From an uncultured Paracoccaceae bacterium (GTDB lineage: Bacteria > Pseudomonadota > Alphaproteobacteria > Rhodobacterales > Rhodobacteraceae), in assembly GCA_937872465.1 (NCBI GenBank), contig CALMSR010000029.1, forward strand, positions 62,001 to 126,000: a stretch of 64,000 nt of DNA, given 5' to 3'. The notes below the pieces were generated by a model, which saw only the letters and a list, made by a program, of their open reading frames with translations, did no database searches and had not been told where the DNA came from. A program made the position numbers and the translations under genes. Positions 1 to 64,000 of this stretch are shown piece after piece (the stretch's first letter is position 1; each line of letters opens with the position of its first letter).

Positions 1-509
1 AGCGCGAAGACCGGGTTCCTCGCCGCCCTGGCGATCGCGCGGTGGAAGCCGAGGTCTTCTTCCATCACCCGTTCCGGCAAGTCGATCTGCCTGCGCATGG
101 CCTCCGCATGGGCGCCGATTTCCTCCGCCTCCGCATCGCTTCGGTGGAGCGCCGCCAGGGCCGCGGTCCGCGTCTCGATCGTCCGGCGCACGTCGTAGAC
201 CTGCAGGATGGTGATCTGGTCGGTGTGAAGCCCGTGGGCGATCACCGAGGACATCGCCCCGTAGTCGAGCTCGGCCACGAGCGCGCGCCGTCCGGCCCGG
301 AGGTCGATGAGCCGGAGCGCGGATAGCGCGCGCAGGGCCTCGCGGACCACCGACCGCGAGACGGCCAGCGACCGCGACAGGTCGGCCTCGCTGGGCAGGC
401 GGTCGCCGGGTCCCAGGCCATGCCTGCGGATATGGTCGGAGATCGCGCCCACGGCCGCACTCACCAGCCCGCCATCGCCGGAGTCGATCGTCTCGCCGGA
501 GCGACCCAT
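1..509 (-). CDS. FadR-type GntR family transcriptional regulator (partial, runs off left edge)
   Basis: Reading the minus strand from an ATG at 509 gives an open frame to the window edge, about 169 residues of an expected 230-250. The N-terminal part is a GntR winged helix: SDHIRRHGLGPGDRLPSEAD, then LSRSLAVSRSVVREALRAL, the typical recognition helix. After it begins an FCD (FadR C-terminal) ligand-binding domain with VYDVRRTIETRTAALAA and MEEDLGFHRAIARAARNPVF, which holds the conserved D-x-x-FH metal/ligand motif. The C-terminal half of the FCD domain is missing, so the effector cannot be guessed; family members bind small acids or sugar acids. A 10-bp palindrome lies 25 bases upstream and is probably its own operator. 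The next gene is divergent. Family assignment is certain; function is not. Confidence 0.9.
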   Translation of the reverse strand, partial: MGRSGETIDSGDGGLVSAAVGAISDHIRRHGLGPGDRLPSEADLSRSLAVSRSVVREALRALSALRLIDLRAGRRALVAELDYGAMSSVIAHGLHTDQITILQVYDVRRTIETRTAALAALHRSDAEAEEIGAHAEAMRRQIDLPERVMEEDLGFHRAIARAARNPVFA

Positions 510-533
510 CGCGGTGTTTGTCCCCAGAATGTA

Positions 534-554
534 AAAACCTGTCTGACAGGTTTT
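534..554. promoter_or_regulatory. Palindromic operator candidate for the FadR-type regulator
   Basis: Two perfect 10-base arms, AAAACCTGTC and GACAGGTTTT, flank a single T at 544. The core CTGTCTGACAG resembles the short GTC-N-GAC palindromes bound by FadR-subfamily GntR proteins (known for the family). It lies 25 bases upstream of the regulator start and is AT-rich against its surroundings, so autoregulation and control of the divergent TPR/OpgC/ThDP genes is the simplest inference. Confidence 0.7.
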
Positions 555-925
555 CCGATAACTGCTGATAGGATTGCCTCGGCCGCGTGTCAATGGGGAT
601 GGGGGCGTGCCATCACGGCTTTGTCAGGTCCCGGGCCCGATCCGGCGACCGTCGGGATGTAACGCATCGCAGATCCCTCGCGAAGGGACGGGCGGCAGGG
701 TGACGCAGCGCCGGCGCTCGCATGGCGCGCGATCACCCCCGCGACAGGCGGATGAGGATGGATTCCGGATTACACCGATCGCCGCGCGGGTCTCCGGGCC
801 TCCCTCCCGCCCGGATCCCGCCAGATCGCCAGAGGTCATGCGCCGCATGGCGAAGCTGGCGGCCCCGCCCGCAACCGGGCCGGGTTCTCTGAGAAGATGT
901 GCCGGAGGGATGAAAGGATGCTGGC
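555..925. other. Intergenic gap without a supported gene
   Basis: The 371 bases between the operator and the TPR gene hold several overlapping short frames in both directions, but none with a credible ribosome site, a family resemblance or consistent third-position GC. A small hairpin (TCCCT CGCGA AGGGA, near 671-685) is the only structure I notice. It presumably holds the promoters of the two divergent units. Confidence 0.4.
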
Positions 926-2293
926 GTGACGTTCCAGGATGAATTCGGGCTCGAGGTTTCGGGTGGCGCGGCGGGGTCGGAACTGCACTGGAACGCCCTC
1001 GTGCGCGGCTTCCTCGCGCATTCCGCCAGGACGCCGGAGCATCTCGAAGCGCTGCTGGCCGCCGATCCGGAGATGCCGCTGGCGCAGGCCTGTCGCGGGC
1101 TGTTCTGCCTCCTGCTCGGAAGGCGCGAGCTCCATGCCACGGCGCGGGAGGCGCTCGCCGCCGCCCGCCGAGGTGCGGCCCGGTCCGGGGTCGAACGGCG
1201 GGAGGCGATCTATGTCGAGGCGCTCGCGGCCTGGCTCGACGGCCGGCCGAGCGTGACCGTCGCGCACATGGAGGCGATCCTCGACGGCTGGCCGCAGGAT
1301 GCGCTGGCGATGAAGTTCAGCCAGGCCGTCCGCTTCATTCTCGGCGATCGCTTGGGCATGCTCGCCTCGGCCGAGCGCGTTCTTCCCGCCTATGGCGCGG
1401 CCCATCCCGCCCGCGGCTATCTCTTCGGCTGCCAGGCCTTCGCGCTCGAGGAGGCGGGCCGCTACGACGAGGCCGAGCGCCGCGGCCGGCAGGCGCTGGA
1501 GATCGCGCCCGACGATGCCTGGGGGCTGCATGCCGTGGCGCATATCTTCGACATGACCGCCCGCACCCGGGAGGGGATCGCCTATCTGGACGGCAACCGG
1601 GAGGCATGGGCGCATTGCAACAACTTCCGATTTCATGTCTGGTGGCATCTCGCCCTGATGCATCTGGACCGCGGCGAGATCGACCGGGTCCTCGCGCTCT
1701 ATGACGACGAGATCCGGCGTGACCACACCGACGACTATCGCGACATCGCCAATGCCTCCTCGCTGCTGCTGCGGCTCGAGCTCGAGGGCATCGCGGTCGG
1801 CGACCGCTGGGAGGAGCTCGCGGGCCTGGCGGAGGCGCGCGTCGGGGACGGATGCCTCGCCTTCGCCGATCTCCACTACATGCTGGCGCTCTGTGGCGGC
1901 GGCCGTGGCGCGGCGATGCAGCGGCTGGTCCGGCGCATGAATGTCGATGCCCTGCAGAACCGCGGCGAGAGCGATCGCGTGATGCGGAGGCCGGGGCTCG
2001 AGGCCGCAAAGGGTCTCATGGCCTTCTGCGAAGGGCGGCATGCAGCGGCCTTCGCTTCGCTGAAGGCGGCGCGCCCGCACATGCAGGATATCGGCGGGAG
2101 CCACGCGCAGCGCGACGTCTTCGAGCGGATCACCATCGAGGCGGCGATTCGCGCCGGTGCGCTGGGCGATGCCGCGCGGATCATCGAGGATCGCAGCCGG
2201 CGTCGCGGCGCCTGCGACGCCTTCGGCGCGCAGCGCGGTGCCGCGGTCGCGGCACTCTCCGGGGACGCCGCCCCGCGCGCGGGGGCGTTCTGA
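926..2293 (+). CDS. TTC38-like tetratricopeptide repeat protein
   Basis: A 455-residue soluble protein with no signal peptide. The middle carries the hallmark of the TTC38 family: LHAVAHIFDMTARTREGI followed by NNFRFHVWWHLALMHLDRGE and a second ALYDDEIRRD stretch, all helical TPR-type repeats. Length fits the family (about 450-470 residues). The GTG at 926 is chosen because GAAAGGA lies about 8 bases upstream. The biochemical role of bacterial TTC38 proteins is not established; TPR arrays generally bind protein partners. The gene is followed 43 bases later by the OpgC-like gene and then the ThDP enzyme, all on the same strand, so the three may be one operon under the divergent FadR-type regulator. 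Confidence 0.85.
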   Translation: MTFQDEFGLEVSGGAAGSELHWNALVRGFLAHSARTPEHLEALLAADPEMPLAQACRGLFCLLLGRRELHATAREALAAARRGAARSGVERREAIYVEALAAWLDGRPSVTVAHMEAILDGWPQDALAMKFSQAVRFILGDRLGMLASAERVLPAYGAAHPARGYLFGCQAFALEEAGRYDEAERRGRQALEIAPDDAWGLHAVAHIFDMTARTREGIAYLDGNREAWAHCNNFRFHVWWHLALMHLDRGEIDRVLALYDDEIRRDHTDDYRDIANASSLLLRLELEGIAVGDRWEELAGLAEARVGDGCLAFADLHYMLALCGGGRGAAMQRLVRRMNVDALQNRGESDRVMRRPGLEAAKGLMAFCEGRHAAAFASLKAARPHMQDIGGSHAQRDVFERITIEAAIRAGALGDAARIIEDRSRRRGACDAFGAQRGAAVAALSGDAAPRAGAF

Positions 2294-2336
2294 TGCGCAA
2301 GGCCGGGACCCGCGCCGCCTCCGGGTCCGCCCTGCC

Positions 2337-3545
2337 ATGAACCCGGCCGGGTCGCCTCCCCGCGCCGGGCCGCGCGACCCGAGGCTCGACTTCTTTCGCG
2401 GGCTGGCGATGTTCATCATCGTCATGGCCCATACCCCGGGCAATGTCTGGGCGCTCTGGATCCCCGCGCGCTTCGGCTTTTCCGATGCGGCCGAGATCTT
2501 CGTGTTCTGCTCGGGCATGGCCTCGGCGGTCGCGTTCGGCGGGACCTTCGCCACGCGCGGCTGGATCCTCGGCGCGGTCCGGACGCTCTTCAGGGTCTGG
2601 CAGGTCTATTGGGCGCATATCGGCGCCTTCCTGGTGACGGCGGCGCTGATGGCGGTCCTCACCGCGATGGAGGTGACGGGCAAGGACTACGTCGATCGGC
2701 TGAACCTGTGGCCGTTCTTCACCGACCCGGCCACCAACCTGCCGGCGCTGCTGACGCTCCGCTACGTGCCGAACTACTTCGACATCCTGCCGATGTATCT
2801 CGTCATCCTGGCGATGCTGCCCCTGGCCATGGCGCTCGCGCGCGTGCATGCGGGGCTCGTCGCCGTCGCTGCCGGGACATTGTGGCTCGCGGCGAACCTG
2901 GGGCAGGTCGCGCTGCCGGCCGAGCCCTGGTCGGGTCGAACGTGGTTCTTCAACCCGTTCGGCTGGCAATTGCTGTTCTTCACCGGCTTCGCCTTCATGG
3001 CGGGCTGGCTGCCGGCGCCGCGCGTGTCGGGATGGGGCATCGGCGTTGCGGTCGCGATCCTGATCCTGAGCCTTCCCTTCGCCTATTTCCGGCTGCGCCA
3101 TGCCGTGCCCTTTCTCGACGAAACGGCGGCCGAGCTTCGACCGCTGACGGCGAAATCGCCGTTCGGCCTCCTGCGCTATGTGCATTTCCTCGCGCTCGCC
3201 TATCTCGCCTGGATCGCCGTCGGCGTGAACGGGGTTCGCCTTGGGGCCGAGGGGCTCCGCGGCCGCGCCGTCGCGGTGATCCGGAAGGTCGGGCAGCAGT
3301 CGCTCGCGGTCTTCGTCACCGGCATCGTCCTCGCGCAGCTGCTCGGGGTCCTGCTGGACGTGATCGGGCGCGGTCCCCTGCAGACGCTCGCGGCAAACCT
3401 GCTCGGCATGGCGGGCGTCGTCGCGACCGCCTATTTCGTGGGATGGATCAAGTCGGTCCCCTGGAGGCGCGCTGCCGCGACGAAGGACACCTCGAGCCGC
3501 TCTCATTCCGGCGAAGGGGCGAGGCCCGTGGAGGCGAGGCCATGA
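2337..3545 (+). CDS. OpgC-like integral membrane acyltransferase
   Basis: About 402 residues with some ten hydrophobic segments. The N-terminus has the OpgC signature RDPRLDFFRGLAMFIIVMAH and then FSDAAEIFVFCSGMASAVAF, as in the acyltransferase-3-like OpgC family whose founding member succinylates osmoregulated periplasmic glucans. ATG 2337 is preferred over an upstream in-frame start because the protein then begins just before this signature. No glucan synthase (opgG/opgH) is present nearby, so the substrate may be something else; many alphaproteobacterial OpgC proteins are lone. It sits between the TTC38-like and ThDP genes with 43-base gaps on both sides. Confidence 0.85.
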   Translation: MNPAGSPPRAGPRDPRLDFFRGLAMFIIVMAHTPGNVWALWIPARFGFSDAAEIFVFCSGMASAVAFGGTFATRGWILGAVRTLFRVWQVYWAHIGAFLVTAALMAVLTAMEVTGKDYVDRLNLWPFFTDPATNLPALLTLRYVPNYFDILPMYLVILAMLPLAMALARVHAGLVAVAAGTLWLAANLGQVALPAEPWSGRTWFFNPFGWQLLFFTGFAFMAGWLPAPRVSGWGIGVAVAILILSLPFAYFRLRHAVPFLDETAAELRPLTAKSPFGLLRYVHFLALAYLAWIAVGVNGVRLGAEGLRGRAVAVIRKVGQQSLAVFVTGIVLAQLLGVLLDVIGRGPLQTLAANLLGMAGVVATAYFVGWIKSVPWRRAAATKDTSSRSHSGEGARPVEARP

Positions 3546-3588
3546 AGGCACGGACGCCGGATCCGCGCATCGTCGGGCACGAGCGCCC

Positions 3589-5226
3589 TTGCTGTCGGTC
3601 GTGACGCCTGGGGGGGCGGCGCGGGCGACGGGCGCCGGGATCATCGGGCGTGTCCTGGCGGAGGCAGGCGCCACCCATGCCTTCGGCATTCCGGGCGGGG
3701 AGGTCCTGGCCCTGATCGAGGGGCTCGGCGCGGCGGGGATAGACTTCGTGCTGGCGCGGCACGAGAGCGCCGCCGGATTCATGGCCGAGGGCCTCTGGCA
3801 CGCCACCGGCGCGCTGCCGGTGCTGGTCGCGACGCTCGGGCCGGGGGTCGCAAATGCCGTCAACGTGGTGGCGAACGCGAGCCAGGACCGCGTGCCGCTG
3901 ATCTTCCTCTCGGGCTGCATCGAGGCGGCGATGGCCGAGAGCTACACGCATCAGGTCGTCGATCACCGGGCGATGCTGCGTCCGGTCGTCAAGGCGAGCC
4001 TGCGGGCGGAGAAGCATGCGGTCGGGGTGACCATCGCCAAGGCGATCGCCATCGCGCGCGAGGGCCAGCCCGGGCCGGTGCATATGGACGTCCCGACCGA
4101 TGTGGCGGAATCCGCCGCCGAGGACGGCCGCGCCGCGCCGCCGCCGGCGGCGGTCTTCGCACCGCCGGCGCATGAGGACGGCCTGCGCATCGCCTCGGAG
4201 ATGCTCGCCGCGGCCGAGCGGCCGGTCGCGATCGCCGGGCTCGACGCGCTGAACGAGGCGGCGGCTGCGGAGTTGGCCGCCTTCTGCCATGCGCAGGGCG
4301 TGCCGCTCGTCACCACCTACAAGGCCAAGGGGCTCCTGGACGAGCGGGATCCGCTCGCGCTCGGATGCGCCGGGCTTTCACCCAAGGCGGATGCGATCCT
4401 CATGCCGCTGATCGCCGCCTCGGATTGCCTGGTCCTCGCCGGCTACGATCCGATCGAGATGCGGGCCGGCTGGCGCCATCCCTGGGGCCCGGACAAGCCG
4501 GTGATCGAACTGGCGGGGGTCGAGCGCCGTCATGGCATGCATGGCGTGACCCTCGAGCTCCGCGGCGCGATCGCGCCGTCGCTCGCCCGGCTCGCCGGCG
4601 CGCCGCGGCGCGGCCGGCGCTGGCCGGATGGCGAGCCGGCGCTTGCGCGCGAGCGGCTGGTCGCGACCTTCGCCGCCGGGGATTTCGGGCCCGCGGCGAT
4701 CTTCCATGCGCTCAGGGCCGCGATGCCGGAGGGATCGGTGGCGACGGCCGACAGCGGCGCGCATCGCATTCTCTTCAGCCATGTCTGGCGCTGCCACGGG
4801 CCGCGGCAATTGCTGCAATCCACCGGCTTCTGCACCATGGCCTGCGCGGTGCCGCTGGCCGCCGGCTTCCGGCTCGGCCTCCCGGACACGCCGGTGCTGG
4901 CCGTGGTCGGCGACGCGGGGCTGGAGATGGGCCTGGGCGAGCTGGCGACGATTCGCGATCTGGGGCTCGCGGTGATCGTCGTGGTTCTCGTCGACGGCAA
5001 GCTGGCCCTGATCGACATGAAGCAGCGTGGCTCCGGCCGGCCGAGGAGCGGCGTCGATTTCGGCCGCAGCGACCTGCCCGCCGTCGCGCGGGCGATGGGT
5101 GGTTACGGGGCCTGGATCGACGACCTCGAAACCCTGGATGCGGAGATCGCCGCTGCGCTCGACCGCGGGAGCTTCACGCTGCTCGCCTGCCGGATCGGGC
5201 CGGAGGCCTATGACGGGAGCTTCTGA
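3589..5226 (+). CDS. Thiamine-diphosphate-dependent enzyme, acetolactate-synthase-like, substrate unknown
   Basis: 545 residues in the three-domain layout of the POX/ALS family: an N-terminal PYR domain (FGIPGGEVLALIEGL; catalytic glutamate E59 in ARHESAAGFMAEG), a central domain around 195-330, and a C-terminal PP domain. The Mg-ThDP motif is altered: GDA at 441-443 replaces GDG, and the usual Asn-Asn about 27 residues later is Val-Asp (VVVLVDGKLAL). Asp469 could still provide a metal ligand. No small regulatory subunit follows, and the protein is not a standard IlvB. The TTG start at 3589 is uncertain; the in-frame GTG at 3601 is equally plausible. A decarboxylase or carboligase is likely; the substrate cannot be read from sequence. 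Confidence 0.85.
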   Translation: MLSVVTPGGAARATGAGIIGRVLAEAGATHAFGIPGGEVLALIEGLGAAGIDFVLARHESAAGFMAEGLWHATGALPVLVATLGPGVANAVNVVANASQDRVPLIFLSGCIEAAMAESYTHQVVDHRAMLRPVVKASLRAEKHAVGVTIAKAIAIAREGQPGPVHMDVPTDVAESAAEDGRAAPPPAAVFAPPAHEDGLRIASEMLAAAERPVAIAGLDALNEAAAAELAAFCHAQGVPLVTTYKAKGLLDERDPLALGCAGLSPKADAILMPLIAASDCLVLAGYDPIEMRAGWRHPWGPDKPVIELAGVERRHGMHGVTLELRGAIAPSLARLAGAPRRGRRWPDGEPALARERLVATFAAGDFGPAAIFHALRAAMPEGSVATADSGAHRILFSHVWRCHGPRQLLQSTGFCTMACAVPLAAGFRLGLPDTPVLAVVGDAGLEMGLGELATIRDLGLAVIVVVLVDGKLALIDMKQRGSGRPRSGVDFGRSDLPAVARAMGGYGAWIDDLETLDAEIAAALDRGSFTLLACRIGPEAYDGSF

Positions 5227-5250
5227 TGCCGATGGCCGGCGCCGTCTGAC

Positions 5251-5325
5251 CGACGCGGCCCGATCGCCACGGGCCGATCGGGCCGGGGACCCATGGCCGG
5301 CGTGGGATGGAAGTCGACGGGTATG
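5251..5325 (-). repeat. Repeat family A, short copy (A1)
   Basis: Contains a perfect 10-bp hairpin, GGCCCGATCG (5257-5266) with CGATCGGGCC (5275-5284) and loop CCACGGGC, followed by a GGGATGGAAGTCGAC block at 5304-5318. The same hairpin and block recur at 47356-47411 and 51479-51541. Read on the minus strand it begins just after the stop of the SleB gene at 5332, so it is part of that transcript's 3' region and may act as a terminator for one or both converging genes. Confidence 0.75.
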
Positions 5326-5331
5326 AGGCGA

Positions 5332-5832
5332 TCAGCGGTAGAAGACGTTGCCGCCGATCTTGCCGACGCGCGGGCGGGTGTTGAACCACCCCGGGCTGGC
5401 GCTGGCGGCGTGGAAGAAGAGCGCGCCCTGGGTGATGTCCGGCTCGCCCGAAAGCACCGCCTCGGCGATCCGGAAGGCGCGGCTGCGCGAGCCGGCCTCC
5501 GCGAGGGTCTCGGAATGCCCGTCGCAGCGATAGGAGAACTGACAGCCGTCGGCGACCACGCCACAGACGGAATTGGGGAACTTGGCGCTGCGCGCGCGGT
5601 TCACCACCACATGCGCCACCGCGGCCTCGCCCTTCGGCCCGGTGCCGCGCGCCTCGAAATAGATCGCTTCGGCGAGGCAGGCGAGATCCCGCGACTGGAT
5701 CTGGATATCGGCGGCCGCAGTGGTCGGATTGGCCGCGGCGCGCGACGCTTCTTCGGGGGGCGGCGTCACGGCGCAATTGGCGAGGGCAAGTACGCTCGCG
5801 AGACCGGCAAGGGCTCTGGCAAGGCTTTTCAA
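5332..5832 (-). CDS. SleB/CwlJ-type cell wall hydrolase (Hydrolase_2)
   Basis: 166 residues with an N-terminal signal segment ending at ALANC20. This could be a lipoprotein site, although Asn at -1 is atypical. The catalytic domain runs from LACLAEAIYFEARGTGPKGE through VAHVVVNRARSAKFPNSVCG to the strictly family-typical end IGGNVFYR. The N-terminal AEAIYFEARG glutamate is the likely catalytic residue of this lytic-transglycosylase-like fold. In non-spore-formers such proteins are thought to remodel peptidoglycan. A paralogue with the same C-terminus lies at 10843-11286. It converges on the ThDP gene and is divergent from the CDF transporter. Confidence 0.93.
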   Translation of the reverse strand: MKSLARALAGLASVLALANCAVTPPPEEASRAAANPTTAAADIQIQSRDLACLAEAIYFEARGTGPKGEAAVAHVVVNRARSAKFPNSVCGVVADGCQFSYRCDGHSETLAEAGSRSRAFRIAEAVLSGEPDITQGALFFHAASASPGWFNTRPRVGKIGGNVFYR

Positions 5833-5996
5833 GGCTCGGACTCCATACTCGTTACCGGCGACAACCTGCCAGTGTGCAGTGCAGCATGTCCATAAGTTGA
5901 ATCCGGGTCGGCGGATTCCCGCCGAAATTGGTTAACGCTTCCGACTTGAAGCCTGCGCGCTTGACTGCTTCACTCGCGCCACACGAGGGGATCGCC

Positions 5997-6953
5997 ATGG
6001 CCGGCGGAACGACGAAGGTTGTCATTGCGGCGCTGATCGGCAATGCGGCGATCGCGGTGACGAAATTTGCCGCAGCGGCCTTCACGGGGTCGTCGGCGAT
6101 GTTCGCCGAGGCGGTGCATTCGGTGGTCGATACCGGCAACCAGCTGCTGCTGCTCTACGGCATCCGCCGGTCCGGGCGTCCTGCGGACGCCGTTCATCCC
6201 TTCGGCTACGGCAAGGAGATCTATTTCTGGGCCTTCGTGGTGGCGATCCTGCTCTTCGCGCTCGGCTCCGGGATCTCGATCTACGAGGGGCTCCACAAGA
6301 TCGCCGACCCGCATCCGATCACGGATGCCTATGTCAATTACATCGTGCTCGGGCTCGCGATGGTCTTCGAGGCGGCGGCCTGGACCGTGGCCTATCGCGC
6401 CTTCGAGCGGGAGCGGGGCAATACGCCGATCCTGCGGGCGGTGCGGCAGTCGAAGGATCCGGCGCTCTTCACCGTGCTCTTCGAGGATTCGGCGGCCATG
6501 CTGGGGCTGCTGGCGGCGCTGACCGGGGTGTTTCTTTCGGACCGCTTCGGGATCTTGCGCGCGGACGGGGCGGCGAGCCTGGTGATCGGCGGGATCCTGG
6601 CGGTGGCGGCGGTGCTGCTGGCGATCGAGACCAAGGGCCTGCTGATCGGCGAGGCGGCGAGCGACGACCTGCTGCAATCGGTGATCGGGCTGGCCGGGCA
6701 GGCGCCGTTCGTGGAGGGGGTCAACGAGGTGCGCACCATGCATTTCGGCCCGGCGGACGTGCTGGTCAACATCAGCGTCGATGCCCGCAACTCCTTGATG
6801 GCAAACGAGATCGAGGGGGAGGTGAGCCGGCTCGAGACGCGGATCAAGGCCGTGCATCCGGAGGTGAGCCGGGTCTTCATCGAGATCCAGGCGGCGCGCG
6901 ACAGCGCCGGCCAGATCGCGCCGGGGGACGTGGGCTCGGCGGAGCCGGCGTGA
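5997..6953 (+). CDS. Cation diffusion facilitator family transporter (ZNT9/EDSAA type)
   Basis: 318 residues, six predicted membrane helices and a short cytoplasmic C-terminal domain (VNEVRTMHFGPADVLVNISV onward). Helix 2 carries the metal-site residues AEAVHSVVDTGNQ. Helix 5 has LFEDSAAMLG, in place of the HxxxD of FieF-type exporters; this EDSAA form marks the SLC30A9-like branch, so metal specificity (zinc, cobalt or other) should not be taken from E. coli FieF. ATG 5997 is preferred over an upstream frame start because GAGGGGA sits 6 bases before it and the first helix begins right after MAGGTTK. No metal regulator is adjacent. Confidence 0.93.
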   Translation: MAGGTTKVVIAALIGNAAIAVTKFAAAAFTGSSAMFAEAVHSVVDTGNQLLLLYGIRRSGRPADAVHPFGYGKEIYFWAFVVAILLFALGSGISIYEGLHKIADPHPITDAYVNYIVLGLAMVFEAAAWTVAYRAFERERGNTPILRAVRQSKDPALFTVLFEDSAAMLGLLAALTGVFLSDRFGILRADGAASLVIGGILAVAAVLLAIETKGLLIGEAASDDLLQSVIGLAGQAPFVEGVNEVRTMHFGPADVLVNISVDARNSLMANEIEGEVSRLETRIKAVHPEVSRVFIEIQAARDSAGQIAPGDVGSAEPA

Positions 6954-6964
6954 GGGCGCCGGGC

Positions 6965-6984
6965 ATGCCCGCGTTTTCGGGCAT
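6965..6984. terminator. Hairpin between converging genes
   Basis: ATGCCCG (6965-6971) and CGGGCAT (6978-6984) form a 7-bp stem around CGTTTT. It lies 11 bases past the CDF stop and 21 bases past the RTX stop on the other strand, so it may serve both. No U-tract follows. Confidence 0.5.
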
Positions 6985-7005
6985 TCCCCTCGCCGCGCTG
7001 GCAAC

Positions 7006-7965
7006 TCAGAGCAGGAAGTCGCTCGCGTCCAGCGCCGGGTTGCCGTCGATCCTGATGGCGAAATCGGCGCTGCCGTCGCCGGTGGTGTCGCCGGAGACCA
7101 TGCCGGGGACATAGCGCAATTCGCCGGGCGTGCCGGAGAAGGGCGCCGGGCCGATGAAGACGAAGGCCTGGTCGCCGGGCTGGGTCTCGTCGGCGTCGAT
7201 GCGGCGCAGGTCGATGCGATCGGCACCGCCGAAATCCTCGATCACGTCGCGCTGGCTGGAGCCCGGCGGGCTGTCGTCGATGGAATCGAAGCGGAAGAGG
7301 TCGTCGCCCGAGCCACCGGTCAGGATGTCGCGCCCGAGGCCGCCGATCAGCCGGTCGTTGCCGGAATCGCCGAAGAGGAAGTCGTTGCCCGGGCCGCCCC
7401 AGAGCACGTCGTTGCCGTCGCCGCCATAGATCGTGTCGCCGTCGCCGCCGCCGGAGATCCGGTCGTTGCCGTCGAGCCCGTAGAGCCGGTCGAGCCCCTG
7501 CTGGCCGAAGATGCGGTCGCTGCCGCCGTTGCCCCAGATCAGGTCGCCGCCGGTGAAGCCCTGGAGCACGTCGTTGTCGCGGGAGCCGAGGATCGTGTCG
7601 TTGCCGGCGAGGATCAGGCTCTGCAGGAGGCGGCTGTCACCGAAGGCGAGGGCGCGGAAGGCGAAGCCCGCGTCGAGCTCGAAATTCGAGATGGAGAAGC
7701 TGCCGCCGGTGCCGGTCTGCGAATAGCCGGTCAGGCTGCCGCCGGTGACGATGCCGCGCCCGAAGGCCGCGTTCAGGAACGGCTGGCTCCAGAAGGTGGT
7801 CCCGACATTGGCCAGCGTGCCGTAGTCGAAGGTGAAGACGCCGCTGTAGCGGCCCAAGGTGCCGCCGTCCGCCACGGTGATCTCGAAGCGGTCGGACGTC
7901 ACGACGAAGCCTTCGGCGAGGCCCGCGCGCATGTCCGTGGCCCGGGCGGCCCTGAGTACGGCCAT
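7006..7965 (-). CDS. Secreted RTX calcium-binding protein
   Basis: 319 residues without an N-terminal signal peptide. Residues about 120-228 are tandem glycine/aspartate nonapeptides of the form GGxGNDxLxG (for example GGDGNDVLWG, GGPGNDFLFG), which fold into a calcium-filled parallel beta-roll. The C-terminal 90 residues resemble the M10 peptidase C-terminal domain (DVIEDFGGADRIDLRRIDAD, then FAIRIDGN and the hydrophobic end ASDFLL), the usual uncleaved signal for type I secretion. The N-terminal 115 residues have no catalytic motif I recognise. No type I ABC/MFP genes are nearby, so an exporter encoded elsewhere is assumed. It could be a surface or matrix protein rather than a toxin. Confidence 0.9.
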   Translation of the reverse strand: MAVLRAARATDMRAGLAEGFVVTSDRFEITVADGGTLGRYSGVFTFDYGTLANVGTTFWSQPFLNAAFGRGIVTGGSLTGYSQTGTGGSFSISNFELDAGFAFRALAFGDSRLLQSLILAGNDTILGSRDNDVLQGFTGGDLIWGNGGSDRIFGQQGLDRLYGLDGNDRISGGGDGDTIYGGDGNDVLWGGPGNDFLFGDSGNDRLIGGLGRDILTGGSGDDLFRFDSIDDSPPGSSQRDVIEDFGGADRIDLRRIDADETQPGDQAFVFIGPAPFSGTPGELRYVPGMVSGDTTGDGSADFAIRIDGNPALDASDFLL

Positions 7966-8168
7966 GACCCTGATCCCCCATTTCCCCGGGATCAGGGTAA
8001 AGGCGCGTCAACCCTGTTTCAACGGATTTGACGAGTTAAGTAATCGTATAGGCCGCATCTTGACGTGTCATCTTCGTGCGGGAGCTGAAATGCCTGCGTT
8101 CCCGCTGCCGGGAACATCCGGGATCTTCGCCCTCGCGGCATCGAAGCTCCGACACGCCTGACGGACGG

Positions 8169-8200
8169 CTGTCACAGCAATGTTTCAGGGGGGATGTAAC
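8169..8200 (+). promoter_or_regulatory. Candidate Pho box before the PhoX gene
   Basis: CTGTCAC (8169-8175), four bases, then ATGTTTC (8180-8186) gives the two 7-mers with 11-base period of a PhoB box. ATGTAAC at 8194-8200 stands where a -10 element would lie. The site is 60-90 bases upstream of the phosphatase start. The second 7-mer is a weak match, so this rests partly on the downstream gene being a phosphate-starvation enzyme. Confidence 0.45.
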
Positions 8201-8261
8201 AGGGTCACAGCCTGAGACCGCTCCGGGCACCGCGCCAATCTTGAAGCAAGGGACCTGACGA

Positions 8262-10142
8262 ATGAACGCCAAATCCACTGTTGACCTCTCCTGGGACGAA
8301 TTCGACGAGCTGCGCGATCCGCGTCCGGCGGAGAACGACTTCGACCGTGTGGTCGAAGCCGCCATCGCCCGCCGAGGGTTGCTCGGCGGTGTGCTCGCCT
8401 TCGGTTCGGGAGCCATGGCCTTCGGCCTCGGCGCCATGGTCCCGGCCGGCTCGGCCCGGGCGCAGGCCGCCGCCTTCCCCTTCCAGCCGATCGACATCGC
8501 CACCGATTTCGACATCCACGTGCCCGAGGGCTATCGGTGGAAGCCGCTGGTCAGTTGGGGAGAGGCCCTGTTCTCCGAGGCCGAGGGCGCCTGGTCGCCC
8601 GAGAACGGCGTGCCGGTCGCGATGTCGGACAAGGTGTTCGGCGAGAACACCGACGGCATGGAACTGTTCGTGATCGACGGCAAGGAGGTGATCGCGGTCA
8701 ACTCCGAATACGTCAACCCGAAGATCAACCTGCCGGCCGCGTCCGAAGGCGTGCCGCAGTCCGCGGAAGAGGTCACGCTGCTGAAGAACATGCAAGGCGT
8801 GACGGTGATGGAAGTTGCCGACAGCGGCAACGGCTACGAGGTCGTCGTCGACAGCCCGTTCAATCGCCGCATCACCCACGAGACCCCGATGACCATGGAC
8901 GGCGCCGCCGCGGGCTCCGATCTGGTCAGGACCAAGGCCGATCCCGAGGGCATGTCACCCAGGGGCACGATGAACAATTGCGGCGCGGGCAGGACGCTCT
9001 GGGGCACGTATCTGACCTGCGAGGAGAACTTCAACGGGCTCTTCGGTGCCACCGGCGAGATGCCCCAGGGCGAGGGCTACGGCCGTTACGGCATCGGCGG
9101 CGAAAGCCAGTACGCCTACGAGAAGTTCGACCCGCGTTTCGACATATCGAGCGAGCCGAACGAGCCGCATCGCCATGGCTGGATCACCGAGATCGACCCC
9201 GCCGACCCGTCGAGCACGCCGGTGAAGCACACCGCCCTCGGCCGCTTCAAGCACGAGAATGCCGCGATGGTTCAGGCGGCCGACGGGCGGATCGTCGTCT
9301 ACATGGGCGACGACGAGCGCGGCGAGTTCATCTACAGGTATGTCTCGAACGGCACATGGGCCGAGGGCCAGCCGACGAACGGCCTGCTCACCGACGGCAC
9401 GCTCTATGTCGGGAAGTTCAACGACGATCAGACCGGCGAATGGCTGGCGCTGACGCCCGAGACCACCGGCATGGCGCCTGCCGAGATGCTCGTCTTCGCC
9501 CGGATGGCGGGCTCGAAGGTCGGCGCCACCACCATGGACCGCCCGGAGTGGATCGCCTGTCACCCGCAGCGCGCCGAGGCCTATTGCTCGCTGACCAACA
9601 ATTCCAACCGCGGGATCAAGTCCAATGCCGGCGGCGACGCGACCCCGGTCGGCGGCCCGAACCCGCGCGAGGCCAACGAGTACGGCCAGATCGTGCGCTG
9701 GCGGCCCGAGGGCGAGGACCACGGCGCCACCGCCTTCACCTGGGATCTCTACGTGATGGCCGGCAACCCGGCGGTGCATTCCGACGCCTATGCCGGCTCG
9801 CCGAATATCAACCAGGGCAATATGTTCAACTCGCCCGACGGGATGGCCTTCGACACCACGGGTCTATTGTGGATCCAGACGGACGGCGACGACAGCAACG
9901 AGGGTGATTTCGCGGGCCAGGGCAACAACCAGATGCTCATCGGCAATGCCGATACCGGTGAGATCGCCCGGTTCCTCACCGCACCGAATGGCGCCGAGGT
10001 TACCGGTCTCTGCTGGTCAGCCGACCGCAGGGTGGCTTTCGTCGGCATCCAGCATCCCGGCGGTTCCTGGCCCGACGGGGAAGGCAAGCCGCGCTCCTCG
10101 GTGATCGCGATCTGGCGCGAGGACGGGGCGACCATCGGCTGA
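8262..10142 (+). CDS. PhoX family (DUF839) phosphatase, Tat-exported
   Basis: 626 residues. The N-terminus has a twin-arginine signal (ARRGLLGGVLAFGSGAMAFG, R37-R38) after a long charged leader, with likely cleavage near SARAQA at 64-69. The mature part is the DUF839/PhoX beta-propeller: NNCGAGRTLWGTYLTCEENF, HRHGWITEIDP, GRFKHENAAM, YMGDDERGEFIYRY and PDGMAFDTTGLLWIQTDGDD, which contain the Glu, Asp and Asn ligands for the Ca/Fe cofactor known for PhoX. Role: periplasmic or extracellular phosphomonoesterase that releases phosphate from organic esters. AAGGGA about 10 bases upstream supports ATG 8262. A candidate Pho box upstream fits phosphate-starvation control. Confidence 0.93.
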   Translation: MNAKSTVDLSWDEFDELRDPRPAENDFDRVVEAAIARRGLLGGVLAFGSGAMAFGLGAMVPAGSARAQAAAFPFQPIDIATDFDIHVPEGYRWKPLVSWGEALFSEAEGAWSPENGVPVAMSDKVFGENTDGMELFVIDGKEVIAVNSEYVNPKINLPAASEGVPQSAEEVTLLKNMQGVTVMEVADSGNGYEVVVDSPFNRRITHETPMTMDGAAAGSDLVRTKADPEGMSPRGTMNNCGAGRTLWGTYLTCEENFNGLFGATGEMPQGEGYGRYGIGGESQYAYEKFDPRFDISSEPNEPHRHGWITEIDPADPSSTPVKHTALGRFKHENAAMVQAADGRIVVYMGDDERGEFIYRYVSNGTWAEGQPTNGLLTDGTLYVGKFNDDQTGEWLALTPETTGMAPAEMLVFARMAGSKVGATTMDRPEWIACHPQRAEAYCSLTNNSNRGIKSNAGGDATPVGGPNPREANEYGQIVRWRPEGEDHGATAFTWDLYVMAGNPAVHSDAYAGSPNINQGNMFNSPDGMAFDTTGLLWIQTDGDDSNEGDFAGQGNNQMLIGNADTGEIARFLTAPNGAEVTGLCWSADRRVAFVGIQHPGGSWPDGEGKPRSSVIAIWREDGATIG

Positions 10143-10162
10143 GCCGGGAGATGCGAGATTGT

Positions 10163-10187
10163 CCGGCGCCGGGGGTCCCGGTGCCGG
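10163..10187. terminator. Strong hairpin after the PhoX gene
   Basis: An 11-bp stem, CCGGCGCCGGG with CCCGGTGCCGG (one G-U pair), closes a three-base loop 20 bases past the phoX stop. The gene on the other strand ends 30 bases further on, so the hairpin may terminate both. No U-run. Confidence 0.5.
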
Positions 10188-10217
10188 CCATTGCGCCCGC
10201 GGTCCTGTCGCCCTCGG

Positions 10218-10532
10218 TCAGTCCCAGGCGACGGCGTAGCCCGTGGAGCGGGCGCCGCTGCCGTTGGGCAGGGGGGTGTGGCGGGTCAGCACGATGGCGT
10301 CGACGTCACGGCCGTATCGGGCGCGGGCGTCGTCGAGCAGGAGCGGAGCCTGCAGGGCGGACCAGCTCGCGCCGGCTGGGCGCGCGTCGGCGCTGACCGC
10401 GACCGGGCCGAGCGGGTGGTGGGCGCGCGCCGGGGTCTCGGTGTAGAGCATCGGCTTGCGCAGGGTGACCGCGCTCACCGCGACGGCGGAGAGGGCGACG
10501 ACGAAAATGGCGGTGAAGGGAATCCTGTGCAT
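10218..10532 (-). CDS. Small hypothetical exported or membrane-anchored protein
   Basis: 104 residues: a basic start, a hydrophobic segment (IPFTAIFVVALSAVAVSAVT) usable as a signal or anchor, then a polar region ending VLTRHTPLPNGSGARSTGYA. I do not recognise a family. AGGCAGGACAG just before ATG 10532 is a reasonable ribosome site, and codon use matches its neighbours, which is why I keep it. It lies downstream of and co-directional with the second SleB gene. Confidence 0.5.
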   Translation of the reverse strand: MHRIPFTAIFVVALSAVAVSAVTLRKPMLYTETPARAHHPLGPVAVSADARPAGASWSALQAPLLLDDARARYGRDVDAIVLTRHTPLPNGSGARSTGYAVAWD

Positions 10533-10842
10533 CTGTCCTGCCTCGGACGGGTCTGGGGTTTCTTGCTCGTTCGCGGTTCCGGAGCCATGCGCTGCGCCGC
10601 AGCAACATCATGGCGTCAATGTGTTAACGCCGCGTTACCTGCCGGCAACGGCCACCGTGGCGCGGCGGCGCCCGAAAGGATGCGACGTCGGTTCAAAGAC
10701 CGGATGCAAGCGATTGATTTCAGGATACTATAGCGAGAATGCCGGCGAATCAATCCGCGAGGCTACGGGAGGCTGCGAGTTGCGGTATTTCTGCAACGGT
10801 CAAGGATCTTGCAGGTGCGGGCGCCGGTGGGACGTCGGGGCT
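10533..10842. other. Intergenic gap, AT-richer, no gene
   Basis: 310 bases between the small exported protein and the second SleB gene. The stretch 10610-10760 is distinctly less GC-rich than the flanks. On the minus strand GATTGA, 17 bases, TATAGT (10728-10756) is a weak promoter candidate for the small gene. No family-like frame was found. Confidence 0.35.
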
Positions 10843-11286
10843 TCAGCGGTAGAAGACGTTGCCGCCGATCTCGGCCGTCCGGGTGCGGGAGGCGAACCAG
10901 CCGGGTTCGACCGCGGCGGAATGGAAGAAGAGCGCGCCATGGGTCGGGTCGGGCGCCTCGCCGGCGAGCACTTCTTCGGCGGCACGGAGCGCGCGGGCGC
11001 GCTCCTCGGGATCGCGCAGGGCGTCGGACCGGCCGTCGCAGCGGTAGGAGAATTCGCAGCCGTCGGCGATCACGGCGCAGATCGTGCCGGGGAATTCCTG
11101 GTGCTCGCGGCGGTTGAGAACCACGTTGGCGACGGCCAGCGCCGCCGTATCGCCCTTGCCGCGCGATTCGAAATAGACCGCCTCGGCCAGGCAGGCGACC
11201 GCCTGGGGCTTCGTGGCGGCGGGACCCGCATGGGCCACGGGCGCGAGGGCGGCTGCCAGGGCCGCGGCGATCAGGGTCAGACGCAA
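10843..11286 (-). CDS. SleB/CwlJ-type cell wall hydrolase, second copy
   Basis: 147 residues from a TTG at 11286, chosen because GGGGGAG stands 7-8 bases upstream and because it yields a compact signal peptide (LRLTLIAAALAAALAPVAHA). ATGs at 11328 and 11343 would add an unlikely polar leader without a ribosome site. The domain matches the copy at 5332-5832: VACLAEAVYFESRGKGD, ANVVLNRREHQEFPGTICAV, ADGCEFSYRCDG, GALFFHSAAVEPGWF and the terminal IGGNVFYR. Unlike that copy it has no lipobox, so one paralogue may be membrane-tethered and this one free in the periplasm. It lies 146 bases after carB on the same strand. Confidence 0.9.
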   Translation of the reverse strand: MRLTLIAAALAAALAPVAHAGPAATKPQAVACLAEAVYFESRGKGDTAALAVANVVLNRREHQEFPGTICAVIADGCEFSYRCDGRSDALRDPEERARALRAAEEVLAGEAPDPTHGALFFHSAAVEPGWFASRTRTAEIGGNVFYR

Positions 11287-11432
11287 GGGAGGGCTCCCCC
11301 AACTGTCACTGTTGGCGGAAAGATGCATGCTGCGGTGCAGCATGGCAAGGGGATGGCCCGCGAGCGGCGGATTCCTGCCGATGCCGGTGGGCAGCCCCGA
11401 TCGGCGGACCGCCGCCCGCCGGCGCGGCCGTC

Positions 11433-14735
<3,303 letters not shown>

Positions 14736-14922
14736 GGGTCGCCTTCGTGTTCGCGGGACCGCCGGTCCGGGGGTGGCCTAGAACCCTCGGCCGGCAAATT
14801 GGCGCGGTTATAGAGGCCGGTGCCTTGGCCGCAAGGGTGTTTCCGGCACCCCGGCGGAGGCGAAGCCGTTTGCCAAACGCCGGTCCGGCGATAGGGTGGC
14901 GCGGCGAGCAGCAAGGGACCCC

Positions 14923-16635
14923 ATGCGAAGCCCCGGACGGATTCTTCTCGTCTCGGCGCTCGGCGTCGTCACTGGTGGCACCGTCGGGCTGGCGGTGGTG
15001 GGTTTCGCCGATGCGGTCGCCTGGGCGAATGCCCTCCTGCCGATCTCGCCCGCGACGCGCGCGGGTTTCGCCGAGAGGCCGGGGCTTCTGGCGCTGCTGA
15101 CGGTGCTGGTGCCGGTGGCGGGCGGGCTGGCGGTCGGGCAGATCCTGCGTATCGGGCTGGCCGGGGGCGCGGCGCTGGGGCCGGCGGATGCGATCCTCGC
15201 GGTCCAAGGGCGCGAGCCGGCGCCGCCGCTCCGGGCCGGTTTCGTTACCGCGCTGGCGGCGCTCGTGTCGCTGGGCATGGGGGCCTCGGTGGGGCTCTAC
15301 GGCCCGCTTGTGCATCTCGGCGCCACGATCGGCTCGATCTCCGCGCATCTGGGGCGGCGGCTCGCGGGGCTGCGGGACATCGCCATGGCCTGCGGCGCGG
15401 CGGCGGCGATCGCGGCGGCCTTCAACGCGCCGATCGCCGGGCTGATCTTCGCCCATGAGGTCGTGCTGCGGCATTATTCGCTCCGGGCCTTCGCGCCGGT
15501 CGCCGTGGCCGCGGTGACGGGATACCTGATCTCGAGCGCGGTGCTGGTGCGGCCGGCGCTCTTTCTCGTGGCGTTCGACGGCGTCGGGCACGGTTACGAA
15601 TTCGTGCTCTTCGCGATCGAGGGACTGCTCGCGGCCTTCCTGGCGGTGGCCTACATGACGGCGATCTTCGCCGCGACGCGGATCGCCGAGCGCTCGCCGC
15701 TGGCGCCCTGGCTGCGGCCGGCCTTCGCCGGGCTGGTGCTGGGGCTGGTGGCGCTTGCGGTCCCCGGGGTGCTCGGCGTGGGCAAGGACACGCTGGCCTC
15801 GGTGATCGGGGCGGAATCGCTGTCGGCGGGCGGGCTGGCGGTGCTGCTGGTGGCCAAGCTCGCCATGACCGCGCTCTGCCTCGGCTTCGGCTTCGTGGGC
15901 GGCGTCTTCAGCCCGGCCTTGATGATCGGGGTGCTGGGGGGGACGCTCTACGGGCTCGGGGTGGCGCAGCTCCTGCCGCTCGATCTGACCGGGGTGCTGC
16001 CCTACGCGATCTGCGGCATGATGGCGGTGACCAGCCCGGTGATCGGCGCGCCGCTCAGCACCATCCTCATCGTCTTCGAGCTCACCCACAATTACGATCT
16101 GGCGATCGCGGCGACGGTGGCGGTGGTCTTCTCGAATCTCGTGGCCAACCATGTCTTCGGCCGGTCCTATTTCGACGTGCAGCTGCGCGAGCGCGGGTTC
16201 AATCTCCGGGAGGGCCGCGACCGCGCGGTGCTGGGGCGGCGGAAGGTGGCGCGGCACGTGAGCGCGGATTACGTGGCGCTGGGGCCCGAGCAGCCGGTCC
16301 AGACGCTGATCGCGCGGCTCGCGGCCTCGGGGTATGCGGAGGCCTTCCTCACGGACGGGGCGGGGCGGTTTCGCGGCGTGGTCCGCCTGCAGGACGCGGT
16401 GACCCGTCCCGAGGACATGCGCCTGCGCGACCTGGTGGCTGCCGACCTGGTGATCTTCGGCGAGCGCACGACGCTCCTGGAAGCCATGGAGCGGATGCGC
16501 GGCTTCACCGGCGGCGCGGTGCCGCTGGTCGCCGACGACGGAAGGCTTCTCGGCGTCGTGCCGGAGGGCGCGGTGATCGGCGCCTATCTCGACGAGATCC
16601 GCTCGCTCAGGCAGGAGGAGAACGCCGGCGCCTGA
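14923..16635 (+). CDS. ClC family chloride channel with C-terminal CBS domains
   Basis: 570 residues: about ten membrane helices (1-440) and a cytoplasmic CBS pair (about 450-560, for example GVVRLQDAVTRPEDMRLRDL). ClC selectivity motifs are recognisable: SLGMGASVGLYGPLVHLG and GGVFSPALMIGVLGG. In the first, the gating glutamate of GREGP is Tyr in GLYGP, which in known ClC proteins abolishes proton coupling. I therefore infer an anion channel (or altered transporter) rather than a proton/chloride antiporter. ATG 14923 follows AAGGGA; an upstream in-frame start at 14896 has none. It is divergent from carB. Confidence 0.92.
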   Translation: MRSPGRILLVSALGVVTGGTVGLAVVGFADAVAWANALLPISPATRAGFAERPGLLALLTVLVPVAGGLAVGQILRIGLAGGAALGPADAILAVQGREPAPPLRAGFVTALAALVSLGMGASVGLYGPLVHLGATIGSISAHLGRRLAGLRDIAMACGAAAAIAAAFNAPIAGLIFAHEVVLRHYSLRAFAPVAVAAVTGYLISSAVLVRPALFLVAFDGVGHGYEFVLFAIEGLLAAFLAVAYMTAIFAATRIAERSPLAPWLRPAFAGLVLGLVALAVPGVLGVGKDTLASVIGAESLSAGGLAVLLVAKLAMTALCLGFGFVGGVFSPALMIGVLGGTLYGLGVAQLLPLDLTGVLPYAICGMMAVTSPVIGAPLSTILIVFELTHNYDLAIAATVAVVFSNLVANHVFGRSYFDVQLRERGFNLREGRDRAVLGRRKVARHVSADYVALGPEQPVQTLIARLAASGYAEAFLTDGAGRFRGVVRLQDAVTRPEDMRLRDLVAADLVIFGERTTLLEAMERMRGFTGGAVPLVADDGRLLGVVPEGAVIGAYLDEIRSLRQEENAGA

Positions 16636-16660
16636 GGCGCCCGGCGCCACCGGCGGTCGG

Positions 16661-18037
16661 CTAGAGCGCCGCGAGGATGCGGGCCCAGGAGCGGATGCCC
16701 TTGTGGAAGCTCTGCAGGTCGTATTTCTCGTTGGGGCTGTGGATGCGGTCGTCGGTGAGCCCGAAGCCGACCATGACCACGTCGATGCCGAGCCTTTCCT
16801 TGAGCAGCGTGGTGACCGGGATCGATCCGCCGCCGCCCACGAAGGCGGCATCGCGGCCCCATTCGTCGGTCAGCGCCGCCTGGGTCTTCTGGAAGGCCGG
16901 CGCGTCCGTGTCGAAGGCGACCGCCGTGCCCGATCCGTGCTCGATGAACTCCACGCTGCAATCAGAGGGGATGCGCGCCTTCACGAAGTCGCGGAAGGCG
17001 GCACGGATCTTGTGTGGGTCCTGATCGAAGACCAGACGGAACGAGATCTTCGCCGAGGCCTGGGCCGGGATCACCGTCTTGAAGCCCTCGCCCTGGTAGC
17101 CGCCGCCCATGCCGTTGACCTCGGCGGTCGGGCGCGACCAGGTCTGCTCGAGCACGCTGCGGCCCTTCTCGCCAGCGGGCTGGGCGAGGCCGACCTCGCC
17201 GAGGAAGGCGTCCGGGTCGAAGTCGAGCTTCGCCCAGCTCGCGCGCAGGGCCTCGGGCAGGTCCGGGACGCCGTCGTAGAAGCCCGGCAGGGTGACGCGG
17301 CCCTCCCCGTCGCGCAGATCGGCGAGGATGCGGGCGAGCACGTGGTTGGGATTGGCCGCCGCCGAGCCGTAGAATCCCGAATGCAGGTCGCGGTCGGCGC
17401 CGCGGATGATGATCTCCTCGCCGCAGAGGCCGCGCAGCGAGGTGGTGATGGCCGGGGTGCGGGCGTCCCACATGCTGGTGTCGCAGATCAGCGCCAGGTC
17501 GGCGCGCAGCTCCTCGATATTGGCGTCGAGGAAGGGCGGCAGGTTCTCGCCGCCCGATTCCTCCTCGCCCTCGAGCAGGATGGTCATCGGCAGCGGCAGG
17601 GCGCCGGTCACCGCTTTCCAGGCGCGGCAGGCCTCCACGAAGGTCATCAGCTGGCCCTTGTCGTCGGAGGCGCCGCGGGCGACGATCATCTTCGATCCGT
17701 CCGCGCGGGTGACGATGCGCGGCTCGAAGGGATCGTGCTCCCAGAGCTCCAGCGGATCGACCGGCTGCACGTCGTAATGGCCGTAGAAGAGCAGGGAGGT
17801 GCCCGCGGCCGCGCGGTCGTGGCCGACCACCATCGGATGGCCCGCGGTGTCGCGCACGCTCGCCTCGAAGCCGATGGAGGCGAGGTCGGCGGCATGCCAT
17901 TCGGCGCAGGCCCGGGTCGCGGCGGCATAGGCCGGATCGGTGGAGATCGACTTCAGGCGCAGGGTGGCGAAGAGGCGCTCGATGGCCTGATCGAGGTCGG
18001 CGTCGATGCGGTCGAGGACGGCTTCGAGATCGGACAT
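16661..18037 (-). CDS. M20 family metallopeptidase (dipeptidase)
   Basis: 458 residues. Zinc-site motifs in order: FYGHYDVQP (H87, D89), ARGASDDKGQ (D125/D126), the general base and ligand in LEGEEESGG (156-163), and the late HSPNEKYDL histidine region. The lid domain LRGLCGEEIIIRGADRDLHS is typical of the CNDP-like M20 dipeptidases, which hydrolyse short peptides in the cytoplasm. It lies 34 bases downstream of the SLC13 permease on the same strand, and an AbgT transporter is divergent from that permease, so the block may import and cleave acyl-glutamate-like or peptide substrates. Exact substrate unknown. Confidence 0.93.
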   Translation of the reverse strand: MSDLEAVLDRIDADLDQAIERLFATLRLKSISTDPAYAAATRACAEWHAADLASIGFEASVRDTAGHPMVVGHDRAAAGTSLLFYGHYDVQPVDPLELWEHDPFEPRIVTRADGSKMIVARGASDDKGQLMTFVEACRAWKAVTGALPLPMTILLEGEEESGGENLPPFLDANIEELRADLALICDTSMWDARTPAITTSLRGLCGEEIIIRGADRDLHSGFYGSAAANPNHVLARILADLRDGEGRVTLPGFYDGVPDLPEALRASWAKLDFDPDAFLGEVGLAQPAGEKGRSVLEQTWSRPTAEVNGMGGGYQGEGFKTVIPAQASAKISFRLVFDQDPHKIRAAFRDFVKARIPSDCSVEFIEHGSGTAVAFDTDAPAFQKTQAALTDEWGRDAAFVGGGGSIPVTTLLKERLGIDVVMVGFGLTDDRIHSPNEKYDLQSFHKGIRSWARILAAL

Positions 18038-18071
18038 GCGCGTTCTCCCTGTTGCGCGATTCCCGTCGATG

Positions 18072-19877
18072 TCAGAACGGCCAGATCAGCGGTACCACAA
18101 AAACGGCCATCAGGAAGAACCAGAGCATCATCGGCAGGCCGAACTTCCAGTAGTCGCCGAAGCGGTAGCCGCCCGGCTCCATCACCATCAGGTTGGTCGG
18201 CGTGGCGACCGGGGTGAGGAACGAGGCGGCGGCCGCGACGGCGACCGACATCAGCACCGGCTGCGGCGAGACCCCCATCTGCTCGGCGGCGACGACCGAG
18301 ATCGGGATGATGATGAGCGCGGTCGCGGTGTTCGAGATCACCTGGCCGAGGGCGCCGGTGAGGATGAAGAGCCCGGCGAGCAGCGCGCGGGGGCCGAAGC
18401 CGCCGACGGCGTCGATCAAATAGGTGGCCATCAGCTTCGCCGCGCCGGTCTGGGTGATCGCGGTGGAGAGCGGCATCATCGCGCCGACGAGGATGACGGT
18501 GGTCCAGTTGATCGAGCGGTAGATCTCCTCGACGTTGAGGATGCCGAAGAGCAGCACCGCGCCCGCGGCGAGGATCCCGGCGGCGGCGGCGGGGACGAGG
18601 CCGGTGGCGAGCAGGACGACCATCACCGCCATGATGCCGAGCGAGATCGCGGCGTTGCGGCCCATCGGCACCACCTGGCGGCGGACGAGCTCGGGGCTGT
18701 CGACGACCAGCGCCTCGGGCGGGGCGATATAGGTCTCGAGCGCCTCCCAGGTGCCCTGGAGGAGGAGCGTGTCGCCCTTCTTCAGCGGCTGGCCCGGGGC
18801 GAGGTCGATGCCCTGGCGCTGGAGCGCGAGCACGACGAGATTGCCGCTCGGCGTGACCATGCCGGGAAAGAGGCGCTCGCCGATCAGCGGCGAGCGGGGC
18901 GGGATGATCACCTCGGCGAGGCCGGAAGCGGTTGTGAAGAGGCCGACCTCGAACTTCACCCCCTCGGCATCGGCGGGGCTGAGCATCAGGTCGGCGGCGA
19001 GCTCGGCGACGTCGTCGGCATCGGCACGCAGCGCGATCAGGTCGCCGGCCTCGATGGCGCCGAGCCGGGCGGCGCCGCTGCCGGCGGCCTCCTGGACGGT
19101 GAGGAGCGAGACGCCGGGGCTGCCGTCGAAGGCGAGTTCCGCCCGCGGCCGGCCGACGAGGGGCGATTCGGGGCGGACGCGCAGCTGGTGGATGTCGCTG
19201 TCGAGGCGGAACTGCTCGACCAGGGTGCGGGCGTGGCGGCTGAGGTCGGGCGGGAGCGCGCGGTTCTCGCGCACCGGCAGCAGGCGGGTGCCGAGGAGGA
19301 GGGCGAGGATGATGGTGCCGATGACGAGGAAGACCCCGACATAGGCGAATTCGAAATAGCCGAAGCCGCGCTCGCCGGCATCGAGCGAGGCCTCGAGCAC
19401 CAGCACGTTCACCGGCGTGCCGGTCAGCGCCAGCATCGAGCCGGAATGCGCCCCGAAGACCAGCGGCATCAGCAGCTGCGAGGGCGGCCGCTTCAGGCGA
19501 ACCGCGAGCACCACCACCACGGGCAGGAGGGCGGCCACCGCGCCGTTGACGCTGATCAGCGCCGAGAGCACGCCGCAGAACAGCATCATCAGCACGATCA
19601 GCCGGAAGCGGCTGTCGCCGGCGCCGCGCGCCAGCACCTGCCCGGTCCAGGCGGTGAGGCCGGTCTTCTCGAGCGCGCCAGAGACGACGAAGAGCGAGGT
19701 GACGAAGACCGTCGCCGGGTCGCCGAAGCCCGCGAGCGCCTGGTTGAGGGTGAGGATGCCAGTGGCCCAGAGCGCCATGGCGCAGCCGACGCAGACCGCG
19801 ATCACCGGCAGTCGGTCCCAGACGAAGAGGGCGATGACACAGGTGATGATCGCGAAGACGATCCAGATGTCGGTCAC
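18072..19877 (-). CDS. SLC13/DASS family permease with two TrkA-C (RCK-C) domains
   Basis: About 601 residues. Membrane helices cover both ends, with CitMHS/DASS-type segments (ALAGFGDPATVFVTSLFVVS; LILTGALGQVISNTATALII; FLTPVATPTNLMVMEPGGYR). Between them (about 190-370) are two cytoplasmic RCK_C domains (PSLVGRPRAELAFD-like blocks, SPLIGERLFPGM). Known members are sodium- or proton-coupled anion or organic-acid carriers, and the RCK_C pair suggests ligand gating. GTG 19877 is preferred because CAGAGG lies 7 bases upstream and the first helix follows at once; a longer in-frame extension to 19961 looks non-coding. It is likely co-transcribed with the M20 peptidase. Confidence 0.92.
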   Translation of the reverse strand: MTDIWIVFAIITCVIALFVWDRLPVIAVCVGCAMALWATGILTLNQALAGFGDPATVFVTSLFVVSGALEKTGLTAWTGQVLARGAGDSRFRLIVLMMLFCGVLSALISVNGAVAALLPVVVVLAVRLKRPPSQLLMPLVFGAHSGSMLALTGTPVNVLVLEASLDAGERGFGYFEFAYVGVFLVIGTIILALLLGTRLLPVRENRALPPDLSRHARTLVEQFRLDSDIHQLRVRPESPLVGRPRAELAFDGSPGVSLLTVQEAAGSGAARLGAIEAGDLIALRADADDVAELAADLMLSPADAEGVKFEVGLFTTASGLAEVIIPPRSPLIGERLFPGMVTPSGNLVVLALQRQGIDLAPGQPLKKGDTLLLQGTWEALETYIAPPEALVVDSPELVRRQVVPMGRNAAISLGIMAVMVVLLATGLVPAAAAGILAAGAVLLFGILNVEEIYRSINWTTVILVGAMMPLSTAITQTGAAKLMATYLIDAVGGFGPRALLAGLFILTGALGQVISNTATALIIIPISVVAAEQMGVSPQPVLMSVAVAAAASFLTPVATPTNLMVMEPGGYRFGDYWKFGLPMMLWFFLMAVFVVPLIWPF

Positions 19878-20040
19878 GGTCAACCTCTGCTCGCATGGCG
19901 TTCGTAACGCTTTGCGGCGCGTGTCGCATATTTGACTTGTCAGGGCAATCTGCGGGGGCAATGCTGCGTCCGAGCAAGAAGTCGTTTATGCGAAACGCTA
20001 ATTTCGCTAACCGGCATGATTGCCTGAGCGGGGGAGGAAG

Positions 20041-21597
20041 ATGGAGAAGGATCCGGTGTCCGGCGTGGAGACGCGTTCCAAGGCGGGTTTCCTGGACGGT
20101 TTTCTGACCACGATCGAGCGGGTCGGCAACAAGGTCCCGCACCCGGCGATCATCTTCTTCATCCTGATCGGCCTGGTGATCGTCCTGTCGGTGATCCTGA
20201 GCCTGATCGGCTGGTCGGCGACCTACGAGGCGGTCGACCCGGTCTCCCACGAGGTCGTCGAGCGCACGACCGCGGTCAGGAGCCTGCTCTCGGCGGACGG
20301 CATCCGCTTCATGTTCACCTCGATCGTGCCGAACTTCCTCGGCTTCGGGGCGGTGGGGGTCATCATCGTCGCGATGATCGGCGTGGGCCTCGCCGAGGAA
20401 TCGGGGCTGATCGCGACGCTGGTGCGCAAGATCGTGGAAATCGCGCCGCGCTCGATCTTCACCTTCATCATCGTGATGCTCGGCGTCGTCTCCTCGATCG
20501 CGGCGGATGCGGGCTATCTGGTGCTGGTGCCGCTCGGCGCGGCGGCGTTCCACAGCCTCGGGCGGCATCCGCTGGCGGGGCTCGCGGCGGCGTTCTCGGG
20601 CGTCGCCGGCGTCTTTCTCGTCAATCTCTTCGTGACGCCTACGGATGCGCTGCTGGCGGAGATGACCAACGACGCGATCCATCTGGTCGACCCGAACCGC
20701 AACGTCACCCTGGTCGGCAACCTCTATTTCATGATCGCCTCGTCGATCCTGATGGGGATCGTCTGCACCATCCTGACCGAGAAGGTGGTCGAGCCGCATC
20801 TCGGGCCCTACGAGGGCGGGGTGCCGGTGGAGGCGCAGGCGGCGCTGAGCCCGGAGGAATCGCGCGGGCTGCGCTATACCGGCTGGGCGCTCTTGGGCTT
20901 CGTGATCGTGATCGGGCTCCTGACCGTGCCGCCGGGGGCGCCGCTGCGGCATCCGGAGACGGGCGAGATCCTCTCGGGCTCGCCCTTCATGTCCGGTCTC
21001 ATCGTGCTGATCAGCGCGCTCTTCTTCACGATCGGATTCGCCTACGGCAAGGGCGCGGGCACGGTGAAGGACCTGACGGCGGCGATCGGGATGATCGTGA
21101 AGACCTTCTCCGGCCTCGCCGGTCTGATCTTCCTCTTGCTGGTGATCGCGCAGTTCATCGCCTTCTTCAACTTCACCAATATCGCGACCGTGCTGGCGGC
21201 GAACCTCGCGGAGTTCCTCGAGACGGTGCCGCTCGGGGGCGTGAGCTACATCATCATCTTCGTCGTGGTGATCTTCCTGATCGACATCCTGATCACCGGA
21301 GCGGTGGCGAAATGGGCGATCTTCGCGCCGGTCTTCATCCCGCTCTTCATGCGGCTCGGCGGCGACCCGGATCTCGTGCTCGCCGCCTACCGCGTCGGCG
21401 ATTCGCCGGCGAATGTCATCACGCCGCTCAACGTCTATCTCGGCGTCATGGTCGGCTTCGCGGCGAAGTACCAGAAGGACGCGGGCATTGGCACGATTGT
21501 GTCGCTGATGCTGCCCTATACGGTCGTGCTGATGGTGCTCTGGACGTTGCTGCTGGTGGTCTGGTACGTGCTCGGCCTGCCGCTCGGCCCGGCCTGA
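20041..21597 (+). CDS. AbgT family transporter
   Basis: 518 residues with about eleven membrane helices. AbgT signatures: VGNKVPHPAIIFFILIG near the start, FGAVGVIIVAMIGVGLAEES, the re-entrant loop region ITGAVAKWAIFAPVFIPLFM, and YRVGDSPANVITPLNVYLGV near the end. AbgT proteins import p-aminobenzoyl-glutamate in E. coli; others have been reported to export sulfonamides. GGGGGAGGAAG directly before ATG 20041 fixes the start. The neighbouring M20 peptidase recalls the E. coli AbgA/AbgB hydrolases, which are also M20 proteins, so a folate-breakdown or acyl-glutamate uptake role is plausible but inferred. Confidence 0.95.
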   Translation: MEKDPVSGVETRSKAGFLDGFLTTIERVGNKVPHPAIIFFILIGLVIVLSVILSLIGWSATYEAVDPVSHEVVERTTAVRSLLSADGIRFMFTSIVPNFLGFGAVGVIIVAMIGVGLAEESGLIATLVRKIVEIAPRSIFTFIIVMLGVVSSIAADAGYLVLVPLGAAAFHSLGRHPLAGLAAAFSGVAGVFLVNLFVTPTDALLAEMTNDAIHLVDPNRNVTLVGNLYFMIASSILMGIVCTILTEKVVEPHLGPYEGGVPVEAQAALSPEESRGLRYTGWALLGFVIVIGLLTVPPGAPLRHPETGEILSGSPFMSGLIVLISALFFTIGFAYGKGAGTVKDLTAAIGMIVKTFSGLAGLIFLLLVIAQFIAFFNFTNIATVLAANLAEFLETVPLGGVSYIIIFVVVIFLIDILITGAVAKWAIFAPVFIPLFMRLGGDPDLVLAAYRVGDSPANVITPLNVYLGVMVGFAAKYQKDAGIGTIVSLMLPYTVVLMVLWTLLLVVWYVLGLPLGPA

Positions 21598-21718
21598 GCC
21601 GGAGTGCAGCGCGAAGCGATGGATGGCGGCACGGATTGCTTCCGCGCGCTCCGCAACTTCGCCGCCGCCTGCCTTTGGATGTCAATAACCCCATGCGCGG
21701 TCCGTGCCGGGGATCTGG

Positions 21719-22174
21719 TCATGCCGAGCGCTCTGCCTTGGACGACCCCATCACGATGTATGAGGTGATCGCGTTCACATGGGACTGCGTGCCCAGGATC
21801 TCGGTGTGGAAGCGCTTGTATTCCGCGAGGTCGGCGCTCTCGACGCGCAGCAGGTATTCGAACGCCCCGGCAATGTTGTGGCACTCGACCACCTCGGGCG
21901 CGATGGCCATCGCGCGTTCGAAGCCCTCTTGCGACGCCTTCGTATGCGAGGAGAGGCCGACCAGGACATAGGCCACGAAGCCGCGGCCCATGCGCTCGGG
22001 GTCGGTGACGACCCGGTAGCCGCGGATGACGCCGGTCCGTTCCAGTTCCTGGACGCGCCTCAGGCAGGCCGAGGGAGAGAGACCGACTCGCTCCGCCAGG
22101 GCGACGTTGCTGATCCGACCTTCTCGCCCCAGCTCGCGCAATATTTTCTGGTCAAGGGCGTCGATTCCGGTCAT
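21719..22174 (-). CDS. Lrp/AsnC family transcriptional regulator
   Basis: 151 residues: N-terminal winged helix (LDQKILRELGREGRISNVAL; recognition helix SPSACLRRVQELERTGVI), then an AsnC/RAM ligand domain (GFVAYVLVGLSSH; FEYLLRVESADLAEYKRF; TSYIVMGSSK). Such proteins sense amino acids and often control a LysE-type exporter encoded divergently, which is the arrangement here: the LysE frame begins 97 bases away on the other strand. The shared intergenic region is AT-rich and is the likely operator. Classification is secure. Confidence 0.96.
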   Translation of the reverse strand: MTGIDALDQKILRELGREGRISNVALAERVGLSPSACLRRVQELERTGVIRGYRVVTDPERMGRGFVAYVLVGLSSHTKASQEGFERAMAIAPEVVECHNIAGAFEYLLRVESADLAEYKRFHTEILGTQSHVNAITSYIVMGSSKAERSA

Positions 22175-22271
22175 TCGTTGTCCATTTCAGCTATTCCGTC
22201 TGCATGATAGGCGAGAAGTTGTGGGTTTTCCTCGATAATATTGCGTCGAACCGATCGAGGAGACAAGTCCC

Positions 22272-22871
22272 ATGAGTTTCGCCGTCCTGACCGCCCTTCT
22301 GGGTTTCGCCTTCGTTTCGACCGTCACGCCGGGCCCGAACAACCTGATGCTGATGGCCTCCGGCGCAAACTTCGGCTTTCGCCGGAGCGTGCCGCACATG
22401 CTCGGGATCGTCGGGGGCGTGTCGGTGATGGCGCTCCTCGTCGGCGTCGGCCTGATGGCGCTGTTCGACGCCGTGCCCGCGCTGAACCTCGTCCTGAAGA
22501 TCCTGTCCGTCGGGTATCTGCTCTGGCTGGCTGCCAGGATCGCCATGGCCGCGCCGGTGCAGGAGCGGGACGCGGACAGCCGGCCGATGACGTTTTTCCA
22601 GGCCGCCGCGTTCCAGTGGGTGAACCCGAAGGCCTGGGCCATGTGCCTGACTGCGGTCACGCTCTACGCGCCCGATCGCTCGCTCCTGTCCGTCGCCGTC
22701 GTGGCCGGCGCGTTCGCCCTCGTCTGTCTCCCGGCGATCTCGGTCTGGGCCTGGCTCGGGACGGTGGTCCGGTAATGGCTGTCGAACGCGACCCGGCTGC
22801 GGATCTTCAACTTCACCATGGCGGCCTTGCTCGTGGCGTCGCTCTATCCCGTTCTCCGCTTCGGTGGGTGA
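22272..22871 (+). pseudogene. LysE/RhtB family amino-acid exporter interrupted by an in-frame stop
   Basis: The frame starts at ATG 22272 after GAGGAG and has the LysE signature TVTPGPNNLMLMASGANFG near residue 20, then four to five helices. A TAA at 22773-22775 ends the protein after 167 residues. In the same frame translation would continue as WLSNATRLRIFNFTMAALLV and on to YPVLRFGG before TGA 22869-22871. That continuation is the expected last helix of the family, and 199 residues is the normal length. A single base change (for example from CAA, AAA or GAA) would explain the stop. The truncated form lacks the final helix and may be inactive. Sequencing error or natural readthrough cannot be excluded. 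Confidence 0.8.
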
Positions 22872-23067
22872 GCGCGTGCGCCGCGATAGCCGGGTCTTCG
22901 GCGGAGCGGCGGATGTGCGTCGGGCCGGATCCGGTCCGGGGACGCGCTGAAGGTTTCGGCCCCGAGCCGGCAGGGCATATCGATCAAGTTCGCCTGACCC
23001 TCGCGCAGCAGCAGCCGTGCACGAAGACGATCGCTTCGCGCTCGCGCGCCGGTCGCCCGGGTTCGCG

Positions 23068-24096
23068 TCATGCCGTCTCGTCGAGGTCGAAGGTCGCCTC
23101 GCGGCCGATGCTGGCGCGGTGCCGCTGGCCGAATTCCTCGGTGGCGCGGCGTCCCTCGTCGCGCAGCATCTCCAGGAAGCCGCGTTCGGCGTTCAGCTTC
23201 GACGAGGCGCCGAGGCCCACCATCATGTCGCTGTGGATGCGGTGCATGCGCATCTCCGCCCAGCGGCGGCCCTCGCCGTCGCCGGCGTCGACGACCCCGC
23301 GCAGCACCGAGATCATGCGCAGTTCCTTGAGCAGTACCGCATTGAAGGAGACCTCGTTCAGCCGGTTCGCGATGGCGCGGGCGGTGCGCGGGGTGCCGGG
23401 GCGCTCGACGGGGTTGATCTGCACGAGCAGCGTGTCGCGGGATTCACATTCGCGCACCAGCGGTGTCAGCGTCGGGTTGCCGCTGTAACCGCCGTCCCAA
23501 TAGGGATCGCCGTCGATCTCGACCGCCTGGTACATCGTCGGCAGGCAGGCCGAGGCGAGCAGCACCTCGGGCGTGATCTCGTGGCGGCGGAACACCCGGC
23601 CGCGGCCGGTGCGCACGTTCGTCGCGGTGATGAAGAGCTTGACCGGGCCCGCGGCGAGCCGGTCGAAGTCGATGGTCTCCTCCAGGATGTCGCGCAGCGG
23701 ATTGCCGCCCGCGCCGGTGAGCGAATAGGGCGAGACCAGCCGCGACATCAGGTCGGTCATGATATAGGCGGGCGAGCGGTCGAGCGACCAGTTGCCGCGG
23801 ATCATGTCGAGCGGGCCGCGGCGGAAGGGGCTGAAGGTCGCGGCGCGCGACACGCGCTCCCAGAAATCCGCGAGCCCCGCCCGCGCCGCCTCGCGCCCAC
23901 CGCTGGCGATGCCATGGGCGAAGACCGCGGCGTTCATGGCCCCCGCCGAGGTTCCCGAGATGCCGTCGACCGTGAGCCATTCCGCCTCGAGCAGCCGGTC
24001 CAGCACGCCCCAGGCGAAGGCGCCGTGGGATCCGCCGCCCTGAAGCGCCAGGTTGACCGTGAGCGGCCCGGGTTCGGCGCGATCCTCCTCCGTCAT
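23068..24096 (-). CDS. Patatin-like phospholipase
   Basis: 342 residues. The full patatin active site is present: oxyanion loop LQGGGSHGAF (residues 18-27), nucleophile Ser50 in GISGTSAGAMNA, and catalytic Asp201 in YWDGGYSGNPT. The protein is cytosolic by sequence (no signal peptide) and of typical size for bacterial serine acyl hydrolases that deacylate phospholipids. It is divergent from the membrane alpha/beta hydrolase, with about 165 bases between starts. No partner gene suggests a more exact role. Confidence 0.95.
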   Translation of the reverse strand: MTEEDRAEPGPLTVNLALQGGGSHGAFAWGVLDRLLEAEWLTVDGISGTSAGAMNAAVFAHGIASGGREAARAGLADFWERVSRAATFSPFRRGPLDMIRGNWSLDRSPAYIMTDLMSRLVSPYSLTGAGGNPLRDILEETIDFDRLAAGPVKLFITATNVRTGRGRVFRRHEITPEVLLASACLPTMYQAVEIDGDPYWDGGYSGNPTLTPLVRECESRDTLLVQINPVERPGTPRTARAIANRLNEVSFNAVLLKELRMISVLRGVVDAGDGEGRRWAEMRMHRIHSDMMVGLGASSKLNAERGFLEMLRDEGRRATEEFGQRHRASIGREATFDLDETA

Positions 24097-24262
24097 GTCC
24101 GGATATTCTCCCTGCGATGGCGCGGCATTCTGGAAGGGCTCCGCCGGCGCCTGTCAATGGCGATCCGAACATCGCGATTGACCTCTCCGGGGGCGGTTGC
24201 CATGGTCCGGCGACCCGGGCGGATGCGCTCCCGCCCGGCTGCCACCGCGACCTGGACAAGCG

Positions 24263-25933
24263 ATGCCGTATTTCCGCATGGGCGCCCTGCTGCGCTCGCT
24301 CTCGCTGATCGGACTGCCGCTCGGGGCGATCTTTCTCGCCGCGTCGCTGACGCCGTCGCTGATCCCCCGCAGCTATCTCATGCAGGGCGCGCTCGCGGGC
24401 GTGTCGCTGGCGCTCGGCTATGCCATCGGGACGCGGATCGACGCGCTCTGGCGCTACCTGGAGTTGCCGGTGCCGGGGCCGCGCTGGGGTTTCCGGCTGA
24501 CATGGGCCTCGCTGGGGGTTGCGGCGGCGATCGTGCTCGCGGCGCTCTGGAAGTCGGCGGCCTGGCAGAACTCGATCCGCGAGCTCATGGGGATGCCGCC
24601 GGTCGAGACCATCCATCCGCTGGAGGTCGGGCTGGTGGCCCTGGCGGTCTTTGCGGTGCTGCTCGTGATCTGGCGGTTCTTCCGCATGCTCGCGGGATAT
24701 TTCGACCGCTGGACGGGCCGGTTCGTGCCGGGACGCGTCGCCCGGATCATCGGCGTCGCCGCCGCCGGCGCGCTCTTCGTGCTGATCCTCGACGGGCTGC
24801 TGCTGCGGAGCCTCCTGGGCATGGCCGACGAAGCCATGCGCATCCGCGACAGCCTGATCGAGCCCGACGTGGCGCGGCCGGAGGCGCCCGAGCGGACCGG
24901 CAGCGCCGCCTCGCTGGTGGATTGGGCGGGAATGGGCCGGACCGGGCGGGATTATGTCTCCTCCGGCCCGACCGCAGCCGAGATCTCGGCCTTTCTCGGG
25001 CGTCCGGCGCTCGAGCCGATCCGGGTCTATGTCGGGCTCAATTCCGCGGAGGATGCCGAGGCGCGGGCCGATCTCGCGCTCCGCGAGCTCGAGCGGGTCG
25101 GCGCTTTCGAGCGCTCGGCGCTGATCGTGGTGGTGCCGACCGGGACCGGCTGGATGGATTCCGCGGGCACCGATCCGGTGGAATACCTGCTCGGCGGCGA
25201 TGTGGCGACCGTGGCGATCCAGTATTCCTATCTCACCAGCCCGATGTCGCTGCTGGTCGAGCCGGGCATCGGCATCGAGGCCGGGCGGGCGCTCTTCCGG
25301 GCGGTCTATCGCCACTGGACCGAGCTGCCGCGGGACGAGCGCCCGAAGCTCTATCTCAACGGGCTGAGCCTCGGCGCCTACAGCTCGGAGCAATCGGTGC
25401 GGCTGCACGAGGTCATCGCCGATCCTCCCCAGGGTGCGCTCTGGGTCGGCCCGCCCTTCCCGAGCCCGGTCTGGCGCGCCGCCGTGCGCGACCGCAACCC
25501 CGGGACGCCGGAATGGTTGCCGCGCTTCGGCGACGGCTCGATCCTGCGCTTCACCAACCAGGAGAACGCGCTCGACATCCCCGGCGCGGAATGGGGGCCG
25601 ATCCGGCTGGTCTATCTGCAATATCCCAGCGATCCGATCACCTTCTTCAGCCCCGAGAGCTTCTATCGCGAACCCGACTGGATGAAGGCGCCGCGCGGGC
25701 CCGACGTCTCGCCGGACCTGATGTGGTTCCCGGGGGTCAGTTTCCTGCAGCTCCTGCTCGACACCGCCATCGGCCTGAACGTTCCCATGGGCCACGGGCA
25801 TCTCTTCGCACCGGAGCACTACATCGACGGCTGGCAGGCGGTCGTGGCGCCCGAGGGCTGGGACGCGGAAGGGATCGAACGGCTGAAGGCGCATTTCCGG
25901 GAGAAGTTCGCCGCCGAGGCGGCGGAGGGCTGA
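24263..25933 (+). CDS. Membrane-anchored alpha/beta hydrolase (Abhydrolase_9 family)
   Basis: 556 residues. The first 190 hold four to five membrane helices (LIGLPLGAIFLAASLTPSLI; AAGALFVLILDGLLL). The rest is a catalytic alpha/beta-hydrolase domain with nucleophile elbow LYLNGLSLGAYSS (Ser369) and late conserved blocks WGPIRLVYLQYPSDPITFF and NVPMGHGHLFAPEHYIDGW, whose histidine is probably catalytic. The substrate is unknown; the family is described only as alpha/beta-hydrolase with N- and C-terminal domains. ATG 24263 is chosen because the first helix follows soon after; an in-frame start at 24197 would add a proline-rich leader. Confidence 0.9.
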   Translation: MPYFRMGALLRSLSLIGLPLGAIFLAASLTPSLIPRSYLMQGALAGVSLALGYAIGTRIDALWRYLELPVPGPRWGFRLTWASLGVAAAIVLAALWKSAAWQNSIRELMGMPPVETIHPLEVGLVALAVFAVLLVIWRFFRMLAGYFDRWTGRFVPGRVARIIGVAAAGALFVLILDGLLLRSLLGMADEAMRIRDSLIEPDVARPEAPERTGSAASLVDWAGMGRTGRDYVSSGPTAAEISAFLGRPALEPIRVYVGLNSAEDAEARADLALRELERVGAFERSALIVVVPTGTGWMDSAGTDPVEYLLGGDVATVAIQYSYLTSPMSLLVEPGIGIEAGRALFRAVYRHWTELPRDERPKLYLNGLSLGAYSSEQSVRLHEVIADPPQGALWVGPPFPSPVWRAAVRDRNPGTPEWLPRFGDGSILRFTNQENALDIPGAEWGPIRLVYLQYPSDPITFFSPESFYREPDWMKAPRGPDVSPDLMWFPGVSFLQLLLDTAIGLNVPMGHGHLFAPEHYIDGWQAVVAPEGWDAEGIERLKAHFREKFAAEAAEG

Positions 25934-26134
25934 GGCGGGGGGATAGGGGACTTGCATCCGGCAGCGCGGATCCGTCAGGTCGGGTTGCGGGCCGGCCCGG
26001 CGCAACCAGCCCGCTCGGGCCGGGCGCTGCCCTCGTCTTGGTGCGGGACGGTCGAGGACGAAGGAATGATCTCCGAATGCGCTGGTCCTGCGGCAAGGGT
26101 GCGCGCCTTTCGCGGCTTGGCCGGAGGGGATAGG

Positions 26135-27304
26135 ATGCGGCAGGCAATCGGGGAGGCGGTCTTGCGCATGGTGGCGGTCCTGGCGCTGGCGGCGATGCTC
26201 GGTCCGGCCGCGGCCGGAGAGGATGGGCCGGTGGTGATCGGCGCGGTCTACAACCTCACCGGCGGGCAGAAGAAACTGGACGTGCCCTCCTCGGAGGGCG
26301 CCCGCCTCGCGGTGCAGCGCGCGAATGCGGCAGGCGGGCTCTTCGGGCGCACGGTCGAGATGGTCGAGGTCGATGGCGAGACCCGGCCGGAGGTCATCGC
26401 CGAGCGGACAACGGCGCTCTTCGAGGGCGCGCCGGGTCTCGCCGGGGTGATCGGTCTCTCGGATACCGACATGGTGCTGGCGGCGGCGCCGGTCGTGGCC
26501 GGGCAGGGGCGCGTCTTCCTGACCTCCGGGGCGACCTCGCCGCTCCTGCCGCGGCAGGTTCCGGACTATCTCTTCCTCGCCGCCTTCGGGGACAACGTGC
26601 AGGCGGCCGCCGGGGCGGAATGGGCCTTCGAGAGCCTCGGCGCGCGCAGCGCCGCGGTGCTCTACAGCGGGGCGTCCACCTATGCCCGATTGTTGCAGGG
26701 CTATTTCGCCGATCGCTTCGCCGCCCTGGGCGGGAAGGTGCTTGCGGTGGCGGCCTATGATCCGGGGGATCCGGCGGCGGCGGTCGCGGCGCTGCCCCCC
26801 GCCGATCTGATCTATCTCGCGGCCCTGCCCGACGAGGTCGCCGAAGCGGTCCCGGCGCTGCGGCGGGCCGGGATCGAGGCGCCGATCCTCGGCGGCGACG
26901 GGCTCGACATCGGCGGGGCCTGGGCAGCGGTGCCGGAGACCCGCGCGGTCTATTTCACCACCCATGCCTATCTCGGCCCGGACAGCCCGGATCCGGCGGT
27001 CATCCGGTTCCGCGAGGAATACGCCGATGCCTATCCCGGCCGCGAACCCGACGCCTTCGCCGCGCTCGGCTACGACGCGGCCCGGCTGCTGCTCGCGGCG
27101 ATCGAGACCGCGGGGAGCCCTGAGCCGGAGGCGGTCCGGGCGGCGCTCGCGGCGACCCGGGATTTCGCGGGGGTCACGGGGACGATCGGCTATGCGCCGG
27201 GCAGCCGGATTCCGGCGAAATCCGTCGCGATCATCGGCGTCGATTCGGGCCGGCAGAGCTTCGTGGCGAGCATCCTGCCGCGGGAGATCCCGCAACCGGA
27301 ATGA
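26135..27304 (+). CDS. Periplasmic substrate-binding protein (Peripla_BP_6, branched-chain amino acid type)
   Basis: 389 residues. ATG 26135 follows GGAGGGGATAGG and opens a signal peptide (RMVAVLALAAMLGPAAAGE). The mature protein has the Leu/Ile/Val-binding fold: VIGAVYNLTGGQKKLDVPSS, GARLAVQRANAAGGLFGRTV, VIGLSDTDMVLAAAPV and late DAFAALGYDAARLLLAAIE. Such proteins feed HAAT-type ABC importers, but no permease or ATPase gene is adjacent, so this one is an orphan that must pair with a transporter elsewhere or act as a sensor. A structured repeat (family B) follows 40 bases after its stop. Confidence 0.92.
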   Translation: MRQAIGEAVLRMVAVLALAAMLGPAAAGEDGPVVIGAVYNLTGGQKKLDVPSSEGARLAVQRANAAGGLFGRTVEMVEVDGETRPEVIAERTTALFEGAPGLAGVIGLSDTDMVLAAAPVVAGQGRVFLTSGATSPLLPRQVPDYLFLAAFGDNVQAAAGAEWAFESLGARSAAVLYSGASTYARLLQGYFADRFAALGGKVLAVAAYDPGDPAAAVAALPPADLIYLAALPDEVAEAVPALRRAGIEAPILGGDGLDIGGAWAAVPETRAVYFTTHAYLGPDSPDPAVIRFREEYADAYPGREPDAFAALGYDAARLLLAAIETAGSPEPEAVRAALAATRDFAGVTGTIGYAPGSRIPAKSVAIIGVDSGRQSFVASILPREIPQPE

Positions 27305-27343
27305 CGGCGGGCGCGACATGCGCGGCCGCCTAGTCGGGCGCGC

Positions 27344-27450
27344 GCGGATTGCCAGCCGTTGGTGGAACCCGACCCCCTTCGACCTCCGCGCTCGCGCGCT
27401 CCGGCCGACGAACCGGCGCGAGGCAGTGCCTCGCTTCTGCCGGTTCGGGG
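27344..27450 (+). repeat. Repeat family B, copy B1
   Basis: About 105 bases that reappear, reverse-complemented, at 40364-40468. The core is a nested hairpin: outer arms CGAACCGGC and GCCGGTTCG, inner palindrome GCGAGGCA-G-TGCCTCGC (27418-27434). It begins 40 bases after the stop of the binding-protein gene, on its sense strand. The remaining bases 27451-27639 contain no supported gene. Confidence 0.8.
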
Positions 27451-27639
27451 CATTCCCGGGCGGATCGATTCACCCGGATGGCGTGTGATGTCCCGGTCGT
27501 GAAACGACCCAAGGTGCAGCCCGACCATCCGCACCGCCAGCTTCGCGGCGACGTGATCGCCGTGCAAGGCGCTTGCGCCGGCCGCCGCCGTGGGGCAGTC
27601 TGAGAGGCGCAAGCGTCACCCGTGTCATCCGGAGGCCTA

Positions 27640-28651
<1,012 letters not shown>

Positions 28652-28659
<8 letters not shown>

Positions 28660-29161
28660 GGCGACCGACGCCCCCGCGCTCGTCGATCTGGTGCTCGAGG
28701 ATCCGCGCTGGGGCGAGGTGGGGCTCGAAGCCGTCGCCGAGCGCGCCGCCCGGGCCGCGCTCGCCGAGACCGGCCGTGATCCGGCCCGCCACGAGGTCAG
28801 CCTGCTCGCCTGCGACGACGGGCGCATCGCCGGGCTGAACGAGGCCTTCCGCGGGGCGGCGAAGCCGACCAACGTGCTCTCCTGGCCTGCCTTCGAGGGC
28901 GCGGTGCCGCTGCCGATGGCCGGCGAGCGGGTCTTTCTGGGCGACATGGCGCTGGCCTTCGAGACCTGCGCGCGCGAGGCGCGGGCGGCGGGGATCCCGC
29001 TCGCCGACCATGCGGCGCATTTGGTCGTGCACGGGCTCCTGCATCTCCTCGGCCACGATCACATCGACGACACGGAGGCCGAGGCGATGGAGGCGATCGA
29101 GACGAAAACACTTGCCAGCCTGGGGATCGCCGACCCATATTCGTCGCAGGAGCGCCCCTGA
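28652..29161 (+). CDS. ybeY: Endoribonuclease YbeY (16S rRNA maturation)
   Basis: 169 residues, with the family's zinc motif HGLLHLLGHDH (H127, H131, H137) and the preceding KPTNVLSWPA and FLGDMALAFE blocks. YbeY is a single-strand endoribonuclease needed for 16S rRNA 3'-end processing and ribosome quality control. The start overlaps the end of phoH, indicating translational coupling. Confidence 0.98.
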
Positions 29162-29183
29162 GGCGCGGGATCGGATAGGAGAC

Positions 29184-30104
29184 ATGGGCGATACTCCCGA
29201 CGGGCACGCCTCGGTCGAGCACGAGGTTGCCGACGACGGAGACCCGGACAGTCCCGGAAAGTCTTCATTCTTTGCGCGGCTCTTCGGGCGCGATCCCGCG
29301 GAAGAGGACGATCACGGCGGGCCATCCGGCACGCTTGAGAGCGCCGAGAGCAATGCGCGCGAGATGCTCGTCAATCTGCGGAACATGCGGCGGATGCGCG
29401 TCGACGACGTCGCCATCCCGCGTGCCGATATCGTCGCGGTCTCCGAACAGGCGCCGCTCGAGGATCTCGTCGCCGCCTTCCAGAGCAGCACGCTCTCGCG
29501 CCTGCCGGTCTATCGCGACACCCTCGACAAGCCGCAGGGGCTGGTGCATCTCAAGGATCTGGCGCTGAAATACGGCTTCGGCAACAGCGCCGAGGACTAT
29601 GACCTGAAGGGCCTGCTGCGGCCGCTGCTCTATGCGCCGCCGTCGATGCCGATCGGCGTGCTGCTCCAGAAGATGCAGGCCGCGCGCATCCACATGGCGC
29701 TGGTGATCGACGAATACGGCGGCGTCGACGGGCTCGTGACCATCGAGGACCTGCTCGAGCAGATCGTCGGCGACATCGCCGACGAGCACGACGACGAGGA
29801 GGACCAGCTCTGGGCCGAGGAGGCACCGGGGGTCTTTCTCGCCCAGGCGCGGGTCGATCTCGATGAATTCGAGGAAGCGACGGGCCTGCATCTGGCCGAG
29901 CCGGATCTCGACGAGGAGGTGGATACCCTGGGCGGCCTCGTCTTCCGCCTGTCGGGCCGGGTGCCGGTGCGCGGCGAGGTCGTCATGCATCCCGACGGGC
30001 ACGAGTTCGAGATCGTCGATGCCGATGCGCGCCGCATCAAGCGGCTGCGGCTGCGCGTGAAGTCGGACGGGCAGGACGGCCGGACAAGCGAGGCGGCGGA
30101 ATAA
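29184..30104 (+). CDS. CorC/HlyC-type CBS-domain protein
   Basis: 306 residues. ATG 29184 follows TAGGAG. After an acidic leader come the CBS pair (VDDVAIPRADIVAVSEQAPL; YRDTLDKPQGLVHLKDLAL; IHMALVIDEYGGVDGLVTIE at about 70-195) and a C-terminal CorC_HlyC transporter-associated domain (ARVDLDEFEEATGLHLAEPD). No membrane part is present. In other bacteria this soluble member is encoded between ybeY and lnt, as here, and is linked to magnesium/cobalt homeostasis, though the exact activity is unsettled. Confidence 0.95.
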   Translation: MGDTPDGHASVEHEVADDGDPDSPGKSSFFARLFGRDPAEEDDHGGPSGTLESAESNAREMLVNLRNMRRMRVDDVAIPRADIVAVSEQAPLEDLVAAFQSSTLSRLPVYRDTLDKPQGLVHLKDLALKYGFGNSAEDYDLKGLLRPLLYAPPSMPIGVLLQKMQAARIHMALVIDEYGGVDGLVTIEDLLEQIVGDIADEHDDEEDQLWAEEAPGVFLAQARVDLDEFEEATGLHLAEPDLDEEVDTLGGLVFRLSGRVPVRGEVVMHPDGHEFEIVDADARRIKRLRLRVKSDGQDGRTSEAAE

Positions 30105-30193
30105 TCCCGGAGGCCGTCAGGAGGCTCCGGTGCCGGATCGACGCGCTTTCGGGGAGGCGCCGCGCGGGTCTCGCGGCGGGGGCGGGCGGGCTC

Positions 30194-31651
30194 ATGGCGC
30201 TCGGCCAGCCGCCGCTGTCCTGGCCGGCCGCGCTCTTTCTCGCCCTGCCGCTGCTGCTCTGGCTGCTCGACGGAGCGCCGGGGACGCGCGAGGCCTTCCG
30301 TCTCGGCTGGTGCGCCGGCGCGGGCTATTTCGCCGCCTCGCTCTTCTGGATCGTCGAGCCGTTTCTTGTGGATGCGCCGCGGCACGGCTGGATGGCGCCC
30401 TTCGCGCTGCTCGGCATGGCCGGCGGCCTGGCGCTCTTCTGGGCCGCGCCCTTCGCGCTCGCGCGCCGGCTCTGGCGAGGGGACGGGGGCGGGGCGGTGA
30501 TCCTCGCCTGTCTCTGGACGCTGTCGGAATACCTCCGCTCGATCGTTCTGACCGGGTTTCCCTGGGGCCTGACCGCCTATGCCTGGGTCGAGACGCCGGT
30601 GATCCAGGCGGCGGCGCTGGTGGGGCCGCACGGGCTGGGGTTCCTGACGCTGCTCGCGGGGCTGCTGGCGGGGCTGGCCTCGCGGCGGGGCCTCGCGCTC
30701 GCCGCTCTGCTCGTGGCTTCGGGCTGGGGCTATGGCGCCTGGCAATTGTCCCGCCCGCTCGCTTCGCGCGATCCGCCGGTGATCCTGCGCATCGTGCAGC
30801 CCGATGCCGAGCAGCAGGCGAAATGGGTGCCCGAGAAGCAGATGGAATTCTACCGCCGCCTGCTCGCGGAGACCGCGGCGCCGGGCGACCCGCCGCCGGA
30901 CGTGGCGATCTGGCCGGAAACCGCGGTGCCCTTCGTGCTGGGCTATTCCGACGACAGGCTGCCCGAGATCGCCGCGGCGGGTCCGCAGTCGCGCACGATC
31001 CTCGGCATCCGCCGGCTCGACGCGAGGGACGGGCGCGAGGATTGGTTCAATTCGCTGGTGGTGCTGGACCCGGAGGGCATCCCGCGCGCCGTCTACGACA
31101 AGCATCATCTCGTGCCCTTCGGCGAATACATCCCGCTCGCCGGCGCGATCGCGCAACTGGGCATTCCGGCGCTGACCACGCTGACCGCCCAGGGGTTCCG
31201 TCCGGGACCCGGCCCGCATCTCGTCTCGGTGCCGGGCCTGCCGCCCTTCCTGCCGCTGATCTGCTACGAGGCAATCTTCCCCCAGGGCCTGCGGGCCCCG
31301 GAGGGCCGCGCCGACTGGCTGGTGCAGGTGACCAACGACGCCTGGTTCGGCGAGGTCTCGGGCCCCTACCAGCATCTCGCCCAGGCGCGGGTCCGGGCGA
31401 TCGAGCAGGGCCTGCCGCTGGCGCGTGCGGCCAATACCGGCATCTCGGCCATGATCGATCCAAGGGGCCGCGTCACCGAGCGGCTCGGCCTCGGCGTCAT
31501 CGGGCATTTCGACGCGCCGCTCCCGCCGGCGCTCCCGCCGACGCCCTATTCGCGGATGGGTGATCTTCCTGTACTTGCCGCATTAATATTAATTTGCGGA
31601 TTAACTGTATTAAAATTTTGGAATGGAGTTTTTCGGAGAACACCGCGATAA
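30194..31651 (+). CDS. lnt: Apolipoprotein N-acyltransferase
   Basis: 485 residues from ATG 30194. About seven N-terminal helices are followed by the nitrilase-fold domain with catalytic Glu242 (AIWPETAVPF), Lys303 (VYDKHHLVPFGEYIP) and Cys357 (PLICYEAIFP); a C-terminal helix ends the protein. It transfers the third acyl chain onto lipoprotein N-termini in the inner membrane. The true N-terminus is unclear. In-frame codons upstream of 30194 read like the family's usual start (DALSGRRRAGLAAGAGGL) but contain no ATG, GTG or TTG. A GTG at 30130 with an ideal GGAGG is one base out of frame. The last 30 codons (31570-31651) are strikingly AT-rich. Confidence 0.95.
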   Translation: MALGQPPLSWPAALFLALPLLLWLLDGAPGTREAFRLGWCAGAGYFAASLFWIVEPFLVDAPRHGWMAPFALLGMAGGLALFWAAPFALARRLWRGDGGGAVILACLWTLSEYLRSIVLTGFPWGLTAYAWVETPVIQAAALVGPHGLGFLTLLAGLLAGLASRRGLALAALLVASGWGYGAWQLSRPLASRDPPVILRIVQPDAEQQAKWVPEKQMEFYRRLLAETAAPGDPPPDVAIWPETAVPFVLGYSDDRLPEIAAAGPQSRTILGIRRLDARDGREDWFNSLVVLDPEGIPRAVYDKHHLVPFGEYIPLAGAIAQLGIPALTTLTAQGFRPGPGPHLVSVPGLPPFLPLICYEAIFPQGLRAPEGRADWLVQVTNDAWFGEVSGPYQHLAQARVRAIEQGLPLARAANTGISAMIDPRGRVTERLGLGVIGHFDAPLPPALPPTPYSRMGDLPVLAALILICGLTVLKFWNGVFRRTPR

Positions 31652-31766
31652 CTCTTTTTAGGAGTGGCGGGTGATCCGTACAGAAGTGGCAAGCAGAGAC
31701 GTCCTCTGGCGCCGCTTCCCGGAAAAACCTTCGATCCGGAATGTGGTTTATCTAGTTGGGTGTCCT

Positions 31767-32162
31767 ATGCCAGTGTCGTTGTCTGCCAGTGAAATCGACC
31801 GGGTCGTCGGTCAGCGCATGCGCCAGCGCCGCGAGTCGCTCGGCATCAGTCAGGGCCGCCTCGGCCGCCACCTCGGGCTGACCTTTTCCCAGATCCAGAA
31901 ATACGAGAAGGGTGCCAACCGGATCGGCGCGGGGCGGCTCTATCAGATCGCGACCTATCTCGGGGTGAAGCCCAGCTATTTCTTCGACGAGCTCGACAAC
32001 AACGGGGCGGAGGCGCTGCAGCCAACCGGCGGCAGCCGCGAAGAGATCCGCACCCTGACCGAAGCCTTCGCGACGATTACCGACCGGGAGACCCGCGCAT
32101 CCGTGCTGGCGCTCGTCCGCTCGCTGACCGCTCCCCTGCCGGAGGGGCGAATCCTCCGTTGA
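31767..32162 (+). CDS. XRE family helix-turn-helix regulator
   Basis: 131 residues with one Cro/CI-type HTH near residues 25-48 ([20 protein letters not shown], then [20 protein letters not shown]) and a short C-terminal tail. ATG 31767 is preferred. The upstream GTG at 31671 has a good AGGAG but would add about 32 residues in rare codons, unlike the rest of the gene. The position between lnt and metK is seen in related genomes. Targets unknown; the AT-rich stretch at the end of lnt is a likely promoter and operator region. Confidence 0.93.
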
Positions 32163-32220
32163 CCACGTTTCCGTGGCTAGCGTAGGGAAGGCCGCCAGAA
32201 CACGGGGATGGGATCACGGG

Positions 32221-33390
32221 ATGCATACGCGCAGCGACTACCTCTTCACCTCTGAATCGGTGTCGGAAGGCCACCCCGACAAGGTCTGCGACCGGATTTC
32301 CGACGCCGTGCTCGACGCCTTCCTCTTGGAGGACCCGGAAGCCCGCGTCGCCTGCGAGACCTTCGCCACCACCGACCGGGTCGTCGTCGGCGGCGAGGTG
32401 CGCGGTCCCGCCGGGATCCTCGGGCGGATCGACTCGATCGTGCGGAACTGCGTGCGCGACATCGGCTATGCGCAGAAGGGCTTCAACTGGGAGACCCTCA
32501 CGGTCCAGAACTACATCCACGGCCAGTCGGACAACATCGCCCAAGGCGTCGACGGCGGCAACGGCAAGGAAGAGGGTGCCGGCGACCAGGGGATCATGTT
32601 CGGCTATGCCACCGACGAGACCGAGGCGCATATGCCGGCCCCGATCCACTACGCCCATGCCATCCTGCGCCGGCTCGCGGATGTGCGCAAATCCGGCGTC
32701 GAGCGGCGGCTGGGCCCGGACGCGAAATCCCAGGTGACGCTGCGCTACGCCGGCGGGAGGCCGGTGGAATGCGCGAGCCTGGTGCTCTCGACCCAGCATC
32801 TCGACGAGAACATGTCCTCGGCGGACGTGCGCGCGATGGTCGAGCCGCATATCCGCGACGTCCTGCCCGAAGGCTGGCTGACGAAGGAGACCGTCTGGCA
32901 CGTCAATCCCACGGGCAAGTTCGTGATCGGCGGGCCGGACGGCGACGCAGGCCTGACCGGGCGCAAGATCATCGTGGACACCTACGGCGGGGCCGCGCCG
33001 CACGGCGGCGGCGCCTTCTCCGGCAAGGATCCGACCAAGGTCGACCGATCGGCGGCCTATGCGGCGCGCTATCTCGCGAAGAACGTCGTCGCGGCGGGGC
33101 TCGCGCGGCGCTGCGTGATCCAGCTCGCCTATGCCATCGGCGTGGCGCGGCCGCTGTCGATCTATGCCGACACCTATGGCACCGGCGAGGTTCCCGAGGC
33201 GGCGATCGAGGCGGCGCTGAACACGGTGATGGATCTCTCCCCCAAGGGAATCCGCACCCATCTGGCGCTGAACCGGCCGATCTATCAGCGCACCTCGGCC
33301 TACGGGCATTTCGGCCGGGTGCCCGATGCGGAGGGCGGTTTCTCCTGGGAGCGCACGGATCTCGTCGAGGCGCTGCGCAAGGCGGTCTGA
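32221..33390 (+). CDS. metK: S-adenosylmethionine synthase
   Basis: 389 residues. All family blocks are present: [20 protein letters not shown] at the start, [39 protein letters not shown] and [19 protein letters not shown]. It makes SAM from methionine and ATP. ATG 32221 gives the canonical start. The 58-base leader after the XRE gene carries a small hairpin (CCACG-TTTC-CGTGG, 32163-32176); I could not match it to the SAM/SAH riboswitch known upstream of metK in Rhodobacterales. trmB follows after 14 bases. Confidence 0.99.
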
Positions 33391-33404
33391 ACCCCACCGG
33401 GCGC

Positions 33405-34103
33405 ATGACCGGCAGCGACGACGAGGCCGCGGCGCCGCGGTTCCGCAATTTCTACGGACGGCGGCACGGCAAGGCGCTGCGCCCGTCGCAGCGGCGGCTG
33501 GTCGCCGAGCTTCTGCCCCGGCTGCGGGTTCCGGGCGTGAGCGACCGCCTGCCGGTCGATCCGGCGGCGCTCTTCGGGGATGCGCGGCCGGTCTGGCTGG
33601 AGATCGGCTTCGGCGGCGGCGAGCATCTGGCGCATCAGGCGCGCCTGCATCCCGACCTGGGGCTGATCGGCTGCGAGCCCTTCGTGAACGGCGTGGCCAT
33701 GCTCCTCAACCGCATCGAGCGCGGCGGCATCGCCAATCTCCGCATCCATCCGGGCGATGCCCGCGACCTGATCGAGCTCATGCCCGCGGAATCGGTCTCC
33801 CGGGTCTTCCTGCTCTATCCCGACCCCTGGCCCAAGGCGCGGCACCACCGGCGGCGGTTTCTCTGCCGCGAGAATCTCGCGATGCTGCACCGGATCATGC
33901 GGCCGGGATCGGAGTTGCGATTCGCGACCGACATCCCCGATTATGTGGAGCATGCGCGGCGCGAGGTGGCGGAGGCCGAGGGCTTCGCCCTGGCCGGAGA
34001 GGATTCCGCCGATCCCTGGCCCGACTGGCCCGGCACGCGCTACGAGGCGAAGGCCCTGGCGGCCGGGCGGGTGCCGGCCTACCTCACGCTGCTTCGCCGC
34101 TGA
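33405..34103 (+). CDS. trmB: tRNA (guanine-N7-)-methyltransferase
   Basis: 232 residues. Family marks: RNFYGRRHGKALRPSQRRL at the N-terminus, the SAM-binding WLEIGFGGGEHLAHQA, IGCEPFVNGVAMLLNRI and the catalytic-region LLYPDPWPKARHHRRRFL, then FATDIPDYVEHA. It methylates G46 of tRNAs using SAM made by the enzyme encoded just upstream. ATG 33405 is the first start after metK. Confidence 0.98.
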   Translation: MTGSDDEAAAPRFRNFYGRRHGKALRPSQRRLVAELLPRLRVPGVSDRLPVDPAALFGDARPVWLEIGFGGGEHLAHQARLHPDLGLIGCEPFVNGVAMLLNRIERGGIANLRIHPGDARDLIELMPAESVSRVFLLYPDPWPKARHHRRRFLCRENLAMLHRIMRPGSELRFATDIPDYVEHARREVAEAEGFALAGEDSADPWPDWPGTRYEAKALAAGRVPAYLTLLRR

Positions 34104-34119
34104 GGCCGTCCGGCACGGC

Positions 34120-34139
34120 GGCCCGCTGGGCCCTTCTTC
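34120..34139 (+). terminator. Short terminator-like hairpin after trmB
   Basis: GGCCC-GCT-GGGCC (34120-34132) followed by CTTCTTC lies in the 34 bases between converging trmB and alanine dehydrogenase. The stem is only 5 bp, so this is tentative. Confidence 0.4.
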
Positions 34140-35256
34140 AGGCCTTCAGCGCCGCTTCCGGATCCATGACCGCGATGCCGAGCGCTTCGCCCACCGCCGC
34201 ATAGGTCAGATTTCCCGCATGGACGTTGAGCCCGGCGAGCAGTTGCGGATCCTCCGCGCAGGCCGTCCGCCAGCCCTTGTCGGCCAGCGCGAGCAGCAGC
34301 GGCATCGTGGCGTTCCCCAGCGCGATGGTCGAGGTCCGCGCCACCGCGCCGGGCATGTTCGCCACGCAATAATGCATGATCCCGTCGACCTCGTAGATCG
34401 GATCGTCGTGGGTGGTGGCATGGGAGGTCTCGAAGCAGCCGCCCTGGTCGATCGCCACGTCGACGATGGCAGCACCCCGTTTCATGGTCGAGAGCTGCGC
34501 CCGGCTGACCAGCTTCGGCGCCGCCGCCCCGGGGATCAGCACCGCGCCGATCACCATGTCGGCCTCGGCGACCAGCTCCTCGGAATTGCCGCGCGAAGCA
34601 TAGCGGGTCTCGAAGACATCGCCGAAGACGTCGTCGAGATAGCGCATCCGGTGCAGCGACAGGTCGAGCACCACCACGTCCGCGCCCATTCCCGCCGCGA
34701 CCCGCGCGGCATGGGTGCCGACGACCCCACCCCCGAGCACCACGACCTTCGCCGGGCCGACGCCGGGCACGCCGCCCATCAGCACGCCGCGGCCGCCATT
34801 GGCCTTCTGCAGCGTCCAGGCGCCGACCTGCGGCGCGAGCTTGCCCGCCACCTCGGACATCGGCGCGAGCAGCGGCAGCCCGCCGGTCCTGTCGGTCACC
34901 GTCTCGTAGGCGATCGCGGTGACGCCGGATTCGAGCAGATCGCGGGTCTGATCGGGGTCGGGCGCGAGATGCAGATAGGTGAAGAGCAGCTGTCCCTCGC
35001 GCAGCCGGGCCCGCTCGACCGGCTGGGGCTCCTTGACCTTCACCACCATTTCCGCCCGCGCGAAGACCTCCTCGGCCGATCCCACGATCTCCGCGCCGAT
35101 CGCCGCGTAGTCGGCGTCCGGGAATCCCGATCCCGCGCCCGCGCCCGCTTCCATCAGAACCGAATGGCCGTGCGCGACGGCTTCGCGGGCGGCGGCCGGC
35201 GTGATGCCGACGCGGTATTCCTGGTTCTTGATCTCCTTCGGGCAGCCGATGAGCAT
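34138..35256 (-). CDS. ald: Alanine dehydrogenase
   Basis: 372 residues. The start [20 protein letters not shown] and the NAD-binding block [20 protein letters not shown] are typical. Also present are YLHLAPDP (catalytic histidine), VKVKEPQP (substrate lysine) and [20 protein letters not shown]. It reversibly deaminates L-alanine to pyruvate with NAD. GGAGGAAGGA directly before ATG 35256 fixes the start. No AldR-type Lrp regulator is adjacent. Confidence 0.98.
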
Positions 35257-35739
35257 TCCTTCCTCCCTTCGTGTTCGTTGCCGGCGGTTCCGAGCATGGC
35301 GCCTGCGGCGCCCAGGTGGCTGCGAGCCTGCCGGCCTTTCGTCCAGGCTCCGGCACGATCCCACGACAAAGTCCCGGTTGGCGCAAGGATCTTCTGTCAC
35401 CGGCTTTCGATTCGATCGACCCGGGGAACCTCCGTCTCGCCCGGGCCGACACGCGGATCTCCGGCCATGCCCCGGGTGAGGACGGCGGGGTGGCCGGGCC
35501 GCGAATCAGGAAGGGCCGCGCGTTGGCCCCGGGAGGGGCCGGGGCGCTGTCCTGCGCGGGGGGCAGGGGCCGACGCAGCGGGACGCGAGTATGGGGCCGG
35601 CCCATGAGCGAGCAAACAAAGCTGTGATGGCCCTCCGGAAATTGGGAGAAAGTTCCGAGCTTCGAGTTGCGCCGGGGAATTTTCTTGCTAAGTTGCCGTC
35701 GCCGCAAGACGGCGGCATGCACAGACTGGAGCGACTGAA
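35257..35739. other. Intergenic gap with a 5' leader hairpin, no gene
   Basis: 483 bases between the divergent alanine dehydrogenase and HdeA-like genes. Several short frames exist, but all are proline/arginine-rich shadows. A hairpin GCCGTC-GCCGCAA-GACGGC lies near 35695-35713, 25 bases before the HdeA-like start. The last 110 bases are less GC-rich and probably hold that gene's promoter. Confidence 0.4.
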
Positions 35740-36003
35740 ATGAAGAGGATTCTCATGACGGTTGCGATCGCCGGGGCCGCGAGCCTTCCGGCGTTTGCTC
35801 AGGATGCCGCCACGATGGCTTGCGCGGATTACGCCGCCATGGACAACGCCGGCCAGATGGCGGCGATCGCCGAGCTCGAATCGGCGAACGCGGAGATGGC
35901 GTCCAGCCAGGAAATCACCTCCGAAGAGATCCATCAGAAGCTGACCGCCGACTGCACGGGCGATCTCACGCTGATGGACGTCTACAAGAGCTACTTCGAA
36001 TAA
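35740..36003 (+). CDS. Small HdeA-like periplasmic protein
   Basis: 87 residues: a clear signal peptide (MKRILMTVAIAGAASLPAFA), then a 67-residue acidic helical protein with two cysteines (TMACADYAAMD and LTADCTGDL) spaced as in HdeA/HdeB, where they form a disulfide. HdeA proteins bind unfolded periplasmic proteins at acid pH. The overall match is by pattern (Cys, Ala-rich helices, DVYKSYFE end), so the chaperone role is inferred. GGAGCGACTGAA precedes the ATG, and a strong hairpin follows the stop. Confidence 0.8.
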   Translation: MKRILMTVAIAGAASLPAFAQDAATMACADYAAMDNAGQMAAIAELESANAEMASSQEITSEEIHQKLTADCTGDLTLMDVYKSYFE

Positions 36004-36026
36004 GCCTCTCCTTCGATGAGAGCGAT

Positions 36027-36050
36027 GCGAAGGGGCGCCAGCCCCTTCGC
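36027..36050 (+). terminator. Strong hairpin after the HdeA-like gene
   Basis: Perfect 10-bp stem GCGAAGGGGC / GCCCCTTCGC with loop GCCA, 24 bases past the stop. No U-tract follows, so it may be a 3'-stabilising hairpin as much as a terminator. Confidence 0.6.
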
Positions 36051-36188
36051 AACATTCGGGTCCGCTCCGACGACGCCCGGGCCGCGGCTCGCCGCCCGGA
36101 ACGGAGGATCCGGCTTCGGTATGGTGTCGTCCGCCAGTTCCGGATCGGGATTGCCGCGGAAGCGCGGGCTCGTCTATCCTAGACCGCC

Positions 36189-37088
36189 ATGCCCAGCGCT
36201 GCAGCCTCCCCGATGGCCGGAACCTATCTGATCGCCCCCGATCCCGACGGCGCGCGGCTCACGCGCATCGTGCGCGGGCTCGACCAGACCGGTGCCGAGC
36301 AGGACATCCGGGTCGTCGAGGAACGGCCGCTGACGATCTTCCTCAACGGGCAGGAGATCGTCACCGCCATGACCATCGGCGACCATCCCGCCTATCTGGC
36401 CGTGGGCTTCCTGCTCAACCAGGGCATGCTGCGGCCGGAGGACGTCATCCTCGGCGTCGACCATGACGAGGAGGTCGAGGCCGTCGTCGTCCGGACGGCG
36501 CGCCAGACCGATTACGAGGAGAAGCTCCGCAAGAAGACCCGCACCTCGGGATGCGCCGTTGGCACGGTCTTCGGCGACATGATGGCGGGGCTCGAGGGGC
36601 TGGTGCTGCCGGCCTCCCGCCTGCCGGTCTCGGATCTCTACGCGCTGGCCGCCGCGATCAACACGACCCCGAGCCTCTATCTCGCCGCCGGCGCGATCCA
36701 TGGCACGGTGCTGTGCCAGGGACGGCGGCCCTTGGTCTACATGGAGGACGTCGGCCGGCACAACGCCGTGGACAAGATCGCGGGCTGGATGGCGCTCGAG
36801 CGGGTCGGCGCGACGGACAAGCTGCTCTACACAACCGGGCGGCTGACCTCCGAGATGGTCATCAAGACGGCGCGCATGGGCGTTCCGGCGCTCGCCAGCC
36901 GCTCGGGCTTCACCGCCTGGGGGGTCGAAATCGCGCGGCAGGTGGGCCTGACGCTGGTGGGGCGGATGCGCGGCCATCGCTTCGTCTGCCTCTCCGGGGC
37001 GGAGCGGCTGGTCTGGGACGTCGATCCCGCCACTATCCCCGACGAGCCGGCGCGGCATCGCCGCAAATCCGCGGGCGAAGTGCCATGA
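36189..37088 (+). CDS. fdhD: FdhD formate dehydrogenase accessory sulfurtransferase
   Basis: 299 residues with the FdhD blocks VVEERPLTIFLNGQEIVT, YLAVGFLLNQGML, YMEDVGRHNAVDKIAGWM and LLYTTGRLTSEMVIKTARMG. The active-site loop reads TRTSGCAVGTVFGD: the first cysteine (C122) is kept and the second cysteine of the E. coli C-x-x-C is absent. FdhD passes sulfur to the molybdenum cofactor before insertion into formate dehydrogenase. No ribosome site is obvious for ATG 36189; ATG 36213 is an alternative. The stop overlaps mobA (ATGA). Confidence 0.95.
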   Translation: MPSAAASPMAGTYLIAPDPDGARLTRIVRGLDQTGAEQDIRVVEERPLTIFLNGQEIVTAMTIGDHPAYLAVGFLLNQGMLRPEDVILGVDHDEEVEAVVVRTARQTDYEEKLRKKTRTSGCAVGTVFGDMMAGLEGLVLPASRLPVSDLYALAAAINTTPSLYLAAGAIHGTVLCQGRRPLVYMEDVGRHNAVDKIAGWMALERVGATDKLLYTTGRLTSEMVIKTARMGVPALASRSGFTAWGVEIARQVGLTLVGRMRGHRFVCLSGAERLVWDVDPATIPDEPARHRRKSAGEVP

Positions 37089-37702
37089 TCGCCGGGGTGA
37101 TCCTCGCGGGCGGCCTCTCGCAGCGCATGGGCGGCGGCGACAAATGCCTGCTGCCGGTCGGGGGCCGCCCGATCCTGGCGCATGTGATCGCGCGCCTCGC
37201 GCCCCAGGTCGGGATGCTGGCGCTGAACGCCAATGGCGCGCCGGCGCGCTTTGCGGAATTCGGCCTGCCGGTCCTGCCCGACAGCGTCGGGGATTTCCCC
37301 GGCCCGCTCGCCGGCGTGCTGGCCGGCATGGACTGGGCGGCCGAGGGGGAGGCGGAGCTGCTGGTGACCGCCGCGGCCGACACGCCGTTCTTTCCCGAGA
37401 CTCTGGTGGCCGAGCTGCGCGCCGCGGCGCGCGCCGAAGGCCTGCCGCTGGCGATGGCGGTGACGCGGAACGCCTCCGGCGGAACGGACAGGCACCCGAC
37501 CTTCGGCCTCTGGCCGGTGGCCCTTCGGGAGGAGCTGCGGGCCACGCTCGCGGCGGGCCAGCGCCGGGTCGTCGCCTTCACCGAGCCGCGCGGCTGCGCG
37601 AGGGCGGTCTTTCCCCAGGCCGTTCCCGATCCATTCTTCAACGTCAACGCGCCCGAGGATCTGGCCGCCGCCGATGCCTATCTCGCCGCCGCGACGCGAT
37701 GA
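37085..37702 (+). CDS. mobA: Molybdenum cofactor guanylyltransferase
   Basis: 205 residues. The nucleotide-binding start GVILAGGLSQRMGGGDKCLL is the family signature, followed by LPDSVGDFPGPLAGVLAGMD and VTAAADTPFFP. It joins GMP to molybdopterin to give the guanine dinucleotide cofactor used by DMSO-reductase-family enzymes such as formate dehydrogenase. It overlaps fdhD and mobB by four bases each. Confidence 0.97.
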   Translation: MIAGVILAGGLSQRMGGGDKCLLPVGGRPILAHVIARLAPQVGMLALNANGAPARFAEFGLPVLPDSVGDFPGPLAGVLAGMDWAAEGEAELLVTAAADTPFFPETLVAELRAAARAEGLPLAMAVTRNASGGTDRHPTFGLWPVALREELRATLAAGQRRVVAFTEPRGCARAVFPQAVPDPFFNVNAPEDLAAADAYLAAATR

Positions 37703-38196
37703 AGGTCTATGGCGTGACGGGCTGGAAGAACTCCGGCAAAACCACGCTCGTCGAGCGTCTGGTGACAGAGATCACCGGCCGCGGGCTGAGCGTCTCCACG
37801 ATCAAGCACGCGCATCACGCCTTCGACGTGGACCAGCCGGGCAAGGACAGCCATCGCCATCGCCGGGCCGGCGCGAGCCAGGTGCTCGTCTCCTCGTCCA
37901 GCCGCTGGGCGCTGATGACCGAGAACCGCGGCCGGCCGGAGCCTGAGCTCGGTGCCCTGATCGGGCAGCTCGCGCCGGTCGATCTGGTGCTGGTCGAAGG
38001 GTTCAAGCGCGACCGGCACCCCAAGATCGAAGCGCGGCGCGCGGCGACGGCGCAGGACCTGATCGCGCGAGGCGATCCGACGATCGAGGCCGTCGCGACG
38101 GATGCGCCGATCGAGGGGCTGCCGGTCCCGGCTTTCGATCTCGACGACGTCCCCGGGATCGCCGATTTCATCCTCGGCCGGGTCGGGCTGCGGTGA
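37699..38196 (+). CDS. mobB: Molybdopterin-guanine dinucleotide biosynthesis adaptor protein
   Basis: 165 residues, P-loop GTPase: VYGVTGWKNSGKTTLVERLV with Walker A GWKNSGKTT, then IKHAHHAFDVDQPGKDSHRH and LVLVEGFKRDRHPKIE. It assists MobA. It overlaps mobA (ATGA) and the moeA fusion (GTGA), so all four genes form one translationally coupled operon. Confidence 0.97.
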   Translation: MKVYGVTGWKNSGKTTLVERLVTEITGRGLSVSTIKHAHHAFDVDQPGKDSHRHRRAGASQVLVSSSSRWALMTENRGRPEPELGALIGQLAPVDLVLVEGFKRDRHPKIEARRAATAQDLIARGDPTIEAVATDAPIEGLPVPAFDLDDVPGIADFILGRVGLR

Positions 38197-40214
38197 CCGC
38201 CGCCTTCGATTCGATCCTCGTCGTCGACTGGTCCGCGCCGGACCGGCGCCCGGCCGATCCCGTCCGGATCGGCCTCGCCGGGCAGGGTGAGGAGGCGCCG
38301 GACACCTTCCCGACGCGCGAGGCGGCCATGGGCTGGCTTGCCGCCCGTCTGGCGGCGGCGCATGCCGCGGGGCGGCGGGTGCTGGTCGGGTTCGACTTTC
38401 CCTTCGGCTGTGCCACCGGCCTCGCCGAGGCGCTGACGGGCGAGGCGAGCGCGCCGGCACTCTGGGAGCATCTGGCGGATCGGTCGCGCGACGGACCCGA
38501 CGGGCTCGACCTGCCGGATCGGCCCGGGCGCCGGATCGTCGAGGCCCGGGTTCGCTCGGACCGGCCGGTCGAGACGGTCGTGAAGGCGGGCGCAGGCGGC
38601 GGGCAGGTTCTGGCCGGATTCTCGGTCCTCCGCGCGCTTCGGCGGGATCCGGCGCTGGCCGGGGCGATCGCGGTCTGGCCCTTCGAAACCGGTCTCGCAT
38701 GCGGCGGGAAGCCGATCGTGCTGGCCGAGATCCGCCCGTCGCTGCTGCCGGCGGCGCCGGCCGAGGGCGCGATCCGGGGCGAGGACCGGGTCCGCGAGAC
38801 CGCCCGCGCCCTCGCGGCGCTCGATCGGGAGGGCGCGCTCGCGCCGCTCTTTCTCGGGCCGCCCGATCTCGATGCCGTCGAGCGCGAGATTGTCGTCCGC
38901 GAGGAGGGCTGGATTCTCGGCGTCGGCCAGGAGGCGGCCCTGCGTGCCGCCGCGCGGCCGGCGGTGCCGCCGCTGCGCAACGATTGCTTTGCGATGCCGC
39001 CGGGGGTGGACTGGGTTCCTGTCGCGGCGGCGCTGGCGAAGCTGCGCGAGGGGTTGAGCCCGGTCGCGGAGCCCGAGACCCTGCCGCTCGGCGCGGCGGG
39101 CGGGCGGATCCTGGCCGATCCCGTGGTGGCGCGGCGGTCGCATCCGCCGGGGCCGAATGCCGCCGTGGACGGCTACGGCTTCGCCCATGCCGCGCTCGGC
39201 GGATCGCCGCATGTGCTGCCGCTCGCCGAGGGCCGGGCGGCGGCGGGCGTGCCCTATCCGGGCGAGGTGCCGGCGGGGCAGGCGATCCGCATCCTCACCG
39301 GCGCGCTGCTGCCGGTGGGCGTCGATACCGTGGTCCTGGAGGAGGATGTCGCCCGGGACGGCGGGGTGATCCGCTTCGCGCGCGGGCTCCGGCGCGGCGC
39401 CAATACGCGGGCGGGCGGCGAGGACGTCGAGGGCGGCTCGGAGATCCTGCCCGAAGGGCATCGCTTGCGGCCGCAGGATCTCGCCCTCGCCGCGGCCACG
39501 GGGCTGGGATCGCTTCCGGTGCGGCGGCGGCTCCGGGTCGCGGTCCTTTCGACGGGCGACGAGGTGGTGGCGCCGGGCGCGGCGGCGGCGGTCCATCAGG
39601 TGCATGACGCCAACCGGCCGATGCTGCTGGAGGTGCTGCGCCGCTGGGATTTCGAGGCGGTCGACCTCGGCCATGCGCGCGACGATCCCGAGGCCATGGC
39701 GGCGGCGCTCGACCGGGGCGCGGGGGCGGCCGACGCGCTCCTGACCTCGGGCGGCGCCTCGGCGGGCGACGAGGACCATGTGGCGGCGCTGCTCCGGAGC
39801 CGCGGGAGCCTCGAGACCTGGCGCATCGCGGTGAAGCCGGGCCGGCCGCTGGCGCTGGGGCTCTGGCAGGGGCGGCCGGTCTTCGGCCTGCCGGGCAATC
39901 CGGTCGCGGCCTTCACCTGCGCCCTGGTCTTCGCGCGGCCCGCGCTGCTGCGCCTTGCCGGCGCCCCCTGGCAGCGGCCGCGGGGCTTCACCGTGCCGGC
40001 GGGTTTCGAGAAGGACAAGAAGGCCGGGCGGGTGGAATATCTCCGCGCCCGGCTGACGGAGGGAGGGGCGGCGGAGGTCTTCCGCTCGGAGGGCTCGGGC
40101 CGGGTCTCGGGCCTCGTCTGGGCGGCGGGGCTGGTCGAGCTCGGCGACGAAGCCCGCCGGATCCGGCCCGGCGATCCGGTGCGCTACCTGCCGTTTTCCG
40201 AGTTCGGGCTCTGA
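38193..40214 (+). CDS. moeA: Molybdopterin molybdotransferase MoeA with an extra N-terminal domain
   Basis: 673 residues, against about 400 for MoeA. Residues from about 264 are a full MoeA: GRILADPVVARRSHPPGPNA, RILTGALLPVGVDTVVLEED, RVAVLSTGDEVVAPG, LTSGGASAGDEDHVAALLRS and FGLPGNPVAAFTCALVF. The first 263 residues are a separate domain starting ILVVDWSAPDRRPADPVRIG, with RRVLVGFDFPFGCATGLAEA and AVWPFETGLACGGKP. The Asp-rich strand pattern recalls RNase-H-like DUF429 proteins, but I assign it only tentatively. MoeA inserts molybdate into adenylylated molybdopterin. GTG 38193 overlaps the mobB stop. Confidence 0.92.
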   Translation: MTAAFDSILVVDWSAPDRRPADPVRIGLAGQGEEAPDTFPTREAAMGWLAARLAAAHAAGRRVLVGFDFPFGCATGLAEALTGEASAPALWEHLADRSRDGPDGLDLPDRPGRRIVEARVRSDRPVETVVKAGAGGGQVLAGFSVLRALRRDPALAGAIAVWPFETGLACGGKPIVLAEIRPSLLPAAPAEGAIRGEDRVRETARALAALDREGALAPLFLGPPDLDAVEREIVVREEGWILGVGQEAALRAAARPAVPPLRNDCFAMPPGVDWVPVAAALAKLREGLSPVAEPETLPLGAAGGRILADPVVARRSHPPGPNAAVDGYGFAHAALGGSPHVLPLAEGRAAAGVPYPGEVPAGQAIRILTGALLPVGVDTVVLEEDVARDGGVIRFARGLRRGANTRAGGEDVEGGSEILPEGHRLRPQDLALAAATGLGSLPVRRRLRVAVLSTGDEVVAPGAAAAVHQVHDANRPMLLEVLRRWDFEAVDLGHARDDPEAMAAALDRGAGAADALLTSGGASAGDEDHVAALLRSRGSLETWRIAVKPGRPLALGLWQGRPVFGLPGNPVAAFTCALVFARPALLRLAGAPWQRPRGFTVPAGFEKDKKAGRVEYLRARLTEGGAAEVFRSEGSGRVSGLVWAAGLVELGDEARRIRPGDPVRYLPFSEFGL

Positions 40215-40247
40215 GGCCCGGGGCCGGGACGGATCGGCGGCAAACGC

Positions 40248-40265
40248 CTGTCCCCATGGGGACAG
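40248..40265. promoter_or_regulatory. 18-bp perfect palindrome, operator or terminator
   Basis: CTGTCCCCATGGGGACAG lies 34 bases after moeA. It has no loop and is followed by AAAA and an AT-rich stretch that includes AAAGGAG. A zero-spacer palindrome favours protein binding over a transcript hairpin. Immediately downstream is a possible 25-residue frame (40271-40348) that I do not call as a gene. Confidence 0.45.
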
Positions 40266-40363
40266 AAAACATGTATCTGATGTTAAAGGAGTTTTGTGTT
40301 AACGCGATCTTGCCCGGGCTCGCCGCGGACGACATCGGGGTGAACTGATCGGCCAAGAAACAT

Positions 40364-40468
40364 CCCGAACCGGCAAAGGCGAGGCATTGCCTCGCGCCGG
40401 TTCGTCGGCCGGAGCGCGCGAGCGCGGAGGCCGAGCGGGGTCGGAACTGCCACCTGCCAAATCCGCGA
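40364..40468 (-). repeat. Repeat family B, copy B2
   Basis: Reverse complement of 27344-27450 with a near-identical core of about 65 bases, including the nested hairpin (outer CGAACCGGC/GCCGGTTCG; inner palindrome at 40379-40395, GCGAGGCATTGCCTCGC). On the minus strand it begins about 43 bases after the stop of the 40511 gene, matching the 40-base distance seen for B1. Confidence 0.8.
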
Positions 40469-40510
40469 AGAGGAGGCGGCGCCGGAACGGGAGACGGGCG
40501 GCGATCCGTG

Positions 40511-41650
40511 TCAGTCGAAGGCGCCGCTCAGGCGTGCGAGCAGCATGAAGGCCCGGCCGGAGCGGGTATCGGCGATGGCGAGGATCTGGTCGTCCTCGGC
40601 GTCGGCGGCGAATTCGCCGAGCACGGCGTCGAAGCGGCGGTGAAAGAAGAGGGCCGTGTCGCGGAAGATCGGATCGGACTTCATCATGCGCCGCGCCGTC
40701 GCCAGCACCTCGGGGTCGCGGATCCCGCCCACGGCGGCGACCTCGGGGCCGCGGGCGCCGGCCATGAATCGCCGCCAGTCGCCGGCGGTCCCCGGCTCGA
40801 CGGCCAGCTCGTCGGCGTAGATGCCTTCCTGCGCCAGGAGGCTCAGCACGTCCTCGGCGGCCTGGAGCATCTGCGCGAGGCTCGGGTGGCGGATCGCGAT
40901 CTTGAGCGCCCGGAACCCGTCGTGGTCCTTGGCGTCGCGGGGGAAGTCCAGCGCGCGGATCAGCACGTCCCAGCCGGGCTTCGTATCGGGCTCGTTTCCG
41001 GTCAGGAGCGGCAGGCTCGGCTGGGCCGGCGGCTCGGGCGGTGTCGCGCGTGCCGTTGGCTCGGGTTGCGGTTCGGGCCGCGGCTCGGGCGCCGGGGCGG
41101 GCCGGGGCGAGGGCGCGGCCTCGGGCGTCGGGGCGGCGGGGGCCGGGGGGGCGGTGACGCGCTCGGCGATCTCGCGCAGCGCCTTGTCCGAGCGGGTCAG
41201 GGCGGCGGCGATCCGCAGGAGGTGGGATTCGACATCCGGGCCGCGGCTGACGCCGGCGATGCCGGCGCGGACCGCCTCCTGGAGATCCGCCCGGCTCGGG
41301 CCGGTGCCGGCCTGGAGGGCGGCGCGGGTGGCGGCGAGCTCCGCCATGAGCGGCGGTGTCACCTCCGCAAGCGCCGCGATCACCTCGCGCTGGCGTGCCA
41401 GTTCCTCGGCGAGCCAGGCGGCCAGCCAGACCAGGAGGAGCGGCAGGACCAGGGCCACGAGGAAGAACAGTCCGTCGACGAAGACCGTCCCGCGGTCGAG
41501 CACGCCGGCGCTCCGGGCGAAGAACCCGATCGCATAGCTGCAGACCACGGCGATCCAGACCGCGCTCGCGATCGCGGCCCAGCGGCGCGGCCCGGAGAGG
41601 TCGCGGAAACGGTCGAGCCAGCCCGCGCGATCCGGGGAGCGGAGCGGCAT
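40511..41650 (-). CDS. Hypothetical two-TM protein with coiled coil and proline-rich linker
   Basis: About 379 residues. Two membrane segments (WAAIASAVWIAVVCSYAIGF; TVFVDGLFFLVALVLPLLLV) are followed by a helical, probably coiled-coil stretch (AEELARQREVIAALAEVTPP), a 45-residue Pro/Ala/Glu linker, and a compact C-terminal domain (KPGWDVLIRALDFPRDAKDH; RRFMAGARGPEVAAVGGIRD; LLARLSGAFD). I know no function. The layout suggests an inner-membrane protein with a cytoplasmic globular domain on a flexible stalk. ATG 41650 is preferred over GTG 41665 because GAGGGG precedes it. It lies directly downstream of greA on the same strand. Confidence 0.8.
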   Translation of the reverse strand: MPLRSPDRAGWLDRFRDLSGPRRWAAIASAVWIAVVCSYAIGFFARSAGVLDRGTVFVDGLFFLVALVLPLLLVWLAAWLAEELARQREVIAALAEVTPPLMAELAATRAALQAGTGPSRADLQEAVRAGIAGVSRGPDVESHLLRIAAALTRSDKALREIAERVTAPPAPAAPTPEAAPSPRPAPAPEPRPEPQPEPTARATPPEPPAQPSLPLLTGNEPDTKPGWDVLIRALDFPRDAKDHDGFRALKIAIRHPSLAQMLQAAEDVLSLLAQEGIYADELAVEPGTAGDWRRFMAGARGPEVAAVGGIRDPEVLATARRMMKSDPIFRDTALFFHRRFDAVLGEFAADAEDDQILAIADTRSGRAFMLLARLSGAFD

Positions 41651-41675
41651 GGCCGCGCCCCTCACGCCGCGCGGG

Positions 41676-42146
41676 TCATACGAAGGCGACCGAGACGACC
41701 TCGTAGGACCGCGTGCCGCCCGGGGTGCGGACCTCGACGCTGTCGCCGGGCTCCTTGCCGATCAGCGCGCGGGCGAGCGGGGACTTCATGTTGAGAAGCC
41801 CCTCCTCGATGCTGGCCTCGGGCTCGCCGACGATCTGGTAGGTCCGCTCTTCCTCGGTGTCCTCGTCGAGGATGACCACGGTCGCGCCGAACTTGATCGG
41901 CCCGGACATGCGGGTCGGGTCGATGACCTCGCTTCGGCCGATCATGCCCTCGAGCTCGCGGATGCGGCCCTCGACGAAGCTCTGTCGCTCGCGCGCCGCA
42001 TGGTATTCGGCGTTCTCGCTCAGGTCGCCGTGCTCGCGGGCCTCGGCGATCGCCTTGATGATGGCCGGGCGCTCGATGCTCTTGAGCTTCTTGAGCTCGG
42101 CATCGAGCCGAGCGAATCCCTTGGCGGTCAGCGGAACCTTTTCCAT
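41676..42146 (-). CDS. greA: Transcription elongation factor GreA
   Basis: 156 residues: the N-terminal coiled coil ([40 protein letters not shown] with the acidic tip) and the C-terminal globular domain ([40 protein letters not shown]). It rescues backtracked RNA polymerase by stimulating transcript cleavage. GGAGGACAGGC before ATG 42146 fixes the start. Confidence 0.98.
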
Positions 42147-42552
42147 GCCTGTCCTCCGCACCGCAGTCATGTCGCGGTTGAAAAATGCCATCACGATCGC
42201 CGATGGTCGTGCCATGGCCCCGATCGCGGACCCAAACGTCCGGATCCCGGTCAACATAGGATTGCGGCCATGCGGCCGCAAGGCGCAGATTCGGCGCGAA
42301 AGCCGCGCAATTGTGCCCGGCGCATGCGGTTCCAAGCGCGACCGTCTCGCTACAAGACGAGGGCAGCGCCTGCACCGGGCGGAAGCGAAGCGCCCGCCTG
42401 GGGGCGGGGTGGTGACGCCCCATATTTCGATGGACAAGGTGGCGTTTGCAGACGTGATCGCCCTGCGGCCGCTCCGCCCGTGATTGACCTCCCGGCCCGG
42501 CTTGGCTAGGCGTCGGCGCGGTATGCCCGGAGGGCGGCGGAAAGGAAGAGCG
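42147..42552. other. Gap between divergent greA and ETF-QO genes, no gene
   Basis: 406 bases. The half near greA is less GC-rich and should hold its promoter. The stretch 42353-42425 is a copy of repeat family C, described separately. No credible frame was found. Confidence 0.4.
42353..42425 (+). repeat. Repeat family C, copy C1
   Basis: Shares GAAGCGCCCGCCTGGGGGCG-like sequence and looser flanks (ACAAGACG.GGGCAG) with the reverse complement of 46983-47078. The core folds as a GC-rich hairpin. The match is diverged and shorter than those of families A and B. Confidence 0.5.
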
Positions 42553-44211
42553 ATGGCCGAGAGCGCGCGCGAGTCCATGGAATACGATGTCGTCATCGTC
42601 GGCGCCGGACCGGCGGGTCTCTCGGCGGCGATCCGGCTCAAGCAGCTCGACCCCGAGCTCTCGGTGGTGGTGCTGGAGAAGGGCTCCGAGGTCGGCGCGC
42701 ATATCCTCTCGGGCGCGGTGCTCGACCCCGCCGGGCTCGACCGGCTGCTCCCGGACTGGCGCGAGCGCGGCGCGCCGGTCACCGTGCCGGTCACCGACGA
42801 CCGTTTCTACATGCTGGGGCAGGCGGGCGTCCTGCGCATCCCCGGCTGGCCGATGCCGCCCCTGATGAAGAACCACGGCAATTACATCGTCTCCATGGCC
42901 AATGTCTGCCGCTGGATGGCCGGCGAGGCGGAGGCCCTGGGTGTCGAGATCTTCCCCGGCATGGCGGCGAGCGCGCTGGTGCTCGGCGAGGACGGCGCGC
43001 TGCGCGGCGTGGTCGCGGGCGAGTTCGGGCTGAACCCCGACCGGACGCCGGGGCCGAATTACGAGCCGGGCATGGAGCTGCTCGGCAAATACGTGCTGCT
43101 CGCCGAGGGCGTGCGCGGCTCGCTCTCGAAGCAGGCCATCGCCCGGTTCGATCTCGCCGCAGGGCACGAGCCGCAGAAATACGGGCTCGGCATGAAGGAG
43201 ATCTGGGAGGTCCGCCCGGAGGTCCATCACGAGGGGCGCGTGGTGCATACCATGGGCTGGCCGCTCGGTCGCAACGCCGGGGGCGGGTCCTTCATCTATC
43301 ACCTGGAGAACAACCAGGTCTTCGTCGGCTTCGTGGTGCATCTCAACTACGCCAACCCGCATCTCTACCCCTACATGGAGTTCCAGCGGTTCAAGCATCA
43401 TCCGATGGTCGCGGACCTCCTGCGGGGCGGCAAGCGCGTGGCCTATGGCGCGCGCGCGATCTCGGAGGGCGGCTGGCAGTCGATCCCGAAGCTGGTCTTC
43501 CCCGGCGGCGCGCTGCTCGGCTGCTCGGCGGGCTTCGTGAACGTGCCGCGCATCAAGGGCAACCACAACGCCATGCTCTCGGGCATCGCGGCCGCCGAGG
43601 CGGCGCAGGCGGCGATCGCCGCCGGGCGGTCGGGCGACGAGCTCACCGGATACGAGGAGGCGGTGCGGAGCGGGCCGATCGCGGCGGACCTCAGGCCCGT
43701 GCGCAACGTCAAGCCGATGTGGTCGCGCTGGGGCCTCCTGCCCTCGCTCGGGCTCGGCGGCTTCGACATGTGGTGGAACACGCTCTTCGGCGACCGCTCG
43801 CTCTTCGGCTCGATGCAGCATGGCAAGACCGATGCCGCGGCCACCGGGCTGGCGGCGGATTTCGCGCCGATCGACTACCCGAAGCCCGACGGGGTGCTGT
43901 CCTTCGACCGGCTGACCAATGTGGCCTTCTCCTTCACCAACCACGAGGAGAGCCAGCCGCCGCATCTGACGCTGAAGGATCCTTCGGTGCCGATCGAGGT
44001 GAACCTGCCGCGCTACGGCGAGCCGGCGCAGCGCTATTGCCCGGCCGGGGTCTACGAGGTGCTGCGCGACGAGGACGGCTCGAACCCGCAGTTCCGGATC
44101 AACTTCCAGAACTGCGTGCATTGCAAAACCTGCGACATCAAGGATCCGAGCCAGAACATCACCTGGGTCACGCCGCAGGGGGGCGACGGGCCGAACTACC
44201 CGAACATGTGA
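42553..44211 (+). CDS. Electron transfer flavoprotein-ubiquinone oxidoreductase
   Basis: 552 residues, full length. FAD-binding start [20 protein letters not shown], then the membrane-associated and quinone region ([59 protein letters not shown]). The C-terminal [4Fe-4S] ligands lie in [10 protein letters not shown] and [19 protein letters not shown]. It passes electrons from ETF (acyl-CoA and amino-acid dehydrogenases) to ubiquinone at the inner membrane. AAAGGAAGAG precedes ATG 42553. The etfAB genes are not in the window. Confidence 0.98.
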
Positions 44212-44305
44212 AGGCGGCGCGGGGGGTCCGGGCCGCGTCCCGCGATTGCAACGGCCGGGCGCGGGGAATAGGCTCGCGCGCGCTTCGGAACCGGGAGATG
44301 ACTTC

Positions 44306-46006
44306 GTGCGACAATCGCTAGGCCGAATGCTGCGGGGCGCCTGCCTGGGCTTCCTGGTCCTCGCCGCCGCCCCGGGGGCGCGGGCGACGAGCCTGTCGGG
44401 GGCCTATCTCGCGGCGATGCAGGCGGATTTCCGCAACGATTACGTGGCCTCGGCGGAATATCTCGACCGGGCGCTGGCGATCGATCCGCAGAATATCGCG
44501 TTGATGCAGAACAGCATCGTCGCCCATGTCGCGGCCGGGGACGTCGCGGGGGCGACCGGGATCGCCGACGGGCTCGCCGAGGCGATGCCCGGCAACCAGA
44601 TCGCGGTCGTGGTGCAGGTCTCCGATGCCATCGCCAAGGAGGATTTCGCCGCGGCGCGGGATCTCCTCGACGAGGCGGGCCCCTCGGTGCCGCCGCTGCT
44701 CGCGGGGCTGCTCTCCGGCTGGGTCGAGGTGGGGATGGGGGATTTCTCCGCCGCCCAGGAGCGCTTCGACCTCCTGAAGGGCAATGCCGCGCTCGAGGCC
44801 TACGGCCAGTATCACAAGGCGCTCGCCCTCGCGCTCGCGGGCGATTTCCTCTCCGCGGCGACGATCCTCGCGAACGGGGAGGACGGCCCGCTGCATGTCA
44901 ATCTCGGCGCGCTGGTCGCCCATGCGCAGGTGCTGGTGCAGATCGACCGCGACACCGAGGCGCTGGAGATCCTCGACGAGGCGCTCGCGGGCGGCATCCC
45001 GAACGCGGTGCTGCTCGACCTGCGGGACCGGATCGCGGCCGGCGAGAACGTGGCCTTCACCCGGGTGACCAATGCGCGCTCCGGGTCGGCCGAGGCGCTG
45101 CTCACGCTGGCCGACGCGCTCAGCGCCAGCGAATCGGAGCGCATCGGGCTGATGCATGCGCAGCTCGCGGCCCATGTGGATCCCGGCGCGGTCGAGGCGC
45201 GGCTGCTCGCGGCCGATATCCTCGAGCGCGAGGAGCAGTTCGACCTCGCGTCCCAGGCGCTGGCCGGCGTGCCGCAGGAATCGCCCTGGTACATGACCGC
45301 CGAGATCCGCCGCGCCAGCACCCAGAATGCGGCGGGCGATACCGAGGGCGGCATCGCCACGCTGACCGACCTGGCGGCCGCCTATCCCGAGCAGATCGAG
45401 GTCCAGTCGGCGCTGGGCGATGCCCTGCGCGTCGCCGAGCGCTACGGCGAGGCGGCGGCGGCCTATGACGCGGCGATCGCGCTCGTGCCCGATCCGCAGC
45501 CGGTGCATTGGGTGCTCTACTACACCCGCGGCATCTCCAACGAGCGCGCGGGGAACTGGCCGGCGGCGGAGGCCGATTTCCGCGAGGCGCTGGTGCTCTC
45601 GCCCGACCAGCCGATGGTGCTGAACTATCTCGGCTATTCCCTCGTCGAGCAGGGCCGGGACCTCGACGAGGCGCTCGACATGATCGAGCGCGCCGTCGCG
45701 GGCCAGCCCGACGACGGCTACATCACCGATTCGCTCGGCTGGGTGCTCTATCGCATGGGCCGCTTCGAGGAGGCGGTGCCGCACATGCTGCGCGCCGTCG
45801 AGCTCACCCCCGACGACCCGATCATCAACGATCATCTCGGCGACGTGCTCTGGAAGGTGGGGCGCACCCGCGAGGCGGAGTTCCAGTGGCGCCGGGCGCT
45901 CTCCTTCGGGCCGGCGCCGGATCTCGACATGGACCGGGTCCGGCGCAAGCTCGAGGTCGGGCTCGACCAGGTGCTTTCCGAAGCGGACCCCGGCACCGAC
46001 GGCTGA
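44306..46006 (+). CDS. Periplasmic tetratricopeptide repeat protein
   Basis: About 566 residues from GTG 44306, which has GGGAG 9 bases upstream. A signal peptide ([20 protein letters not shown]) leads into some ten TPR units, clearest near the C-terminus ([80 protein letters not shown]). Similar proteins precede ispE in Rhodobacterales and are thought to scaffold envelope complexes; no specific partner is known. Only 7 bases separate it from ispE. Confidence 0.92.
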
Positions 46007-46013
46007 GCGCCGC

Positions 46014-46850
46014 ATGCCCCGCCGCGAGCGCGAATTCGCCCCGGCGAAGGTAAACCTGACGCTGCATGTCACCGGGCGGCGGCCGGACGGCTATCACCTG
46101 CTCGACAGCCTGGTCGTCTTTCCCGCGGTGGGCGACCGGCTGGAGGCCACCGAGGCGCGGGATCTGGCGCTGGAGATCGACGGACCCTTCGCGGGGGCGC
46201 TGGATCCGGCTTCGAACCTGGTGCTCGCGGCGGCGCGGCTGCTCCGGCCCGCGGGGCGCGGCGCCGCGATCCGGCTGACGAAGGCGCTGCCCGTCGCCGG
46301 CGGCATCGGCGGGGGATCCTCGGATGCGGCGGCGGCGCTGCGGCTGCTGGCGCGGCTCTGGTCGGTGCCGCTGCCGCCGGCGGAGGCGCTCTTGGCTCTG
46401 GGCGCGGATCTGCCGGTCTGCCTGGCGGCGCGGCCGATGCGCATGGCGGGAATCGGCGAGGTGCTCGCGCCGGTGGGGATGCCGCGCTTCTGGCTGGTGC
46501 TGGCCAATCCCGGCGTGCCGCTGGCGACGGGCGCGGTCTTCGGGGCGCTCGCGCAGCGCGCGGGGTCGCCGATGCCGCCTGTGGACGCCTTCGACGGGTT
46601 CGACCGGCTCTGCGCCTTCCTGCACGGGCAGCGCAACGATCTCGAGCCGCCCGCCGTCGCGCTCGCGCCCGCGGTGGCGGAGGTGCTGGCGGCGCTGGCG
46701 GGGGCACCGGGCTGCCGGCTGGCGCGGATGTCGGGCTCGGGGGCGACCTGCTTCGGTATCTTTCCCGACGAGGGAACGGCGCGCGCGGCGGCGGATGCGC
46801 TCGGTGGCGCGACGCCCGCCTGGTGGGTGGCGGCCGCGCCGGTCGGCTGA
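46014..46850 (+). CDS. ispE: 4-diphosphocytidyl-2-C-methyl-D-erythritol kinase
   Basis: 278 residues of the GHMP kinase family: N-terminal [20 protein letters not shown], the ATP loop [20 protein letters not shown], and motif 3 [13 protein letters not shown]. It is the fourth step of the MEP isoprenoid pathway. The start abuts the TPR gene, implying co-transcription. Confidence 0.98.
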
Positions 46851-46982
46851 CCGGGCGAGGCAAATCGGTGCGTATCCCCGGACGGCGGCGCCTTGGAGTG
46901 GCCGCGACATCGCGCGTGAATTGCCCGGAGACGGTGTTCCATGCGCGTTCGATCTCAGCGGTGCGCATTGCGGCAGCGTGTC

Positions 46983-47078
46983 CCGCCCGTGCGCCAGCAC
47001 GGGCAGCGCCCGCCCGCCCCCCAGGCGGGCGCTTCCGCGCCCACCACGGGCGGTCTCTGCCCGTGCTTCCATGTTGTA
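46983..47078 (-). repeat. Repeat family C, copy C2
   Basis: On the minus strand the centre reads GGAAGCGCCCGCCTGGGGGG, matching C1 at about 42389-42410 with one or two differences, and the flanks are loosely alike. It contains two nested GC hairpins, including CGCCCGCC/GGCGGGCG and GCACGGGCAG/CTGCCCGTGC. Confidence 0.5.
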
Positions 47079-47150
47079 CGAACGGCCCGGAAAACCTGCC
47101 TCATACCAGCGGCCTCTCCGATTGACCGATCCTGAGTCTGACCCTCGGGA

Positions 47151-47178
47151 CAAAGAAAAGGCCGCGCCCCGCGCGGCC
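47151..47178 (-). terminator. Intrinsic terminator on the minus strand downstream of ftsK
   Basis: On the minus strand a 7-bp stem GGCCGCG / CGCGGCC with a 5-base loop is followed by TTTTCTTTG, the classical form. It lies about 260 bases past the ftsK stop, at the far end of repeat A2, so the ftsK transcript would include the whole repeat. Confidence 0.7.
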
Positions 47179-47430
47179 CGCACAGCATTCCCCCGGGCCG
47201 AAGAGGCGAGGCGCCGGTGGCGCGTCGCCCGGTCCGGTCGCCCGGAGGCGCGCGCCGCAGGGCGAGGGGGGTGCAGCTTCACCATCGGTTGAGGATCGGG
47301 ACGCGTCGGCCCTGGACGGTGCGCTTGCGCGCCGGCCCCCGGCAGGGCCGGCGCGGCCCGATCGCCACGGGTCGATCGGGCTGGGGACACCCTGACCGCG
47401 GGATGAACAGGAGTCGACAGCGAGGGCCGC
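47158..47430 (-). repeat. Repeat family A, long copy (A2)
   Basis: Two blocks shared with A3: 47158-47225 (CCGCGCCCCGCG hairpin, then GCATTCCCCCGG and GGCGAGGCGCCGGTGGCGCG) and 47336-47411 (GATCG hairpin at 47356-47381 and the GTCGAC block). About 110 bases between them, absent from A3, look like an insertion. On the minus strand it starts within about 25 bases of the ftsK stop. Confidence 0.8.
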
Positions 47431-47435
47431 TGGTA

Positions 47436-50042
47436 TCACCGCTCCGGGACGATGACCTCGCGCTTGCCGACGTGGTTGGCCTGGCTGACAACGCCCGCTT
47501 CCTCCATCAGCTCCACGAGCTTCGCCGCCTTGTTGTAGCCGATCGAGAGCTTGCGCTGGATGTAGGAGGTCGAGCATTTGCGGTCCTTGGCGACGATCGC
47601 CACCGCCTGGTCGTAGAGCGCGTCGTCTCCGCTGGTATTGCCGCCGAGGCCGAGCACGAGGTCGATCTCGCTCTCCTCGTCGGCGTCGGGGCCGTCCACG
47701 ACGCCCGCGTCATAGGCGGGCGAGCCGAGGGTCTTGAGGTGGCGGACCACCTCCTCGACCTCCTCGTCGGAGACGAAGGGGCCGTGGACGCGGGTGATGC
47801 GCCCGCCGCCGGCCATGTAGAGCATGTCGCCCTGGCCGAGCAGCTGCTCGGCGCCCTGCTCGCCGAGGATGGTGCGGCTGTCGATCTTCGAGGTCACCTG
47901 GAAGGAGATGCGGGTTGGAAAATTCGCCTTGATCGTGCCGGTGATGACGTCGACCGACGGGCGCTGGGTGGCCATGATCAGGTGGATGCCGGAGGCGCGG
48001 GCCATCTGGGCGAGGCGCTGGATGCAGGCCTCGATCTCCTTGCCCGCGACCATCATCAGGTCGGCCATCTCGTCGACGATGACCACGATGAAGGCCATCT
48101 TCTTGGGCAGGAATTCCTCGGTCTCGAAGACCGGCTCGCCGGTCTCCTCGTCGAAGCCGGTCTGCACGGTGCGGGTGAAGGCCTCGCCCTTGGCCTCGGC
48201 ATCGGTCACCCGGGCGTTGTAGCCGTCGATGTTGCGCACGCCGAGCTTCGACATCTTGCGGTAGCGCTCCTCCATCTCGGCGACCACCCATTTCAGCGCC
48301 ACGACGGCCTTCTTGGGGTCGGTGACCACGGGGGAGAGCAGATGCGGGATGCCGTCGTAGACCGAGAGCTCCAGCATCTTGGGGTCGATCATGATCAGCC
48401 GGCATTCGTCGGGGGAGAGCTTGTAGAGCAGGCTCAGGATCATGGTGTTGATCGCCACCGACTTGCCCGAGCCGGTGGTGCCGGCGATGAGCAGATGCGG
48501 CATGCGGGCGAGGTTGGCCACCACCGGCTCACCGCCGATGTCCTTGCCGAGCGCGAGCGGCAGGGCGTGGCTGCTGTCGCCGTAGGATTTCGCCGCGAGG
48601 ATCTCGCGCAGCAGCACCTTCTCGCGCAGTTCGTTCGGCAGCTCGATCCCGATCACCGAGCGCCCCGGGATGGTGGAGACGCGGCAGGCCAGCGCCGACA
48701 TCGAGCGGGCGATGTCGTCCGCGAGCCCGATGACGCGGGAGGCCTTGAGACCGGCCGCCGGTTCCAGTTCATACATGGTCACCACCGGACCGGGTCGGAT
48801 CGAGACGATCTCGCCGCGCACGCCGTAATCGTCGAGCACGTTTTCCAGCATGCGGGCGTTCTCCTCCAGCGCGTCGCTGGAGAGGTGGTGGCGCACGATG
48901 GTCGAGGGCGACTGCAGGAGCGAGAGCGGCGGGGTCCGGTAAATTTCGGGCGCGTCGCCGTCGAGCGCGAGCTGGGGTTGCTCCTCGGACCGGGCGCGCG
49001 CGCTCTTGACTAGCGGTTTCGCGGCGGGAACGCGAACCCGCGGCTGCGGAAGGATCTCGCGATCGAGGTCCGGGTCGCTTTCGGTTTCCTCTATGTCGTC
49101 GCGCTCCAGCACCGCCGTCTCGGCATGGGCGGCGGTCAGCGGCGGGATCGGGCGCAGCGCAGGCGAGCGGCTGGTGGCATCCGCCTCGGCGCGGGCACGG
49201 ACCGCTGCGGTGATCTTCGCCATGACGCTGTCCTCGGAGGGCCGCAGTGCCGCGGGGTCGAATCGCGGGATGCCCTCGGCCCGCAGCGCGCCGGGCTTGG
49301 GCAGTGACGCCTCCGCAGCCTCGGCGCGGCGGGCGCGCAGTTCCGACGCCGAGCGGTGGGCGGCGCGTGCGCCCTCGGAGGCGGTCGCGACGGCACGGCC
49401 GGTCAGGCCGTAGAGCCCGGAATAGAGCAGCACCGAGCCGCCGCTGAGGAAGGCGAGAAAGCCGCGCATTTCCGCCCAGGTCACCCCGAGCGCATAGCCG
49501 GTCGTGAGCGCGAAGGCGAAGGCCAGCGCCAGGCTGGTGATCGTCAGGGCGAGCGTGAGGTCGAGCGGCATGAGCGAGACGAGCCCGCCCACTGCGGCGT
49601 CGCCCAGCATGCCGCCGAGCCCGTAGTCGAACTGCCAGCCGGAGAGCGGCACATGGGTCGCCGCGAAGGCGGCGGCGGCGAGCAGGGCCACCGGCACGGC
49701 GATGGCGCGGCTGACCGCCCGGGTCTCGCCGGCATGGAGCAGGAGCCGCAGGCCCCAGGCGGCGAGGGCGACGGGAATGCCGTAGGCGGCCCAGCCGAGC
49801 GCACGATGCATCGGGTCGGCGATGGAGGCGCCGACGAGGCCGAGCGCGTTCTGCGGCGCGGCGTCCGTGGCGCTGAAGAGGCTCGGATCGTCCGGCGAAT
49901 AGGTCCAGATCATCGTCCCGGCGAGGGCGGCCAGCGCGAGCAGGATCAGGCCGAGAAGCTCGGTGCCGCGACGGCGCAAGGCCTCCTCGGTATCGCTTTC
50001 GATGAGGGGGGCGCGACGTTTCGCTTTGCTGCGTCCTGCCAT
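47436..50042 (-). CDS. ftsK: DNA translocase FtsK
   Basis: 868 residues. Four N-terminal membrane helices ([20 protein letters not shown] onward), a Pro/Ala/Arg linker (about 210-390), then the RecA-like motor with Walker [18 protein letters not shown] (about 517-533), Walker [21 protein letters not shown] and [22 protein letters not shown]-terminal gamma winged helix ([20 protein letters not shown]) binds KOPS. It couples chromosome segregation to division. ATG 50042 immediately follows the TAG of the aminotransferase, so translation is probably coupled. Confidence 0.98.
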
Positions 50043-51251
50043 CTATCCTGCCCTTTCGATGAAATGCCTGTCTCCGAGAACCTCGCGGATCGCGCGAAGT
50101 CCGCGCGCGACTTCCGCGGCTTCTGCGACCAGCGCGACGCGGATGTATGCGGCCCCGGGATTGCGACCCGTGGCGTCGGTGCGGCCAAGATAGGCGCCCG
50201 GCAGCACCCGCACACCCATCTCGCGCCAGAGCGCGAGGGCTGCCGCCTCGCCGTCGCCGACCGGCAGCCAGAGGAAGAACCCGGCGCCGGGCGGCACATA
50301 GCCCGGCAGGTCGCCGAGGATCGCGTCGGCGAGCTCGAATTTCTCCACATAGAGCGCGCGGCTCGCCACCACATGCGCCTCGTCGCGCCAGAGCGCCGTG
50401 GCGGCGTGCTGCAGCGGCAGCGGCACCGGCGCGCCGCCATAGGCGCGCAGCTGCCGGATCGCCGCGATGCCGCGCGGGCCGCCCGCGGCGAAGCCCGCGC
50501 GCAGGCCGGGCACGTTCGAGCGCTTCGAGAGCGACTGGAAGACCAGCACCCGCTCGGGATCCGCACCGGCGGCGCGGGCGGCGGGGAGCGCGCCCGGCGG
50601 CGGGGCGCCGCGCCAGATCTCGGAATAGCATTCGTCGGCGAGGATGCGGAAATCGTGGCGCTCGGCGAGCGCGATCAGCGCGCGCCACCAAGCCGCGTCC
50701 GCCACCGCGCCCTGGGGATTGGCGGGCGAGCAGACATAGGCGAGCGTCACCCGGTCGAGCAGGGCGCCGGGCAGGGCCGCGAAATCCGGCAGGAAGCCGG
50801 TTTCGGGCGTTGCCGCCACCGGGACCGGCTCGGCGCCGACGGCGAGCGCGGCCGCGCCGTAGCATTGGTAGAACGGGTTCGGCATGAGGATCGCCGGCCG
50901 CTGCCCGCCCTTGCTTTCCGGCGAGAGTGCCAGCGCGGCGTTGAAGAGCCCCTCGCGGCTGCCGTTCAGCGAGACCACCTCGGTTTCGGGATCGACGGCG
51001 ACGCCGTAGCGCAGCGCCAGCCAGTCCGCGATGGCGGCGCGCAGCTCCGGCGTTCCCTCGTTGGGTGGGTAGCGGCCGAATTCCCCGGCATGGGCGGCGA
51101 TGGTTTCGGCGACGAGGGCGGGAACCGGATGGCGCGGCTCGCCGATGCTCATGGAGATCTCGGGCCTGCCGGGCGCGCAGCCGTGGAGCAGCCGCCGCAG
51201 ACGCGGAAAGGCATACTCCGGCAGATCGGAGAACCGCTGGGGTAACTGCAT
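50043..51251 (-). CDS. Class I/II PLP-dependent aminotransferase, DapC-like
   Basis: 402 residues. Fold-type I motifs: SIGEPRHPVPALVAETI, YPPNEGTPELRAAIADWLAL, YVCSPANPQGAVADAAW, ILADECYSEIWRG, and the PLP lysine in QSLSKRSNVPGLRAGF. In alphaproteobacteria the gene beside ftsK is usually annotated N-succinyldiaminopimelate aminotransferase (lysine/peptidoglycan pathway); sequence alone does not prove that substrate. ATG 51251 has GAGG 8 bases upstream. The stop is adjacent to the ftsK start. Confidence 0.9.
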   Translation of the reverse strand: MQLPQRFSDLPEYAFPRLRRLLHGCAPGRPEISMSIGEPRHPVPALVAETIAAHAGEFGRYPPNEGTPELRAAIADWLALRYGVAVDPETEVVSLNGSREGLFNAALALSPESKGGQRPAILMPNPFYQCYGAAALAVGAEPVPVAATPETGFLPDFAALPGALLDRVTLAYVCSPANPQGAVADAAWWRALIALAERHDFRILADECYSEIWRGAPPPGALPAARAAGADPERVLVFQSLSKRSNVPGLRAGFAAGGPRGIAAIRQLRAYGGAPVPLPLQHAATALWRDEAHVVASRALYVEKFELADAILGDLPGYVPPGAGFFLWLPVGDGEAAALALWREMGVRVLPGAYLGRTDATGRNPGAAYIRVALVAEAAEVARGLRAIREVLGDRHFIERAG

Positions 51252-51387
51252 CCTTCGTGCCTCACATCCGGGATCTGGCGTCCCGGTCTGCGGCAATTCT
51301 ATCCGCCGGGGCGGTTAAGGTCCAGATAATACCGGCGGTCCCTGCTGCCCGCCCGGCGCGGCGACCCCGTTATCGGAGCTTGGGGAG

Positions 51388-51560
51388 AAGGCCGCGCCCC
51401 GCGTGGCCCGCCGAGCATTCCCCCGGACCCGAAAGGCGAGGCGCCGGTGGCGCGCCGGCCCCCGGCAGGTCCGGCGCGGCCCGATCGCCACGGGTCGATC
51501 GGGCTGGGGACACCCGGCTCGGGGGCGGGATGAAAGTCGACGGCGCGGGCCGCTGGCATG
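51388..51560 (-). repeat. Repeat family A, intermediate copy (A3)
   Basis: The same elements as A2 but without its internal 110 bases: CCGCGCCCCGCG hairpin (51391 on), GCATTCCCCCGG, GGCGAGGCGCCGGTGGCGCG, GATCG hairpin (51479-51487 with 51496-51504, loop CCACGGGT) and the GGATGAAAGTCGAC block (51528-51541). On the minus strand it begins about 40 bases past the amidase stop. The rest of the gap 51252-51598 shows nothing else. Confidence 0.8.
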
Positions 51561-51598
51561 GGCATTGCGGGCCGCCCTCGGGCGGCCGGTTCGTGGCG

Positions 51599-52933
51599 TC
51601 AGGCGCCCAGCGCCGCCTCGATGGCCGCGCCGAGGCGCAGGAGGCGCGACTCCGAGCCGGGGGCGGCCATGACCATCAGCCCGCAGCCGGGGGTGCCGCT
51701 CGGCAGGCTGAGCGCGCAGAGCCCCATGAGATTGCCGATCCTGGTGTTGCGCAGGGTCATGAGGTTCTCGCGCATGAAGAGCGCGTGATCGGCCAGAAGC
51801 GCCTCGACATTCGGCGCGAGGTTCGGGGTGGTGGGCAGGACCACCGCGTCGAAGCCGGCGGTCTCGGCGAGATATTCGGCGCGCAGGCGGTCGAGCTTCT
51901 GCCAGGCGGCCACGTAGTCGGGCGCCGAGAAGGCCTCCCCGGAGCGGAACCGGTCGAGCACGGGGGCGAACATGAGCTCGGGCCGGGCCTCGATGACCTC
52001 GCGGCAGGTCCCGTAGGCCTCGGCGGCGAAGATGCAGGGGGCGAGCGCCATCGCCTCGGCGACGGAGGCGAGGGCGGCGCGCTCGGTCCGCGCCCCGGCG
52101 GCGCGCAGCGGGTCGAGCGCGGCCTCGAGCGCCCGGGCCTGGCCGTCGGCGGTCGGGCCGATCCCGGCGGTGTCGAGCACGAGGAGGCTTGCGCCGTCGA
52201 GCGAGGCGCCGGCGAGATCCGGGGCCGGGGCGCCGGAGAGGGCGGCGAGCAGGAGGGCCGCGTCCTCGACCGAGCGGCAGAGCGGGCCGGGGGTGTCGAA
52301 GCGCGGGCAGAGCTGCACCACGCCCTCGAGGCTGAGCAGCCCGTGGGTGGGCTTCAGCCCGACGAGATCGTTCCAGCTCGAGGGGACGCGGATCGAGCCG
52401 CCGGTGTCCGAGCCGATCCCGGCGGCGGCGAGCCCGAAGGCGACCGAAGCCGCCGCCCCGGAGGAGGAACCCCCCGGTGCGAGCTCGGGATCGTTGATGT
52501 TGGGCGGGGTCGCGGTGACCGGGTTGATCCCGATCCCGGAGAAGGCGAGTTCGGTCAGATGGGTCTTGCCGAGGCAGACGAGCCCGGCCCGCCCGGCATG
52601 GGCGAGCACCGCCGCGTCGCGCTCCGGCACCCGGCCGGCGAGCAGGGCCGAGCCCGCCTCGGTGGCGGTGCCGGCGGTATCGAAGAGATCCTTCCAGCTG
52701 ACCGGCACGCCGTCGAGCGGCCCGTGGCGCAGCCCCGCCCGCGCCCGGGCGGCCGCGGCATCGGCCTCGGCCCGCGCCCGGTCGGCGGTGACGCGGGCGT
52801 AGATCCCCGGCGCCTGGGGATGGCTCTCGATGGCCGAGAGATAGACCTCGGTCACCTCGCGCGGATCGATCTCGCCCGCCTCGAAGGCTCGCCCGAGATC
52901 CGCGGCCGTCATCCAGAGCCAGGTGTCCGACAT
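51599..52933 (-). CDS. Amidase signature family hydrolase
   Basis: 444 residues. Ser-cisSer-Lys triad region: GVPVSWKDLFDTAGTATEAG (Lys), APGGSSSGAAASVAFG and AGIGSDTGGSIRVPSSWNDL (cis-Ser and nucleophile Ser), with VGLKPTHGLLSLEG behind. GatA-like enzymes, indole-acetamide hydrolases and other amidases share this; no gatC/gatB neighbour is present, so a metabolic amidase is more likely. It is divergent from the UbiH gene. Confidence 0.94.
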   Translation of the reverse strand: MSDTWLWMTAADLGRAFEAGEIDPREVTEVYLSAIESHPQAPGIYARVTADRARAEADAAAARARAGLRHGPLDGVPVSWKDLFDTAGTATEAGSALLAGRVPERDAAVLAHAGRAGLVCLGKTHLTELAFSGIGINPVTATPPNINDPELAPGGSSSGAAASVAFGLAAAGIGSDTGGSIRVPSSWNDLVGLKPTHGLLSLEGVVQLCPRFDTPGPLCRSVEDAALLLAALSGAPAPDLAGASLDGASLLVLDTAGIGPTADGQARALEAALDPLRAAGARTERAALASVAEAMALAPCIFAAEAYGTCREVIEARPELMFAPVLDRFRSGEAFSAPDYVAAWQKLDRLRAEYLAETAGFDAVVLPTTPNLAPNVEALLADHALFMRENLMTLRNTRIGNLMGLCALSLPSGTPGCGLMVMAAPGSESRLLRLGAAIEAALGA

Positions 52934-53019
52934 GCGTATCCTTCCATCGCCGATCGCGCGAGCCTAGCCGGGGCATTGGCGATGGACAATCGCCTTGGCG
53001 CTTGGAATAGCATGCGCCC

Positions 53020-54246
53020 ATGGAGCGGCATTGCGATGTCCTGATCGTCGGAGGCGGGCTGAACGGGCCCGCCCTGGCCCTGGCGCTGGCCTCGGGCGGG
53101 CTCAGCAGCGTGGTGATCGACGCCCAGCCGCGGGCGCGGCGCGCGGCGCCGGAATTCGACGGGCGCGCCTATGCGCTGGCGCTGTCGTCGCGGCGCATGC
53201 TCGCCGCATTGGGGCTCTGGCGCGACCTGGCGGCGCAGGCGCAGGCGATCAACGACATCAAGATCAGCGACGGGCGGGCCGGCGAGGGGGCCGCGCCCTG
53301 GCATCTGCATTTCGACCGGAACGAGATCGACGAGGGCCCGATGGGGCATTTCCTCGAGGATCGCTACCTGCGGGGGGCGCTGCTCGACGCCATCGACGGC
53401 AGCGCGCTGATCGAGCATCGCTCGGAGACGGAGGCCGTCGCCCAGGCGCCCGGGCCCGGCGGCATCGCGGTGACGCTTGGCGACGGCAGCCGGCTCCGGG
53501 CGGCCCTTCTGGTCGGCTGCGACGGGCGGGGCAGCCGGGTCGCCGCCCGCGCCGGGATCGCGCGGCTGGGCTGGGAGTATCGCCAGAGCGCGCTGGTCTG
53601 CGCCGTGGAGCACGAGCTGCCGCATCACGGCATCGCGCATCAGTTCTTCATGCCGCCGGGGCCGCTGGCGATCCTGCCCCTGCCGGGCAACCGGTCCTCG
53701 ATCGTCTGGACCGAGGCGCGCGACCGCGCCGCGGTGATCGCGGGGCTGGAGAGGGAGGCCTATCTCGCCGCGCTCAGGCCGCGGTTCGGGGATTTCCTCG
53801 GCGGGATCCGGCTGGCGGGCGCGCGCTTCGGCTATCCGCTTGGCCTGTCGCTGGCCGAGAGCTTCACCGCCGAGCGGGTGGCGCTGGCGGGCGATGCGGC
53901 GCATGGCATCCATCCGCTCGCGGGGCAGGGTCTGAACCTCGGCCTGCGGGACGTGGCCGCGCTCGCGGAGGTTCTGGTGGAGGCGCATCGCCGCGGGCTC
54001 GACATCGGCGCGCCGGACGTGCTCGCGGGCTACCAGCGCTGGCGGCGGTTCGACACCGCCATGCTGGTCGCGGCCACGGACGGGCTCAACCGGCTCTTCT
54101 CCAACGACAACCCGCTCCTGCGCCTGGGGCGCGACCTCGGCCTGGGTCTGGTGAACCGGCTGCCGGCGCTCAGGCGCGGGCTGATCCGCGAGGCGGCGGG
54201 TCTCGCGGGGGATCTTCCGAAGCTGCTGCTTGGGCGGCCGATCTAG
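53020..54246 (+). CDS. UbiH/UbiF/Coq6 family FAD-dependent hydroxylase
   Basis: 408 residues with the three flavoprotein-monooxygenase motifs: VLIVGGGLNGPALALALASG (dinucleotide fold), LVGCDGRGSRVAARAGI (DG motif) and RVALAGDAAHGIHPLAGQGL (GD motif). The COQ6/UbiH signature around the last motif points to a hydroxylation step in ubiquinone synthesis; which ring position it serves cannot be read here. The start is 86 bases from the divergent amidase. Confidence 0.94.
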   Translation: MERHCDVLIVGGGLNGPALALALASGGLSSVVIDAQPRARRAAPEFDGRAYALALSSRRMLAALGLWRDLAAQAQAINDIKISDGRAGEGAAPWHLHFDRNEIDEGPMGHFLEDRYLRGALLDAIDGSALIEHRSETEAVAQAPGPGGIAVTLGDGSRLRAALLVGCDGRGSRVAARAGIARLGWEYRQSALVCAVEHELPHHGIAHQFFMPPGPLAILPLPGNRSSIVWTEARDRAAVIAGLEREAYLAALRPRFGDFLGGIRLAGARFGYPLGLSLAESFTAERVALAGDAAHGIHPLAGQGLNLGLRDVAALAEVLVEAHRRGLDIGAPDVLAGYQRWRRFDTAMLVAATDGLNRLFSNDNPLLRLGRDLGLGLVNRLPALRRGLIREAAGLAGDLPKLLLGRPI

Positions 54247-54336
54247 GACGGCCCCGGTGACGGAAGCTCGGGACATCGCGAGTGGTCCGGCCGCTCGCGC
54301 CGGCATCGACCGCGCCCGGCAGGCGGCAGGTACAGT

Positions 54337-54365
54337 TTGAAGTCCCGGCGCCGATTTGGTAGCTG
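54337..54365 (+). promoter_or_regulatory. Candidate promoter for the tRNA gene
   Basis: TTGAAG (54337-54342), 17 bases, TAGCTG (54360-54365), which would start transcription a few bases before the tRNA. The -10 match is weak. Confidence 0.35.
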
Positions 54366-54375
54366 GATGGTCGAG

Positions 54376-54451
54376 GCCCCGTTAGCTCATCCGGTAGAGC
54401 GCTGGCTTTGTAACCCAGAGGTGGTCCGTTCAAGTCGGACACGGGGCACCA
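54376..54451 (+). tRNA. tRNA-Thr (anticodon TGT)
   Basis: 76 bases including an encoded CCA. Acceptor GCCCCGT pairs with ACGGGGC; D arm GCTC/GAGC; T arm GTCCG-TTCAAGT-CGGAC. The anticodon loop TTTGTAA gives anticodon TGT. The base pair closing that loop (31-39) is C-C, an unusual mismatch; the other four anticodon-stem pairs are normal. The gene stands alone, and its 3' end borders an AT-richer region. Confidence 0.93.
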
Positions 54452-54944
54452 AGACAAGTACTTAAATCATTGCAATGTAATGCTATTTTATTATGTGCAC
54501 TTGATTGGAGCCACCTTTCAGTCCACCCAAGAGATCGTGATGAGTCCAAGTGGTTTCGCCATATGGGCGGATTGCCTCCGCACACCGTTTGGTCGTCTGA
54601 TACCGAATCCGGTTGATTGATTCCATCGGGGAATCCCCCCCCGCCGGAATCAATCAACCGGATTCGGTATGACACATGCTGTCATGGCGACCAGTAAGCC
54701 ATTGGATTGCCGAGACCACCACATTTGTGCCAACAGCCTGACCCGCAGGTCGAACGTTTCGGTCCGGCCTGCGCAAGGTGCCACACAACAGGGAGGCGGG
54801 TCGTCCCGGGTTCCTGGGTGCAGGTGATCACAGGCACTTCCTGGTCGGCCATGGCGCCGCTCCGCGCGACGAAGAATGACGCCTGCGGTGCCGTCGCCGC
54901 GTGAGCGAAAGTGCGAGAGCGACTGGACGCTGCCGCAGGGTCCG
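54452..54944. other. AT-richer gap after tRNA-Thr, possible relic of insertion
   Basis: 493 bases with the lowest GC of the window in the first 60 (near 54455-54515). It contains a 25-bp perfect inverted repeat (54600-54670). Short frames exist on both strands, for example a 56-codon minus frame 54682-54852 rich in Cys and Trp, but none has a recognisable family. The position at a tRNA 3' end and the odd composition suggest remnants of integrated DNA; no integrase is visible. Confidence 0.5.
54600..54670. repeat. 25-bp perfect inverted repeat with 21-base loop
   Basis: Arm ATACCGAATCCGGTTGATTG plus ATTCC (54600-54624) is the exact complement of 54646-54670. The loop 54625-54645 itself contains GGGGAATCCCC. 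Candidates are a miniature transposable element, paired ends of a vanished insertion sequence, or a very strong terminator. I see no second copy in the window and no target-site duplication. Confidence 0.85.
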
Positions 54945-56504
54945 TCATGGGCCAGGCATCGGAAGCTCCGCCTCGATCGAAGCTTTGATGAAGTCGCTGA
55001 CCAGCACGTCGAGCCGCACCGTCCATTGGCCGCCCACCGGCAGCTCGACCGGGCCGGCGAGCCAGAGCGGGCCGTCGCGGGACGCCTCGAGGCGGATCGG
55101 CTCGATGCCGCGGGCAGGGTCGGCGAAGCTGATCCTGACCTCAAGCGGGTCCAGCTCGCCGCCGTCGGCTGACATCAAGGCGATCTCGATGCGGTTCGCT
55201 CCCGGTCGCCCGGGCTTCAGCGTGACGTCCGCCATCACGTTCGGCCCGTGCATGTGAACGTAGGCCTCGGACGCCGCCGCCGCGAGTGCACGGGGTGGCG
55301 GGGTCAGACGGAAGCCGCTGGCGAGGCAGAGGATCGCGACTCCGAGCAGGATCTCGGCTGCGACCGACCGCCGGAACCGCCGCGCCGCCCCGGTCTCTCC
55401 CCGTTCGATCGCGGGCGTCAGCAGCAACCGGTTCACGGCCGCGAGCGCGAGAAGCAGCGCGACCGCGACGAGCTTGGCGAGGAGCAACCGGCCGTAGGCG
55501 CTCGCGACCAGCGCTGCCGGGGTGCGCATCTGCACGATGGCGAGCAGCGCACCGCTCAGGAGGAGGAGCGCGACGAGCGGCATCGCCAGCGCCGAGAAAC
55601 GCCGGAGTGTCGGAACGAGGGCCGCGCCTGGCGAGGCCGCCCGTTCCGCGAGCCCGGGCAGCGCGCCGATCCAGAAGACGACGGCGGCGGCATGGATCGC
55701 CACCGACGGGGCGGTCAGCCAGCGGGGAGCAGCCGTTGCCGCATGGCCGAAGAGCGCGAAGGAAACGGCGGCGAGAGCCCACGCCAGCACGGCCCAGCCC
55801 GGGGCCCGGCAGGCCGAGGCGACAGCGGCGGCCGCGGCGAGGACGGCCGTCGCCGCGAACGGGCTCGCCAGGGCCGCACGCCAGGGCGCCGGGGTGACGA
55901 GACTGCCCGGCGCGAGATCGAGGAGGTCGAGCCCTTGGAGGCCGAGCGCCAAGACCGCCAGCGGCAGCACCGCGATGGCTGAGCAACCTGCGACGGTGGG
56001 CGCCAGGCGGCCCGACCGGCCACGGTCGACGAGGTCCCGGAAGACGGCCCCGCCGACCCCGAAGACGAGGGCGAGCGTCAGGAGCCCGCGCCCGAGGGCG
56101 GCGGTCGGTGCCGAGCGCGGGGCAGCGGCTTCGGATGCGTCGGCCGCGCCGGAGGTCGCCCTGCCGATGGAGAAAGTGAGGCTGCCGCCGACCGGGTGGC
56201 CGTCGGCGGAGGCCACCCGCCAGCTGAGGAGCCAGGTGCCTTCGACGGGGTCTGCCGGCAGGGGCACGACAAGGCTGTCCCCCGCCGCCTCCGGCGCCCC
56301 CTCGATCGCGGCACCGCCGGCCGGCGGAAACCAGCGGAGGACGAGCGGCCGGACCGGCTCGCTGAAGGTCAGCGTTGCCGCCGCGGGCGCCTCGGACATC
56401 ATCGTGCCCGCCGCTGGATCGGTGGCGACGAGCTGCGCATGCGCCTGCGCGCGCGCCCCGCAGAGAAGGCACGCGAGCAGACAGAGGACGAGGCGCGCCG
56501 GCAC
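54945..56504 (-). CDS. CopC-CopD copper resistance fusion with C-terminal YtkA-like domain
   Basis: 519 residues. The signal peptide ends before HAQLVATDPAAG, giving the N-terminal histidine that binds copper in CopC (residues about 22-115, with SADGHPVGGSLTFSI). A CopD membrane domain of about eight helices follows (140-400; AALFGHAATAAPRWL-type and SGALLAIVQMRTPAALVASA blocks). The last 105 residues (YVHMHGPNVMADVTLKPG onward) resemble YtkA/FixH-type periplasmic domains. The role is copper binding in the periplasm and transfer across the inner membrane. It is the downstream member of a three-gene minus-strand cluster with YcnI and a small Cys/His protein. Confidence 0.9.
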   Translation of the reverse strand: MPARLVLCLLACLLCGARAQAHAQLVATDPAAGTMMSEAPAAATLTFSEPVRPLVLRWFPPAGGAAIEGAPEAAGDSLVVPLPADPVEGTWLLSWRVASADGHPVGGSLTFSIGRATSGAADASEAAAPRSAPTAALGRGLLTLALVFGVGGAVFRDLVDRGRSGRLAPTVAGCSAIAVLPLAVLALGLQGLDLLDLAPGSLVTPAPWRAALASPFAATAVLAAAAAVASACRAPGWAVLAWALAAVSFALFGHAATAAPRWLTAPSVAIHAAAVVFWIGALPGLAERAASPGAALVPTLRRFSALAMPLVALLLLSGALLAIVQMRTPAALVASAYGRLLLAKLVAVALLLALAAVNRLLLTPAIERGETGAARRFRRSVAAEILLGVAILCLASGFRLTPPPRALAAAASEAYVHMHGPNVMADVTLKPGRPGANRIEIALMSADGGELDPLEVRISFADPARGIEPIRLEASRDGPLWLAGPVELPVGGQWTVRLDVLVSDFIKASIEAELPMPGP

Positions 56505-56519
56505 CCCGGCCCGGGCGCG

Positions 56520-57041
56520 TCAGTGGCCGCCCGCGGCCGGCAGCAGCTTCACTCCCGGCGCCGGGCTCTCGAGGCTGTCATGGTCCTGGCCCGTGGTCGG
56601 GATCTCGATCCAGCGCTCCGCCGCGTCGGCGCATTCCTGGACGACGGGGAAATAGAGCGCCTCGCCGACCTCGAGATCGGTCGTCAGCATCGCGCGGAAC
56701 ACGAATTCGTCGTAGAAGGCATCCGGAAGCTCGCCGGTCCAGACGATCTCGGTCACGCCTTCGCTCATCGGCGTGCCGTAGTAGTCGTAGGACCTGGCAT
56801 ATTTGCCCGTCACGGTTTCGAGCCTCCAGCCGGCCTTCGGCATCGGCTTCACCGCGATCACCCCCTCGGGGATCTGTACGCGCAGCGTCTGCGTCGCCTC
56901 GCCGGCGCAGCCATGCGGGACCCGCAGAACCGCCTTCCAGCTGCCGCCGACGGTCGCCTCCGAGGTCTCGAAGGTGACGTGGGCGTTGGCGGCAGTCGCG
57001 ATGCCGGCCGCGAGCGCGGCGGCGAGAATGAGCTTGGACAT
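56520..57041 (-). CDS. YcnI-like copper-binding periplasmic protein (DUF1775)
   Basis: 173 residues. The signal peptide MSKLILAAALAAGIATAANA is cut before HVTFETSEA, exposing the histidine that binds Cu(II) in YcnI. Conserved blocks follow: RVPHGCAGEATQTLRVQIPE, GWRLETVTGKYARSYDYYGT and ALYFPVVQECADAAERW. It lacks the C-terminal membrane anchor of the Bacillus form. ATG 57041 opens the signal peptide; longer starts do not. It lies 15 bases upstream of the CopC-CopD gene on the same strand, so a shared copper role is well supported. Confidence 0.93.
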   Translation of the reverse strand: MSKLILAAALAAGIATAANAHVTFETSEATVGGSWKAVLRVPHGCAGEATQTLRVQIPEGVIAVKPMPKAGWRLETVTGKYARSYDYYGTPMSEGVTEIVWTGELPDAFYDEFVFRAMLTTDLEVGEALYFPVVQECADAAERWIEIPTTGQDHDSLESPAPGVKLLPAAGGH

Positions 57042-57122
57042 GGGATTTCCATCCTTCCGGTCGCCGCCGGCGTTGCGCCGCGGCATGATATGGGGACCGT
57101 CCGTGCGCGGACGGACGCAATC

Positions 57123-57524
57123 TCAGGAGATGGACTTCGTCGGCGGGCCCCGCGCCAGTTGCGCCGCCGACGCGGCCTGCGGCCGGCCGATGGCACGCCC
57201 GATACGAAAGTCCGCGTCGGTCGCGAACAGGGCACGCGTAGCCTCGCCCGGAGCGGCGGTGGCCAAACCCGGCGCGGCCACGAGGACGCAGGCAAAACAC
57301 GCCGGGGTCAGGATGTGCTTTTCGTCATCATGGGCCGGATGCCCGACGTCCGTGCAGAGTTCCGGAAGGATTCCCCCGGGGAGCGCGTAGTCGAGCGCGT
57401 AGACCGTCCGCTCGATGACGATGCGGGCATTGAGAGCCGGCGCCTGGACGATCGCCAGGGCGAAGAACCCGGCGAGCAGAGCCTGCACCCAGCCGCGCCA
57501 TCTCCTGCCCATGGCCACCGGCAT
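57123..57524 (-). CDS. Small exported Cys/His protein of the copper cluster (DUF2946-like)
   Basis: About 133 residues. A hydrophobic N-terminal segment (WVQALLAGFFALAIVQAPAL) leads to a short domain with potential metal ligands: LCTDVGHPAHDDEKH and TPACFACVLVAAP (two His and Cys pairs). Proteins of this kind often sit beside YcnI/CopC genes, and DUF2946 is the closest description I have; the assignment is by pattern and context. ATG 57524 or ATG 57512 are both possible starts. Confidence 0.7.
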   Translation of the reverse strand: MPVAMGRRWRGWVQALLAGFFALAIVQAPALNARIVIERTVYALDYALPGGILPELCTDVGHPAHDDEKHILTPACFACVLVAAPGLATAAPGEATRALFATDADFRIGRAIGRPQAASAAQLARGPPTKSIS

Positions 57525-57705
57525 GCGGGGTCCGGAGGGCCGAGTCAATCGGGAATGCGTGCGGGCGGCCTGCCGCGGCCGATCCTCCGAGGTGCCGACG
57601 ATCGGCGGTCGGGACCGAATACCTTGCGGGAGGGGCAGCGTAGGCCCGGCGCGCGGCAAAGGGCGCCGGAGGCAACCCCGGCGCCCGTTCGATGGGAAGC
57701 GGCGA

Positions 57706-58191
57706 TCAGCGCTTGGAGAACTGGAAGCTGCGACGGGCCTTGCGCTTGCCGTATTTCTTGCGTTCCACCACGCGGCTGTCGCGGGTCAGGAAGCCGGCCG
57801 CCTTGAGCGCGGGGCGGAGGCTGGGCTCGTAGAGGCTGAGCGCCTGGCTGATGCCGTGCTTGACCGCGCCGGCCTGGCCGGAGAGGCCGCCGCCCTTGAC
57901 GGTCGCCATCACGTCGAACTCGCCGGCGACCCCGGCGACGGTGAAGGCCTGGCCGATCACCATCTGCAGCACGGGGCGGGCGAAATAGGCATTCATGTCC
58001 TTGCCGTTGACCACGACCTTGCCGGAGCCCGGCTTGATCCAGACACGGGCGACCGCGTCCTTGCGCTTGCCGGTGGCATAGGAGCGGCCGAGCGCGTCGC
58101 GCTTGGGCTCGCGCACCGGCGCGGCTGCGGCCGCGGAATCGATCCCGACCACGGAGTCCTTGAGCTGATCGAGCGAAGTGAGATCTGCCAT
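57706..58191 (-). CDS. rpsI: 30S ribosomal protein S9
   Basis: 161 residues: a roughly 35-residue alphaproteobacterial N-terminal extension, then the S9 core [40 protein letters not shown] and the C-terminal [20 protein letters not shown]. The invariant last residues KR reach into the P site. ATG 58191 lies 2 bases after the rplM stop, the usual L13-S9 operon. Confidence 0.99.
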
Positions 58192-58193
58192 GA

Positions 58194-58658
58194 TTATGCG
58201 CTCCGGGTGTTCTTGGGGTTCATGCCGGCGAGATCGAGCACCTGCGGCTCCTGGCCGCCATGGGGATGCTCGTTGCCGGCGTAGACGCGCAGGTTCGACA
58301 TCTGCTTGCGGCTGAGCGGCCCGCCGGGCAGCATCCGCTCGACGGCCTTGAGGATCACGCGCTCGGGATGCTTGCCTTCGAGGATCTGGCCGGCGGTGCG
58401 GTGCTTGATGCCGCCGGGGAAGCCGGTGTGCCAGTAATAGCGCTTGTCGGCGCGCTTGTTGCCGGTCATCTGCACCTTGTCGGCGTTGATGACGATCACG
58501 TTGTCGCCCATGTCCATGTGCGGCGTGAAGCTGGGCTTGTGCTTGCCGCGCAGCCGCATGGCGACGAGGCTGGCGAGCCGGCCCAGGACGATGCCCTCGG
58601 CGTCGATCACGATCCACTGCTTGTCGATGTCGGCCGGTCTGGCGGAGAATGTCTTCAT
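58194..58658 (-). CDS. rplM: 50S ribosomal protein L13
   Basis: 154 residues. Typical L13 blocks: [60 protein letters not shown] and [20 protein letters not shown]. First gene of the rplM-rpsI operon; a candidate promoter lies about 110 bases upstream. Confidence 0.99.
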
Positions 58659-58768
58659 GTCTCGAACGGTCCCGTGTCAGGCCGGAAGGCGGACCCTTCC
58701 GGAGGCCGGGGGGTTATGGCCGGGACGGCGACGCGCGTCAATCGCAATGTTGCGGAATTTCTTTAGCG

Positions 58769-58797
58769 ATATCATGCGATTGAAATTACGGTATCAA
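58769..58797 (-). promoter_or_regulatory. Candidate promoter for rplM-rpsI
   Basis: On the minus strand TTGATA (58797-58792), 17 bases, TGATAT (58774-58769), within a locally AT-rich stretch. The -35 overlaps the stop codon of the upstream 58-residue gene. This would give a leader of about 100 bases before rplM, long enough for the autoregulatory structures common in ribosomal operons. Confidence 0.45.
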
Positions 58798-58970
58798 AAT
58801 ACCCCATATCGCGACGGCGCCATCGCGTCGATGACGCCGGTGAGCTTGAGGATGGTGTAGAGCACCATCAGCCCGAGCAGGGCGAAGAGGAAGCGCCGCG
58901 GGCCGTGGGCGCGGGTGACGGTCGCGACGAGCGCGAGGGCGAGAACCAGGGCGAGGAGGAAGCGCAGCAT
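58794..58970 (-). CDS. 58-residue membrane protein
   Basis: An ATG at 58970 opens 58 codons to TGA 58796-58794. It encodes two hydrophobic helices (MLRFLLALVLALALVATVTR; FLFALLGLMVLYTILKLTGV) joined by a short basic loop AHGPRR, ending MAPSRYGVF. Codon use is that of a real gene (C or G in nearly every third position). No family is known to me. It precedes rplM on the same strand and is divergent from the AI-2E family gene. Confidence 0.65.
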   Translation of the reverse strand: MLRFLLALVLALALVATVTRAHGPRRFLFALLGLMVLYTILKLTGVIDAMAPSRYGVF

Positions 58971-59109
58971 CGCGGCAGTATCCGCTCTCGCGCCGCCGCC
59001 GCAACCCGCATCGCGCCAGCCCGGCGTTGCATCCCGCCGCCGGAGCGCCCATCAAGGCAATCGGCGCCGGGAGCGGCGCGCGACCGACGATCACGGACGG
59101 GGGCCCGCC

Positions 59110-60222
59110 ATGCCCGACGAGCGACCCGAGTTTAGTCCCGGCCGGCCGGCGGACCGGATCGTGGTGGATCTGGCGGTGCGGCTCGGGTTTCTCGGGCTCT
59201 TCGCCTGGCTGGCGCTGGTGATCCTGCGCCCCTTCGTGCTGATCCTGCTCTGGGCGCTGTTCCTGACCGTGGCGCTGCAGCCCGGCCATGCAAGGCTCGC
59301 GGCGCGGCTGGGCGGGCGCGGGCGGCTCGCCTCCGTGATCGTCACCCTGATCGGGCTCGCCATCGTGCTCGGTCCGATCTCGATGCTGGTGGCGAGCCTC
59401 GTCGGGTCGGTGGAGGCGCTCTCGATGGGCATGGCCGGCGGCGGCCTGTCGATCCCGCCGCCGCCGGCGGAGGTGAGGACCATCCCGATCGCCGGGGCCT
59501 GGCTGCATTCGAACTGGGAGCTGGCCTCCTCGAACCTACAGGGCTTTCTCGGGCGCTACGGCACGACACTGATCGGCGCCGGGAAATGGGTCATCCGCCC
59601 GGCCGAGGCCCTCGGCCGGGATCTGATCGACATCCTGATCGCGGTGGTGATCGCGGGCGTGCTGCTCGTGCCGGGGCCGCGCTTCGTGCCGGGGTTCCGG
59701 CGCTTTGCCGCGCGGGTCATGGGAAGCCGCGGGTCGGATTTCGTCGATCTCGGCGCCGCCACGATCCGCAACGTGGCGCGCGGGGTGATCGGGGTGGCGG
59801 CGATCCAGGCGCTGTTGGTCGGCGTCGCCCTGATCGTCGCGGGCGTGCCGGCGGCGGGGCTGCTGACGCTCGTGGCGCTGCTCGGCGCGATCCTGCAGAT
59901 CGGGGTCGGCCTCGTGGTGGTGCCGGTGATCGTCTGGGGCTGGCTCGTGCTCGGCACCTGGCCCGCGATCCTGCTGACCGCCTGGCTTGTCCCGGCGATG
60001 TTCAGCGATCTCGCGCTCAAGCCGCTGATGGTCGGGCACGGGCTGCGCACCCCGATGCTGGTGATCCTGGCCGGCGTGATCGGCGGCACGATCAGCTTCG
60101 GGCTGATCGGGCTCTTCCTGGGGCCGATCGTGCTAGCGCTCTTCTACGAGCTCGTCATCTTCTGGGTGGAGCTCGGGGATCCGGGGGAGGATCGGCCCGC
60201 GGCGGACGGCGGCCCGCCGTGA
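59110..60222 (+). CDS. AI-2E family transporter
   Basis: 370 residues, about eight membrane helices with the characteristic mid-protein periplasmic/amphipathic region (SNLQGFLGRYGTTLIGAG) and C-terminal blocks VALLGAILQIGVGLVVVPV and HGLRTPMLVILAGVIGG-TISFG ending in FLGPIVLALFYEL. Members of PF01594 include TqsA and sodium/proton antiporters, so quorum-signal export should not be assumed. ATG 59110 is taken because the frame upstream is arginine-rich and non-coding in look. Confidence 0.93.
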   Translation: MPDERPEFSPGRPADRIVVDLAVRLGFLGLFAWLALVILRPFVLILLWALFLTVALQPGHARLAARLGGRGRLASVIVTLIGLAIVLGPISMLVASLVGSVEALSMGMAGGGLSIPPPPAEVRTIPIAGAWLHSNWELASSNLQGFLGRYGTTLIGAGKWVIRPAEALGRDLIDILIAVVIAGVLLVPGPRFVPGFRRFAARVMGSRGSDFVDLGAATIRNVARGVIGVAAIQALLVGVALIVAGVPAAGLLTLVALLGAILQIGVGLVVVPVIVWGWLVLGTWPAILLTAWLVPAMFSDLALKPLMVGHGLRTPMLVILAGVIGGTISFGLIGLFLGPIVLALFYELVIFWVELGDPGEDRPAADGGPP

Positions 60223-60325
60223 GGGAGGCGGCATGGCCGAAGATCCGGTTCTGCCTGCGGACACGGGGGTCGGCCGCGACGGACCCCGCCTGCGGCTTCC
60301 TGTCGGTGCGGGCGGTGGAGGGGGC

Positions 60326-61456
60326 TCAGCCGCGCGCGATGCGCTGGGGGCGGGGGTAGAGCGCGGCGAAGCGGGCGCGGATGACCAGCACGAAAAGCGC
60401 GACGGCGCCGAGCTGGTGCAGGATCGCCGCCTGCCAGGGCGCGCCCCAGAGCACGGTGACGATGCCGAGCGCGATCTGGAGCACCATCATCGCCGCCATG
60501 GCGTCGAAGGCGCCGCGGATGTCGCCGAGCGCGCTCCGGCGGCTGCGCCACCAGGCGAGGATGCCGACGAGCGCCAGCAGATAGCCGAGCATGCGGTGGT
60601 TGAACTGCACCAGCCCCGGGTTTTCGAGGTAGTTGCTCCAATAGGGCTCGAGGTTGAAGGCGGTGAAGGGCAGGAAGTCGCCGCCCATCAGCGGCCAGTC
60701 GTTGTAGCTCCGGCCGGCGTCGATGCCTGCGACCAGCGCCCCGAGCAGGATCTGGGCGAAGGCGAGCACGACGAGCAGGCTGCCCCAGCGCATGAGGCCC
60801 TCGTTGCGCTGGCGGCGGGCCTGGATCAGCTCCGCCTCGCTTCGTCCGAGCCGCAGGATGTACCAGGCGATCAGGCCGAGAATGAGGAAGGCGAGGCCGA
60901 GATGCACCGCGAGCCGCCAGGAGGCGACGCTGGTCATGGTGCCGGTGAGGCCGGAGGTCACCATCCACCAGCCGATCGCGCCCTGGAGGCCGCCGAGGAG
61001 GCCCGTCACCAGCAGGCGCCAGGTCCAGCCCGGCGGGATGCGCCGGCGCAGCCAGAACCAGAGGAACCCCAGCGCCCAGACCGCGCCGATCAGGCGGCCG
61101 AGCTGGCGGTGGCCCCATTCCCACCAGTAGATCGCCTTGAACTCGGCGAGCTCCATGTCGCGGTTGAGGATCTCGAATTGCGGCGTGGCGCGGTATTTCT
61201 CGAATTCCGCCTCCCAGGCGGCGGCGTCGAGCGGGGGGACCGCCCCGGTCACCGGTCGCCATTCGGTGATGGAGAGGCCCGAATCGGTGAGCCGCGTCAT
61301 GCCGCCGACCACGATCATCGCCACGACCAGGAGGAAGATCACCGAGAGCCAGAGCGCGATGCCGCGGCGGGCGTATTGCGGCCGCCGCGCGGGCGTCGGG
61401 GCCGGCGCGGGGGCGGCGTCGCCCACGTCCTCGAAGATGCTGCGCGGTTTCGTCAT
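60326..61456 (-). CDS. ctaA: Heme A synthase
   Basis: 376 residues, eight helices. Conserved heme-binding and family segments: MIVVGGMTRLTDSGLSITEW, IYWWEWGHRQLGRLIGAVWA, GGLQGAIGWWMVTSGLTG, VQFNHRMLGYLLALVGILAW and AILHQLGAVALFVLVIRARF. It is the alphaproteobacterial single-subunit type that oxidises heme O to heme A for cytochrome aa3. GGAGG before ATG 61456 sets the start; the oxidase genes themselves are elsewhere. Confidence 0.97.
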   Translation of the reverse strand: MTKPRSIFEDVGDAAPAPAPTPARRPQYARRGIALWLSVIFLLVVAMIVVGGMTRLTDSGLSITEWRPVTGAVPPLDAAAWEAEFEKYRATPQFEILNRDMELAEFKAIYWWEWGHRQLGRLIGAVWALGFLWFWLRRRIPPGWTWRLLVTGLLGGLQGAIGWWMVTSGLTGTMTSVASWRLAVHLGLAFLILGLIAWYILRLGRSEAELIQARRQRNEGLMRWGSLLVVLAFAQILLGALVAGIDAGRSYNDWPLMGGDFLPFTAFNLEPYWSNYLENPGLVQFNHRMLGYLLALVGILAWWRSRRSALGDIRGAFDAMAAMMVLQIALGIVTVLWGAPWQAAILHQLGAVALFVLVIRARFAALYPRPQRIARG

Positions 61457-61514
61457 GGCCACCTCCGGGGGCGATTTAGGCCCCGCGCCGCGCCCGGGCA
61501 AGCGCGATATGCGC

Positions 61515-62282
61515 TCAGCGCCCGGCGTCCGGGGGCCGGGTCAGCGCCCGGAGGATGCCGTGCAGCGTGCGGATCTCGGCGCCGGTGAGCGGCGTCCGGC
61601 GGAAGAGGGTCTCGATGTTGAGCTTCATGCTCGTGCGGTTCTGCGCGGGGAAGAAATACCCCGCCGCCTCCAGCCGCTGGTCGAGATGCTCGAGGAGTCG
61701 GTCCAGCTCGATCCCGCTCGCCCAGTCCGCGCCAGGGACCACCGCGGCGGGGCCGGCAGCGCGCATCCAGTCGTAGGCGACGAGGAGCACGCATTGCGCG
61801 AGATTGAGCGAGCCGAAGCCGGGGTTGGTCGGAACCGAGATCACCGCATTGGCCCGCGCGACATCGGCGGTCTCCAGCCCGGCGCGCTCGGCGCCGAAGA
61901 GCACGCCGACGCGGCCGCCGGCGGCGATGATCGTGCGCGCCTCGGCCATCGCCGCTTCGGGGGTGACGACCGGCAGGGTCAGCGCGCGCTCGCGGGCGGT
62001 GGTGGCGAAGACATGGGTGAGGTCGGCGCAGGCTTCGGCGGTGGTCTCGATGAGGCGTGCGTCGTCGAGCACGCGCCCGGCGCCGCTCGCCATGGCGTCT
62101 GCCGCCGGGTTCGGCCAGCCGTCGCGCGGGGCGACCAGCCGCATCCGGTCGAGACCGAAATTCAGCATCGCGCGCGCGGCGGCGCCGATGTTCTCGCCGA
62201 GCTGCGGGCGCACCAGCACGAAGACCGGCTGGTCCGCCGCCTGGGTGCCGCCGCTCTCGCGCCCGCGATCCGTGCCTGCCAC
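61515..62282 (-). CDS. TrmJ-like SPOUT RNA methyltransferase
   Basis: 255 residues. SPOUT motifs: FVLVRPQLGENIGAAARAML at the N-terminus, GVLFGAERAGLETADVARAN (motif 2, L-F-G-x-E) and GFGSLNLAQCVLLVAYDWMR (motif 3), with a C-terminal helical dimer region (MKLNIETLFRRTPLTGAEIR). TrmJ 2'-O-methylates position 32 of tRNAs; this clade is often listed simply as tRNA/rRNA methyltransferase. GTG 62282 is chosen because GGGAGGGACCAG precedes it; the in-frame ATG 62354 would overlap the next gene's start. Confidence 0.93.
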   Translation of the reverse strand: MAGTDRGRESGGTQAADQPVFVLVRPQLGENIGAAARAMLNFGLDRMRLVAPRDGWPNPAADAMASGAGRVLDDARLIETTAEACADLTHVFATTARERALTLPVVTPEAAMAEARTIIAAGGRVGVLFGAERAGLETADVARANAVISVPTNPGFGSLNLAQCVLLVAYDWMRAAGPAAVVPGADWASGIELDRLLEHLDQRLEAAGYFFPAQNRTSMKLNIETLFRRTPLTGAEIRTLHGILRALTRPPDAGR

Positions 62283-62352
62283 CTGGTCCCTCCCGTCCGT
62301 GCCGGCCGCGTGATACTCTCGCGGGCCGGGATCGGGCAAGGGAGGGACGGGC

Positions 62353-62682
62353 ATGGCCTATGACGAGAGCCTCGCGGCCACGATCCGCCAGGCGCTCGCG
62401 GGGTGCGACGGCGTCACCGAGCGGAAGATGTTCGGCGGGCTCTGCTTCCTGCTCAACGGGAACATGCTCTGCGGGGTCTATCGCGCGGGCGGCATGTACC
62501 GGGTGGGCAAGGCCCGGGCCGGCGCCGCCCTGGCCCTGCCCCATGTGCGGCCGATGGAGATGACCGGCCGGCCGATGCCTGGGCTGGTCGATGTGGACGC
62601 TGAGGCCTTCACCGATCCGGCGCTGCGCGACCGGCTGATGGCGATGGCGCTCGATTTCGTCGCGCCGATGCCGCCGAAATAG
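62353..62682 (+). CDS. TfoX N-terminal domain protein
   Basis: 109 residues consisting of a single TfoX_N domain: RKMFGGLCFLLNGNMLCGVY is diagnostic, with VRPMEMTGRPMPGLVDVDAE and YVGKA-like RVGKARAGAAL between. The C-terminal domain of the competence regulator TfoX/Sxy is missing, so a competence role is not implied. GGAGGGACGGGC precedes ATG 62353. It is divergent from the methyltransferase. Confidence 0.95.
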   Translation: MAYDESLAATIRQALAGCDGVTERKMFGGLCFLLNGNMLCGVYRAGGMYRVGKARAGAALALPHVRPMEMTGRPMPGLVDVDAEAFTDPALRDRLMAMALDFVAPMPPK

Positions 62683-62780
62683 CCGGTATGCGGGCGTATG
62701 CGCGGCTTCCCCTCGGGGCGCCGATCCGCTAGAGAGGCCGCGCCCGTTCAGCGCCGAGCAAATCCCGAGGGAGCCCGTCC

Positions 62781-63992
62781 ATGCCCAAGATCAAAGTCGC
62801 CAATCCGGTCGTCGAACTCGACGGCGACGAGATGACCCGGATCATCTGGGACTTCATCAAGCAGAAGCTGATCCTGCCCTATCTCGACATCGACCTGAAA
62901 TACTACGACCTCGGCATCGAGGAGCGCGACCGGACCGACGACCAGATCACCATCGATGCGGCCAACGCGATCAAGGAACACGGCGTGGGCGTGAAATGCG
63001 CCACCATCACCCCCGACGAGGCCCGCGTCGAGGAATTCGGCCTCAAGCAGATGTGGCGGAGCCCCAACGGGACCATCCGCAACATCCTCGGCGGCGTCAT
63101 CTTCCGCCAACCGATCATCTGCAAGAACGTGCCGCGGCTCGTGCCGGGCTGGACCCAGCCGATCGTCGTCGGCCGCCATGCCTTCGGCGACCAGTACCGG
63201 GCCACCGACTTCCGCTTCCCCGGCAAGGGCAAGCTGACGATCAAGTTCGTCGGCGAGGACGGCAGGGTGATCGAGCGGGACGTCTTCGACGCGCCGGGCT
63301 CGGGCGTGACGATGGCGATGTACAACCTCGACCAGTCGATCATCGACTTCGCCCGCGCCTCGATGAACTATTCGCTCTCGCTCGGCTGGCCGCTCTATCT
63401 CTCGACCAAGAACACCATCCTCAAGGCCTATGACGGCCGCTTCAAGGACCTGTTCCAGGAGGTCTTCGACGCCGAGTTCGCCGATGCCTTCAAGAAGGCC
63501 GGCATCACCTACGAGCACCGGCTGATCGACGACATGGTGGCCTCGGCGCTGAAATGGTCGGGCGGCTATGTCTGGGCCTGCAAGAACTACGACGGAGACG
63601 TGCAATCCGATACCGTGGCCCAGGGCTTCGGCTCGCTCGGGCTGATGACGAGCGTGCTGATGACGCCCGACGGCAAGACGGTGGAGGCCGAGGCGGCGCA
63701 TGGCACGGTGACGCGGCACTACCGCCAGCATCAGGCGGGCAAGGAGACCTCGACCAATTCGATCGCCTCGATCTACGCCTGGACCGGCGGGCTGAAGCAT
63801 CGCGCCAAGCTCGACGAGAATGCGGCGCTGATGAACTTCGCCGAGACGCTCGAGCGGGTCACCGTCGACACGGTCGAGGCCGGGTTCATGACCAAGGATC
63901 TCGCGCTGCTGGTCGGGCCGGACCAGAAATGGCTGACGACCACGGGCTTCCTCGAGAAGGTCGACGCGAACCTGCAGGGGGCGCTGGGCTGA
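62781..63992 (+). CDS. icd: NADP-dependent isocitrate dehydrogenase
   Basis: 403 residues, the eukaryote-like homodimeric class found in alphaproteobacteria: [39 protein letters not shown] (substrate Ser/Asn loop), [20 protein letters not shown] (metal Asp) and [20 protein letters not shown] (NADP-binding His/Arg). It oxidatively decarboxylates isocitrate in the TCA cycle. GAGGGAGC upstream supports ATG 62781. The window ends 8 bases after the stop. Confidence 0.99.
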
Positions 63993-64000
63993 GCGCCGCC

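Follow-up and report, generated by a model that had tools for sequence, protein, structure and literature searches.

Insertion sequences of the IS630 (Tc1/mariner-like) family, and the miniature elements related to them, are the closest described counterparts of the locus reported here. ISY100 duplicates its TA target and inserts almost only at TA, and mini-transposons carrying 30 bp of each of its ends transpose as well as the whole insertion sequence (IS) (passages on transposition in PMC2170065). RUP, an IS630-Spn1-related MITE of Streptococcus pneumoniae, is small and non-coding, with IS630-like ends and a TA target (as portrayed in sections of PMC2229807), and in these respects it resembles the element described below.

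The window, by which we mean the whole 64-kb stretch of DNA that was analysed, contains a 25-bp perfect inverted repeat that had been singled out in a first-pass annotation. The repeat is indeed exact: its 25-nt arms (54600-54624 and 54646-54670) are fully complementary across a 21-nt spacer, and they extend imperfectly, with mismatches allowed, to 54595-54631 and 54639-54675 (89%). Four inverted repeats with arms of at least 12 nt and spacers of at most 60 nt occur in the window, and the runner-up has arms of only 13 (25, 13, 12 and 12 in all). Since the longest arm in 40 simulated 64-kb sequences (order-1 Markov) was 15, a 25-nt arm lies far beyond chance. As plus-strand RNA, the palindrome folds with -57.2 kcal/mol (z -10.6). 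Comparison with IS ends suggests that the palindrome is very probably a non-autonomous, MITE-like mini-insertion of the IS630 family, built of two inverted left repeats around the 21-nt spacer, with the following predicted parts:

54603..54667, minus strand: palindromic mini-element with IS630-type ends, 65 bp (69 bp with both TA), from alignments and comparison with eight left and eight right alphaproteobacterial IS630 ends
54619..54669, minus strand: stretch in the same order as an IS630 left end, with the arm, then subterminal GGGGGATTCCCC, then GGAATC, from local alignments
54646..54669, minus strand: left-end arm, first copy, from end comparison and alignment
54601..54624, plus strand: left-end arm, second inverted copy TACCGAATCCGGTTGATTGATTCC, 24/24 identical to the other arm
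54625..54645, no strand: spacer ATCGGGGAATCCCCCCCCGCC, which folds into a G+C-rich inner stem
54601..54602: TA, left boundary, presumed half of a 2-bp target duplication
54668..54669: TA, right boundary, presumed other half of that duplication
54598..54600: TGA, left part of the 8-bp target TGATATGA, from the flank triplets of the tabulated ends
54670..54672: TGA, right part of the same target, from the same triplets
54376..54451, plus strand: tRNA-Thr (UGU), a neighbour outside the element, from a tRNA search

The search of the arm against the rest of the genome that the annotation had proposed led to an IS630 left end at C54:7418-7473, the only other strong match to the palindrome there (93% over 56 bp at the DNA level). 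This match lies directly upstream of an open reading frame with Pfam HTH_29/HTH_33/HTH_32/HTH_28/HTH_23 domains; its N-terminal part carries the winged-helix domains HTH_29 and HTH_33, and its relatives include plasmid genes with the annotation IS630 family transposase. The transposase frame is disrupted, its catalytic part continuing in another frame; two adjoining or overlapping genes are also found in relatives from Methylocystis (L044) and Thermus (L126), and a further frame change within the C-terminal part of the C54 copy looks like decay. The C54 locus is the genome's only match to the transposase query, and among 248 family genomes the N-terminal transposase part was detected in this genome alone at E<=1e-20. 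Over 24 nt, the window arm is identical at 22 positions to the left ends of the C54 element (L009), L014 and L023; L014, from a genome of the same genus (G010), is an IS fragment at the margin of a contig with the arm-type end at its head. The C54 left end has AA where the other left ends have TA. These alignments identify the arm as an IS630-family left terminal repeat.

We compared the arms with both kinds of end in a survey of IS630 elements, locating ends by TA-bounded inverted pairs around a transposase together with end-motif matching. The 22 tabulated ends comprise 10 left ends, 10 right ends and the window's two; the alphaproteobacterial ones number eight on the left (L009, L014, L021, L022, L023, L044, L070, L124) and eight on the right (L009, L021, L044, L067, L068, L069, L070, L124, with L068 and L069 having the same sequence throughout the 60 nt shown). 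Kept outside the table were L025, L026 and L027, which are distant relatives inserted at different targets; L020, whose left end was read by eye and whose right end was not located; and L104, L105 and L015, which are solitary or otherwise small elements. Although overall identity of the 24-nt ends to the arm overlaps between the two classes (16-22 for the eight left ends, 15-18 for the eight right ends), the motif that follows the core separates them: TGATTGA is present in 8/8 alphaproteobacterial left ends and 0/8 right ends, the latter reading TGATCA or TGATTA in every case. Both window arms are of the left type, from which the related right ends differ in 8/8.

These comparisons bear on internal deletion, the usual proposed origin of MITEs. 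By that route, the palindrome would consist of the left end and the right end of a single IS630 copy in which both terminal repeats were, by chance, the same, and the TA borders and target signature would fit equally; an unsampled parent IS with identical ends is conceivable. Such a parent would need a right end reading GGAATCAATCAACCGGATTCGGTA, whereas none of the eight alphaproteobacterial right ends carries TGATTGATTCC, and the left and right ends of seven two-ended relatives match at 15-20 of 24 positions, never at the 24/24 of the window element. We therefore consider an internal-deletion derivative unlikely, though it is the foremost of the alternatives. The earlier suggestion that the arms are the two ends of a lost insertion sequence holds insofar as they are IS ends, and fails insofar as both are left ends and not a left plus a right.

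The sequence immediately outside the arms also points to IS630 transposition. At 22/22 tabulated ends, the window's two included, the TA is flanked on its outer side by TGA or TCA, and the joined flanks read TGATATGA on one strand in all seven two-ended elements (L125, L126, L021, L044, L070, L124, L009). Removal of the window element joins its flanks to TCTGATATGACAC, in agreement with this target. Because the flank triplet played no role in choosing the ends, it constitutes independent evidence. L025, L026 and L027, more distant relatives, lie at other TA sites, so TGATATGA belongs to a subgroup and not to every relative; that subgroup extends to one element in Thermus and one of the ISAva6 family in Trichormus. 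A strict 8-bp target thus appears common to IS630 elements of Alphaproteobacteria, Thermus and Trichormus; among open-licence PMC papers we found none that joins IS630 with TGATATGA, and no mention of ISAva6. The same borders bear on a sequencing or assembly artefact. Fold-back chimeras yield perfect palindromes, yet a chimeric palindrome would run on into the flank and not stop at TA and the halves of TGATATGA on both sides, and the contig continues in both directions with unrelated flanks, which makes this explanation barely credible. Arm identity, TA borders and the target signature together make a mini-IS inserted by an IS630 transposase most likely.

A search with a palindrome pattern that allowed no mismatch matched this genome only among 394 family genomes (393 others), as did a looser but still mismatch-free pattern among 385 class genomes (384 others), patterns that would miss diverged double-left elements; the 10 other genomes of the genus likewise hold no copy. 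At the DNA level, nothing in those 10 genomes corresponds to the 681-bp intergenic region apart from the IS end, and an unoccupied site was not found among them because the region is not common to them. When 61 genomes, this one and 60 relatives, were searched at the DNA level, four gave matches: this genome; G010, where the match is the IS left end located where a contig stops; G043, where it is an arm-like end of another small element (L015); and G013, where it is weak (E 0.003). The same kind of search over the 385 class genomes returned this genome and G482.

G482 has two solitary IS630 left-type ends TACCGTTTCCGGTTGATTGATTCC (L104 and L105 at 1504), with similar sequence behind them and no partner arm. 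In G043, two TA-bounded small elements adjoin each other (about 1410-1530 and 1555-1720), one pairing a TACCAAGTTCGCC end with the arm-like end and the other, longer one having TACCAAGGATCA-type inverted ends. As to other replicons, neither 54300-54980 nor the palindrome alone had a plasmid match; the phage matches listed for 54300-54980 (the best 20 of 45 and 20 of 44) cover the tRNA stretch only, so that plasmid and phage origins were set aside; and the arm pattern had no exact match in viral contigs.

Lying between convergent transcription units, a very stable RNA hairpin of this kind could serve as a terminator or in processing, acting either on the tRNA-Thr transcript or on the minus-strand gene that converges with it. 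A T-run is absent on both sides, no terminator-like site was found in 54200-55000, and the Rfam matches in 53000-56600 consist of the tRNA alone; moreover, the sequence is that of an IS end. Conservation in distant relatives, which the annotation had named as a pointer to a terminator, was not seen in the 10 genus, 393 family and 384 class genomes. A role in termination or processing is accordingly very improbable.

How might two left ends come to face each other? Read on the minus strand, the window element tracks the C54 left end, from which it differs over 50 aligned nt (54619..54669) by a single substitution and an additional G, until the similarity ends exactly at GGAATC, a hexamer complementary to the last six bases of the arm, after which the inverted arm begins. 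Two head-to-head IS630 copies would likewise leave two left ends and a GGAATC junction, if recombination at a common GGAATC had removed the interval separating those ends. This would require two adjacent insertions and a deletion, whereas the arms are identical and the outer borders are halves of one TGATATGA, as from a single insertion; we regard it as distinctly improbable, less so only than a terminator or an artefact.

Most likely, the element arose by hairpin-templated inverted duplication of one IS end, followed by transposition. The C54 left end alone folds as DNA into a hairpin at GATTCC/GGAATC (-14.6 kcal/mol, z -2.7), and the C54 right end forms no such hairpin (DNA fold, z +0.65). 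An exact GATTCC/GGAATC pair is present in only three of the eight alphaproteobacterial left ends (L009, L014, L023), the hairpin being weaker in the latter two (z -1.6 and -1.7); the L044 left end, which has no exact pair, does not form it in its lowest-energy fold. In the proposed sequence of events, a strand ending in GGAATC would pair with GATTCC inside the IS630 left end, this hairpin serving as both fold-back primer and template; the outer arm would then be copied in reverse to the element tip, giving two identical ends before transposition; an IS630 transposase acting in trans would bind these ends and excise the element; and the excised element would be inserted at the TA within TGATATGA, at its present position 148 bases beyond tRNA-Thr. 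For the allele without the element, this scheme predicts the sequence GTCTGATATGACAC. The palindrome ends at the borders, and the borders are halves of one target, which implies that the element moved as a unit or that copying stopped at the tip; the transposition step is plausible because ISY100 mini-transposons move and insert at TA.

We consider it an evenly balanced question whether a MITE was born here by this route without internal deletion, a left-end hairpin templating its own arm and the resulting minimal transposon moving into strict TGATATGA. If it was, elements of this sort could arise from any insertion sequence that has a subterminal hairpin close to one of its ends, and there would be a testable route to symmetric MITEs from a single IS end.

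The annotation had also pointed to the neighbouring tRNA gene as an integration target. The palindrome lies 148 bases beyond the 3' end of tRNA-Thr(UGU) and so not at the tRNA terminus, and it bears the insertion marks of an IS630 element that targets TA; tRNA-directed integration is not supported, and the tRNA gene appears to be incidental to the palindrome. No direct-repeat family was found in 54300-55000. The locus had been called the only low-GC gap of the window: the lowest 400-bp stretch does start here, at 54351 (53% versus 70.4% for the whole window), although GC also dips in a second place, to about 55.5%, at about 31400-31950.

Upstream of the tRNA lies a gene that we take to be UbiH-like. 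Seven of the 10 same-genus genomes have tRNA-Phe next after this gene, where the window has tRNA-Thr(UGU); in G007, one of the remaining three, the UbiH-like match is a distant paralogue (35% identity). The change of tRNA suggests rearrangement or acquisition at this spot, and nothing ties that event to the mini-element. The window's tRNA-Thr(UGU) is the sole UGU tRNA among the genome's 45 tRNA-model hits, and its best same-genus match (80% over 46 bases) is a G010 tRNA-Thr(UGU) adjoining tRNA-Ser; it is possibly a replaced or acquired tRNA gene.

A MITE had been among the first suggestions for the palindrome, and much of that description fits: the element has perfect IS630 terminal repeats of 24-25 bp, is bounded by TA within the 8-bp target of its IS group and, at 65 bp, is too short for a transposase gene. 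It departs from the description in not being repeated in its genome, which holds one palindromic copy, the other strong match being the IS left end; with a single known copy, amplification as a MITE is not supported. For a protein-binding cruciform, likewise suggested, we found no independent support beyond the arms as presumed transposase-binding sites. We infer the element's mobility, its binding by a transposase, the TA duplication and the fold-back origin. No intact transposase of the IS630 kind was detected in the genome, and the element is therefore probably immobile now; its length of 65 bp may also be too short for an efficient synaptic complex. A striking palindrome would be explained as a mini-transposon and not as a regulatory or tRNA-integration feature.

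An IS630-derived mini-insertion is a known kind of element; only the symmetric double-left build and the proposed hairpin-copy origin are unusual. Correia/NEMIS and other small bacterial MITEs are similarly small, with inverted repeats and TA termini, but form repeated families, unlike the window element (as sketched in parts of PMC2229807); the likeness is one of form, and we claim no relation in sequence. RUP, at 107 bp and repeated 108 times (in the portions of PMC2229807 concerned with its copies), contrasts with the 65 bp and single copy found here, and also differs in that the window element is an almost complete palindrome with two left-type ends. Full-length IS630-family insertion sequences (ISY100 and ISAva6-like elements) share with the window element ends of about 24 bp and TA borders, and the ISAva6-family element in Trichormus occupies the same target, TGATATGA; unlike them, the window element has no transposase gene, both of its ends are left-type, and it measures 69 bp with both TA against 1031-1201 bp in the seven two-ended IS630 relatives.
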